Positions 1 through 40,156 of a DNA stretch of 40,156 bases are shown in pieces. Below the pieces are notes generated by a model. It had not been told where the DNA came from, ran no database searches, and was given only the letters and a program-made list of their open reading frames with translations. Numbering within the stretch: position 1 is the stretch's first letter; every line of letters begins with the position of its first letter. Location: assembly GCA_003646815.1 (NCBI GenBank), contig QMLQ01000002.1:1-40156 (forward strand). Direction: 5' to 3'. This DNA is from Deltaproteobacteria bacterium. GTDB lineage: Bacteria > Desulfobacterota > DSM-4660 > Desulfatiglandales > Desulfatiglandaceae. A program made the translations under genes and the position numbers.

Positions 1-78
1 ATGGTGGCCATCGTGCTTGCGGATCACCTGTTGCGGTGGAGGGCCGTTGCCGGTCAGGAATCCCGGGGGACCGGATAA
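1..78 (+). CDS. aroC: chorismate synthase, C-terminal tail (partial)
   Basis: The window opens inside a reading frame that encodes 25 residues, beginning MVAIVLADHLLRWRAVAG, and stops at TAA 76-78. This is the usual C-terminal end of chorismate synthase (the MVAIVLxDHLLR signature). The enzyme makes chorismate from EPSP, the last step of the shikimate pathway. The stop codon directly abuts the ATG of aroD, so the gene heads the aroC-aroD-aroE-aroA run. The first codon shown is an internal Met and not the start. Only this tail is visible; the identification rests on the short motif and the operon context. Confidence 0.85.
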   Translation: MVAIVLADHLLRWRAVAGQESRGTG

Positions 79-771
79 ATGGTGCGGGATGTACAGATCG
101 CCGTTCCCGTATGGGGAAGGAATACCGGAGAGGTCCTGGACAAGATGCGGCGCTCTGCCGCCCTCGCCCAGCTGCTGGAGGTCCGGCTTGACCGCACAGA
201 GGAATTTGATCTCCTCGAGATTGTAACAAATGCGCCGAAACCTATCATTGTCACCTACCGCTCCAAAAAAGAAGGGGGGAACGGCAGGGCCCATTATGCT
301 ACGCGAATACGGCTCTTGAAAGAGGCCGTTGAGAGGGGTGCGAATTTTATTGACGTGGAATTCAGCATTCCCCTGATCTGCCGGGAGCCTCTTTTCAGAA
401 ACAGGAAGAATACGCGGATAATCGTGTCACGGCATATCCTCAATAGGACTCCTTCCCCAAAGGTCCTCACCAATCTCCTCGGAAAAATGGCGGCCACCGG
501 GGCCGATATTGTGAAGATTGTAACCCGGGCCAGGGACATTGAAGATAACCGGACGATTCTCGATTTGTTCCCCCTGGCACGTCGGCTCGGAATTCCCCTC
601 ATCGCATTCTGCCTGGGCTCTCAGGGACGTATCAGCCGCATCCTTTCGCCCCTGCTGGGTGGATTTCTCACCTTTGCTTCTCTGGAGGAAGGGGAAGAAT
701 CCGCAGAAGGACAGCTTCCTGTTCGTGAAGTATGGGAAATACTGAACAGGCTCACCGGCCATGAAAATTGA
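79..771 (+). CDS. aroD: 3-dehydroquinate dehydratase, type I
   Basis: Converts 3-dehydroquinate to 3-dehydroshikimate in the cytosolic shikimate pathway. The 230-aa length fits the class I (Schiff-base) family. Visible active-site features are LEVRLD with Glu34 and Arg36, TYRSKKEGG around 59-67, Glu94 in DVEF, His119 in SRH and the Schiff-base lysine Lys146 in IVKIV. A C-terminal GRISR segment and a Ser/Gln pair (ASLEEGEESAEGQ) complete the substrate site. The start ATG follows the aroC stop with no gap, so translation is probably coupled. The end overlaps aroE by 11 nt. Confidence 0.95.
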   Translation: MVRDVQIAVPVWGRNTGEVLDKMRRSAALAQLLEVRLDRTEEFDLLEIVTNAPKPIIVTYRSKKEGGNGRAHYATRIRLLKEAVERGANFIDVEFSIPLICREPLFRNRKNTRIIVSRHILNRTPSPKVLTNLLGKMAATGADIVKIVTRARDIEDNRTILDLFPLARRLGIPLIAFCLGSQGRISRILSPLLGGFLTFASLEEGEESAEGQLPVREVWEILNRLTGHEN

Positions 772-1570
772 TGAAGATACCGATCTGTATGGGGTGGTAG
801 GAATACCCCTCCGCCATTCTCTGAGTCCCGTGATGCACACTGCCGCATTTGAGGCGTACGGGCTGAATGCCGTTTACCGCGCCTTTGAGTCCACGAACCT
901 TGCAAACACTGTCAAGGGGGCCCGGGCCATGGGCATAAGAGGGCTGAGCGTCACCATTCCCTATAAATCGGACATCATTCCCCTCCTCGACCGCGTTGAC
1001 CCCATTGCAGAAAAGATCGGCGCGGTCAATACGGTGGTAAACCGTGACGGTTCGCTTGTTGGATATAATACTGATGCTGCGGGGGCCATTGATGCCCTTC
1101 GGGAGGTTGTTGATCCAAGGAAAAAGAATACCGTGATCCTGGGATCGGGTGGGGCGGCAAAGGCCATCGCATACGGACTGAAAGAACAGGGCGGCAAGGT
1201 CACCATCGCGGCCCGGTCAAAAAAAGCAGGGGAAGATCTTGCCCTGCGCCTGAACAGCGCATATATCACCATCGGGGAAATCAGGGGAATGCGCATGGAC
1301 ATTCTCATCAACGCGACGCCCGTGGGCATGTACCCCCAAGAGGAACAATTACCGGTTGACCTTTCTGCCATTCGCGTGGAAACGGTCATGGACATCGTAT
1401 ATAACCCGCTTGAAACCCCGCTCCTGAAAAAGGCTGCAGCCCTTGGATGCCGAACCATCTCCGGCGTACGCATGCTTATTTTCCAGGGTGCTGAACAATT
1501 TCGCCTCTGGACCGGTCTGGAAGCCCCCGTGGAGGCGATGGAAACCGCGGTCATGAAGGTTTTGACATGA
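761..1570 (+). CDS. aroE: shikimate dehydrogenase
   Basis: NADPH-dependent reduction of 3-dehydroshikimate to shikimate. The 269-aa protein has the N-terminal shikimate site (IPLRHSLSP, two serines), the catalytic lysine in SVTIPYKSD, GAVNTVV, then GYNTDAAG with the catalytic aspartate. The nucleotide-binding loop GSGGAAKA lies near residue 128, followed by NATPVGMYP and the C-terminal FQGAEQF. The start overlaps the end of aroD by 11 nt and the stop overlaps aroA in an ATGA, consistent with one polycistronic unit. All expected residues are present and nothing is truncated. Confidence 0.96.
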   Translation: MKIDEDTDLYGVVGIPLRHSLSPVMHTAAFEAYGLNAVYRAFESTNLANTVKGARAMGIRGLSVTIPYKSDIIPLLDRVDPIAEKIGAVNTVVNRDGSLVGYNTDAAGAIDALREVVDPRKKNTVILGSGGAAKAIAYGLKEQGGKVTIAARSKKAGEDLALRLNSAYITIGEIRGMRMDILINATPVGMYPQEEQLPVDLSAIRVETVMDIVYNPLETPLLKKAAALGCRTISGVRMLIFQGAEQFRLWTGLEAPVEAMETAVMKVLT

Positions 1571-2808
1571 ATGGTTCCGTCCCCATTCCAGGATCCAAAT
1601 CCCTATCCCACCGCGCCATGATAGCCGCTGCCCTGGCTGATGGGGAAAGTCTCCTCAAAGGCGTTCTCTTTTGCGGAGACACCGATTACACGAGAAAAGC
1701 ACTGGAGATGCTTGGGGCGGTTATGGCTCCCAGGGGTGAAGACCTCCTGGTGCAGGGAACCGGCGGACGCCTGAAGAGAGCCGCTTCCGGAATCAATGTG
1801 TTCATGGGAAACGCCGGCACCACCTTGCGCTTCCTCCTCTCTGTGGTGAGCCTGAGCCGCGGAGAGTTCGTACTGGACGGCTCCCCCCGGATGCGGCAGC
1901 GGCCCGTGGGCATCCTTGCTCATGCGCTGAATGCGCTGGGAGCCCGTGTCCGGTTCCCCGGAAAAACGGGTTTTCCACCGGTGCTGGTGGAGGCCCGGGG
2001 GCTTTCAGGCGGGTCGGTGGAGATTCCCGGCGAGGAGAGCAGCCAGCACCTTTCATCTCTTCTTCTCGCAGCTCCTTATGCCCGGGAAGATACGGAAGTC
2101 CGGGTCACGGGGCAGCTTTTATCCCGCCCCTACGTGGATATGACCGTAAAGGTCATGGAGGCGTTCGGTGCCGGGGTGTCCCGGCAGGGGTATGAATTAT
2201 TCCGCGTGAAGTCCGGGGAGCATTATCAGCCTCGAACCTTTACCATCGAAGCGGATGTATCAGCCGCGGGCTATTTCTGGGCCGGGGCCGCGGTATCCGG
2301 AGGAAGCGTCACCACGGTAAATGTCGACCCCTTTGCCACCTCCCAGGGAGACATCGGGTTCCTGGATATCCTGGAGGAAATGGGCTGCCGCGTGAAGAGG
2401 GAGCCCGGTAAAGTCACCGTACAGGGCGGGACACTGAATGGGGTTGAGGTTGACATGGGAACAATGCCGGACACGGTTCCCACCCTGGCGGCCGTGGCCC
2501 TTTTCGCCACGGGTAAAACAGTTATCAGAAACGTGGCCCATATCCGTCTCAAAGAGAGTGACCGAATCGGGGCAGTGGCGGCAGAGTGGAAACGGCTGGG
2601 CGCCCGGGTCGAGGAACTGCCGGACGGCCTGGTTGTTGAGGGGGGCCTACCGCTCAAAGGAGCTTCCGTGGACCCGCACCATGACCACCGTATTGCCATG
2701 AGCCTGGCGGTGATAGGGCTCAGGGTACCAGGCCTCGTCATCACCGACAAGACATGTGTGAATAAGTCCTTTCCCACCTTCTGGGACCTCTGGGACGCCT
2801 TGCGCTAG
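1567..2808 (+). CDS. aroA: 3-phosphoshikimate 1-carboxyvinyltransferase (EPSP synthase)
   Basis: Transfers enolpyruvyl from PEP to shikimate-3-phosphate. The protein has PGSKSLSHRA at the N-terminus, MGNAGTTLRFL, GSPRMRQRPV, SSQHLSSLLL, LKESDRI and DPHHDHRIAMS, all family signatures. At 413 aa it is slightly shorter than most relatives (about 430), because it starts roughly ten residues before PGSKS; no in-frame ATG, GTG or TTG was seen just upstream. The ATG overlaps the aroE stop by 4 nt (ATGA). This is the last gene of the aro run visible here; a long inverted repeat begins at its stop codon. Confidence 0.95.
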   Translation: MNGSVPIPGSKSLSHRAMIAAALADGESLLKGVLFCGDTDYTRKALEMLGAVMAPRGEDLLVQGTGGRLKRAASGINVFMGNAGTTLRFLLSVVSLSRGEFVLDGSPRMRQRPVGILAHALNALGARVRFPGKTGFPPVLVEARGLSGGSVEIPGEESSQHLSSLLLAAPYAREDTEVRVTGQLLSRPYVDMTVKVMEAFGAGVSRQGYELFRVKSGEHYQPRTFTIEADVSAAGYFWAGAAVSGGSVTTVNVDPFATSQGDIGFLDILEEMGCRVKREPGKVTVQGGTLNGVEVDMGTMPDTVPTLAAVALFATGKTVIRNVAHIRLKESDRIGAVAAEWKRLGARVEELPDGLVVEGGLPLKGASVDPHHDHRIAMSLAVIGLRVPGLVITDKTCVNKSFPTFWDLWDALR

Positions 2809-2880
2809 CCCGCTTTTCTCACGGACCTTCGCAGCGAGGCTATCCGCCGCAACAGTAAATTGCCCGTGAGAAATGCGGGC
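2808..2880. repeat. 17-bp imperfect inverted repeat with 39-nt loop after aroA
   Basis: The arms 2808-2824 (GCCCGCTTTTCTCACGG) and 2864-2880 are reverse complements with one mismatch. The spacer is 39 nt. No T-run follows on the plus strand, so it is not a canonical intrinsic terminator. It could be a large terminating or processing hairpin for the aro operon, or a small repeat element. Confidence 0.6.
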
Positions 2881-3084
2881 CAAAACCGATTCTCTCCGGT
2901 TATGATATAAGCACTCTCGAGCAAAAAATGCAATCTCGGGTGCAGGGAAAGCGGAGCTCCCAGCTCTTCCATTGAGGACCGATCATCTTCTTTTTCCGAG
3001 GATTTCCTTGACTTATGAGATAGAAGTGGGATATAGAAGACACGTCAGCAGCAGAAGATTTATTAAGAAGGGGAAAAGAAGACA

Positions 3085-3303
3085 TTGAGCAGAGACGACC
3101 TGATCCAATTGGAAGGAAAAATAACAAGGGTTCTTGGGGGCGGCATTATGGAAATCGAGTGCGATAATAACGTGATCGTCCGAGGGCGCCTTTCCGGCCG
3201 TATGAAAAAATACCGCATTAAAGTTATGGTTGGAGACCGAGTCCAGGTAAGCGTTTCCCCGTATGATCCCACCCACGGCCTCATCACCTACCGTATGAAA
3301 TAA
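3085..3303 (+). CDS. infA: translation initiation factor IF-1
   Basis: A 72-aa protein of the IF-1 length and fold: an OB-fold sequence with EGKITRVLGGGIMEIE, SGRMKKYRIKVMVGDRV, SPYDPTHGLITYR. IF-1 binds the ribosomal A site during initiation. The start is TTG at 3085; a TAA in the same frame at 3064-3066 excludes any longer start, and the purine-rich stretch AAGAAGGGGAAAAGAAG precedes it. The gene stands alone rather than in a ribosomal-protein cluster, and it converges on dsbD with a 16-nt gap. Several core positions (RLSG, KVMV) differ from the common sequence, so it may be a second copy, but that cannot be judged from this window. Confidence 0.9.
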   Translation: MSRDDLIQLEGKITRVLGGGIMEIECDNNVIVRGRLSGRMKKYRIKVMVGDRVQVSVSPYDPTHGLITYRMK

Positions 3304-3319
3304 CCAGGCGCCCCAGTTC

Positions 3320-5116
3320 CTAACGCAACACCTCCCTCATCCGGGTAATCATCCCATCCTTCCCGATAAGCTCTTCCACCCGAAGGCTCTTTTTTTCGAT
3401 GCCTTTCCGGTCAATGAAAATAAGCGTGGGGACACCGCGTATTCCATACATCGCCAGGATCTTGTCCTGTGCCGGGTGACGCCTCGTGAGATCAACCCTG
3501 AGGGTTACAAATTCCCTGCTCAGGGCGAGCACCTCTGGATCCGTAAAAACAGTCCTTTCCAGGGCCCTGCATGGACTGCACCACTCTGCTGAAAAATCAA
3601 GCAACACGGGCCGCCCCTGTTCTTTAGCCGCTTGCACACGGCTGATCTGGTAGGGAGTCCATTGGATCCCCTGTTTCTGCTTGGGGACTGCAAGGAAAAA
3701 GATAACGGCGGCCGTTAAAAGGACTACCCCGAGCCCCCGCTTCACAAACACAAAACCGGCCCAAGAGGCCTTGCTCTTTTCAAGCCACCCCAGATGCAAA
3801 CCTGCTCCTACCAGCACGACGCCCACCACAGATGCTTTCAGGACAGGAGAGGCAAACAAGGGCAGAATCATGTAGGCAGCCATTCCGATTAATATCCACC
3901 CAAAGCATGTGCGAATCCATACCATCCACCCGCCCGAAAGGGGGAGACGTTCCAGGTTGCTTGAAAACACGGCAAGCACCGCAAGAGGAAGCCCCAGGCC
4001 TATGCTCAGGACGAAGAAGTAAAGAATTCCCAGGGCCGGGTCTGCTTTTTGTCCCACAAACGTGAGCAGACCCAGGATAAAAGGCCCGAGACAGGGTGCC
4101 GCTACCACCCCGAGAGTCAATCCCATGAAGAATGTTCCGAAATAGCCCCCAAAAGTTCTTGCCGATACCTGCATGATGCCGGAAGGAACCCTGATTTCCC
4201 ACAGGCCGAAAAAACTTGTGGCAAGGCCCACAAGTATTGCCGCCACGATGAACAGCACAATGGGACTCTGGAGCACAGAACCCAGGAGTCCTCCGGAGAG
4301 GGCCGCAACAGCCCCCAGCGTGGCATTGGTAAACGCAAGGCCCATCATGTAGAGAAAACCGTGAAAGACGGGCCTGCCCGTCTTCTGTCCGCTGCGCCCA
4401 CCGAAATATGAGACGGTAATGGGAATCAGGGGATATACGCAAGGCGTAAGATTCAGTGCCATACCCCCAATAAAGATCCCCAGGAGTGTCAGGAAGAGTC
4501 CCGCTCCCGGGATAAAACCGGTCGGTGCCGTCCGTGCCTGCGCCTCTGATTCTGCCTGGGCAAAAAGGACCTGGTTTTTAGGAGTTGTCCGTGCCCCCTC
4601 AACAGCAACTGGTACCCGGAAAGAGAAGGGAATGGTTTCAGGGGGCAGGCAGGACGTATCAGAGCAGGCCTGATAGGAAAGGCTCCCTTCCAGGACCTTG
4701 TCCCCTGCAGGAGCCTGGCGGTCTACCTGGAGATTGGCGCGGACCAAAAATGTTCCACTATAGACATTTATTGTTTCCGTGCTGAAGGAAAATTCTTTTT
4801 TTTCCGGGGAGGGAAAACGTATGCCAGTAATCTTTACACCGGCAAGGGGTTTGACGTGCAAGGCCGTGGGGATCAGGCCCTCGCCGCCTTTTCCGGTTTC
4901 ATGAATATACCACTTGGGGGCGACATTCACCCGAAAAAGCAGGGGATATGATCCCCCCCTGGGATACCTGTCCTGGGAGTGAAGCACTGTTATCCCGGCA
5001 GTGCCCGCCCAGGCACCAGGAACAGACACTGCCACAATCACGATCCAGCAGAAAAGGAGTGGTACCAGGGCTCTCGTGGACCACTCTTTATGCGTGAAAA
5101 CGTATGGTTTTTTCAT
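3320..5116 (-). CDS. dsbD: thiol:disulfide interchange protein DsbD
   Basis: An inner-membrane electron carrier that moves reducing power from cytoplasmic thioredoxin to periplasmic acceptors. The 598-aa protein has an N-terminal hydrophobic export segment (about 16-38), a periplasmic alpha domain with Cys151 and Cys156, and about eight membrane helices holding Cys226 (NLTPCVYPL) and Cys342 (AAPCLGPF). A C-terminal thioredoxin domain carries the WCSPC motif (Cys513, Cys516) and a cis-proline at about 563. All three cysteine pairs are intact. The ATG is preceded by GAGAGGATCC. It is the last gene of a minus-strand group with a coiled-coil protein, an MCE lipoprotein and an HD protein. Confidence 0.93.
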   Translation of the reverse strand: MKKPYVFTHKEWSTRALVPLLFCWIVIVAVSVPGAWAGTAGITVLHSQDRYPRGGSYPLLFRVNVAPKWYIHETGKGGEGLIPTALHVKPLAGVKITGIRFPSPEKKEFSFSTETINVYSGTFLVRANLQVDRQAPAGDKVLEGSLSYQACSDTSCLPPETIPFSFRVPVAVEGARTTPKNQVLFAQAESEAQARTAPTGFIPGAGLFLTLLGIFIGGMALNLTPCVYPLIPITVSYFGGRSGQKTGRPVFHGFLYMMGLAFTNATLGAVAALSGGLLGSVLQSPIVLFIVAAILVGLATSFFGLWEIRVPSGIMQVSARTFGGYFGTFFMGLTLGVVAAPCLGPFILGLLTFVGQKADPALGILYFFVLSIGLGLPLAVLAVFSSNLERLPLSGGWMVWIRTCFGWILIGMAAYMILPLFASPVLKASVVGVVLVGAGLHLGWLEKSKASWAGFVFVKRGLGVVLLTAAVIFFLAVPKQKQGIQWTPYQISRVQAAKEQGRPVLLDFSAEWCSPCRALERTVFTDPEVLALSREFVTLRVDLTRRHPAQDKILAMYGIRGVPTLIFIDRKGIEKKSLRVEELIGKDGMITRMREVLR

Positions 5117-5140
5117 GGATCCTCTCTTGCAGGACCTTCA

Positions 5141-5341
5141 TCAAAGTGGTTTGCGGTAAGGGGGGTCTTCCTTGCTGCCTTCCAGCATGGCCCGCACGCG
5201 GTCGCGTTCAGCCCGTACCTTCCGCAGTTTCTCTTCCAGCACAGGCCTCTTGTCAGGAGGGCTTTTTCCCAGAGCTTCTTCCAGGTGCTCCACATCTTTT
5301 TCCAGGCGATACAAATCCTTCGCAATCATTCGGATAGACAT
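5141..5341 (-). CDS. small charged coiled-coil protein (66 aa)
   Basis: I do not recognise a family. The 66-aa sequence is rich in Glu, Lys and Arg with heptad-like leucines (LYRLEKDVEHLEEALG and VLEEKLRKVRAERDRV), so it is probably a soluble alpha-helical coiled coil. It has no signal peptide and no cysteine. It sits 24 nt upstream of dsbD and 87 nt downstream of the MCE lipoprotein on the same strand, so it is likely co-transcribed. The ribosome binding site (CGGAAA) is weak. The overlapping 70-aa frame is of low complexity and was not chosen. Confidence 0.6.
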   Translation of the reverse strand: MSIRMIAKDLYRLEKDVEHLEEALGKSPPDKRPVLEEKLRKVRAERDRVRAMLEGSKEDPPYRKPL

Positions 5342-5428
5342 GATAATTTCCGCGACATTACAGTCTGTTCTCTGTTCCCGGCGGACAAGCTCTTTTTTTA
5401 CTCTTCCGGTTCTCCTTCACAACCTTTT

Positions 5429-6109
5429 TCAGATCTTCTTGAGACCTTTCAATTTTTCTTCAACAGGGTCCATTTCCTTTTCCCGGCCGAATTTCTTCAA
5501 CCGTTCCCGCAGTTGGTCTATTTTTTTCTGCAGTTCCGGCAGGATCTCTTCCTCGAACTTTTTCCTGGTGGAAGCCCCCTTTTCCTTCAGTGCCTCCATG
5601 AGGTCATCCAGTTCCTTTTGAAGCCTCTTCACTTCGTCTGAATCAGGTATCTTACGGAGCGGTTCCACCATTCCTTCCAGGGTTCCTTCCAGGTCCTTGA
5701 GGCTGTCTTTCATGCCACCTATGAACTGGTCCAGGAGCGCCGCAGACCGGGACGAGCCCTCCACCGTGACTCCCTGTTCAAGCGGCTTTCCTCCTTTCGA
5801 GGGATTGACCACCTCAATCGCCTTTCTGGCTGCATCCTGTGGATCCGTCCCAATATAAAAACAGGCATCTTTTGTGGTTGCGTTGGTGAATTCCTTTGCG
5901 ATCACCACGTTAACCAGGTAAATCCCCTCCTTGGTATAGGTAATTCCAGTTACTTTGCCGATCTGGTTCTGTTCAAAAACCACAGGGTCTTCCGTTTTCA
6001 AACCATTTATTTCCTGAAAACGGATCGTGAAGGATAATCCCTTCTCATAACAACCCGCCACAAAAAGCACCCCCGCAATAACAAGAAGCAATAGTCTACG
6101 CAAGGTCAT
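5429..6109 (-). CDS. MCE/MlaD-domain lipoprotein
   Basis: A 226-aa protein starting at the ATG at 6109, which has a strong GGAGG six nucleotides upstream; a start 24 codons earlier has no such site and adds an unlikely leader. The N-terminus is a lipoprotein signal with lipobox FVAGC (Cys at about 20). Residues about 25-115 look like an MCE (MlaD) domain: INGLKTEDPVVFEQNQIGKV is typical of these lipid-transport subunits. The C-terminal half is a long charged coiled coil. MCE proteins usually work with MlaE and MlaF partners, which are not in this window. It overlaps the HD gene by 14 nt, so the two are co-expressed. The family call is good; the lipid-transport role is inferred. Confidence 0.7.
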   Translation of the reverse strand: MTLRRLLLLVIAGVLFVAGCYEKGLSFTIRFQEINGLKTEDPVVFEQNQIGKVTGITYTKEGIYLVNVVIAKEFTNATTKDACFYIGTDPQDAARKAIEVVNPSKGGKPLEQGVTVEGSSRSAALLDQFIGGMKDSLKDLEGTLEGMVEPLRKIPDSDEVKRLQKELDDLMEALKEKGASTRKKFEEEILPELQKKIDQLRERLKKFGREKEMDPVEEKLKGLKKI

Positions 6110-6689
6110 CGTGTCCTCCAATACATTGTGCAAGTTGAGGTGGATTCTCTTCCAGCCGAAGGGCCAATGCTTCCGGCGCAAAAGAAAGTTTCCGAAAAAG
6201 TGCCCTTTCCAGGGCCTTGCACTGATTGAAATTATCGGTTATCCGCTGTTCAAGCCCCCGTCCGTTTCCTCCATAGCGTTCCAGGATATAGGCAAGCCGT
6301 TGCTCCAAGCTTACAATGGAATGATGATTCACCCGCTTGTCAGCATAATAAACCACCTCTTTTTCCGAAAAACGGACATCGGCAATGCGGTTTTGCAATA
6401 CCACATGCTCGGCCACAATGGGGGCGATTTCTTCAAGACCGTTCTGGAGGCATATCCTCCTCCCTTCTTCTGCATGATCTTTTTTTGTAACCAGGCAGGA
6501 CGTCTTGGCGATGTCATGGAGGAGGGCTGCGGCAATCACGGTATCGAGGGAAATGGGTTCTCCGGCGGCCATAAGCTCACAGCCGATGAGGCGCGCGATT
6601 TTTGCAACCACGATGGAATGCTCCCTGATATTATCAAGCATTTCATATCGGTCCATGAGCTGGAAACAGGTTTTGATAGAGGGAACCAT
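6096..6689 (-). CDS. HD-domain phosphohydrolase
   Basis: A 197-aa protein with the metal-dependent HD fold: His24 (IREHS), the His58-Asp59 doublet (ALLHDIAK), and later histidines in KKDHAEEG and VAEHVV. It resembles the short uncharacterised HD proteins of about 190 aa that hydrolyse nucleotides or phosphate esters; the substrate is unknown. The start at 6689 (MVPSIKTCF) is chosen because the upstream 44 codons run through a tandem heptamer repeat and look non-coding. GGAAAAG lies just upstream. The gene overlaps the MCE lipoprotein and probably leads the operon that ends in dsbD. Confidence 0.8.
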   Translation of the reverse strand: MVPSIKTCFQLMDRYEMLDNIREHSIVVAKIARLIGCELMAAGEPISLDTVIAAALLHDIAKTSCLVTKKDHAEEGRRICLQNGLEEIAPIVAEHVVLQNRIADVRFSEKEVVYYADKRVNHHSIVSLEQRLAYILERYGGNGRGLEQRITDNFNQCKALERALFRKLSFAPEALALRLEENPPQLAQCIGGHDDLA

Positions 6690-6703
6690 TTTTTCTTTTC
6701 CGG

Positions 6704-6731
6704 AGTCATCAGTCGTAAGTCGTGAGTCGTC
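6704..6731. repeat. four tandem heptamers (AGTCRTN)
   Basis: AGTCATC, AGTCGTA, AGTCGTG and AGTCGTC follow each other without gaps at 6704-6731. They lie just upstream of the HD gene start at 6689, in its leader or promoter. A second, unrelated period-7 repeat lies at 13064-13091. Confidence 0.8.
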
Positions 6732-6895
6732 GGTCTTTTTGAAATTACCAACTCCTGCATAACCATGCAAGGGAAAACAATATGCAGTTCTCAGGTAACA
6801 GGCTGCACTTCCTGTTGACAAGAACAGGGGTTTTGTATAGCGTACCTAAAATGAACTATGTCTCCTGAAACCTGCTTCGGAAAAGGAGGAGCGCC

Positions 6896-8263
6896 ATTTC
6901 TGATTTTTCACAAAATATTCATCATATCACCACGTTCCATATCCTCAAACAGGACAGGAAATACCTGCGGTCGCAGTTGCGACTGCATTCCAAATGGAAG
7001 AAAACCGTCCTGATTGTACCGCTCCTGGCAAGCGAGTACACGGATCCGGAAAATGCGCCCGTGTTCAAAAATATCCTGAAGCAACTCAAAGCGGTTACGT
7101 ATCTTTCCACGATTATCTTTGGCCTTGACAGTGCCACGGAAGAGGAAGCCCACCACCTCAATGACCTTGTATCTTCATACGGAATCAGGAATTACCTCAT
7201 CCAGTGGAACAATGGGCCCGGGTTTACGGAGATCTACGAGAAGCTGAATGATGCAGGGTTCAATTTCAGTGAGCCGGGCAAGGGCAAAAACATGTTTCTC
7301 AGTTTTGGCATTGCCATTGCCCTCGGGGCCCAGTCCATCGGACTGATAGATGCGGACATCAGGTCCTTTAAACAAATCCAGTTGGATCGCCTCTTCTATC
7401 CAGTCGTTGCCCTGAATTATGACTTTGCGAAGGCCTATTACACCCGCATCAGGGAACGGCAGTTTTACGGTCGGGTAAAAAGACTGCTCCTGGACCCGCT
7501 CCTCCTCTCGCTCAAGAGAAAATTTGCCGATACCAAACAGGAAAAAATGCTGAACCTCATCGAGTTTCTGCTGGGGTTTAATTATCAGCTCTCCGGAGAA
7601 GTTGCTTTCCACGTGGACCTGTTGAAAAAAATGCGTTTCGCAACCAACTGGGGAGTGGAAATCTTTACCCTCATAGAGGTGTACAGGAAAGCCTCGTCCA
7701 CCGCCCAGGTAATGTTTTCTGATGAGCCCTTTGACCATAAACACCAAGAGGTTTCTGCTGAAGACCGCACCAAAGGCCTCAACCGCATGGGAATTGACAT
7801 TGTTACAACCCTTATGAACGCGCTCATCATTGAAGAGGGGCTTGAGATATCCGACACCTTCTTTCGGGACCTTTCAATCACGTACCAGGCGCTTGCTGAG
7901 GAACAGGTCAAAAAATACTCCGATGACGCCAGTTTCAGCAATCTCAAGTATGATCGGGACACCGAGGAATACCTGGTGAAAAATGTATTCAGGAATTCCA
8001 TTCTGGAAGCGGGGGAGGTCCTTACCGCACCCTACAGGATGACAGAGCGCTTTCTACGGTTTATTCATTCCCATGCTGAATTCAAGCCTTTTCTCGAGCG
8101 CGGTCTCTCTGACGCCGTCCTGGAAGTGGAGCGAAAGACACAGCAGACCATTTTTGAAATGCCCCAGACCGTGTCATGGGAGCGGGTGTCAAATAAGCTC
8201 CCCAGGATTTTCTTCGACCTCATTGAGGTGGTCGAAAATGAGAAGAGGCGTTTCGTCTTATGA
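6896..8263 (+). CDS. GT81-like glycosyltransferase (glucosyl-3-phosphoglycerate synthase type)
   Basis: A GT-A fold glycosyltransferase of the type that joins a nucleotide sugar to 3-phosphoglycerate. Downstream of the TTG at 6977 the motifs are GKGKN, the metal-binding DAD of GLIDADIRS, KAYYTR, GEVAFHVD, NWGVEIFTLIEVY and DHKHQ, a pattern shared with GpgS-like enzymes. I place the start at ATT 6896. The frame is open upstream of the TTG, a strong GGAGGA sits five nucleotides before the ATT, and the added residues (SDFSQNIHHITTFHIL) resemble the N-terminus I recall for this family (FFQNGVITTLHNL). That makes 455 aa; the TTG would give 428. It heads a three-gene operon and overlaps the phosphatase by 4 nt. 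Sugar specificity (glucose or mannose) cannot be read from sequence. Confidence 0.85.
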   Translation: MSDFSQNIHHITTFHILKQDRKYLRSQLRLHSKWKKTVLIVPLLASEYTDPENAPVFKNILKQLKAVTYLSTIIFGLDSATEEEAHHLNDLVSSYGIRNYLIQWNNGPGFTEIYEKLNDAGFNFSEPGKGKNMFLSFGIAIALGAQSIGLIDADIRSFKQIQLDRLFYPVVALNYDFAKAYYTRIRERQFYGRVKRLLLDPLLLSLKRKFADTKQEKMLNLIEFLLGFNYQLSGEVAFHVDLLKKMRFATNWGVEIFTLIEVYRKASSTAQVMFSDEPFDHKHQEVSAEDRTKGLNRMGIDIVTTLMNALIIEEGLEISDTFFRDLSITYQALAEEQVKKYSDDASFSNLKYDRDTEEYLVKNVFRNSILEAGEVLTAPYRMTERFLRFIHSHAEFKPFLERGLSDAVLEVERKTQQTIFEMPQTVSWERVSNKLPRIFFDLIEVVENEKRRFVL

Positions 8264-9120
8264 TTGATAGGGCCGGGCCGAACCTCACCGGAAAACCCCT
8301 CCGGCTCGTCTTTACCGATCTGGACGGAACCATTCTGGACTCCGAAAGCTATTCCTGGGAGGAAGCCGCTCAAGCGCTTGACCTGTGCCGACAACAGCGT
8401 GTCCCGGTCATTCTGGCCTCGAGCAAGACCAGGGCGGAAATGGAAATTATTCGCGCGCGGATGTCCCTGGCAGATCCGTTTATAGTGGAAAACGGGGGCG
8501 GTATTTTCCTGCCCGGAATATCCGGTGGAAGGCCCCTGCCTGAGGCGGAACCGGACGGCAGCCTCTGGAAAGTGGTGCTTGGCAGGCCTTACAGCCACCT
8601 TGTCCACGCCTTGAAGGAAATAGGGGAAGAACTGGGCTATACACTTGCTGGTTTTTCGGATCTGGATATCAATCAAATCGTTTCCCTCACCGGTCTTGAT
8701 AAAGGGATGGCCCAACTGGCGGCAAAGAGGGAGTTTGATGAGCCTTTCGTGGTGTATTCACCCGAAAATCCCGACATCCGCGCTCTCCAGAATGCAGCAA
8801 AAAAAAGAGGACTTACGGTTACCCGGGGCGGTCGCTTTTTCCACCTCCACGGGGCAAACGACAAGGGGCGGGCAATGGCACAGATCGTTGCCCTGTACCG
8901 GCAAATGCATCACAAAGTGATTTCCATGGCGCTGGGGGACAGCCCGAATGATTTTCCCATGCTCGAATGTGCCGATGTTCCGGTGCTGGTGGGCTCTGAG
9001 CATGACTTCCCTGGCCTTTCGTCACGGATACCTGGTATCGTTTTCACAAACCGCCCGGGGCCCGGAGGATGGAACAAAGCGGTGCTGAATTTTCTCGAAT
9101 CAAGGAGTGAAAAGGAATGA
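8260..9120 (+). CDS. HAD phosphatase, mannosyl/glucosyl-3-phosphoglycerate phosphatase family
   Basis: Probably removes the phosphate from a glycosyl-3-phosphoglycerate to release the free glycosylglycerate. The 286-aa protein has HAD motif I FTDLDGTIL (Asp20 nucleophile, Asp22), motif II in ILASSKT, a C2-type cap with ENGGGIF, and motif IV GDSPNDFPML. ASSKTRAEM and the FLHGANDKG segment are typical of the MpgP branch, which also contains GpgP enzymes. It overlaps both neighbouring glycosyltransferases by 4 nt (ATGA on each side), so the three genes are translated as one unit. The family call is secure; the exact substrate follows from context. Confidence 0.9.
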   Translation: MIDRAGPNLTGKPLRLVFTDLDGTILDSESYSWEEAAQALDLCRQQRVPVILASSKTRAEMEIIRARMSLADPFIVENGGGIFLPGISGGRPLPEAEPDGSLWKVVLGRPYSHLVHALKEIGEELGYTLAGFSDLDINQIVSLTGLDKGMAQLAAKREFDEPFVVYSPENPDIRALQNAAKKRGLTVTRGGRFFHLHGANDKGRAMAQIVALYRQMHHKVISMALGDSPNDFPMLECADVPVLVGSEHDFPGLSSRIPGIVFTNRPGPGGWNKAVLNFLESRSEKE

Positions 9121-10343
9121 CTGAAAAGTTTCAACCCGAAATAAACCCTGATGGGGTGAAAAAAGCCGAACTGGTTGTTTGTATCCCATCGTACAATGAA
9201 GCAGACTCCATTGCTTATCCTACCATGCAGGCCGATAAGGGACTCAGAAAGTACTTTGAAGACAAATCGGCCGTGATTATCAACTGCGATAACAACTCTC
9301 CGGACAATACCGGAAAGGCATTTCTGGAAACGTCAACGCGGACGCCGAAGATGTATCTCTCCACCCCTCCGGGGATCAAAGGGAAGGGAAACAATTTCAA
9401 AAATCTTTTCAAAAAGGTGGTTGACCTTCGTGCAAAAGCGGTGGTGGTGGTGGATGCGGACCTGAAAAGTATCACCCCCGAATGGATTAAGCATTTGGGC
9501 GAGCCTCTCTTCGAGGGTTTTTCTTACGTAGCACCCCTGTACGTCCGTCACAAGTATGACGGCACCATTACCAACGGCATCGCGTACCCCATGACCAGAG
9601 CCCTCTACGGCAGACGCGTCCGCCAGCCCATTGGAGGGGACTTCGGATTCGGCGGCAAGCTTGCCAGTGTCTACCTGGAGAGCAGTATCTGGGACGAGGC
9701 AGTAGCAAATTTCGGCATTGATATCTGGATGACAACCCTTGCCATCAACCAGCGCGTACAGATCTGCCAGTCTTTCATGGGAAGGCCCAAGATCCACCGC
9801 ACAAAAGATCCGGGCGCACACCTGGGTCCCATGTTCAGGCAGGTGGTGGGGACCATGTTTTCCATGATGAAAGAATTTGAGGCCTTCTGGAAAAAGGTCA
9901 AATACAGCCGACCCACCGCTATCTACGGCTTTGGGCTGGGCGAGGTGGAGATGCCTCCCAAGGTGGAAGTAAACACCCAAAACCTCATGGAAAAATTCCA
10001 CAAGGGGTTTGATGAATATGGGGAACAGTGGAAGAAAATCCTGACGGAAGAGGTATACAAGAAGCTTCATGAAATTGGTGAAATGGGTGAAACGGTATTT
10101 ACATTCCCCACAGATCTGTGGGCCCGGGTCCTCTTTGACATGGCCGTCGCCTACCGGGATTCTGTTATTGACCGTGAATTGATGATGGACTCCCTAATCC
10201 CACTCTACTTTGGGAGGACCCTTTCCTTCGTAAAAAGGACCCGGCGAATGTCCATTAAACAGGCTGAAGAGGCCATTGAACAGGACTGTGCAACATTTGA
10301 AATGGCCAAGCCCTATCTCCTCAAACGCTGGGAGGAGCAATAG
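9117..10343 (+). CDS. second GT-A glycosyltransferase of the glycosylglycerate operon
   Basis: A 408-aa GT2-like enzyme: ELVVCIPSYNEADSI at the N-terminus, NCDNNSPDNTG, VVVDADLKS with the DAD metal site (113-115), and GGDFGFGG. The C-terminal 200 residues are an alpha-helical extension. It differs clearly from the first glycosyltransferase of the operon. Two-step pathways to glucosylglucosylglycerate or mannosylglucosylglycerate (Persephonella, Petrotoga) use a second transferase acting on glycosyl-phosphoglycerate, which is the role I would guess here. A plain GpgS-type role is the alternative. AAGGAG and AAAAGGA sites precede the ATG, which overlaps the phosphatase stop. The stop at 10343 faces the convergent glycerate kinase gene 91 nt away. 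Confidence 0.8.
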   Translation: MTEKFQPEINPDGVKKAELVVCIPSYNEADSIAYPTMQADKGLRKYFEDKSAVIINCDNNSPDNTGKAFLETSTRTPKMYLSTPPGIKGKGNNFKNLFKKVVDLRAKAVVVVDADLKSITPEWIKHLGEPLFEGFSYVAPLYVRHKYDGTITNGIAYPMTRALYGRRVRQPIGGDFGFGGKLASVYLESSIWDEAVANFGIDIWMTTLAINQRVQICQSFMGRPKIHRTKDPGAHLGPMFRQVVGTMFSMMKEFEAFWKKVKYSRPTAIYGFGLGEVEMPPKVEVNTQNLMEKFHKGFDEYGEQWKKILTEEVYKKLHEIGEMGETVFTFPTDLWARVLFDMAVAYRDSVIDRELMMDSLIPLYFGRTLSFVKRTRRMSIKQAEEAIEQDCATFEMAKPYLLKRWEEQ

Positions 10344-10433
10344 CCCGTAAATCCCGTGTCCCTTTTCTCAGATTGAGCCTTTTCAGCAGAATCAGCGTGC
10401 AAACATGAACATCCAACTTTTTCAAGCGGGCCT

Positions 10434-11774
10434 TCACCGTACCAGGATCAAACGCACGTCCATGACATTGGTATTGGTGGGGCCGGTGATGAGCAGGTCG
10501 CCGGTCTCCCGGAGAAAGTGGTAGGCGTCATTATTCTCCAGGAAATCCCGTGCTTTCATGCCGGCCTCTTCCGCCCGCTTTACGGTGAGGGGATCTACCA
10601 TGCCACCCGCCGCATCCGTGGGACCATCATTGCCATCCGTTCCTCCACTCATGATCACCACGCGAGGGGCAGTTCCAGCCAGGTCCATGGCAGCTGCCAA
10701 GCAAAACTCCTGGTTCCGGCCGCCAAGCCCTTTCCCCCTGATCGTAACAGTGGTCTCCCCGCCGGAAATAATGCACGCAGGAGGTGAAACAGGGTGACCT
10801 GTCCGGAGGATCTCCCGGGCAATGGCCGTGTGAACCCGCGCCACCTCCCTGGTTTCTCCTTCCACCATGGAGGAAAGAATAATCGTCGTATAGCCCAGGG
10901 CCTCGGCCTTCTTCCCGGCCGCCTGGAGGGCTATCATGTTGCTCCCAACAATCCGGTTATTGACCCTTTCAAATACCGGGTCCCCCTCCTTTGGTGTCTC
11001 GCTCAACTTCCCCGCAACACCGGCCTGCAGGTGGTTTTTTACGGCGGGGGGAATATCTGTAAGCCTGTACTTCTCCAGGACCTCTTGAACCTTCCTGTAG
11101 GTGGAGGTATCCGGCACGAAGGGCCCTGAAGCAATGACGTCCATTTTGTCTCCCACCACATCCGAAAGCATCAGATTTATGGTGGTCGCAGGATAGGCCA
11201 AACGGGCCATCTGCCCCCCCTTGGAAGAGGAGATGTGCTTCCTGAGGGCATTGATTTCATCAATACTCGCACCACACTCAATCAGCATTCTGGTCACGGC
11301 CTGCTTTTCTGCAAGGGTTATCTCTCCTGCCGGCTGGGGAAGCAGGGCCGATCCTCCTCCTGATATGAGGGAAAAGACCAGGTCGTTCTCCCCGCATCCC
11401 TGCAGAAGCTCCAGGATCTTCCTGGTCCCCGACACCCCGTTTTCATCCGGAATAGGGTGTCCCGCCTCAATGATTTCTATGCGTGAGAGCGGCGTGGTGA
11501 ACCCATATTTCACCGTAATCACACCGGTCTCGAGCCTCGAGCCAAGGGTATCCTCAATGGCTTTTGCCATGGGGGCGGTGGCCTTTCCGCCTCCCACGAC
11601 CAGAACCCGGTTAAACCGGCTCAAATCAACTTCCTGTGTTTCCGGTTCTTCCTGGCCCAGGCTGAGAATATCACCTTGCCGCTTTACAAACTGCCTCACC
11701 GCATTATAAGGATCCACGGCAGCCACAGAATCCCTGAATATCTCTTCCGCATGGGTACGCATTTGATGGATCAT
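10434..11774 (-). CDS. glycerate 2-kinase (MOFRL family)
   Basis: Phosphorylates D-glycerate to 2-phosphoglycerate (GckA/TtuD type). The 446-aa protein has VVGGGKATAPMA near the N-terminus with the catalytic lysine, SGGGSALLPQPAG, and the C-terminal MOFRL domain with SGGETTVTIRGKGLGGRNQEF and SGGTDGNDGPTDAAGG. The start at 11774 has GGAGG five nucleotides upstream, while a longer start at 11879 would run through a probable promoter. It converges on the glycosylglycerate operon and could recycle glycerate released from that solute; this link is inferred from proximity only. Confidence 0.92.
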   Translation of the reverse strand: MIHQMRTHAEEIFRDSVAAVDPYNAVRQFVKRQGDILSLGQEEPETQEVDLSRFNRVLVVGGGKATAPMAKAIEDTLGSRLETGVITVKYGFTTPLSRIEIIEAGHPIPDENGVSGTRKILELLQGCGENDLVFSLISGGGSALLPQPAGEITLAEKQAVTRMLIECGASIDEINALRKHISSSKGGQMARLAYPATTINLMLSDVVGDKMDVIASGPFVPDTSTYRKVQEVLEKYRLTDIPPAVKNHLQAGVAGKLSETPKEGDPVFERVNNRIVGSNMIALQAAGKKAEALGYTTIILSSMVEGETREVARVHTAIAREILRTGHPVSPPACIISGGETTVTIRGKGLGGRNQEFCLAAAMDLAGTAPRVVIMSGGTDGNDGPTDAAGGMVDPLTVKRAEEAGMKARDFLENNDAYHFLRETGDLLITGPTNTNVMDVRLILVR

Positions 11775-11833
11775 TCTTGCCTCCGCTTTCGCAATGCCTA
11801 GTCGAATCAAAGCAATTGTATTATATAGTTTGT

Positions 11834-11863
11834 ATTTTACGTTCTCGCGGTCGCATTGTCCAA
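11834..11863 (-). promoter_or_regulatory. possible sigma-70 promoter for glycerate kinase
   Basis: On the minus strand TTGGAC (11858-11863) and TAAAAT (11834-11839) are separated by 18 nt, about 60 nt upstream of the 11774 start. It lies inside the longer possible reading frame, which supports the shorter start. Confidence 0.4.
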
Positions 11864-11907
11864 CGAGAACTTCCTTCATCTTTTTCCACTATATATGGTA
11901 TTTTCTC

Positions 11908-11936
11908 TTGACCTTTATCGCAATACGTTGTATGGA
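11908..11936 (+). promoter_or_regulatory. possible sigma-70 promoter for the deacetylase gene
   Basis: TTGACC (11908-11913) and TATGGA (11931-11936) are spaced by 17 nt. Transcription would begin near 11943, only a few bases before the ATG at 11947, giving a very short leader. The -10 match is moderate. Confidence 0.35.
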
Positions 11937-11946
11937 GCCCCTTAGC

Positions 11947-12750
11947 ATGGAGGAAACATACCCGGGACAAACAAAACAAAGGAAGTACGATCGAAGGGCT
12001 TTCCTGGCAAAAAGCCTTACCTTTTTGGCAGGGACCTTCGTGGGGCTTGATTTCTTCCGGCCCATGCAGGCCGGAGCAGAGACCACTCTTCCCAGGATAG
12101 CACTCATCATTGATGACATCGGCTCGAGCGTCTCCCGTGCGAGAGCATTCGCCGCCCTGGGTATTCCCATTACCTTCTCCATCCTTCCCCAGCTCAGGTA
12201 TTCCCGGGTGCTGGCCCAGGAAATGGATACCATGGGCCACGAAATAATGCTGCATCAACCCATGGAACCCTACTGCCACGAACTGGACCCGGGGCCCGGA
12301 GCTGTCTATATCTCCTACGCGGACATGGAAATTGAAGAGATCGTAAAAGAGAACCTTGCGCAGATTCCTGAGGCAACCGGGGTCAATAACCACATGGGTT
12401 CCCGGTTTACGTCATGCCCCAGAAAGGTGCTGCAGGCACTCAAGGTGATCAAGGAGAACGATCTTTTCTTTGTGGACAGCCTGACTACCTGCCACTCCAA
12501 GGCATACACCATGGCACGCCGCCTTCACATGAGAACGGCTCCCAGAAATATCTTCCTGGATCATGACCCTGATCTTTCCTCCATTCGCCTGCAGCTCAGG
12601 CGACTCAAGGCCCATGCCCTGACCTATGGTGCAGCCATAGGGATAGGTCATCCTCACATTCCCACCCTGGCGGCTCTCCACGAGTTCAAATGGGAACTCG
12701 AAGACCAGGAAAGCACTCTTCAACTTGTCCCCGTATCCCGCTTGCTTTAG
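11947..12750 (+). CDS. divergent polysaccharide deacetylase family protein (YibQ-like)
   Basis: A 267-aa protein of the divergent polysaccharide deacetylase (YibQ, DUF610) family: PRIALIIDDIGSS, the HQPMEP loop, NNHMGSRFTS, FVDSLTT and IGIGHPH. Most members are exported and uncharacterised. The N-terminus has DRRAFLAKSLTFLAG, a twin-arginine-like motif before a hydrophobic stretch, so Tat export is possible. Start choice is uncertain: 11932 and 11794 are in frame, but 11794 would pass through the intergenic promoter region and 11932 lacks a binding site. 11947 is preceded by GGAG. It is divergent from glycerate kinase. Confidence 0.85.
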   Translation: MEETYPGQTKQRKYDRRAFLAKSLTFLAGTFVGLDFFRPMQAGAETTLPRIALIIDDIGSSVSRARAFAALGIPITFSILPQLRYSRVLAQEMDTMGHEIMLHQPMEPYCHELDPGPGAVYISYADMEIEEIVKENLAQIPEATGVNNHMGSRFTSCPRKVLQALKVIKENDLFFVDSLTTCHSKAYTMARRLHMRTAPRNIFLDHDPDLSSIRLQLRRLKAHALTYGAAIGIGHPHIPTLAALHEFKWELEDQESTLQLVPVSRLL

Positions 12751-12875
12751 CCCCCGGCCCCTGCTACAATCGTCTTCCAGAAAATATATTTCTGCAGACT
12801 CCGCTCCGACGGCTATCATTTTGGAGCCAGAACAACCTGTTCTCCAACGACTTGAAATAATTGAACCCTGGCCAT

Positions 12876-13017
12876 GAAAGACTGCTTGAGGAGTATGAAC
12901 ATCGAATGCTGAATGAATGACAAGGGTGAATTGCTCAATGATATCCTGAAGGAAGCAGACGAATTAATTAGAATTTTCGTGGCAAGCATAAAAACGACTG
13001 AAAAGAAACTGAAATAG
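12876..13017 (+). pseudogene. C-terminal remnant of a four-helix-bundle (S23/IVP-like) protein
   Basis: Two frames together read RLLEEYEHRMLN and NDKGELLNDILKEADELI then RIFVASIKTTEKKLK, which is the usual C-terminal helix pair of the four-helix-bundle family related to 23S rRNA intervening-sequence proteins. The frames are separated by a tandem duplication of AATG at 12912-12919, which shifts the frame by four bases; removing one copy restores a single frame. The N-terminal part of the family (KQLLRSGTSIGAN) is absent upstream, so the gene is truncated as well. The rest of the 365-nt gap between the deacetylase and the peptidase holds only the heptamer repeat. Confidence 0.55.
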
Positions 13018-13063
13018 CCAATGGCAAAATCATTCAGGAATTTGGTGTTTACTCTTTTATTCA

Positions 13064-13091
13064 ACGTTGCATGTTCGATGTTTGACGTTCG
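13064..13091. repeat. four tandem heptamers (ACGTTSG-like)
   Basis: ACGTTGC, ATGTTCG, ATGTTTG and ACGTTCG follow each other at 13064-13091, directly after the four-helix-bundle remnant and about 25 nt before the peptidase start. It has the same period as the repeat at 6704 but a different unit. Confidence 0.75.
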
Positions 13092-13115
13092 TCTTTACAT
13101 GCAGGAGGAACAATA

Positions 13116-16034
13116 ATGACCATCATCCACGGATTTCGGCTCATCAAAGAGCAGGAAATCGCAGAACTGAACATTCTTGCCCGGCTTTTCACGCATGAGA
13201 AAACCTGCGCGGAACTCCTTTCTCTTTCCAATGATGACGAAAACAAGGTTTTCGGTATTACCTTCAAAACACCCCCTTCCGATTCAACGGGGGCGGCTCA
13301 CATCCTGGAGCATTCAGTGCTCTGCGGTTCCCGAAAATACCCGGTAAAAGAACCGTTTGTTGAACTTCTCAAGGGTTCCCTGCAGACCTTTCTCAACGCC
13401 TTCACCTATCCCGACAAGACCTGCTACCCGGTGGCCAGCCAGAATGTAAAGGACTTCTATAATCTTATTGATGTTTACCTGGATGCGGTTTTTTACCCCC
13501 GCCTCACACCCCATATTTTTGAACAGGAGGGCTGGCACTATGAATTGCAAAATCCCAATGACCCTTTGTCCTACAAGGGAGTGGTTTTCAATGAAATGAA
13601 AGGCGCCTATTCTTCCCCTGAGCAGGTCCTCTCAAAATACACCCTGGAATCACTTTTCCCGGACAACCCTTACGGGCTTGATTCAGGAGGAGACCCGAGA
13701 GAAATTCCCAAACTTACTTTTGAACAGTTCAAGGCCTTCCATGCAAAATATTACCACCCCTCCAACGCCCGGATATATTTTTATGGGGACGATGACCCTG
13801 AGCAAAGGCTCAAGATTGCTGATGGGTATCTGAGTGCTTTTGATCGCGCTGAAATTTTCTCTTCCATACCTCTCCAACCCGCCTTTCATAGCCCGCGCCG
13901 CCTGAGGCGCCGTTACATGGCCCCGGAGGAAGGTCCCGAAACGGAAAAAGGAATGCTCACGGTGAACTGGGCCATGGGAGAAACCAGTGAAGTAGACACC
14001 AATTTTTCCCTCAGGATCATGGAATACATCCTTCTGGGCATGCCGGCCTCACCCCTGCGGAAGGCCCTGTTGGACTCAGGTTTCGGAGAAGATCTGGCCG
14101 GTGAAGGGCTCGGGGACGAACTTCGTCAACTCTACTTCTCCACCGGCCTGAAAGGAATCGGGCTCAAAAACGCAGATAAGACCGAGCAGCTCGTCCTGGA
14201 AACCCTTGATGAACTTTCCACCAAGGGAATCGATCCCAATACCGTTGAAGCCGCCTTGAATACCATTGAATTCCGCTTGCGGGAAAACAACACCGGCCAG
14301 TTCCCCCGTGGACTTCTCCTCATGCTCCGTGCCCTTACTTCATGGCTGTATGGCAAGGATCCTCTGGCGCTCCTTGCATTCGAAAAACCGCTCGAAAACA
14401 TCAAGAAACGCTGGCGGGAAACACCGCGTTTTTTTGAATCGCGGATACAGCACCTTCTCCTCCAGAACACCCACCGGACTACCCTGATCCTTGAGCCTGA
14501 TCCCAACCTGCGAGAAAAAGTATTCGCCGAGGAGGAGAAAAAGCTCCAGGAGATCCGGTCAAAGATGGGCCCGGATCAGCTGGAAGAAATTGTGAAGGAA
14601 ACCCGTGAACTCCAGCGTATCCAGCAGACACCCGATCCCCCTGAGGCCCTTGCCACTATCCCGCGGCTGAAACTGGAGGATCTTGAAAAAACCAACAAGA
14701 TGATTCCTCTTGAACAGATGGAATACAGGGGTGTGCCGCTGCTGTTTCATGACCTTTTTACGAACGGCATCGTTTACCTGGATGTTGGAATGAATCTCCA
14801 CGCCATTTGTGACCAGCACCTGCCCCTGGTTCCTCTTTTCGGCCGCGCCCTTCTTGAAATGGGCACTGAAAAAGAGGACTTTGTCCGCCTTACCCAGCGC
14901 ATCAGCCGGAATACGGGAGGCATTGTTGCCAGACCTTTCACCTCGAGCCACAAAAGCGGGGCCTTATCCGTGGCCCAGCTCTTTCTTCAGGGCAAGGCAA
15001 TGGTCCCCCGGGCAGGCGAGCTGCTAAATATCCTGCGAGATGTCCTTCTCACCGTGCGGTTTGATAACCGGGAGCGTTTCCGGCAAATGGTCCTCGAGGA
15101 AAAGGCCGGCCTGGAACACGCCCTGATACCGCAAGGCCACCAAATAGTAAACCTCCGGCTCCGCTCCCATTACAGTGAGGCGCACTGGGCAGCTGAACAG
15201 ATGGGAGGGATCACCTACCTTTTCTTCCTGCGAGACCTGGTGAGACAGGTGGATGAGGATTGGGCCGGCGTTCTCTCCGCACTGGAAGCCATGAGGGATG
15301 CACTAGTCAACACGCGCAATATGGTCATGAACGTAACCGTAGATGGAAAAAATCGTGCCGTCGTGGAGCAGGAAATCAACACCTTTCTTCACGAGTTCCC
15401 TGAGCGGGAAACGAAACCGGAACATTGGGCCGTCACCAGTCCTCCACGTTTTGAAGGGCTGACCATCCCGGCCCAGGTAAACTATGTGGGCAAGGGAACT
15501 GATCTCTTCACCCTGGGGTATCACTTTCACGGATCCGCCCTGGTCATTGCCAGATACCTGCGCACCGGCTGGCTCTGGGAACAGGTTCGGGTACTGGGCG
15601 GGGCCTACGGAGCCTTTTGCATGTTCGACCGGTTTTCGGGAATTCTGACGTTTGTTTCCTATCGTGACCCCAATATCTTAAAAACGCTCGATACATTCGA
15701 CCATACAGCGGAGTTTTTGAAAGGACTTGAGCTTCCCGACGAAGAACGGGTAAAGAGCATCATCGGCGCCATAGGTGACTTGGACGCCTACTTGCTCCCT
15801 GATGCCAAGGGATATGCTTCAATGATTCGGTATCTCTGTGGTGATTCTGAGGAAGAGAGACAGCAGATGAGGGAAGAGGTCCTGGGAACGTCAGCCGGAA
15901 ATTTCAGGGCTTTTGCGGATTTTCTTTCCGAAATGGACCGCGAAGGGGCCGTCAAGGTGCTCGGATCACCCGATGCCGTAACTGCTGCCAATGAAGCCCA
16001 ATCACATGGACTCCATATCACGCGAATCCTGTGA
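13116..16034 (+). CDS. M16C-family zinc metallopeptidase (PreP/presequence protease-like)
   Basis: A 972-aa member of the inverzincin M16C group, which forms a closed chamber that degrades short unstructured peptides. The inverted zinc motif is AHILEHSVLCGS (His62, Glu65, His66) and the third ligand is Glu160 in VVFNEMKGAYSSPE. The length and the two-half layout fit PreP/Cym1. No signal peptide is visible, so it should be cytosolic. A good AGGAGG site lies upstream of the ATG, after a heptamer repeat. The gene is intact and stands alone. Confidence 0.93.
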   Translation: MTIIHGFRLIKEQEIAELNILARLFTHEKTCAELLSLSNDDENKVFGITFKTPPSDSTGAAHILEHSVLCGSRKYPVKEPFVELLKGSLQTFLNAFTYPDKTCYPVASQNVKDFYNLIDVYLDAVFYPRLTPHIFEQEGWHYELQNPNDPLSYKGVVFNEMKGAYSSPEQVLSKYTLESLFPDNPYGLDSGGDPREIPKLTFEQFKAFHAKYYHPSNARIYFYGDDDPEQRLKIADGYLSAFDRAEIFSSIPLQPAFHSPRRLRRRYMAPEEGPETEKGMLTVNWAMGETSEVDTNFSLRIMEYILLGMPASPLRKALLDSGFGEDLAGEGLGDELRQLYFSTGLKGIGLKNADKTEQLVLETLDELSTKGIDPNTVEAALNTIEFRLRENNTGQFPRGLLLMLRALTSWLYGKDPLALLAFEKPLENIKKRWRETPRFFESRIQHLLLQNTHRTTLILEPDPNLREKVFAEEEKKLQEIRSKMGPDQLEEIVKETRELQRIQQTPDPPEALATIPRLKLEDLEKTNKMIPLEQMEYRGVPLLFHDLFTNGIVYLDVGMNLHAICDQHLPLVPLFGRALLEMGTEKEDFVRLTQRISRNTGGIVARPFTSSHKSGALSVAQLFLQGKAMVPRAGELLNILRDVLLTVRFDNRERFRQMVLEEKAGLEHALIPQGHQIVNLRLRSHYSEAHWAAEQMGGITYLFFLRDLVRQVDEDWAGVLSALEAMRDALVNTRNMVMNVTVDGKNRAVVEQEINTFLHEFPERETKPEHWAVTSPPRFEGLTIPAQVNYVGKGTDLFTLGYHFHGSALVIARYLRTGWLWEQVRVLGGAYGAFCMFDRFSGILTFVSYRDPNILKTLDTFDHTAEFLKGLELPDEERVKSIIGAIGDLDAYLLPDAKGYASMIRYLCGDSEEERQQMREEVLGTSAGNFRAFADFLSEMDREGAVKVLGSPDAVTAANEAQSHGLHITRIL

Positions 16035-16159
16035 TGCCTCTCCATAGTGCAGCTTTTGAAAATTTATTTCCAAATTTTGTTCGGGAATGCTATAAAAACG
16101 CCAATTAGTGGGACAGGTCACTGCGCAGATCCGGGGTTTTAAATCGCCGATTTTTCAAT

Positions 16160-16180
16160 GGAGACGGGATATCCGTCTCC
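16160..16180. other. hairpin in the leader of the RamA-like gene
   Basis: GGAGACGG (16160-16167) and CCGTCTCC (16173-16180) form a perfect 8-bp stem with a 5-nt loop, 38 nt before the ATG at 16218. No T-run follows. It may affect mRNA stability or be a weak terminator of upstream transcription. Confidence 0.4.
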
Positions 16181-16217
16181 TCCCGGCACGAGTTCAAACA
16201 GTAGGGAGATACAGTCC

Positions 16218-18089
16218 ATGAAATATACCGTTACATTCTTACCCGACGAAAAATCCGTGGAGGTGGAAGACGGAGCCCGGATCGCGGAAGCTGCCCAGAA
16301 GGCGGAAGTCTTTATCAATAACCTCTGCGGCGGTGAGGGGGTCTGCGGCCAGTGTAAAGTTCAGGTGACTTCCGGCAGGGCCGAAGCGGAAGAACAGGCC
16401 CAGGGCCTTTTATCTGAGGAGGAAATAGCATCAGGGTATGTCCTAGCGTGCCAGACGGAGATCCATGATAACCTGGAAATCACTATCCCTCCTGAAACCA
16501 GGATGGAAGAAGCGAAAATCATGACAGGCGAAGCGGCTGGCGTTTCCCGCTCAGAAGACGACAAGCCCCTGGTGAGAAAAATATACCTGGAATTGCCTCC
16601 ACCGACCCTGGAAGACAATATTGCGGATATCGAACGGGTGTCCCGGGAATTGAGGCGGAAGATCGGATGGCATTCTTTCGACATTCACCTGGAATGTTTG
16701 AAGGGGTTGCCTGAGAAGTTGCGGGACAATGATTGGAAAGTCACCGTGACCCTGGCAAGGGACAGGGATCGTTATCGAATCCAGAGAATCGAACCCCTTG
16801 ACACCACCAACCGGAACTATGGAGTGGCCATCGACGTGGGCACCACCACGGTAGTAGCCCAGCTCGTCGACATCCGTGCCGGGGAGGTCCTCGGGGTCGA
16901 GGGATCTCACAATCTCCAGGCGAGCTATGGCGAAGATGTTATCTCCCGCATGATCTATGCCTGCGGCAGGGGAGGCCTGCCCCCCCTGCATGAAGCCATC
17001 ATAAAAAACATCAACCAGCTCATCGAAAAACTCGTGGAAAAACACAACGTATCGAAAGAGGACATCAACGCGATCGTGGCGGCAGGAAACACCACCATGA
17101 GCCACTTTCTGCTGGGGCTCACCCCCTGTTCCATCCGCCTGGAACCGTATGTTCCCACAGCCGACGAATTCCCTCAAGTGAGGGCGCGTGACCTGGGGAT
17201 TCAAGTCAGTTCCAACGGATTTATGGAGACCATCCCTTGTGTCGCTTCCTATGTGGGGGGAGATATCGTCGCAGGAGTCATGTCGTGCGGCATTGCAGAC
17301 CATCCTGAGGTAAGAGGCCTCATCGATATCGGGACCAACGGCGAGATAGCAATCGGAAACAATGAGTGGCTTGTGTGTTGCTCGGCCTCTGCGGGCCCGG
17401 CCTTTGAGGGAGGCGGCACCAGGTGCGGCATGCGGGCCATAAAGGGTGCCATTGAAAAAATAGAAATAATAGACGGTGACATAAAATACGAAACTATCGG
17501 CAACGCCCCTGCCCGAGGTATCTGCGGTTCCGGTCTTATCGACTGCATTTATGAACTCGTACGGAACGGCATTATCGGTGCTGAAGGCAAATTTGACCGA
17601 GAACTGAAACATGAGCGATTCGGCATTGAAGACGACATTCCCCAGTACACCATCGCTCCAGGTGATCAGACGGAGACGGGAGAACCCGTGGTCATCACCG
17701 AGTCGGACATCGACAACCTCATGAAATCCAAAGGGGCGGTTTTCGCAGCCATTAAATCCCTTACTGACTATATCGGCCTTTCCTTTGACCAGATCGAGAC
17801 CTTTTACGTTGCAGGCGGGTTCGGAAGCTTTCTGAACATCCCGAAAGCTATTGCTATCGGGCTGCTGCCGGACATCCCCCAGGAAAAAATCCAGTTCATT
17901 GGAAACAGCTCACTCACCGGGGCACGCCGGTCGCTCCTCTCTGAAAATGCCTTTGAAAAATGCATTAATATTTCCCGGTCCATGACCAATATCGAACTTT
18001 CGAATTACCAGCCCTTCATGGATGAATACATCGCGGCCCTCTTTCTCCCCCACACAGACAGAAAACTCTTCCCGTCGGTCCAATATTAA
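16218..18089 (+). CDS. 2Fe-2S/ASKHA-domain corrinoid activation protein (RamA/RACo-like)
   Basis: A 623-aa ATP-dependent reductive activator of corrinoid proteins. The N-terminus is a ferredoxin-type 2Fe-2S domain with Cys37, Cys43, Cys46 and Cys78 (NLCGGEGVCGQC and VLACQT). From about residue 201 there is an ASKHA ATPase (DUF4445) domain: YGVAIDVGTTTVVAQ, ASYGEDVISRM, LIDIGTNGEIAIGN, ASAGPAFEGGGTRCGM, GICGSGLID. Such proteins keep cobalamin-dependent methyltransferases in the Co(I) state in acetogenic, methylotrophic or O-demethylating pathways. No methyltransferase or corrinoid gene is in this window, so the partner is unknown. The start at 16218 has GGGAG upstream; an in-frame ATG at 16158 lies before a leader hairpin and gives a low-quality extension. 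Confidence 0.88.
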   Translation: MKYTVTFLPDEKSVEVEDGARIAEAAQKAEVFINNLCGGEGVCGQCKVQVTSGRAEAEEQAQGLLSEEEIASGYVLACQTEIHDNLEITIPPETRMEEAKIMTGEAAGVSRSEDDKPLVRKIYLELPPPTLEDNIADIERVSRELRRKIGWHSFDIHLECLKGLPEKLRDNDWKVTVTLARDRDRYRIQRIEPLDTTNRNYGVAIDVGTTTVVAQLVDIRAGEVLGVEGSHNLQASYGEDVISRMIYACGRGGLPPLHEAIIKNINQLIEKLVEKHNVSKEDINAIVAAGNTTMSHFLLGLTPCSIRLEPYVPTADEFPQVRARDLGIQVSSNGFMETIPCVASYVGGDIVAGVMSCGIADHPEVRGLIDIGTNGEIAIGNNEWLVCCSASAGPAFEGGGTRCGMRAIKGAIEKIEIIDGDIKYETIGNAPARGICGSGLIDCIYELVRNGIIGAEGKFDRELKHERFGIEDDIPQYTIAPGDQTETGEPVVITESDIDNLMKSKGAVFAAIKSLTDYIGLSFDQIETFYVAGGFGSFLNIPKAIAIGLLPDIPQEKIQFIGNSSLTGARRSLLSENAFEKCINISRSMTNIELSNYQPFMDEYIAALFLPHTDRKLFPSVQY

Positions 18090-18175
18090 CAAGGCCCCCA
18101 ATCATCCAGGAGGATTGTTGCAGGACTTTTGGAAAGCCATGTTTTGGCGGGTATTTCCGGGGGCAGAAAAGCGGG

Positions 18176-19015
18176 CTAGAAATTAAAAACAGCTCCTGCG
18201 GAGGCCGGCACAAAACGGTCGCCGAAATGGTTCGCCAGCCGGATGGCTGCACCCATGCCCGTGCAGTGGGAAACGGCTATGACATCAACCGCAAATTCAT
18301 CAAGTCTTTTTATGGCCCGGTTGAGAGCATCAGGTCCATAAAACATCAGATGGGTTCCCCCGAGGACGGCACGCAATGAGGTGATGCCCACGGTATTCTG
18401 CACGTAATCGAGGATATTTAAAATTCCAGTGTGTGCACATCCCAGCAAGAGCACGGGTGAGGTGTCGGTTTTCAGCAGGAGACTTGCGTCATCACTGAGC
18501 GGATCAGGGACAAGGCCGTCTCCCTGCTTCAAGACAAGCCTGGTATCTTCAGGAAGCTTTTCAGGGTCACGATCAATGCCGGAGAGAAACCACAACCCTG
18601 GAGCCGCCTCTTCAGTGTGATCCTTGAAAGCGAACCTGGCGCCGAGGCCCTCCAGGGCTCTTTGTGTGAACGGACAGCCAATATACTTTGGTGGCACCAG
18701 GGGTTTCTGGGGATCAAAACGCATGTGGTTTGCAAAAACGGCCGGGTGGGCCACCACTTCTATTTTTCCTGTTTGCTCAATCGCCCATTTGAGACCACCG
18801 GTATGATCATAGTGGCCGTGACTGAGAAAAATCTTTTTCAGTCCTGCCAGGTTCTTCCCCAGAGTCTTGAGATTGAGGGGCAATGAGAGGCCCGGCCCCG
18901 TGTCAAAAAGGTACTTGTCCTGCCCCCTTTCTATCAAGGCGCTGAAACCGTGTTCCCCGATAAAGCCGGATCTGCTGATGTTGTTATCACAAAGGATGCT
19001 GACGGTCGTATTCAT
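18176..19015 (-). CDS. MBL-fold metallohydrolase
   Basis: A 279-aa metallo-beta-lactamase-fold protein with the di-metal motif SHGHYDHTGG, then LLGCAHTGILN, GGTHLMF and SHCTGMGA. This set matches the branch often annotated as dihydropterin-6-methyl-beta-ribofuranosylaminobenzene phosphate synthase-like; the reaction here is unknown. There is no signal peptide. GCAGGAACA sits just before the ATG. It converges on the RamA-like gene, with no obvious functional tie. Confidence 0.88.
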   Translation of the reverse strand: MNTTVSILCDNNISRSGFIGEHGFSALIERGQDKYLFDTGPGLSLPLNLKTLGKNLAGLKKIFLSHGHYDHTGGLKWAIEQTGKIEVVAHPAVFANHMRFDPQKPLVPPKYIGCPFTQRALEGLGARFAFKDHTEEAAPGLWFLSGIDRDPEKLPEDTRLVLKQGDGLVPDPLSDDASLLLKTDTSPVLLLGCAHTGILNILDYVQNTVGITSLRAVLGGTHLMFYGPDALNRAIKRLDEFAVDVIAVSHCTGMGAAIRLANHFGDRFVPASAGAVFNF

Positions 19016-19229
19016 TGTTCCTGCTTATTCTCAGATATTGAACTCTTGCCGTTCTTATTTGCTGGTTTTCATGCCGGGACAGCAGGAGTATAGCACCTTG
19101 ACAATGGTTTTGCGTAACTATTTTTCCACCAATTTTCGTTGACAAGCGCCATTGCACAAGAGCATTTTTGTTTTGCAGCAAAATCTCTCATAGGATAGGA
19201 TAGAGCACACTCAAACAGGGAGGTCAGGA

Positions 19230-20798
19230 ATGGCGACGGACAACAACGCACTCCAGTCCAATTTTATTCGAAATATCATTGCGGAAGATTTCAGGACCAA
19301 CAAATTCGGCGGCAGGGTTCATACCAGGTTTCCCCCCGAGCCCAACGGGTATCTCCACATCGGCCATGCCAAATCCATCTGTCTGAATTTTGGACTTGCC
19401 GCGGAAAACAATGGGCTCTGCAACCTCAGGTTTGATGACACTAATCCCGTGAAAGAGGAACGGGAATACGTGGAATCTATTATTGAAGATGTGCGGTGGC
19501 TGGGTTTTGACTGGGGAGACCGTATGTATTATGCCTCTGACTATTTTGACCGGCTCTACGAGTATGCCGTGCAGTTGATCAGGATGGGAAAGGCATATGT
19601 TTGCGATCTCAGCCCCGACGAAATGCGCCAATTCCGGGGAACCCTTACCGAGCCGGGGCGGGAAAGCCCCTATCGAAACCGTTCCGTGGAGGAAAATCTC
19701 GACCTTTTCGAACGTATGCGGAGCGGTGAATTTGAGGACGGCTCCCGGGTTCTCCGGGCAAAGATCGATATGGCCTCACCCAACCTCAATATGAGAGATC
19801 CGGTGATTTACCGGATTCTGCACGCCCAGCACCACAGGACCGGGGACAAGTGGTGCATCTATCCCATGTATGACTTCACCCACTGCCTCTCCGACTCCAT
19901 TGAAGGCATTACCCATTCCATCTGCACCCTGGAATTCGAAGACCACCGCCCCCTGTACGACTGGTTCCTGGATGAGCTCGGAGTTTACCACCCCCAGCAG
20001 ATCGAGTTCGCCCGGCTCAACCTCACCTACACCGTGATGAGCAAGAGGAGGCTCTCCGAGCTGGTTGAGAATGGATACGTCACCGGCTGGGATGATCCCC
20101 GGATGCCCACCATTTCCGGTCTCCGCAGACGAGGCTACACCCCTGAATCCATTCGGACCTTCTGCGAACGTATCGGGGTGGCAAAGCGCGACAGCATGGT
20201 GGACATGGCACTCCTGGAGCATTGTGTCCGAGAGGACCTGAATCGGCGCGCGAAACGGGTGATGGGGGTCCTTCGCCCCTTGCGGATCGTCATTGAAAAC
20301 TACCCCGAGAACCAGGTGGAGGAAGTAGAGGCGATCAACAACCCGGAAGACCCGGCCATGGGCACGAGAAAGGTCCCCTTTTCCCGAGAAATCTACATCG
20401 AGCAGAGCGATTTCATGGAAGATCCGCCGAAAAAATTCTACCGCCTTGGCCCCGGCAGGGAAGTCCGCCTCCGTTACGCCTACTATATCAAATGCGTTGA
20501 TGTGGTAAAGGACGGAATTACGGGTGAAGTCGTGGAACTGCGCTGCACCTATGATCCCGCGACAAAGGGCGGGTATGCCCCGGACGGCCGCAAGGTAAAA
20601 GGGACACTGCATTGGGTTTCCGCGGCGCATGCCATACAGGCGCAAGTTCGCCTCTATGACAAGCTTCTTCTCATGGCCAACCCCGCAAGTGAGTGCGAGG
20701 GAGGTGATTTCAGGGATTGCCTGAACCCGGAGTCCCTGGTGACCATTCCAGCATGCTGGGTGGAACCCAGCCTCAAGGAGGCGGTCCCGGGAAACTAA
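19230..20798 (+). CDS. glnS: glutaminyl-tRNA synthetase, frame ends early at an in-frame TAA
   Basis: Charges tRNA-Gln with glutamine in the cytosol. The 522-aa frame has the class I signatures HIGH (43-46, in [15 protein letters not shown]) and VMSKR near residue 270, FDDTNP, and the two beta-barrel anticodon-binding domains. GGGAGG precedes the ATG. The frame stops at TAA 20796-20798 after NPESLVTIP...EAVPGN, but the same frame continues without a shift for 43 more codons that encode the conserved C-terminal end of GlnRS (see 20799-20930). Full length with the stop replaced would be 566 aa, close to the E. coli 554. A real nonsense mutation, readthrough or a base-call error are all possible. 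Confidence 0.95.
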
Positions 20799-20930
20799 TT
20801 CCAGTTTGAACGGCAGGGGTATTTTTGTGTTGATTCGAAGGATTCTTCTCCGGAGGCCTTGGTATTCAACCGGACCGTTCCTCTCCGTGATACCTGGGCA
20901 AAGATTCAGAAGGCACAGAAAAAATCTTAA
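20799..20930 (+). pseudogene. glnS: C-terminal extension of glnS after the in-frame TAA
   Basis: In the same frame as glnS and directly after its TAA, 43 codons read [13 protein letters not shown], then [20 protein letters not shown], and end at TAA 20928-20930. The E. coli enzyme ends FQFEREGYFCLDS...FNRTVGLRDTWAKVGE, so this is the genuine GlnRS terminus. There is no decay within it, which suggests that the stop is very recent, read through, or not real. Confidence 0.9.
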
Positions 20931-21089
20931 TCCAAGAAGGAGCAGTCCCCTTTCCCTAAATACACCCTAAAACCTGCATAAACTATTTCCGCAGCCAGCG
21001 TGATGCCCTATGGTGCTCGCAAAAAGATTGTTGTGGCCCTTCACCACATCTCTTCAACGCACCGTTTGAAAGCGCATCTGGCCCGGGTT

Positions 21090-21112
21090 TCTCATTGATC
21101 TGAGATTTTTTT
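21090..21112 (+). terminator. weak intrinsic terminator downstream of glnS
   Basis: TCTCA (21090-21094) and TGAGA (21101-21105) pair around a 6-nt loop and are followed by seven T. The stem is short. It lies about 160 nt after the glnS C-terminus and just before the convergent MscS gene. Confidence 0.4.
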
Positions 21113-21115
21113 GGC

Positions 21116-22195
21116 CTATTTCCCTTCTTTGATGTAGACATCCCGCTTGGGGTAGGGAATTTCAATTCCCTCCTGGGTGAATCGTTCCTTTACCCGGTCT
21201 GATATGGCGGAAATGGTGTCCATTCGTTTCCTGGGATCCCTGATCCAAACCCTTACCTCCAGGTTCACCGCCGAATCCCCGAAGCTTTTCACCACCACCT
21301 TGGGTCCAGGGTCCCGCAGGACCCATTCCAGCTCGAGGCTGATACTGATTATAGTTTCCTTGGCCTTCTGGATATCAGCGTCATAGGCCACTCCTATGGG
21401 AATTCTCACCCTGATTTCCTCGGTGATGGTGGTATAGTTGATGATGTCCCGCCGCATGATCTCATTGTTGGGAATCACGATCACAATATTATCGGTGGTG
21501 CGAATCTTGGTAGCCCGAAGGCCGATGTCCAGGACATCGCCCCAGGTAGCAGAGTTGGCTGGTGCCGACCACACCTCGATGCGGTCACCCACCTCGAACG
21601 GCCGGTCAATAATCAGCAGGACCCCTGCGATCAGGTTTGACAGAGTGTCCTTTGCTGCAAAGCCGATGGCAATACCGGCGACCCCTGCGCCCGCAATGAA
21701 GGGCATGATGTTGAGCCCGAGCACGTCCAGGGCCAGAATGCCGCCCGTGGTGTAGATGATAACTCCGGAAAACTTTTTGGAAAGATCGAGGATCACATCA
21801 TCCACCTGGGTATCTGTCCTCTTGGCCAGTCTTTCTTCAAGGAACGGGATGATGCGACTGACAACAGACTGGATAAGCGAGGTGACCAGGAGAACCAGGC
21901 CTGCAAAAAAAATCTTTTCAGCCCAGGGCGCATGGATCAGTCGGAGGGCTGAAGCACCGAGAAGGATAAGGATGCAGTAATGTCCTCCCTTTTTTATCAC
22001 CAGAAAAATTTTTCCCTTTTTCCCGAGGATCGGGTGATTTTGATACCGTTTTTCAATACGGGCGACGACCCGATTGAAGACGGCCCAGGCCAGAGCGGCA
22101 ATCAGGACAATGATACCTCCGTAAATTCCTTCCTTCACAAAGGGTTGAGGATTTGTGAAAATGGTCCCTATTATTCGGTCCAGGAGTTCCTTCAT
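21116..22195 (-). CDS. MscS-family mechanosensitive ion channel
   Basis: A 359-aa small-conductance mechanosensitive channel that releases solutes during hypo-osmotic shock. Membrane helices lie at about 20-40, 70-85 and 95-115. The pore helix and start of the beta domain read GAGVAGIAIGFAAKDTLSNL and IIDRPFEVGDRIEV. The beta and alpha-beta domains follow, with PNNEIMRRDIINYT and a C-terminal VYIKEGK. The start at 22195 has AGAGGAA upstream; a longer frame to 22294 would cover a plus-strand promoter and is unlikely. It fits with the neighbouring antiporters and the compatible-solute operon. Confidence 0.9.
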   Translation of the reverse strand: MKELLDRIIGTIFTNPQPFVKEGIYGGIIVLIAALAWAVFNRVVARIEKRYQNHPILGKKGKIFLVIKKGGHYCILILLGASALRLIHAPWAEKIFFAGLVLLVTSLIQSVVSRIIPFLEERLAKRTDTQVDDVILDLSKKFSGVIIYTTGGILALDVLGLNIMPFIAGAGVAGIAIGFAAKDTLSNLIAGVLLIIDRPFEVGDRIEVWSAPANSATWGDVLDIGLRATKIRTTDNIVIVIPNNEIMRRDIINYTTITEEIRVRIPIGVAYDADIQKAKETIISISLELEWVLRDPGPKVVVKSFGDSAVNLEVRVWIRDPRKRMDTISAISDRVKERFTQEGIEIPYPKRDVYIKEGK

Positions 22196-22287
22196 GTCGA
22201 ATTCCTCTTCAAAAGTTGATGCTGCAGCCCCACGTGGAATGGCATTAAAGCATACACCTGAATCCAAATCAACGCCCATCTTCCCAC

Positions 22288-22317
22288 TTGACACGCTTTC
22301 TTCTGAGATGGTATAAG
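22288..22317 (+). promoter_or_regulatory. sigma-70 promoter of the antiporter leader
   Basis: TTGACA (22288-22293) and TATAAG (22312-22317) are separated by 18 nt. This is one of the best promoters in the window. Transcription would start near 22324, about 235 nt before the antiporter ATG. Confidence 0.6.
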
Positions 22318-22323
22318 GCCGCC

Positions 22324-22506
22324 TATTTTCAGGGCAATGAAGTCTGCCTGGAACGCCCGCCTCTCATCAGTGGGGGGGATGATGACTTCTGACGTGATCG
22401 GGAAGGCTCCGTTTGCAGGCATGCTCTGTATTCTTGTTGTCTTGACCCAGGGGAATCCTGCTGTTTTTAAAGGGCCGCACCGGTTGCAACCGGTGCGGTT
22501 TTTTTT
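22324..22506 (+). ncRNA. candidate leader RNA or small RNA upstream of the antiporter
   Basis: The stretch between the promoter and a strong terminator would be a transcript of about 183 nt. It contains GAAGTC...GACTTC pairing around a G-rich segment and ends in the terminator at 22475-22506. It could be a riboswitch-type attenuator for the antiporter gene at 22558 (nhaA-type motifs are known upstream of antiporters) or a free-standing small RNA. I could not match it to a known consensus. A 95-codon frame through it crosses the terminator and is not credible. Apart from this and the promoter, the 362-nt gap holds only the MscS upstream region. Confidence 0.4.
22475..22506 (+). terminator. strong intrinsic terminator
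   Basis: CCGCACCGGTT (22475-22485) and AACCGGTGCGG (22488-22498) are perfect reverse complements, and eight T follow at 22499-22506. It sits between the promoter at 22288 and the antiporter start at 22558, so it probably works as an attenuator or ends a small RNA. Confidence 0.85.
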
Positions 22507-22557
22507 GGCCTGCTCACTGGGCCGAATGGAAGAAGATTCATATAAAGGAGAGAAGAC

Positions 22558-24042
22558 ATGGCGATCAGTATCGCGCTCATTATTGTTCTTGGATTGTGTG
22601 CCGACTATCTTTTCCGGAGGGTAAAACTGCCCGGTCTTGTGGGGATGCTTTTTGTGGGCATTCTCTGCGGTCCCTATGTTCTTAACCTCATTTCCCCGGA
22701 CATGATGAAGGTGTCAGGTGATTTCAGGAAAATAGCCCTCATTGTCATCCTGCTCAGGGCGGGCTTTGAACTCAGACGTGACACCCTGAACCGGATCGGG
22801 CGGGCCGCCATTACCATGAGCTGTGTGCCGGCACTCTTCGAGATTGCAGGAATCATCCTGCTCGCTCCCAAACTGCTCCATATTTCCATTCTCGAGGCGG
22901 CCATTCTCGGGGCCATCCTCTCCGCCGTCTCCCCGGCAGTGGTCGTGCCGCTGATGATTGATTTCATAGACAGGGGCCGGGGTGCCAGGAAAGGGATCCC
23001 CACTCTCATCCTTGCGGCATCATCTGTTGATGACGTGTTCGTCATTGTCCTGTTTACCATTTTCATGGGGATGTACGGTGGCGGTGCCGTCAACCTCTGG
23101 GCCAAGCTGGGAGAGATACCTGTTTCTATCGGGCTCGGGATCTTGATGGGGCTCATCCCGGGATATTTTCTCTATTGGCTTTTTACCCGGTATGACTGGC
23201 ATCCCCCGCGGAGGACACTGGTGGTTCTGGGAACCGCCATCATCCTTACCTGGCTGGAAAAGATCCTGGAGCCATGGGTGCCGGTAGCAAGCCTTCTGGG
23301 AGTCATGGCCATAGGGTTTATCATCCTGGAAAAGTCAGAGGCAATTGCCCACCTTGTCTCCCAGAAACTGAAAAAGCTGTGGGTCTTCGCGGAACTGCTC
23401 CTTTTTGTCCTGGTGGCTGCCCAAGTGAATATTCACGTGGTCTGGAAAGCAGGGCTGGCCGGTACCATCGTGATCCTTGTGGGACTGGTCTTTCGGAGTG
23501 TCGGAACATATATTGCCCTCTTCGGGGCGGGCCTTGACTGGAAAGAAAAACTTTTCTGCGTGGTGGCATACATCCCGAAAGCAACAGTCCAGGCTGCCAT
23601 CGGCGCTGTCCCCCTGGCAGCAGGCGTCGCCTCGGGCGATGTCATCCTGGCGGTGGCGGTCCTTTCCATCCTCCTTACGGCCCCCCTGGGGGCAATTGGC
23701 ATTATGATTTTCGGCGAACGCATCCTGGACCATGGGGAGCGTTCCGCCTATCGTTTCAAGGAGCTTAGAGACCGGCTGAATCTTCCCCATGTGGGTGAAC
23801 GGGTGAGGAGCAAGGATTTCGGGACAATCTGGAAAATCATTGAAGAAAAGGAGATCTGGATAGAAACCATTGGGGAAGGAGGCGCTCCCGGAGAGAACAA
23901 GGATCTCCGCCCCGCCATTCATCTGCGTTACTGGAAGGAAAATCCGGGGGCTGGCAAGGGAAAAGGGAAAACCCTTGTTTACCGCTACAGCCAGCAGGAC
24001 CCTTCTTTTCATGACCACTGGGAGGTCCTCTATGACTGGTGA
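22558..24042 (+). CDS. cation:proton antiporter (CPA-type, NhaP/Kef-like)
   Basis: A 494-aa inner-membrane protein with about 12 helices exchanging Na+ or K+ for H+. The first helices hold LPGLVGMLFVGILCGPY, the discontinuous helix SAVSPAVVVPLM lies at about 122-133 and the ion-site pair Asp158-Asp159 in ASSVDDVFVIVLF is intact. The last 100 residues (from about 395) are a soluble tail. AAAGGAG precedes the ATG. Upstream is a promoter-leader-terminator arrangement; downstream genes encode a PTS EIIA and a PII-like protein that may regulate it. The exact cation is unknown. Confidence 0.9.
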   Translation: MAISIALIIVLGLCADYLFRRVKLPGLVGMLFVGILCGPYVLNLISPDMMKVSGDFRKIALIVILLRAGFELRRDTLNRIGRAAITMSCVPALFEIAGIILLAPKLLHISILEAAILGAILSAVSPAVVVPLMIDFIDRGRGARKGIPTLILAASSVDDVFVIVLFTIFMGMYGGGAVNLWAKLGEIPVSIGLGILMGLIPGYFLYWLFTRYDWHPPRRTLVVLGTAIILTWLEKILEPWVPVASLLGVMAIGFIILEKSEAIAHLVSQKLKKLWVFAELLLFVLVAAQVNIHVVWKAGLAGTIVILVGLVFRSVGTYIALFGAGLDWKEKLFCVVAYIPKATVQAAIGAVPLAAGVASGDVILAVAVLSILLTAPLGAIGIMIFGERILDHGERSAYRFKELRDRLNLPHVGERVRSKDFGTIWKIIEEKEIWIETIGEGGAPGENKDLRPAIHLRYWKENPGAGKGKGKTLVYRYSQQDPSFHDHWEVLYDW

Positions 24043-24061
24043 TGCAGGCTCACAATATTTT

Positions 24062-24090
24062 TTGACTCCAGGGCCAAATACTGATATTCT
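24062..24090 (+). promoter_or_regulatory. sigma-70 promoter placing the start at the EIIA ATG
   Basis: TTGACT (24062-24067) and TATTCT (24085-24090) are spaced by 17 nt. The predicted transcription start falls at about 24097, the A of the EIIA ATG, so the mRNA may be leaderless. Confidence 0.5.
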
Positions 24091-24096
24091 GTATAT

Positions 24097-24567
24097 ATGA
24101 AGATCTGGAATTGCCTGCATACGAAGCGTATCTTCCTTGATGTGCCGCTCCCCGACAAGGATGCCGTACTCCAGTTCGTTGCAGAGGCATTTGCCAGCCG
24201 CGGAATTGTAAAAGACGCAGACAGCCTGTACGACGGGTTGAAGGCACGAGAAGATACCATGAGCACGGGAATCGGCAGGGGCATCGGGCTCCCCCACGCC
24301 ATGAGCAATGATACGCATGACGCCGCCGTACTCCTGGTAAGATGTTCAGAACCGGTGGATTTTGAGAGTCTCGATGCGGTTCCCGTAAAAGTAATAGTCG
24401 CCCTAGTGGTGCCGGAAGGCAAACCTGACCTCCACCTGCAGATGCTTGCGAGTCTTGCCAGACTCTGCCAGTACCCGGGATTTTTCAAGACAGTGCAGGA
24501 CGCCAAAGATCCCAAGGCCCTGTTCGATTCGATCAAGCAACTGGAAGAAACCATTTCCTTCCATTGA
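24097..24567 (+). CDS. PTS EIIA-family protein (PtsN-like)
   Basis: A 156-aa EIIA of the fructose/nitrogen class. The phosphorylated His67 lies in GIGRGIGLPHA, followed by VDFESLDAVPVKVIVALVVPEG. No sugar-permease domain is present, so it is more likely a regulatory EIIA (PtsN type), a class known to bind potassium channels and kinases in other bacteria. There is no ribosome binding site before the ATG, and a promoter places the start of transcription at the ATG. It lies 54 nt after an antiporter and 44 nt before a PII-like gene, which suggests control of ion transport by phosphorylation state. Confidence 0.88.
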   Translation: MKIWNCLHTKRIFLDVPLPDKDAVLQFVAEAFASRGIVKDADSLYDGLKAREDTMSTGIGRGIGLPHAMSNDTHDAAVLLVRCSEPVDFESLDAVPVKVIVALVVPEGKPDLHLQMLASLARLCQYPGFFKTVQDAKDPKALFDSIKQLEETISFH

Positions 24568-24611
24568 CGCCTTCTCCTCATTTCCGAAACATCTGTAAAA
24601 GAGGCTGATAC

Positions 24612-24953
24612 GTGTACCTGCTCATCGCTGTGATCAATAACGAGGAAATCCTTGACGAACTCATGACAGGATGGCTTGACATCGGCATTACCGAAGCCAC
24701 GGTGGTTGAAACAACCGATCTTGTGCAACTGATCAGCACCCATATTCCCATCTTTGCAGGCTTCCGGAGCCTTACCACCGGGGGCATGCCGCATAACAGG
24801 ACCGTATTCACCGCCGTCGAAAAGCAAGAGGTCCTTGATCAGGCTGTTCGTTTCCTCGAAGTCCTCTGTGAAAAAACGGAAAAACCCCGCCAGGGGACCT
24901 ACTTCGTGGTTCCCCTGCTCCATTACGGCCGGCTGGGCCGATCGGGCCCATAA
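24612..24953 (+). CDS. PII-like regulatory protein
   Basis: A 113-aa protein resembling the nitrogen-regulatory PII-like family of small trimeric signal proteins: MYLLIAVINNEEILDELMTG, then GITEATVVETTDLV, IPIFAGFRSL, and TYFVVPLLHYG. It lacks the canonical PII T-loop uridylylation tyrosine region in an obvious form. The start is GTG at 24612 with AAGAGG seven nucleotides upstream. It lies downstream of the antiporter and EIIA genes, so a role in sensing nucleotides or ions for the transporter is plausible, as for other PII-like proteins next to transporters. Family membership is likely but was judged by eye. Confidence 0.65.
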   Translation: MYLLIAVINNEEILDELMTGWLDIGITEATVVETTDLVQLISTHIPIFAGFRSLTTGGMPHNRTVFTAVEKQEVLDQAVRFLEVLCEKTEKPRQGTYFVVPLLHYGRLGRSGP

Positions 24954-24983
24954 GAGAAAAGCCTTTCCCCTGATATTTCCCGC

Positions 24984-26351
24984 TTACGGCGCCTCTTTTC
25001 CCGCCTTTGCCTCTCCAACGAGTTCCAGGACCGCCTTGAAGGTTACGGGTCCTATGAGCTGGTTCAGGGTAATCACCGCCAGCACGATGGTATTAAGGTA
25101 CGTTCCAATTCCCTGGAACTGACGTTCAGCAAGCTGGGCCAGGCCGATGGCTACGCCTGCCTGCGTGAGATAGGCCATCCACGCCATCCGGTTCTGGTAT
25201 GGCGGATCTCTCATAATTGTTCCGGCAAGCCAGGTGGCCAGGAAGATTCCTGCGCACCTGGCAATGGCAATGGAAGAGGCAATGGGCCAGGTCATCTTGA
25301 GGGCCTCCAGATCTAACGAGGCGCCTGCCAGTGAAAAGAAAAGGACAAAGATGGGCAACGAGATGCGCTCCAGGCTTTCGAGAAATCGAAGACCCTCTTG
25401 ATCGAAATTGCGGACAGTGAATCCCGCGCTCATGCATACCAGCAATGGCTCCAGGTGAAGAGAGATGGCAAACTGTGTTTGTATGACCTGATCCAGCCAC
25501 AAAGACCCTTTGACAATCCCGAAGGCAATGAGGAGGAGAAAAAGGGGAAGGTCATGCCCCACTTTCTTGATATAAAATGCGATACCTTTTCCGAAAAGGA
25601 AGCCGACTGCAAGGGAAACAATCATTTCACCCGAGACTGCACTGACGGCATACGCATGAATGCCGGAGCCGGACACCAGCAATACATTGATCAATGCCAG
25701 CACCATAGTAAAAAGCATTATGATGAGGACATCCATGGCAACCGTGATCCCTAAGACTGTCTCTGTAAACACGCCCGAAGCACGGCTTTCACTGATGACA
25801 GCAATCGCTGACGAAGGAGATCGGGCCACCGCGATAACACCAAGGAGCGACGCGAGAGCCGTAACCTGGGCACCGGACATGGTTCGGGTAACCTGAAAAA
25901 ACGATGCCCCCACCAGGACGAAACCAAAAACAAGGCCGAAGACAAAGATGGTGAGAAATGAGATGTTCAATGCTATGGCCTTCAGACGGTTTCGCAAGAA
26001 ATCCACGTGCAGAGATGCGCCGGCAGTCAAAGCGATAAAACTGAGGGCAAGATCATCTACCACGCGCAGCTTCAAAACCGTCTCGTTCGTAAGCAGACCG
26101 GTTACATGAGGTCCGACAATCATCCCAGCAAAAATATACCCGCTTATCAGTGGAATTCTAGCCCTGCGGAGCATTGTTGCTGTTCCGTAGGCCAGCAGCA
26201 GCAAGAACCCCAGGAAAAAGGTACTGAGGCCACCCTGTTGCCATTCAGTCTCTATCCGCGTGGTCCTAATCCACAGGGCCAGCAGAACAAGGATGGTAAG
26301 GAGGAAAACCGGTTCCATCCATCTCTTTTGCGTTTTTTCATGCCAATTCAC
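24984..26351 (-). CDS. cation:proton antiporter, catalytic-type subunit
   Basis: A 455-aa CPA2-like inner-membrane protein with about 13 helices. The inverted-repeat core is visible: YIFAGMIVGPHV near 72-83, VARSPSSAIAVISE near 175-188, and ion-site Asp207 in GITVAMDVLIIMLF. There is no cytosolic TrkA-N domain. The start is GTG at 26351, overlapping the stop of the upstream antiporter gene in a GTGA, with GAGGAA nine nucleotides before it. The coupling suggests that the two products work together. It converges on the PII-like gene. Confidence 0.85.
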   Translation of the reverse strand: MNWHEKTQKRWMEPVFLLTILVLLALWIRTTRIETEWQQGGLSTFFLGFLLLLAYGTATMLRRARIPLISGYIFAGMIVGPHVTGLLTNETVLKLRVVDDLALSFIALTAGASLHVDFLRNRLKAIALNISFLTIFVFGLVFGFVLVGASFFQVTRTMSGAQVTALASLLGVIAVARSPSSAIAVISESRASGVFTETVLGITVAMDVLIIMLFTMVLALINVLLVSGSGIHAYAVSAVSGEMIVSLAVGFLFGKGIAFYIKKVGHDLPLFLLLIAFGIVKGSLWLDQVIQTQFAISLHLEPLLVCMSAGFTVRNFDQEGLRFLESLERISLPIFVLFFSLAGASLDLEALKMTWPIASSIAIARCAGIFLATWLAGTIMRDPPYQNRMAWMAYLTQAGVAIGLAQLAERQFQGIGTYLNTIVLAVITLNQLIGPVTFKAVLELVGEAKAGKEAP

Positions 26352-27550
26352 GGTGTTGCGTTCCTCAAAAGCCGTTCAGTCAAAAACAGCCCCATGATGT
26401 CGTTGAGCAAGACCCCGATCAAGACCAGGCTCACGACCCAGGACGTTCCACTGGATGAAAAACCCCGCTGAAAATCCAGGAGCATGGCCAATGAAAGTCC
26501 CCCCTGGTGGAGAAGGCCCAACCCGGAAAGGCCGGGCAACCGTTCTCCTGCAGTTCCAGCTATACGGGTTGCTATGGCACCTGCTCCTACCTTTACAATT
26601 CCCCGGTACACGCAATAGGCCACCGCAAGCACCGGGACCCAGATCGAATACAACCGCCAGTTGGCCCCCAGCAAAACGAGGAGGAGAACGTAGGCAGGCT
26701 TTTCAACGGTAATCAATATCTGGTAGAGACGCTCTTTTTCCCGGGACATGTTCACAAGAAAAAGGCCTAGGAGAAATGTGAAGAAGAGCGGGCTCATGCC
26801 GAGTACCGAAGACAGGCCGCTTCCCAGGGTCACCGTTGACAGAAGGAGAAGGATCAATTCACTTTCCTGTCTCGGTTCCTTGAGAAAAAAGGCAAGAAGG
26901 AGCACAAGACCCAGACATGAACCGAGCAGAATAATAAACCCGTTTCCAACCTCGCTCAACCACCAGAGATTCGCAGCCGACACCTTCCCAAAAGAAAAGA
27001 ACAATCCGAAGCTAACAAGGGGAACCAACGGTCCGATACTGGAAATACATCTCAGCAACAGCACCAGTTTCCCAAATTTGGGTCCATGTCCAGAAGCTAC
27101 CAGGGCAATCCCGGTTTGGGCCGTACATGCCCCAACAGCCCCCAGCACCAGGGCATCGCCCATATGAACAACATTGCCTGCTCCGGGAAAAAGGCACGCC
27201 GTCAATTGTATTACCCCGAAAATCAGGACAAATGACAAAGTCCCCTCAGTGATGGCGGCGAAAACATAGCCCCGAGGGAATCGCCGAAGCTTTGCCAATT
27301 CGAATTGAAAGCCGAAAATGAGGCCGATCCACCCAAGCAGAAATGCGTGGAGGAAAAAAAGCTCTTTTTGTGCCTCCCTGTCCAGGATATTAAGAAACCA
27401 CGGCCCCAGGAGGAGCCCCAGGAAAAGGAATTCGGAACCGGTGATAGAGAAGGGGCGGGCATAAAACGGCATCCTGAAACGGCGAAAAGTCAAATGATAC
27501 CCGCTGAATGCCAGAAAAACAATGAGCAGGAATGCAAAGGCTAGCTTCAT
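26348..27550 (-). CDS. antiporter-like membrane protein lacking the ion-site aspartate
   Basis: A 400-aa polytopic membrane protein of the same general fold as its neighbour: helices throughout, GACTAQTGIALVASGHG at the position of the discontinuous helix and LLHQGGLSLAMLLD near the C-terminus. Where the partner has GITVAMDV, this one reads RCISSIGPLV (about 167-176), with no acidic residue, so ion exchange by itself is doubtful. The ATG at 27550 is chosen over a TTG two codons upstream; both follow an inverted repeat that places a GGTAG in a hairpin loop. It is coupled to the next antiporter by GTGA and is divergent from tetR. A regulatory or heterodimer subunit is likely. Confidence 0.75.
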   Translation of the reverse strand: MKLAFAFLLIVFLAFSGYHLTFRRFRMPFYARPFSITGSEFLFLGLLLGPWFLNILDREAQKELFFLHAFLLGWIGLIFGFQFELAKLRRFPRGYVFAAITEGTLSFVLIFGVIQLTACLFPGAGNVVHMGDALVLGAVGACTAQTGIALVASGHGPKFGKLVLLLRCISSIGPLVPLVSFGLFFSFGKVSAANLWWLSEVGNGFIILLGSCLGLVLLLAFFLKEPRQESELILLLLSTVTLGSGLSSVLGMSPLFFTFLLGLFLVNMSREKERLYQILITVEKPAYVLLLVLLGANWRLYSIWVPVLAVAYCVYRGIVKVGAGAIATRIAGTAGERLPGLSGLGLLHQGGLSLAMLLDFQRGFSSSGTSWVVSLVLIGVLLNDIMGLFLTERLLRNATP

Positions 27551-27552
27551 AG

Positions 27553-27571
27553 GCAATACCTACCGTATTGC
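27553..27571 (-). promoter_or_regulatory. 7-bp inverted repeat over the antiporter start region
   Basis: GCAATAC (27553-27559) and GTATTGC (27565-27571) are perfect arms with a 5-nt centre. On the minus-strand mRNA the loop is GGTAG, the only Shine-Dalgarno-like sequence, two nucleotides from the ATG context at 27550. It may be an RNA hairpin that controls translation or a DNA operator. Confidence 0.5.
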
Positions 27572-27627
27572 TCCGCCAAAATCCACCCTTTTCCTCTCTT
27601 CGCTCTCACCTTCGCTTTTCTTTTTTC

Positions 27628-27660
27628 TTGACATTCGAACGTTCGTTTGATACGAACGTT
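27628..27660 (+). promoter_or_regulatory. TetR-type operator and promoter for the efflux operon
   Basis: AACGTTCGT (27638-27646) and ACGAACGTT (27652-27660) form a perfect 9-bp inverted repeat with a 5-nt centre. TTGACA at 27628-27633 is the likely -35, with a weak -10 (TACGAA, 27651-27656) inside the operator. Binding would block the promoter, consistent with autorepression by the adjacent TetR protein. A shorter palindrome, CGAACGTTCG, overlaps at 27636-27645. Confidence 0.75.
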
Positions 27661-27683
27661 TGCAATACAACCGGAGGCATTTT

Positions 27684-28334
27684 ATGAATGTGAACCACAA
27701 GGCAGAACATACCCGTGATCGGATACTCGACGAAGCGGAAATCCTTTTTGCCCGCAAGGGGTACCGGGCAGTCAGTATCCGTGAGATCATTCAGGCGGCC
27801 CACTGCAACCTGGCAGCCGTAAACTACCACTTCGGACAAAAAAGAAACCTCTACCTGGAGGTATTCCGCTCCCGCTGGATCCCACGGGCAAAAAGAGTGC
27901 AGAAAGCATTTCGGGAATCCCTGGACAGAGAATCATCCCCTTCACTCGATACCATCGTTCGACTCCTTACCGAGGCATTTATCCAGGGACCATTGAGTGA
28001 AGAAGAACGCCACCTCCATCATCAGCTAATGGCCAGGGAACAGGCGGAGCCGTCCGAGGCCCTGGAGCTGATTGCCAGGGAGGTCATGCAGCCTTTTTTC
28101 AAAGAAATTTCTGCGCTTTTCCAACAGGCTTTACCGGTGGATGTAGAAGAGGGGACCTTGCGCCTATTCCTTCTCAGCATGTTCTCGCAAATCCTCTACT
28201 TCAGTTTCGCACGGGCCGCCGTCACCAGGATTACCGGCCGGGAATATGACCGAGTCTTCAAGGCGCGACTCTCCGATCATATCGTCAAATTTTCCCTGCA
28301 TGGTCTTGAAGCAGTCAAGGGAGAAAAAAAATGA
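27684..28334 (+). CDS. TetR/AcrR-family transcriptional regulator
   Basis: A 216-aa repressor. The N-terminal helix-turn-helix is typical: TRDRILDEAEILFARKGYRAVS, EIIQAAHCNLAAVNYHFGQK, NLYLEVF. The variable C-terminal domain would bind an efflux substrate. The ATG at 27684 has GGAGG eight nucleotides upstream; the earlier in-frame ATG at 27660 lies in the operator. It is the first gene of the efflux operon (4-nt overlap with the outer-membrane gene) and is divergent from the antiporter pair, so it may also affect that promoter. Confidence 0.92.
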   Translation: MNVNHKAEHTRDRILDEAEILFARKGYRAVSIREIIQAAHCNLAAVNYHFGQKRNLYLEVFRSRWIPRAKRVQKAFRESLDRESSPSLDTIVRLLTEAFIQGPLSEEERHLHHQLMAREQAEPSEALELIAREVMQPFFKEISALFQQALPVDVEEGTLRLFLLSMFSQILYFSFARAAVTRITGREYDRVFKARLSDHIVKFSLHGLEAVKGEKK

Positions 28335-29782
28335 AGCAACAGGTTTCAATTGCATTCATCTTGTCCCTTGCGCTCCTGTTCTCGGCCGGATGCATGAAAA
28401 TGGGTCCTGACTTCAAACGACCATCCCCGGGGGTGCAAATTCCTGCTGCATTTCAGCATGATACAACCGGCGGCAATCATGCCCTCTTGCAGGAACCATG
28501 GTGGCGGACATACGGAAACCCTGAGCTTAATTCCCTCGTGGACCAGGCCCTCAAGAACAATTGGGATATCAGGCAGGCAGCTGCCAGGGTCATGGAAGTA
28601 CGCTCCCAGTTTCTCCAGACAAAAGCTGATCGCTTTCCCTCCCTGAATCTCCAGGCCACAGCCCAACGCCAGCGTCAGACCGTTCATATCCCGGTGCCGG
28701 TCTTCCAGGGAACAACAATTCAGATCCAGAATCAGCAAAAAAGGGAGACCACCGATGCATTCAGTCTCTCCCTGCCCCTTTCGTACGAGCTGGACCTGTG
28801 GGGCCGCCTTGCAAGAGCTGAAGAAAGCGCCAGGGCATCTCTTCTGGAGGCCCAGGAAAACCGCCGCGCCATCGCACAGGCCGTTGTGGCTGAAACCGTT
28901 ACCCTTTACTTGAATAGTGAGGCCATAGAGCGGCGTATCCAGGTCCTCCGGGAAAGCATTGAGAGCTATCGCAAGAGCCTGAGACTGGCCCAGTTCAGAT
29001 ATGAACATGGTCTGACCTCCATCCTTGACGTGAGACAGGCACGAAGGATCCTCGCCCAAGCCGAATCATCCCTGCCCGTGCTCCTGCAGGAACTCGGAAC
29101 CGCTCAGCAGAAAATGGCCGTTTTACTTGGTCATTATCCAAGAACCCGGCCGCCCAGAACACATCAATCCGATTATTTCAAAGAACTTCCTCCTGTTCCG
29201 CCGGGGCTTCCCTCTGAACTCCTGCTTCGCAGACCGGATATCATGGCAGCCGAGGCCAGACTTCGAGCCCTCAATGCCCAGGTGGGCCAGGCTCGAGCCA
29301 ACCGTTTTCCCCATATCACCCTGACGGCAAGCTTTGGATATGCCAGCGATGAACTGGCACATCTCCTGCTTCCAGAAAGCAGCCTTTGGAACATGGCCGC
29401 CGGGCTGTTTCAGCCCCTGTTCGATGCGGGAAAACTCAAGGCCCTGGAAAAGGTCGCGCAGGCCAGGTATCGACAGGGACTTGCGGCCTATGCCAAGACC
29501 CTCTTGAATGCCTTTTCAGAAGTGGAAAACGGACTCCTGACTCGCCGGGAACAGCTTGAGCGCAGGAAACGGGTCCTCGTGCTCCTCGAGGAAGCGCGGG
29601 CGACCCAAGTTGTTGCCGAGGGGCGATATAGACGCGGGCTGGTGAACTACATCACTGTCCTTGATGCACAGCAGGCCAGATTTCAGGCGGAAGACAGCCT
29701 GATACTCGTTGATCTGGCTTTACTCACGAACCGGGTTACCCTCTACCGGGCCCTGGGAGGAGGTTGGGATAGAAATGGGTAA
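28331..29782 (+). CDS. RND efflux outer-membrane lipoprotein (NodT family)
   Basis: A 483-aa TolC-like channel of the NodT/OprM type. The N-terminus is a lipoprotein signal with lipobox LLFSAGC (Cys21), then MGPDFKRP. Two outer-membrane efflux repeats follow, with LSYELDLWGRLARAEESARA and, in the second half, LRRPDIMAAEARLRALNAQVGQARANRFP. It forms the exit duct of the efflux pump. The ATG overlaps the tetR stop and the end overlaps the adaptor gene by 8 nt. Confidence 0.94.
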   Translation: MKQQVSIAFILSLALLFSAGCMKMGPDFKRPSPGVQIPAAFQHDTTGGNHALLQEPWWRTYGNPELNSLVDQALKNNWDIRQAAARVMEVRSQFLQTKADRFPSLNLQATAQRQRQTVHIPVPVFQGTTIQIQNQQKRETTDAFSLSLPLSYELDLWGRLARAEESARASLLEAQENRRAIAQAVVAETVTLYLNSEAIERRIQVLRESIESYRKSLRLAQFRYEHGLTSILDVRQARRILAQAESSLPVLLQELGTAQQKMAVLLGHYPRTRPPRTHQSDYFKELPPVPPGLPSELLLRRPDIMAAEARLRALNAQVGQARANRFPHITLTASFGYASDELAHLLLPESSLWNMAAGLFQPLFDAGKLKALEKVAQARYRQGLAAYAKTLLNAFSEVENGLLTRREQLERRKRVLVLLEEARATQVVAEGRYRRGLVNYITVLDAQQARFQAEDSLILVDLALLTNRVTLYRALGGGWDRNG

Positions 29783-30962
29783 ATGGAAGAAACGATTATT
29801 ACAGATCATTGTCACCCTTGCGGTCCTGGCACTCGGGGTGTTCGGTATGCAGAAAATCACTGCCAGCAGGCAGGAAGTAAAACGGAGAAAACCACCCGCC
29901 CTTGTTCCGACCGTGCGGGTCATGAAAATCCAAACAAAATCGCACCGTGTAATCGTTGAAGGAGAGGGAACGGTTCGTCCCCTGGATGAGATCAGGCTGA
30001 TCCCCCAGGTGGGAGGAAAAGTCATTTTCGTTTCTCCCGCCCTTGTAAATGGCGGACAATTTTCCAAGGGGGATATTCTCCTGCGTATCGACCCGGTTGA
30101 TTACCAGCTTGCACTGGCGCTTGCGGAGGCCAAGGTAAAAGACGGAGAGAGCCGGCTCCAGATTGCCCGGGAAGAATCGGCTGCCGCAAAAGAGGAATGG
30201 CGCATCAATCATCCGGCCGGCTCAAAGAAAAACCTGGACCCGCCCCCGCTGGTGGCAAAGGAACCGCAGCTCGCCGCAGCCCGGGCCATGCTGGAAGCCT
30301 ACAGGGCCGATCTCAAAAAGGCCCGGTTGAACCTCGAGCGAACAACACTCAACGCCCCTTTTGACGGACGGGTCATCCAGGAAAATGTCGGAGCAGGCCA
30401 GTTTGTATCACCGGGGCAGGTCCTCGCCACCCTTTACTCCACCGAAGCAGCAGAGGTTGTTGTCCCGCTCGAAGACCCGGATACCTTCTGGTTCCATATC
30501 CCGGGGGTCAGTCCTGGTCAAGGCCCAGGCGCCTCGGTGGAAGTTGTTGCTCAAATAACCGGGAGGACTGTTTCCTTTGAAGGAAGAGTCGTACGTGCTG
30601 AAGGCCAGATAGACCCGAAAACAAGGATGATTCCGGTTGTCATCAGGGTGGAAAAACCTTACATCAAAAGGCCTCCCCTGGCTGTCGGCCTTTTCGTAAC
30701 CGTACGCATAAAAGGAAAGCTTCTCCCTGAATCTGTTCTCATCCCGAGGGCATCCATTCACCAGGACAACATGGTCTGGGTCATGGACAGGGATGGTCAT
30801 CTGCGTTTTCGGAAGGTTAACGTGGCCCGGTTTCAGGGGACCCGGGCATTAGTGCGCAAGGGACTCAAGACCGGAGACCGCATTGTCATCAGTCCCCTGG
30901 AATCCGTTACCGACGGCATGACTGTTCGGACGGTGGACGCGGAGGAGCATGATCTGTCATGA
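29775..30962 (+). CDS. RND efflux periplasmic adaptor (membrane fusion protein)
   Basis: A 395-aa adaptor joining the inner-membrane pump to the outer-membrane channel. It has one N-terminal membrane anchor (LLQIIVTLAVLALGVFGM), a lipoyl/barrel-sandwich domain with GGKVIFVSPALVNGGQFSKG, a helical hairpin, NAPFDGRVIQENVGAGQFV, and a C-terminal beta-barrel and MP domain. The start at 29775 (MGKWKK) is taken because GGAGGAGG lies upstream and the charged start leads into the anchor; an ATG at 29709 would lie deep in the previous gene. Its stop overlaps the pump gene by 4 nt. Confidence 0.92.
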   Translation: MGKWKKRLLQIIVTLAVLALGVFGMQKITASRQEVKRRKPPALVPTVRVMKIQTKSHRVIVEGEGTVRPLDEIRLIPQVGGKVIFVSPALVNGGQFSKGDILLRIDPVDYQLALALAEAKVKDGESRLQIAREESAAAKEEWRINHPAGSKKNLDPPPLVAKEPQLAAARAMLEAYRADLKKARLNLERTTLNAPFDGRVIQENVGAGQFVSPGQVLATLYSTEAAEVVVPLEDPDTFWFHIPGVSPGQGPGASVEVVAQITGRTVSFEGRVVRAEGQIDPKTRMIPVVIRVEKPYIKRPPLAVGLFVTVRIKGKLLPESVLIPRASIHQDNMVWVMDRDGHLRFRKVNVARFQGTRALVRKGLKTGDRIVISPLESVTDGMTVRTVDAEEHDLS

Positions 30963-33900
30963 AAAGCATTATTAACTGGTTTACCAACAACCATGTGGCT
31001 GCCAATCTGCTCATGATGTTTCTCCTGCTGGCCGGGACTGTTACCGCCTTCACCATAAAAACAGAGGTCTTCCCCGAGACGGCCACAGATAAAATTTCCG
31101 TCACCGTTGAATATCCCGGGGCCTCCCCCGAAGAGGTGGAAGAAGCCGTTATCAGGAGGGTGGAAGAAAGGGTCGCAGGTCTTACCGGCATTAAACGGAT
31201 TGATTCGATTGCCAGAGAAGGCTTCGCCAGCATAACCATTGAAGTGATAGAGGGCTGGGATCTTAAGAAACTCCTGGACGAGGTGAAATCCGAGGTAGAC
31301 AGGATTACTACCTTCCCAGAAGAAGCGGAAAAACCGGTCATCAGGGAGATAACCAGGATAACAGAAGTGATCAGCGTTGCCGTCTTCGGAGATGTACCCG
31401 AACGGACAATAAAGCAATTGACGGAAAAGATGAAGGACGATATCACCAATCTCCCGAATATCACCTATGCCGAGATTTTTGGGGTCCGCACCGGTGAAAT
31501 ACACATTGAAATTCCGGAAAAAACCCTTCGCCGCTACAACCTCACCCTTGGAAGAGTGGCGGAGCTTGTCAGGAAAGCCAGCATGGACCTTCCTGCAGGA
31601 AACATCAAATCCGTCAGTGGAGAGATCCTTGTCCGGACCAAGGGCCGGCGCTATCATGCCAGCGAATACCGGGATATCGCGATCATCACCAGCCCGGAAG
31701 GAGGCAAAGTTACCTTAGGGGATATCGCCACCTTGCGGGACGGATACGAGGACGTTGACCTTTTCACCCGGTTCCAGGGAAAACCCGCAGCCGTGATCCA
31801 GGTTTTCCGGGTGGGCAATCAGAACGCCCTCGAAGTGGCATCAGCGGTAAAACAGTACATTGCGACAATTAGACCCAGCCTCCCGGCTGGTGTGAGTATC
31901 GCCTTTTACCAGGACATGTCCAAGATCCTGAAGAGCAGGATCCGCCTCCTGCTCAAGAACATGGCCTGGGGGCTCCTGCTGGTCGCCATCCTCCTGGGTA
32001 TCTTTATGGACGTCCGCCTCGCGTTCTGGGTCACCCTTGGAATCCCGATCTCCTTTCTGGCCGCCCTGTGGGCCCTGCCCTATTTCAATGTATCAATCAA
32101 CATGGTCTCGCTCTTTGCCTTCATCATGGTCCTCGGAATCGTGGTCGATGATGCTATTGTTATCGGTGAAAACATCTTCCGCAAGCGGGAAAATGGCGTG
32201 GGATCTTTGCCCGCGGCAGTGGAGGGGGCCGTTGAAGTGGGAAGGCCCGTGATTTTTTCCGTGCTCACCACAGTGGTGGCCTTCTGGCCGTTACTCATGG
32301 GCACCGGCACCATGGGAAAAATCATGCGGAACCTTCCCATCGTGGTCATCCTCGTCCTGCTGGCCTCACTTGCCGAATCCCTCCTGATCCTCCCCTGCCA
32401 TCTCTCGCGGAGCAAGGGCGGACAGAACGGGGAAAAACGAATGTCACGGTGGCTCAGGCGCTTTGTAAACGGTCCGTACAAGAGACTCCTTGGTCTCTGC
32501 CTGCGCTGGCGATATACCGTCGTAGCCGTGGGGATTGCCATGCTTCTTCTGACCGCCGGTGTCTGGATGGGAGGATGGCTCAAATTTACCTTTTTTCCGC
32601 GCGTGGAAAGCGATGTTCTCACCTGCTCTCTCACCATGCCGGTGGGCACGCCTGTTGAACGCACGGTGCAGATGGTCTCCCGAATTGAGCAGGCTGCCAA
32701 GGATTCCCTGGAAGCGCTTGACAAGGATCGCCCGGAAGGCGCTCCTCCTCTTTTTCAGTACAGCGTATCTCTGGTGGGGATGCAGATAGCTGGCCACGGT
32801 CCCCAGGGCGGACGTGCGCAGGTTGGGGGGCATCTCGCTCAGGTCTTTGTACAGCTCCTTGAAGGAGAAAAAAGGGATGTAGGCGCAACCAGACTTGCCA
32901 ACGTGTGGAGGAAAAAGGTCGGAACCATCCCAGATGCCGAATCCATCACCTTTCAGAGTGAACTGTTCAGCGCAGGAACCCCGGTTGAAGTCCATCTTTC
33001 ACTGGATAAACATTCCCAGCTCATCGCAGCCGCAAACGATCTGAAGGCGGAGCTGAAACAGTATCCGGGCGTTTTTGATATCAATGACAGTTATGTGCCG
33101 GGGAAAACAGAGATGCAGATCAAACTCAAACCCGCCGCGCGAAGCCTCGGTCTCACCCTCAATGATCTCGCCCGTCAGGTCAGGAGCGCCCTGTACGGTG
33201 CCGAGGCCCTGCGCCTTCAGCGGGACAGGGATGAAGTCAAGGTCATGGTGCGTTATCCCGAATCAGAAAGGAAAGCAATCGGTTCCGTGGAAGATATGCG
33301 CATTCAGGCCCCTGACGGTGCCAGAATACCGTTCGGGGAAGTGGCCCTGGTCCGGATGGCCAGGGGGTATGCCTCTATCCAGCGGGCCCAGCGCCGCCGC
33401 GTTATCAAAGTAACGGCCGATGTTGATGAAAATGTGGCAAACGCCAATGAGATCAGAAAGGACCTCGAGCGCCATTTTCTGCCCCGGCTGCAGCAGGAAT
33501 ATCCCGGCCTCCGGTACACCATGGAAGGCGCGGGCAAGAATCAAAAGGAATCCATGGCGGACATTATTGACGGTTTTATTATCGCCCTTTTCTGTATTTA
33601 CACGTTGCTTGCCATCCCGTTCAAATCCTTTACCCAGCCCTTTATTGTCATGCTTGCCATCCCTTTCGGCCTGGTGGGCGCCGTGGCAGGACATCTCCTG
33701 ATGGGCTTCAACCTGTGTTTTATCAGTCTGTTCGGCATGGTGGGATTGGCCGGCGTGGTGGTTAATGATTCCCTCGTACTCATTGATGCGACCAATCGCC
33801 TGCGAAACGAGGGAGCTGCGTCTCATGAGGCCATCGTAACTGCCGGGGGGCTCCGCTTCAGGGCCGTTATCCTCACCTCTCTTACCACATTCGCGGGGCT

Positions 33901-34084
33901 GACTCCCATGCTGCTGGAAAAGAGTCTCCAGGCTCGGTTTCTCATTCCCATGGCCATCAGCCTGGGTTTCGGCATCCTCTTTGCCACCGGTATTACGCTC
34001 ATCCTGATCCCCTGCGGCTACCTGATCCTGGAGGATGTGCACCGCCTGGCAGAACATCTGAAACCGGGAAGGGCCAAACCATAA
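30959..34084 (+). CDS. RND efflux transporter, AcrB/HAE family
   Basis: A 1041-aa inner-membrane proton-driven efflux pump with 12 helices and two large periplasmic loops. Helix 4 carries GIVVDDAIVIGENIFR with the proton-relay pair Asp397-Asp398. Helix 10 reads GLAGVVVNDSLVLIDATNR, lacking the lysine seen in AcrB but common in related subgroups. The N-terminus NWFTNNHVAANLLMM and the length fit the family. Together with the TetR, outer-membrane and adaptor genes it forms a full tripartite system; the exported compound is unknown. It converges on the amino-acid ABC operon. Confidence 0.94.
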   Translation: MKSIINWFTNNHVAANLLMMFLLLAGTVTAFTIKTEVFPETATDKISVTVEYPGASPEEVEEAVIRRVEERVAGLTGIKRIDSIAREGFASITIEVIEGWDLKKLLDEVKSEVDRITTFPEEAEKPVIREITRITEVISVAVFGDVPERTIKQLTEKMKDDITNLPNITYAEIFGVRTGEIHIEIPEKTLRRYNLTLGRVAELVRKASMDLPAGNIKSVSGEILVRTKGRRYHASEYRDIAIITSPEGGKVTLGDIATLRDGYEDVDLFTRFQGKPAAVIQVFRVGNQNALEVASAVKQYIATIRPSLPAGVSIAFYQDMSKILKSRIRLLLKNMAWGLLLVAILLGIFMDVRLAFWVTLGIPISFLAALWALPYFNVSINMVSLFAFIMVLGIVVDDAIVIGENIFRKRENGVGSLPAAVEGAVEVGRPVIFSVLTTVVAFWPLLMGTGTMGKIMRNLPIVVILVLLASLAESLLILPCHLSRSKGGQNGEKRMSRWLRRFVNGPYKRLLGLCLRWRYTVVAVGIAMLLLTAGVWMGGWLKFTFFPRVESDVLTCSLTMPVGTPVERTVQMVSRIEQAAKDSLEALDKDRPEGAPPLFQYSVSLVGMQIAGHGPQGGRAQVGGHLAQVFVQLLEGEKRDVGATRLANVWRKKVGTIPDAESITFQSELFSAGTPVEVHLSLDKHSQLIAAANDLKAELKQYPGVFDINDSYVPGKTEMQIKLKPAARSLGLTLNDLARQVRSALYGAEALRLQRDRDEVKVMVRYPESERKAIGSVEDMRIQAPDGARIPFGEVALVRMARGYASIQRAQRRRVIKVTADVDENVANANEIRKDLERHFLPRLQQEYPGLRYTMEGAGKNQKESMADIIDGFIIALFCIYTLLAIPFKSFTQPFIVMLAIPFGLVGAVAGHLLMGFNLCFISLFGMVGLAGVVVNDSLVLIDATNRLRNEGAASHEAIVTAGGLRFRAVILTSLTTFAGLTPMLLEKSLQARFLIPMAISLGFGILFATGITLILIPCGYLILEDVHRLAEHLKPGRAKP

Positions 34085-34240
34085 AAACCGTGAACCTGCT
34101 TGCTCCAGCCACGGGCAATGGAACGACATACCGAGGTGCAAACTTCTCGTTCATTTGGCCATTACAATCACAACAGTAATCTTCTGCCCGTTTTGAGCGC
34201 AGACTTGTTTATAAAATCCCAGCCTGCAGGCTAAGCAACC

Positions 34241-34978
34241 TTAAAGGATCTGGCTCAGGAACAGCTTTGTCCGTTCGTGTTCCGGGTTCTGGAAGAAGTG
34301 CTCGGCGGTCCCTTCTTCCACGATCTGGCCACCGTCCATGAAAATCACCCGGTCTGAAACTTCCCGCGCAAAACCCATTTCATGGGTAACGGCAAGCATG
34401 GTCATCCCTTCCCGTGCCAGTGTCTTCATGACGTCCAGGACCTCACCAATCATCTCGGGATCCAGTGCAGACGTAGCCTCATCAAACATCATGATCTTGG
34501 GCTGCATGGCCAGGGCGCGGGCAATTGCCACCCGTTGCTGCTGCCCTCCTGAGAGCTGTGAAGGGTAGGCACTCTCTTTATCCGCGATTCCAACTTTCTC
34601 GAGCAGATCCCGTGCAATCTTTGTGGCCTTTTCCTTGTCCCTTTTGCGCACGATCAACTGCGCCAGGGTGACGTTTTCAAGGACGGTCTTGTGAGGAAAG
34701 AGGTTGAAATGCTGAAATACCATCCCAAGCTCTTCCCTGACCTTATTTATGTCCGCTTTTTTCTCCAGGATGTTCTGGCCGTCTATGATGATTTCGCCGC
34801 TGTCCACTTCTTCAAGGCGGTTGAGGCACCTGAGAAAAGTGCTTTTCCCTGATCCGCTTGGGCCGATGATGACCACTACTTCGCCCTTCTTGATGTGGGT
34901 CGAAAAATCCACCAGCGCCTTGACTTCCCTGCGATTGGGAGTCTTGAAGGTCTTATAAAGATGATTTACCCTAATCAC
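34241..34978 (-). CDS. polar amino-acid ABC transporter ATP-binding protein
   Basis: A 245-aa GlnQ-like ATPase. Walker [11 protein letters not shown]-loop MVFQHFNLF, signature LSGGQQQRV, Walker [13 protein letters not shown] and switch VTHEM are all present. The start is GTG at 34978: it has GGAGG ten nucleotides upstream, and that GGAGG would be coding in the longer version from 34999, while MIRVNHLYK matches the usual N-terminus. It overlaps the permease by 8 nt and is the last gene of the operon. Confidence 0.94.
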
Positions 34979-35768
34979 TGACTGCAAGCCTCCTTTCAAT
35001 GTATTGAGTGGCCATGGAAAGGATGGAAGTCATCACCAGATAAAGAGCAGCCACAGTAAAATAGATTTCGAAGGCACTGTATGTCCTGGCAACGGCCTGC
35101 TGCCCCTGGAACATGAGGTCGGCCAGGGCGATAACGGAAACCAGGGACGAATCCTTCACCAGGGAAATGAACTGCCCGGCCAGGGGCGGAATAATACGTT
35201 TGAAGGCCTGGGGGAGGATAATGTAGCGCATGGCTTTGGCGTATGACATGCCCAGGGACCGTGCCGCCTCCATCTGTCCCTTGTGGATGGACTGGATTCC
35301 TGCGCGGACGATTTCACCCACGTAGGCCCCTTCGAAGATTGCCAGGGCCGCGGTCCCGGCAGCAAATGCCGAGAGCCTCAGCATGGACCCGGCAAAAAAG
35401 TAGATGATATAGATCTGTACCAGGAGCGGGGTATTTCGGATAAGTTCAACAAAGGCGATGGAAATTGCACGGGTAATGGGTTCACTGGAAAGCCTGCAGA
35501 TACCCACGATCGTTCCCAGGATGACGGCAAAGATGATAGCCACAATGGATATCTTCACCGTCAGCACGAAACCGATCATCAGCACCCCCAGATGCCAACT
35601 TGGCGTTGTTTCAGCCGCAGTTTTTGTCCCATGGTAGAACAGCAGTTGAGGGATCTGTTCCCAGTGCCAGATGTACGTAATGCCCCTGGCCGTAAGGAAA
35701 TAATAGACCCAGCCAATAATCACGGCAAGGACGGCCAGGGTTATTATGGATCGTTTGCCAAAGACCAA
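34971..35768 (-). CDS. polar amino-acid ABC transporter permease
   Basis: A 265-aa HisM/GlnP-type permease with about six membrane helices. The coupling segment [22 protein letters not shown] and [17 protein letters not shown] are typical. The start is TTG at 35768, with GAGGAGG six nucleotides upstream. An N-terminal helix precedes a periplasmic stretch of about 40 residues before the core. Only one permease gene is present, so it probably works as a homodimer. A strong hairpin separates it from the binding-protein gene. Confidence 0.92.
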
Positions 35769-35792
35769 AATGAGCCTCCTCTGATAAAAGAA

Positions 35793-35813
35793 GGGGGGCG
35801 ATCAGCGCCCCCC
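35793..35813 (-). terminator. hairpin between binding-protein and permease genes
   Basis: GGGGGGCG (35793-35800) and CGCCCCCC (35806-35813) form an 8-bp GC stem with a 5-nt loop. On the minus strand TTCTTTT follows. It probably terminates part of the transcripts or protects the 3' end, giving more binding protein than membrane parts. Confidence 0.6.
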
Positions 35814-35824
35814 CCCTGGTATCA

Positions 35825-36667
35825 TTACTGTTTCTTTGCCATTTTCTCTACATAGTCCACAAACCACTTCTGCTTCATCTTGTCCCAGCGTCCATCACCA
35901 CGGACCTGGCGCAGGAAGTTGTTGAGGAAGTTGAGGAAGTCAGGGTCTCCTTTCCGGATGGCCCATGCCAGAGGCTCGTAGGTGAGAGGTTTAAATATCC
36001 CGAACGTGGTCTTCTTGTACTTTGCCGCGAACACCCGGACCTGGGGCTCATCATATACAAAGCCATCCGCAAGACCGTTTGCTACCTGCATTGCGCCGTC
36101 TGTCTCGGTCTTAAAAAACCGGTGAGTAGCCTTCGGCATCAGCTCTTCAGCGGTGAACTGGCCGGTAACGCCCAGTTTACTCGTGACAATCATCCCTTTC
36201 TTGTTGAGGTCCTTATAGCTTTTTATTTTCCCTCTGTTCTTCTTGTTCACCAAAAGACATTGACCTATGTAGTAATAAGGATCGCAGAAATTGACCTTCA
36301 GATTCCTGCTCTGGAGCGCGGTCATGCCCGACATGATAATATCGAACTTATGGGTCATCAGGGAGGGGATAATCCCTTCCCAAGCCGTGTTGACCAGCTT
36401 GACCTTTTTTTCGCCACCTTTGCCGAAAATGGCCTTCCCCAGTTCATAGGCCATGTCCACGTCAAAGCCGACAATGTTTCCTTTTTCATCCTGCATTTCA
36501 AAAGGCTGATAGCCTGCTTCTAGCCCCACCAGGAGCTGGCCTCTCTTTTGGATTTCCTCTAGGGTGGATGTTTTGGCTATATCTTCTGCCGTCAATGCCA
36601 TTGCAGTCCCCACGCAAAAGGTCACTGCAAGTACCAGGGTAAGAAGCAAGAAAAGTGTCTTTTTCAC
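35825..36667 (-). CDS. polar amino-acid ABC transporter substrate-binding protein
   Basis: A 280-aa periplasmic binding protein of family 3. The N-terminus is a signal peptide (MKKTLFLLLTLVLAVTFC, cleavage near TAMA). The binding fold shows GLEAGYQPFEMQDEKGN, VGFDVDMA, and FDIIMSGMTALQSRNLKVNF. The ligand is a polar amino acid; the neighbouring ornithine aminotransferase makes arginine or ornithine worth considering, but that is inference. The start is GTG at 36667, with GGAGG ten nucleotides upstream. A possible leader peptide and hairpin lie just before it. Confidence 0.92.
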   Translation of the reverse strand: MKKTLFLLLTLVLAVTFCVGTAMALTAEDIAKTSTLEEIQKRGQLLVGLEAGYQPFEMQDEKGNIVGFDVDMAYELGKAIFGKGGEKKVKLVNTAWEGIIPSLMTHKFDIIMSGMTALQSRNLKVNFCDPYYYIGQCLLVNKKNRGKIKSYKDLNKKGMIVTSKLGVTGQFTAEELMPKATHRFFKTETDGAMQVANGLADGFVYDEPQVRVFAAKYKKTTFGIFKPLTYEPLAWAIRKGDPDFLNFLNNFLRQVRGDGRWDKMKQKWFVDYVEKMAKKQ

Positions 36668-36706
36668 TGTTCACGAACCTCCTTTATTAAGATATTGTTG
36701 GCATGT

Positions 36707-36751
36707 TCAGGGCCATATCATGTGGCCCACCCTCTTCTCTGTCTTCTTCAT
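36707..36751 (-). other. possible 14-aa leader peptide upstream of the ABC operon
   Basis: An ATG at 36751 preceded by AAAGGAGGTG opens a 14-codon frame, MKKTEKRVGHMIWP, that stops at 36707 about 40 nt before the binding-protein start. Its end covers a perfect hairpin, GGGCCA (36710-36715) and TGGCCC (36723-36728). This could be a translated leader used for attenuation. The rest of the 379-nt gap between this operon and the end of the aminotransferase gene shows nothing further that I can support. Confidence 0.35.
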
Positions 36752-37046
36752 CACCTCCTTTGCAGTCGTTCCCGTAAGTCAGATTATTCCTTCCAGCAAA
36801 ACACCCTCTCATTGGGTTAAAAAACAGAGAGATAAGGCCTTTCCCTGCCTGTTTTCAGGAAAAATCCGTCATCTCCTCTGGTTTTCATCAAAGTTTATTC
36901 ATCCGGCACCGATTGAGACATGAGAAAAGAAAAAAGATTGAAATGCAATAAGAAGTCAATGTCATACCCAAAATGACTATAGTTGAACGGGAAAGAGTTT
37001 TCAAGACAAAATCTTGCATCAATGTGTAAAACGCTTCCCCCCTGTA

Positions 37047-38246
37047 TTATGCAGACAAAACCGGCGCTATCCTTTCAAGGGCCCAATCAATGTCCTGTCT
37101 TTTGATCACGAGCGGCGGCGCGAATCGGATGATATGATCATGGGTCTCTTTACACAGAAGCCCTTTTGTCATGAGTTTTTCACAGTACTGCCGGGCTCCG
37201 CCGGCATCAGGAAAGAGCTCTACCCCGATGAGAAGGCCCTTCCCCCGAACCTCCTTGATCTTTGAACTCTCGATCTTTTTCAATTCATTCAGAAAATACT
37301 CTCCCATCACGGCCGCGTTCTCGATCATCTTCTCTTCCATCAAAACCTTGAGCGCCGTCCTTGCCACAGCGCAGGCCAGGGGGTTCCCTCCGAATGTGCT
37401 GCCGTGTTCTCCCGGCCGCAAGACGCCCAGGACTTCCGTATTGGACAGGACCGCAGAGACCGGGTAAAACCCTCCTGAAAGGGCCTTTCCGATGAGAGTC
37501 AGATCCGCCTCAATTCCCTCATGCTCTTCCGCCAGAAGCTTCCCGGTCCTGCCCAGGCCCGTCTGGATCTCGTCCAGAATCAATACCACCTTGTTCTGCT
37601 CACACAGTTCCTTGACCCTGCGCAAATAACCGTCAGGAGGGATGATCACCCCGCCTTCCCCCTGGATTGGTTCCACCAGGAACCCTACAGTATTTGGCGT
37701 TATGGCCTCCTCAAATGCCGTGGCGTTACCAAAGGGGACCACCTTGAACCCCGGCGTGAACGGGCCGAATCCCTCCCGGGCGGTAGGATCAGTGCTGAAA
37801 CCCACAATGGTAATGGTACGCCCGTGGAAGTTGTTTTGACACACAATGATTTCCGCTTGTTCTTCCGGTACCCCTTTCACCTTGTAACCCCATTTTCGCA
37901 CCGCCTTTATCACGGTTTCAACTGATTCCGCACCGCTGTTCATGGGCAGCACCTTGTGGGAATGGGTAATCTCGCACAATTCCTTGTAAAAGAGCCCCAG
38001 CTGGTCGTTCCTGAAGGCACGGGAGGTAAGCGTAAGCTGCTTTGCCTGTTCCGTCATGGCTTCTATGATCTTCGGGTGGCAGTGGCCCTGGTTCACGGCA
38101 GAGTAAGCAGAAAGGCAATCCATGTATTTGTTCCCCTGCACGTCCCAGACCCAGATCCCCTGTCCGCGGTTCAATACCACATCCAAAGGTTTGTAGTTGT
38201 GTGCACCGTACTTCTCTTCGAGTTCAATATATTCGTTTGGTTCCAT
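37047..38246 (-). CDS. rocD: ornithine aminotransferase
   Basis: A PLP enzyme converting ornithine and 2-oxoglutarate to glutamate-semialdehyde and glutamate. The 399-aa protein has the ornithine-specific [14 protein letters not shown] near 47-60, [37 protein letters not shown], Asp225 in [14 protein letters not shown] and PLP-lysine Lys254 in [12 protein letters not shown]. The length is typical of the bacterial enzyme. GGAGGAG lies before the ATG. It is followed by the amino-acid ABC operon on the same strand after 379 nt and preceded by an isochorismatase-family gene. Confidence 0.94.
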
Positions 38247-38469
38247 ATCTCTTTCTCCTCCTATTCCATAAAGTCCCTATCAGCACAGCCAGAATCATTC
38301 AAGCCGGCAATATTCAAAATACATCCATTTATCAAATAAATAGCAGCCAATGCCTCCCGTAAATTCAATACAAATCTTGACCTGAAATTGGACAACAATG
38401 ACCGTTCATATCTGCTGGCCGAAAAGGCGGTGCGCGTTGTTTTCAAAAAGAAAATCACGTCCGTATTTC

Positions 38470-39033
38470 CTACCTTACCAGAGGAAGTGTTGCTCTGAAT
38501 TCGTCTGTGCCGGCTTTCGCAAGGAGTTCATAGATGAGCATTTCCGTCGATGTCACGGTGATTCCGGTGTTCAACATCCTCTGGAGGGCAATATCCCGGT
38601 TCCGGGGGTCCCGAGAGGCAACCGCGTCGCTGACTACCTGTATTTTGTAATCACGAGGAGCTTCGAGGGCTGTCTGGGCGACGCAGATGTGGGATTCAAT
38701 GCCGGTGAGAACAAGAGTCTTTCTCCCGAGACAGTTCAGATAGTTTTGGAATTCGTCTGAAGCAAAGCAACTGAACGTTATTTTGGTAATCGGTTCAATG
38801 TCACCAATGCCTGACCGTACCTGCTCCACAGTCCTGCCGAGATTTTGCTGCTCCGTCACCACAATTGGAATATGGACAATCTTCGCAAATTTGATAAGCT
38901 TGACGATGTTTTGAATGGTCTCTTCCGCACCGGCAATGACGGGAACCAGCTTTTCCTGGACATCAACAATAATCAGGACGCTGTCCTCCCTTTTCATGAG
39001 CACGTCAGCCGTATGAACTATTCTGTCTGCCAT
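38470..39033 (-). CDS. isochorismatase-family cysteine hydrolase
   Basis: A 187-aa hydrolase of the nicotinamidase/isochorismatase superfamily. The catalytic triad is Asp24 (IIVDVQEKL), Lys84 and Cys117 (GIESHICVAQTAL), followed by the usual cis-peptide and DAVASRDPRN. Substrates of this group vary (amides, ureas, isochorismate) and cannot be assigned. The start at 39033 is used because AGGAAATGG lies just before it; the ATG at 39066 adds 11 residues with no better site. It lies upstream of rocD on the same strand, with a 223-nt gap in which I see no gene. Confidence 0.88.
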   Translation of the reverse strand: MADRIVHTADVLMKREDSVLIIVDVQEKLVPVIAGAEETIQNIVKLIKFAKIVHIPIVVTEQQNLGRTVEQVRSGIGDIEPITKITFSCFASDEFQNYLNCLGRKTLVLTGIESHICVAQTALEAPRDYKIQVVSDAVASRDPRNRDIALQRMLNTGITVTSTEMLIYELLAKAGTDEFRATLPLVR

Positions 39034-39146
39034 TCCATTTCCTAAATTTAAGAGACTTTGACTCAATTTTCTCAGCCGCTGTGAAAGCCCATGATATCTC
39101 TAGTATCCTTATAACCGCGGAAGTTGGGCTAGTCTCACTCTAATCA

Positions 39147-39214
39147 TGAAACGTCCGTTCTTGCAACAGAAATTTCATGTTTGGCTTGTTCTTTGATTTG
39201 ATAAGGACGTTTCA
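39147..39214. repeat. 10-bp inverted repeat with 48-nt spacer
   Basis: TGAAACGTCC (39147-39156) and GGACGTTTCA (39205-39214) are perfect reverse complements. The right arm covers the stop of the disrupted small gene. The function is unknown. Confidence 0.5.
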
Positions 39215-39399
39215 GGCGGGCACGGTGGAGATGAAATGGGCTGGGGCGCTGTCTTTTCTAACTTCAATGGCCTCGAACGCCATGCCGATCGGGACAGGAA
39301 ATGATGCCATTTTGAAATGGTATTTTCGTTTCCACTGGTCGGTCAGGTGAAGGTCTTCACCGTCTTCCAGTGTGCTATGGACAAAGCTTTTTCTTCCAT
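39212..39399 (-). pseudogene. frameshifted small gene, unknown product
   Basis: An ATG at 39399 with a good AAGGAG nine nucleotides upstream opens MEEKALSIAHWKTVKTFT and hits TGA at 39343. A second frame continues as LTDQWKRKYHFKMASFPVPI, then GMAFEAIEVRKDS, to a TGA at 39212, with no start of its own except internal Met. Joined by a one-base shift near 39345 they give about 62 residues of protein-like sequence. I do not recognise the family. It lies in the gap-rich zone beside the recombinase remnant. Confidence 0.45.
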
Positions 39400-39443
39400 G
39401 TTATTCTTCTCCTTGATTTTCAATCGTTCTTATGGATTCCATC

Positions 39444-39548
39444 TCACCCCGTTTCAACTTTCACTTCTTTTCTCTTTTCCTTTAGAAGATCCAGATTGTT
39501 GCGCGGATATTCATAGTCAGGTGAGGAAAGACCCTTTAGAGAAAGCAT
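39444..39548 (-). CDS. possible 34-aa small protein
   Basis: A frame from ATG 39548 to TGA 39444 encodes MLSLKGLSSPDYEYPRNN then LDLLKEKRKEVKVETG. It is charged and could be a fragment of a longer lost gene. The ribosome binding site is poor. A 13-codon frame and then the disrupted small gene at 39399 follow on the same strand. Apart from these and the inverted repeats, the 623-nt stretch 39067-39689 shows no gene that I can support. Confidence 0.25.
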   Translation of the reverse strand: MLSLKGLSSPDYEYPRNNLDLLKEKRKEVKVETG

Positions 39549-39645
39549 CTGAAATTTAAAGGACAAAAAGCTGCCATATTACAGACATATCACCGGTTTT
39601 CCGGATCAATGATATCCTGAGGTGCTGAATGGATATCTCAGGGTT

Positions 39646-39681
39646 AATCAGGGTGAAAACACCATTCGCTTCACCCTGATT
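39646..39681. terminator. 12-bp hairpin beside the recombinase remnant
   Basis: AATCAGGGTGAA (39646-39657) and TTCACCCTGATT (39670-39681) are perfect arms with a 12-nt loop, followed on the plus strand by CTTTTCATTT. It lies 9 nt beyond the end of the recombinase remnant and may be its terminator. A further pair, GATATCC (39611-39617) and GGATATC (39631-39637), lies alongside. Confidence 0.5.
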
Positions 39682-39689
39682 CTTTTCAT

Positions 39690-40156
39690 TTAGGCATACA
39701 GATTATCGATCCATTTCATGGCCTCTACATCGCTGATTTTGCCCAAATATCTTTCTGTGGTCGATAAATTCGAATGGCGTAATATGATTTTCGAGATGAT
39801 CTCTATAGGAACGCCGGAACGACTGGCATAGGTCGCTGCATGACGCCTCAGGTCATGGGGTCTCAGATGAATGCCCACCACCCTACCCGCTTTGGCCACC
39901 ATTTCCCTTGCAGCCTCATAACATATCGGGAAAATACGGTGCTGGGGTTGAATGCCTTTGTCCCTGATATAGTCCTTGAGCCTGTCCGCAAGCCTCTGAG
40001 GGATGAAGATGAATTCCTGTTCCCTCCCGCACTTGGGCTCTCTGAAGGTCAGAGAGAATCCTTTCCGTGGTAATCTCTTCCAGATTTTCACCTCCGAATT
40101 CTTCAAGGAGTCGGGAAAGAACCAAATTGTATGCCCGAACAGAATTTCCTTTAGAA
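39690..40156 (-). pseudogene. tyrosine recombinase remnant with internal deletion (runs off the window)
   Basis: The C-terminal catalytic part is clear: LTFREPKCGREQEFIFIPQR, HLRPHDLRRHAATYASRSG, and LRHSNLSTTERYLGK with the tyrosine nucleophile, so the HxxR, His and Tyr residues remain. At the window edge a second frame encodes a core-binding domain, NSVRAYNLVLSRLLEEFG and ENLEEITTERILS. The two meet near 40045-40060 out of frame, and the stretch between them in normal relatives, including the first catalytic arginine (in a GMRVGEV-like motif), is missing. It is therefore an inactive remnant of an integrase. The 138-aa frame from 40106 is only its tail. Confidence 0.75.

Follow-up and report, generated by a model that had tools for sequence, protein, structure and literature searches.

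A candidate heteromeric CPA2-type cation/proton antiporter in which one of two paralogous subunits appears to have lost its ion site

Known antiporters and the B-A gene pair

NapA, a CPA2 Na+/H+ antiporter, is a homodimer in which either chain carries an Asp156-Asp157 pair, and, to our knowledge, the CPA antiporters with known structures are all homodimers. The two proteins described here, A and B, resemble NapA (5bz2, 4bwz) in fold, as judged by profile comparison (E 6.4e-8 for B, 1.2e-5 for A), and the Asp-Asp plus Lys arrangement of NapA recurs in some B proteins and in most single-gene relatives. Unlike NapA, which is encoded by one gene, the present locus encodes two paralogous chains, and most B proteins are without the second aspartate or without either. 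AmtB and NrtBCD, from transporter families unrelated to CPA, offer a different kind of likeness. In AmtB-GlnK and NrtBCD-PII, a PII-fold protein is complexed with a membrane transporter, and the model of a PII-like protein encoded beside A has fold matches that include PDB entries 2ns1 and 8wm7. The closest single-chain relatives of A that were found are CPA2 antiporters fused to TrkA_N, TrkA_C and PTS_EIIA_2 domains, with the X-Asp site of A in the four that were placed in the tree; these carry their cytosolic domains on one chain, whereas here the EIIA, the PII-like protein and a second membrane subunit are separate. EIIA-type control of a cation/proton antiporter, proposed below by inference for B-A, has been described for the Escherichia coli CPA1 K+/H+ antiporter YcgO, which is bound and inhibited by unphosphorylated PtsN (PMC11808508). 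YcgO differs in its CPA1 membership and in carrying a cytosolic region of its own that has putative RCK and CorC domains, and the accessible part of that paper mentions no B-type partner. Paired homologous genes that are both required for full Na+/H+ antiport are found in Halomonas zhaodongensis UmpAB, for which co-immunoprecipitation was reported as evidence of a hetero-dimer (PMC5484666). These proteins belong to the DUF1538 family, with seven putative transmembrane segments each, and no dead ion site is mentioned in the portion of the paper available; a Pfam scan of A and B at E values up to 10 gave no match to DUF1538. A literature search of partial coverage, which does not prove absence, returned no matching report of heteromeric CPA antiporters or of PII-linked antiporters.

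The window, i.e. the whole 40,156-nt stretch of QMLQ01000002.1 that was analysed, contains the overlapping reading frames that the first-pass annotation had described (Table 1), and the proteins that they encode are referred to as window B and window A. Window A starts with GTG, the first bases of which are shared with the stop of B, and this 4-nt overlap suggests that translation of the two genes is coupled. The arrangement recurs elsewhere: A is co-directional with and downstream of B at 37 of the 40 non-window B loci, with a spacing of −11 to +39 nt in 36 of these 37 (+313 in the remaining one) and overlapping genes in 29 of the 37. A is convergent with B in one genome and lies on another contig than B in G473.

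Table 1. Features of the locus (positions in the window)
Feature	Position	Strand	Basis
Protein C, further CPA antiporter, upstream of EIIA	22558..24042	+	PF00999, E 1.2e-47
PTS EIIA-2 protein, 156 aa, convergent with B-A	24097..24567	+	PF00359, E 2e-34
PII-like signalling protein, 113 aa	24612..24953	+	PF00543 in family; AlphaFold2 model matching PII structures
Protein A, putative CPA2-type antiporter subunit with ion-site Asp	24984..26351	-	455 aa; PF00999, E 4.3e-19
Codon of A Asp207, NapA Asp157 position	25731..25733	-	Alignments; A profile against NapA
Overlap of B stop and A start, 4 nt, GTGA	26348..26351	-	Read from sequence
Protein B, putative CPA-fold pseudo-antiporter subunit	26348..27550	-	400-aa ORF; family profile against NapA, E 6.4e-8; 41-member family
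Codons of B Gly173-Pro174 at NapA Asp156/Asp157 positions, ion site lost	27029..27034	-	Alignments; B-family profile against NapA

In a survey of 395 genomes of the phylum, in which thresholds were placed at the gap in scores and up to four candidates per genome were scored, 17 genomes encoded both proteins, one encoded B only and one A only, each lone gene being located at a contig end. B was accordingly seldom found alone. A second survey, of 146 genomes of one order, found B in 26, all of which also encoded A; in a 27th genome with A, this gene lies 144 bases from a contig end. A search of viral contigs found no relative of B. For homodimeric CPA antiporters one gene suffices, and the co-occurrence and coupling of two paralogues point the other way. 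A does occur without B in the form of its RCK/EIIA-fused single-chain relatives, ten of which were found. A fusion of A with B was considered for these larger proteins (open frames of 640–890 aa) and rejected, as none of the ten showed a second segment matching the B profile, and as the five that were scanned contained TrkA domains (5/5) and PTS_EIIA_2 (4/5).

The ion site in the two families

The first-pass annotation contrasted Asp207 of A, in the motif VAMDV, with the absence of an acidic residue from the motif SSIGP of B, and the alignments bear out that the two motifs occupy equivalent positions. In a joint alignment, Pro174 of B (I-S-S-I-G173-P174-L) shares a column with Asp207 of A (V-A-M-D207-V), and Gly173 falls one column earlier. 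A profile built from 16 members of the B family matches NapA (5bz2), with its “dd” columns on the NapA “IDD”, which corresponds to D156/D157, and the A profile places its Asp on D157 (NapA residue numbers were counted from the profile alignments). When an ion-site acid was sought in B by sequence-profile alignment, none aligned, and residues 161–185 of window B contain no acidic residue. Window A matches PF00999 over residues 52–443, and 16/16 A members scanned match this family; window B has no significant Pfam match, and 9/16 scanned members of its family match PF00999. An AlphaFold2 monomer of B, built from three sequences, reached a pLDDT of 40 and was discarded.

Among 41 B proteins, window B included, the position of NapA Asp156 is acidic in 33, while that of Asp157 is acidic in eight and has lost its acid in 33; six, window B among them, are acidic at neither position. 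Since eight B proteins retain Asp-Asp or Asn-Asp, a dead site is not universal in the family. The ion-site Asp is kept by all 38 aligned A proteins; L031, where A is broken, L039, where it is missing, and G473, where it sits on another contig, did not contribute to this set. Judged from these alignments, the loss of the site in B is beyond chance, and window B appears as the end of a series and not as a unique lesion. Outside of the aspartate pair, B has Arg316 in 41/41, Glu283 in 41/41 and Lys320, at the position of NapA K305, in 39/41. A has an Arg at the equivalent of B Arg316 and no Lys at that of Lys320. The Asp156-Lys305 pair of NapA, which marks the NapA-like electrogenic subtype, has no counterpart in window B, where Lys320 is retained and Gly173 replaces the Asp.

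A combined tree, with rows trimmed to the antiporter part, was built from 14 of the 40 non-window B sequences, the A partner of each and four of the ten fused relatives; it groups B into one clade and A plus the fused relatives into another. B and A are two families. On a tree of B, from which L031 (broken frame) and L039 (contig end) were omitted, loss of the second Asp maps to one change and the acid-free state to at least four. Two acid-free B proteins of the Gly-Gly type (L070 and L072), from separate genomes, have a dN/dS of 0.091, compared to 0.101 for their A proteins; this acid-free pair is under purifying selection. Conservation of B relative to A was also compared between the core and scaffold halves, with helix limits assigned by the analyst. 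In the 31 pairs with a lost second Asp, the core is relaxed relative to the scaffold (−0.149 vs. −0.001; 20/924 relabellings as low, 27/386 circular shifts as low), and in the seven pairs that keep the Asp no such relaxation is seen (−0.103 vs. −0.102). For all 38 pairs, 48/924 relabellings and 67/386 circular shifts are as low, making the contrast only moderately significant. One scaffold segment runs opposite to this contrast.

Two genomes with weaker A matches (G286 and G153) were pursued as cases of A without B, which they are not: both have EIIA-PII-B-A operons with a very divergent B and an A that retains its Asp. The B profile matches these two proteins on both flanks of the ion-site region, with no match across that region. 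The idea that the divergent B proteins consist of scaffold blocks alone, with Arg and Lys both lost, was rejected, since the unmatched stretch is the ion-site region and, in one of them, L150, a Lys aligns to Lys320; the Arg of L150 is absent from its aligned place. As the profile match of L150 continues through the Lys320 region, its loss concerns the ion-site part and not the entire core.

These observations bear on the idea that B is a working transporter with another substrate or mechanism, for example for an anion or a neutral solute, acting separately from or alongside A. Arg316, Lys320 and Glu283 could form an anion site, and both the purifying selection on the acid-free pair and the aligned Lys of L150 are consistent with a retained function of this kind. 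Nevertheless, a genome with an intact B and no A turned up a single time, with B at a contig end, the site pair varies (DG, DS, NG, GG, GP and GS) in a manner unlike that of a retuned site, and the ion-site region is unrecognised in two divergent B proteins, with the Arg of L150 off its aligned place. A working transporter of this type is unlikely.

Neighbouring genes and other roles for B

The likely phospho-acceptor of the EIIA is His67, within IGLPHA (numbered by manual count), and this His is present in 17/17 aligned homologues; the genome also encodes HPr and an EI-type protein. The PII-like protein was found in a single copy in the genome. PF00543 is matched by 6/14 members of its family, and the window copy on its own has no Pfam match; its AlphaFold2 model (pLDDT 67.7) has a PII protein as the top Foldseek match (E 1.2e-4), by which it is predicted to have the PII fold (beta-alpha-beta-beta-alpha-beta). 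The wider distribution of both genes was assessed in 32 regions, comprising the window, 29 of the 40 non-window B loci (the others having short flanks) and the two divergent loci. With the window included, EIIA homologues are close to B-A in 20 and PII-like homologues in 23 of the 32 regions, and one or both in 24; eight have neither, five of which are not explained by a close contig end. Protein C was considered as a third subunit and rejected, because it matched A proteins only among the clustered neighbours and formed a very long, unplaced branch; by these comparisons, it lies outside of the conserved module.

The first-pass annotation proposed a heterodimer with an apparently dead site in one partner, B, and assigned to B a regulatory role. 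The former part has gained indirect support, since no acid aligns at the B site and B is not frequently found alone; the latter has not, as a structural dimer partner fits at least as well. A regulatory or sensing B, which docks the PII-like protein and EIIA or senses ions and thereby gates A with no need for a scaffold role, would account for the adjoining EIIA and PII-like genes, and A lacks the cytosolic regulatory domain that is present in the 5/5 scanned solo relatives. B itself does not appear to carry an extra cytosolic domain, however, given that complete B proteins measure 349–431 aa and that the profile spans nearly their full length in the main family. B-A occurs without either gene close by in the eight regions mentioned, and the comparison of conservation with A comes out in favour of the segments assigned to the scaffold. 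A purely regulatory B is quite unlikely, and the EIIA and PII-like neighbours, both absent from the first-pass reading, are the likelier regulators.

It is very unlikely that the missing Asp stems from faulty sequencing or assembly, or from the onset of gene decay in this lineage: the window does come from a draft genome of 410 contigs with 7.7% contamination, and one family relative has a decayed copy, but the B frame is unbroken across 400 codons and the survey contains five more acid-free B proteins, including L070 and L072 with their low dN/dS (0.09). Cation exchange by B through an acid elsewhere in its sequence is the most improbable reading, as the nearest window-specific acid, Asp132 near the start of the preceding core helix, is acidic in 1/41 B proteins, is placed off-site by the alignment and is lacking in the other acid-free B proteins.

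A two-part antiporter

The favoured interpretation, which we consider somewhat better than evenly supported, is that A and B form a heteromeric cation/proton antiporter of the CPA2 type, with A as the transporting subunit and B as a pseudo-antiporter partner; control by EIIA and the PII-like protein is probable. A and B would be dedicated subunits of one monovalent cation/proton antiporter and would form a physical heterodimer, gene linkage alone being no proof of contact. The scaffold half is the dimerisation part in known CPA antiporters, and every subunit here would consist of such a half and of a mobile core half that bears the ion. A, with its essential core Asp retained, would carry out the exchange of protons for a cation that may be K+ or Na+, and B is expected to transport no cation. 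The ancestor of B was probably a working NapA-like antiporter with the Asp-Asp plus Lys arrangement; the second Asp was lost a single time, at the root of the majority of B proteins, and the first Asp later in several lineages, that of the window included. B would have been retained because A requires it as a dimer partner, which would leave one working elevator per dimer. A more specific form of this proposal is advanced tentatively, at a little short of even confidence: an obligate hetero-oligomer, in which B lost its ion site stepwise, with a single elevator per dimer and with EIIA and PII acting in trans.

The complex is probably controlled by the neighbouring EIIA and PII-like protein. 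EIIA would be phosphorylated through EI and HPr, the PII-like protein would serve as a nucleotide sensor, and both would set the activity of the complex, thus taking in trans the role that the fused RCK/EIIA domains may have in the closest single-chain relatives of A. If the EIIA of a phosphorelay and a PII protein dedicated to the complex do exert this control, exchange tracks both phosphorylation and adenylate state.

The system bears on the question of why elevator transporters that have a full core in each chain remain dimers. A natural series runs from two possible sites (Asp-Asp in B, X-Asp in A) to sites that are half lost and then wholly lost in one subunit; it would allow a direct test, in which the second core should prove dispensable and the scaffold should not. 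The recurring EIIA and PII-like partners suggest a new target for both of these signalling families.

The overlapping genes of B and A and the ion site

Protein B (400 aa, CPA fold) and protein A (455 aa, CPA2-type antiporter) are encoded by overlapping genes, on which a further CPA antiporter (C), an EIIA protein and a PII-like protein converge. A matches PF00999 (E 4.3e-19), and the same Pfam scan gave no meaningful match for window B. C has an Asp-Asp site, is encoded directly 5' of EIIA and is very divergent from both A and B; no separate homologue of C was found among the clustered neighbours. The genome that contains the window is a draft, with contamination put at 7.7%.

Features of the B-A locus and its flanks
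Feature	Position	Strand	Remarks
B, 400 aa	ATG 27550, stop 26348	-	ORF
A, 455 aa	GTG 26351, stop 24984	-	ORF, directly 3' of B
B stop/A start overlap	26348-26351	-	GTGA common to both
CPA antiporter C	22558-24042	+	converges on A
PTS EIIA-2 protein	24097-24567	+	converges on A
PII-like protein, 113 aa	24612-24953	+	converges on A
Other flank	27660-30962	+	TetR/CecR-type regulator first, then presumably outer-membrane efflux and RND adaptor genes
Presumed MscS-like channel	21116-22294	-	

The B-family profile, built from 16 proteins, matches the reference CPA2 Na+/H+ antiporter NapA (PDB 5bz2) over most of its length (E 6.4e-8), its 'dd' columns falling on NapA D156-D157, and the A-profile alignment (E 1.2e-5) places the A Asp at D157, NapA residue numbers being counted off the printed alignments. 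When B, A and single-gene relatives are aligned together, one column holds A Asp207 and B Pro174, with B Gly173 one position before; B Arg316 and A Arg365 share another column, and B Lys320 occupies the position of NapA K305, where A has no Lys. For comparison with NhaA, we assumed a correspondence between its residue numbers and those of NapA. In E. coli NhaA, both aspartates are reported to be essential, with a pairing between the first one and Lys300 (PMC5427271). Window B, with Gly-Pro at these positions, very probably does not transport cations itself.

Site loss, linkage and selection in the B family

Searches of overlapping samples of 61, 85, 395, 146 and 146 genomes yielded 41 distinct B proteins including that of the window, delimited by a wide score gap (at least 270 bits versus at most 162). 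The genomes compared belong to one phylum, apart from two contigs from a genome-collection scan, whose B and A score the same as those of two sampled genomes (G044 and G438). The B site pairs form a series: Asp-Gly (26), Asp-Asp (6), Asn-Asp, Asn-Gly and Gly-Gly (2 each), and Gly-Pro (window), Asp-Ser and Gly-Ser (1 each). At the D157 position the acid is present in 8/41 and lost in 33/41, and 6/41 have an acid at neither position; because some rows are closely related (e.g., L035, L036, L039), the figures refer to sequences rather than events. The Asp is kept in 38/38 aligned A proteins. Separately, a group of single-gene CPA proteins of ~560-575 aa (L004-L009, L079) has Asn-Asn at the ion site, with an acid at neither position, and the single member scanned (L005) carries CBS domains.

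No close B match was found in the genus mate of the window organism. A genome of the same family (G014) holds a decayed B-A locus, consisting of two B pieces in different frames (41-47% identity) and an A fragment, indicating that members of this family do carry the pair. Elsewhere (G425), B and A are each split over two frames, a broken locus or an assembly error.

With thresholds placed at score gaps, and no more than four candidates scored in each genome, B (at least 287 bits) was found in 18 of 395 genomes, A (at least 518 bits) in 18 and both in 17; the unpaired B (G278) and the unpaired A (G255) both lie at contig ends. Among 146 genomes of one order, A is present in 26/26 B-bearing genomes, and a contig end lies 144 bases from where the single A without B (G505) starts. 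Ten further genomes of this order have A relatives with lower scores (307-406 bits), which are RCK-type single chains. A lies downstream of B in the same direction at 37/40 non-window loci, spaced by -11 to +39 nt at 36 of the 37 and by +313 at one, with overlap at 29. Of the remaining three, one has A convergent (L066), one is at a contig end (L039), and in G473 (L064) A is on another contig, so that the pair is separated there.

B is maintained although it looks dead. By a simple counting method, with dS ~1 in two pairs, an acid-free pair (L070/L072) gave dN/dS values of 0.091 (B) and 0.101 (A), with B at 0.10-0.24 in five others. In 31 pairs whose B has lost the second Asp, conservation of B relative to A was -0.149 in the core helices versus -0.001 in the scaffold helices, a contrast reached by 20/924 segment relabellings and 27/386 circular shifts. 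The contrast is absent in the seven Asp-keeping pairs (-0.103 vs -0.102) and weaker in all 38 (48/924 and 67/386), and scaffold segment 253-268 opposes the trend (-0.26 in lost-Asp pairs). As helix limits were assigned by hand, on the basis of NhaA topology and the alignment to NapA, this contrast is supporting and not decisive.

Two genomes (G286 and G153) have an operon in the order EIIA, PII-like protein, a very divergent B (B') and its A (A'). B' has 352 aa in G286 and 349 aa in G153. The B profile matches it in two blocks (positions 7-128 and 204-317 in G286; 7-135 and 201-380 in G153), with no match over the intervening ion-site region in either. MAFFT gives Met-Pro and Ile-Pro at the site, in an unreliable part of the alignment. 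The second block extends through the Lys320 region in G153, where a Lys is aligned but the Arg is not, and ends before it in G286. A' still has Lys-Asp. B can thus do without its ion-site part in these lineages, where its flanks remain and it is still partnered with A.

EIIA and PII-like neighbours

In 32 regions examined (L050, L093-L112, L125-L132, the window, L149, L150), both EIIA and PII-like genes lie near B-A in 19, EIIA only in 1, PII-like only in 4 (one a fragment cut by the stretch end, 5 kb from A) and neither in 8, three of which stop within 1.5 kb of A. In L050, L093, L094, L103, L104, L149 and L150 they run in the same direction as B-A; otherwise the layout is convergent, like that of the window. 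In L108, EIIA and PII-like genes adjoin B and A is absent; there and in L124 (G473), no A intervenes and A lies elsewhere, on another contig.

The EIIA histidine is kept in 17/17 aligned proteins, and the window genome encodes HPr and EI-type genes, with three EIIA-2 matches. The PII-like protein is the sole copy found there. PF00543 matches 6/14 members of its family, and a model from the window protein and one relative (pLDDT 67.7) matched PII structures (48 matches at E <=0.001); its low-confidence stretch, 36-58, lies at what we take to be the T-loop position. Of ten single-chain A relatives, five were scanned; all five have TrkA domains and four carry PTS_EIIA_2 on the same chain, linking EIIA with antiporters of this type. 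The E. coli K+/H+ antiporter YcgO is reported to be bound and inhibited by unphosphorylated PtsN (PMC11808508), a precedent for the EIIA-type control proposed here.

Proposed function and history

Searches of an open-access library gave no report of such a B-A pair. In our interpretation, A and B constitute one antiporter of two paralogous membrane subunits, in which A would exchange a monovalent cation for protons and B would form the other half of the dimer; there is good reason to expect that the two are in physical contact. EIIA and the PII-like protein would tune the activity, a role that seems fairly likely. By analogy with the RCK/EIIA relatives, the main cation would somewhat more probably be K+ than Na+. 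What the data show directly is the gene linkage, the geometry of the coupling, the graded loss of the site, the selection and the identity of the neighbouring families; contact, the absence of cation transport by window B, regulation and the ion are inferences.

On a tree built from 39 B proteins, a single change accounts for the missing second Asp, and the no-acid state requires at least four; many inner branches are weak, 16/36 being open, and window B has no firm place. The combined tree recovers B as a single clade and groups A with its RCK/EIIA-fused relatives in another, each with SH-aLRT 100. As Asp-Asp occurs in 21/30 single-gene relatives, B probably descends from an Asp-Asp form, although no outside root anchors this tree. 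Over 38 loci, pairwise identities of B and A correlate at 0.95, as expected under co-inheritance, with B diverging more than A in 663/703 comparisons. Four fused single chains (L113, L114, L117, L121) fall among the A proteins in this tree, at weak support values (86-89). If this placement is true, B would have been lost and fused regulators gained, or the reverse.
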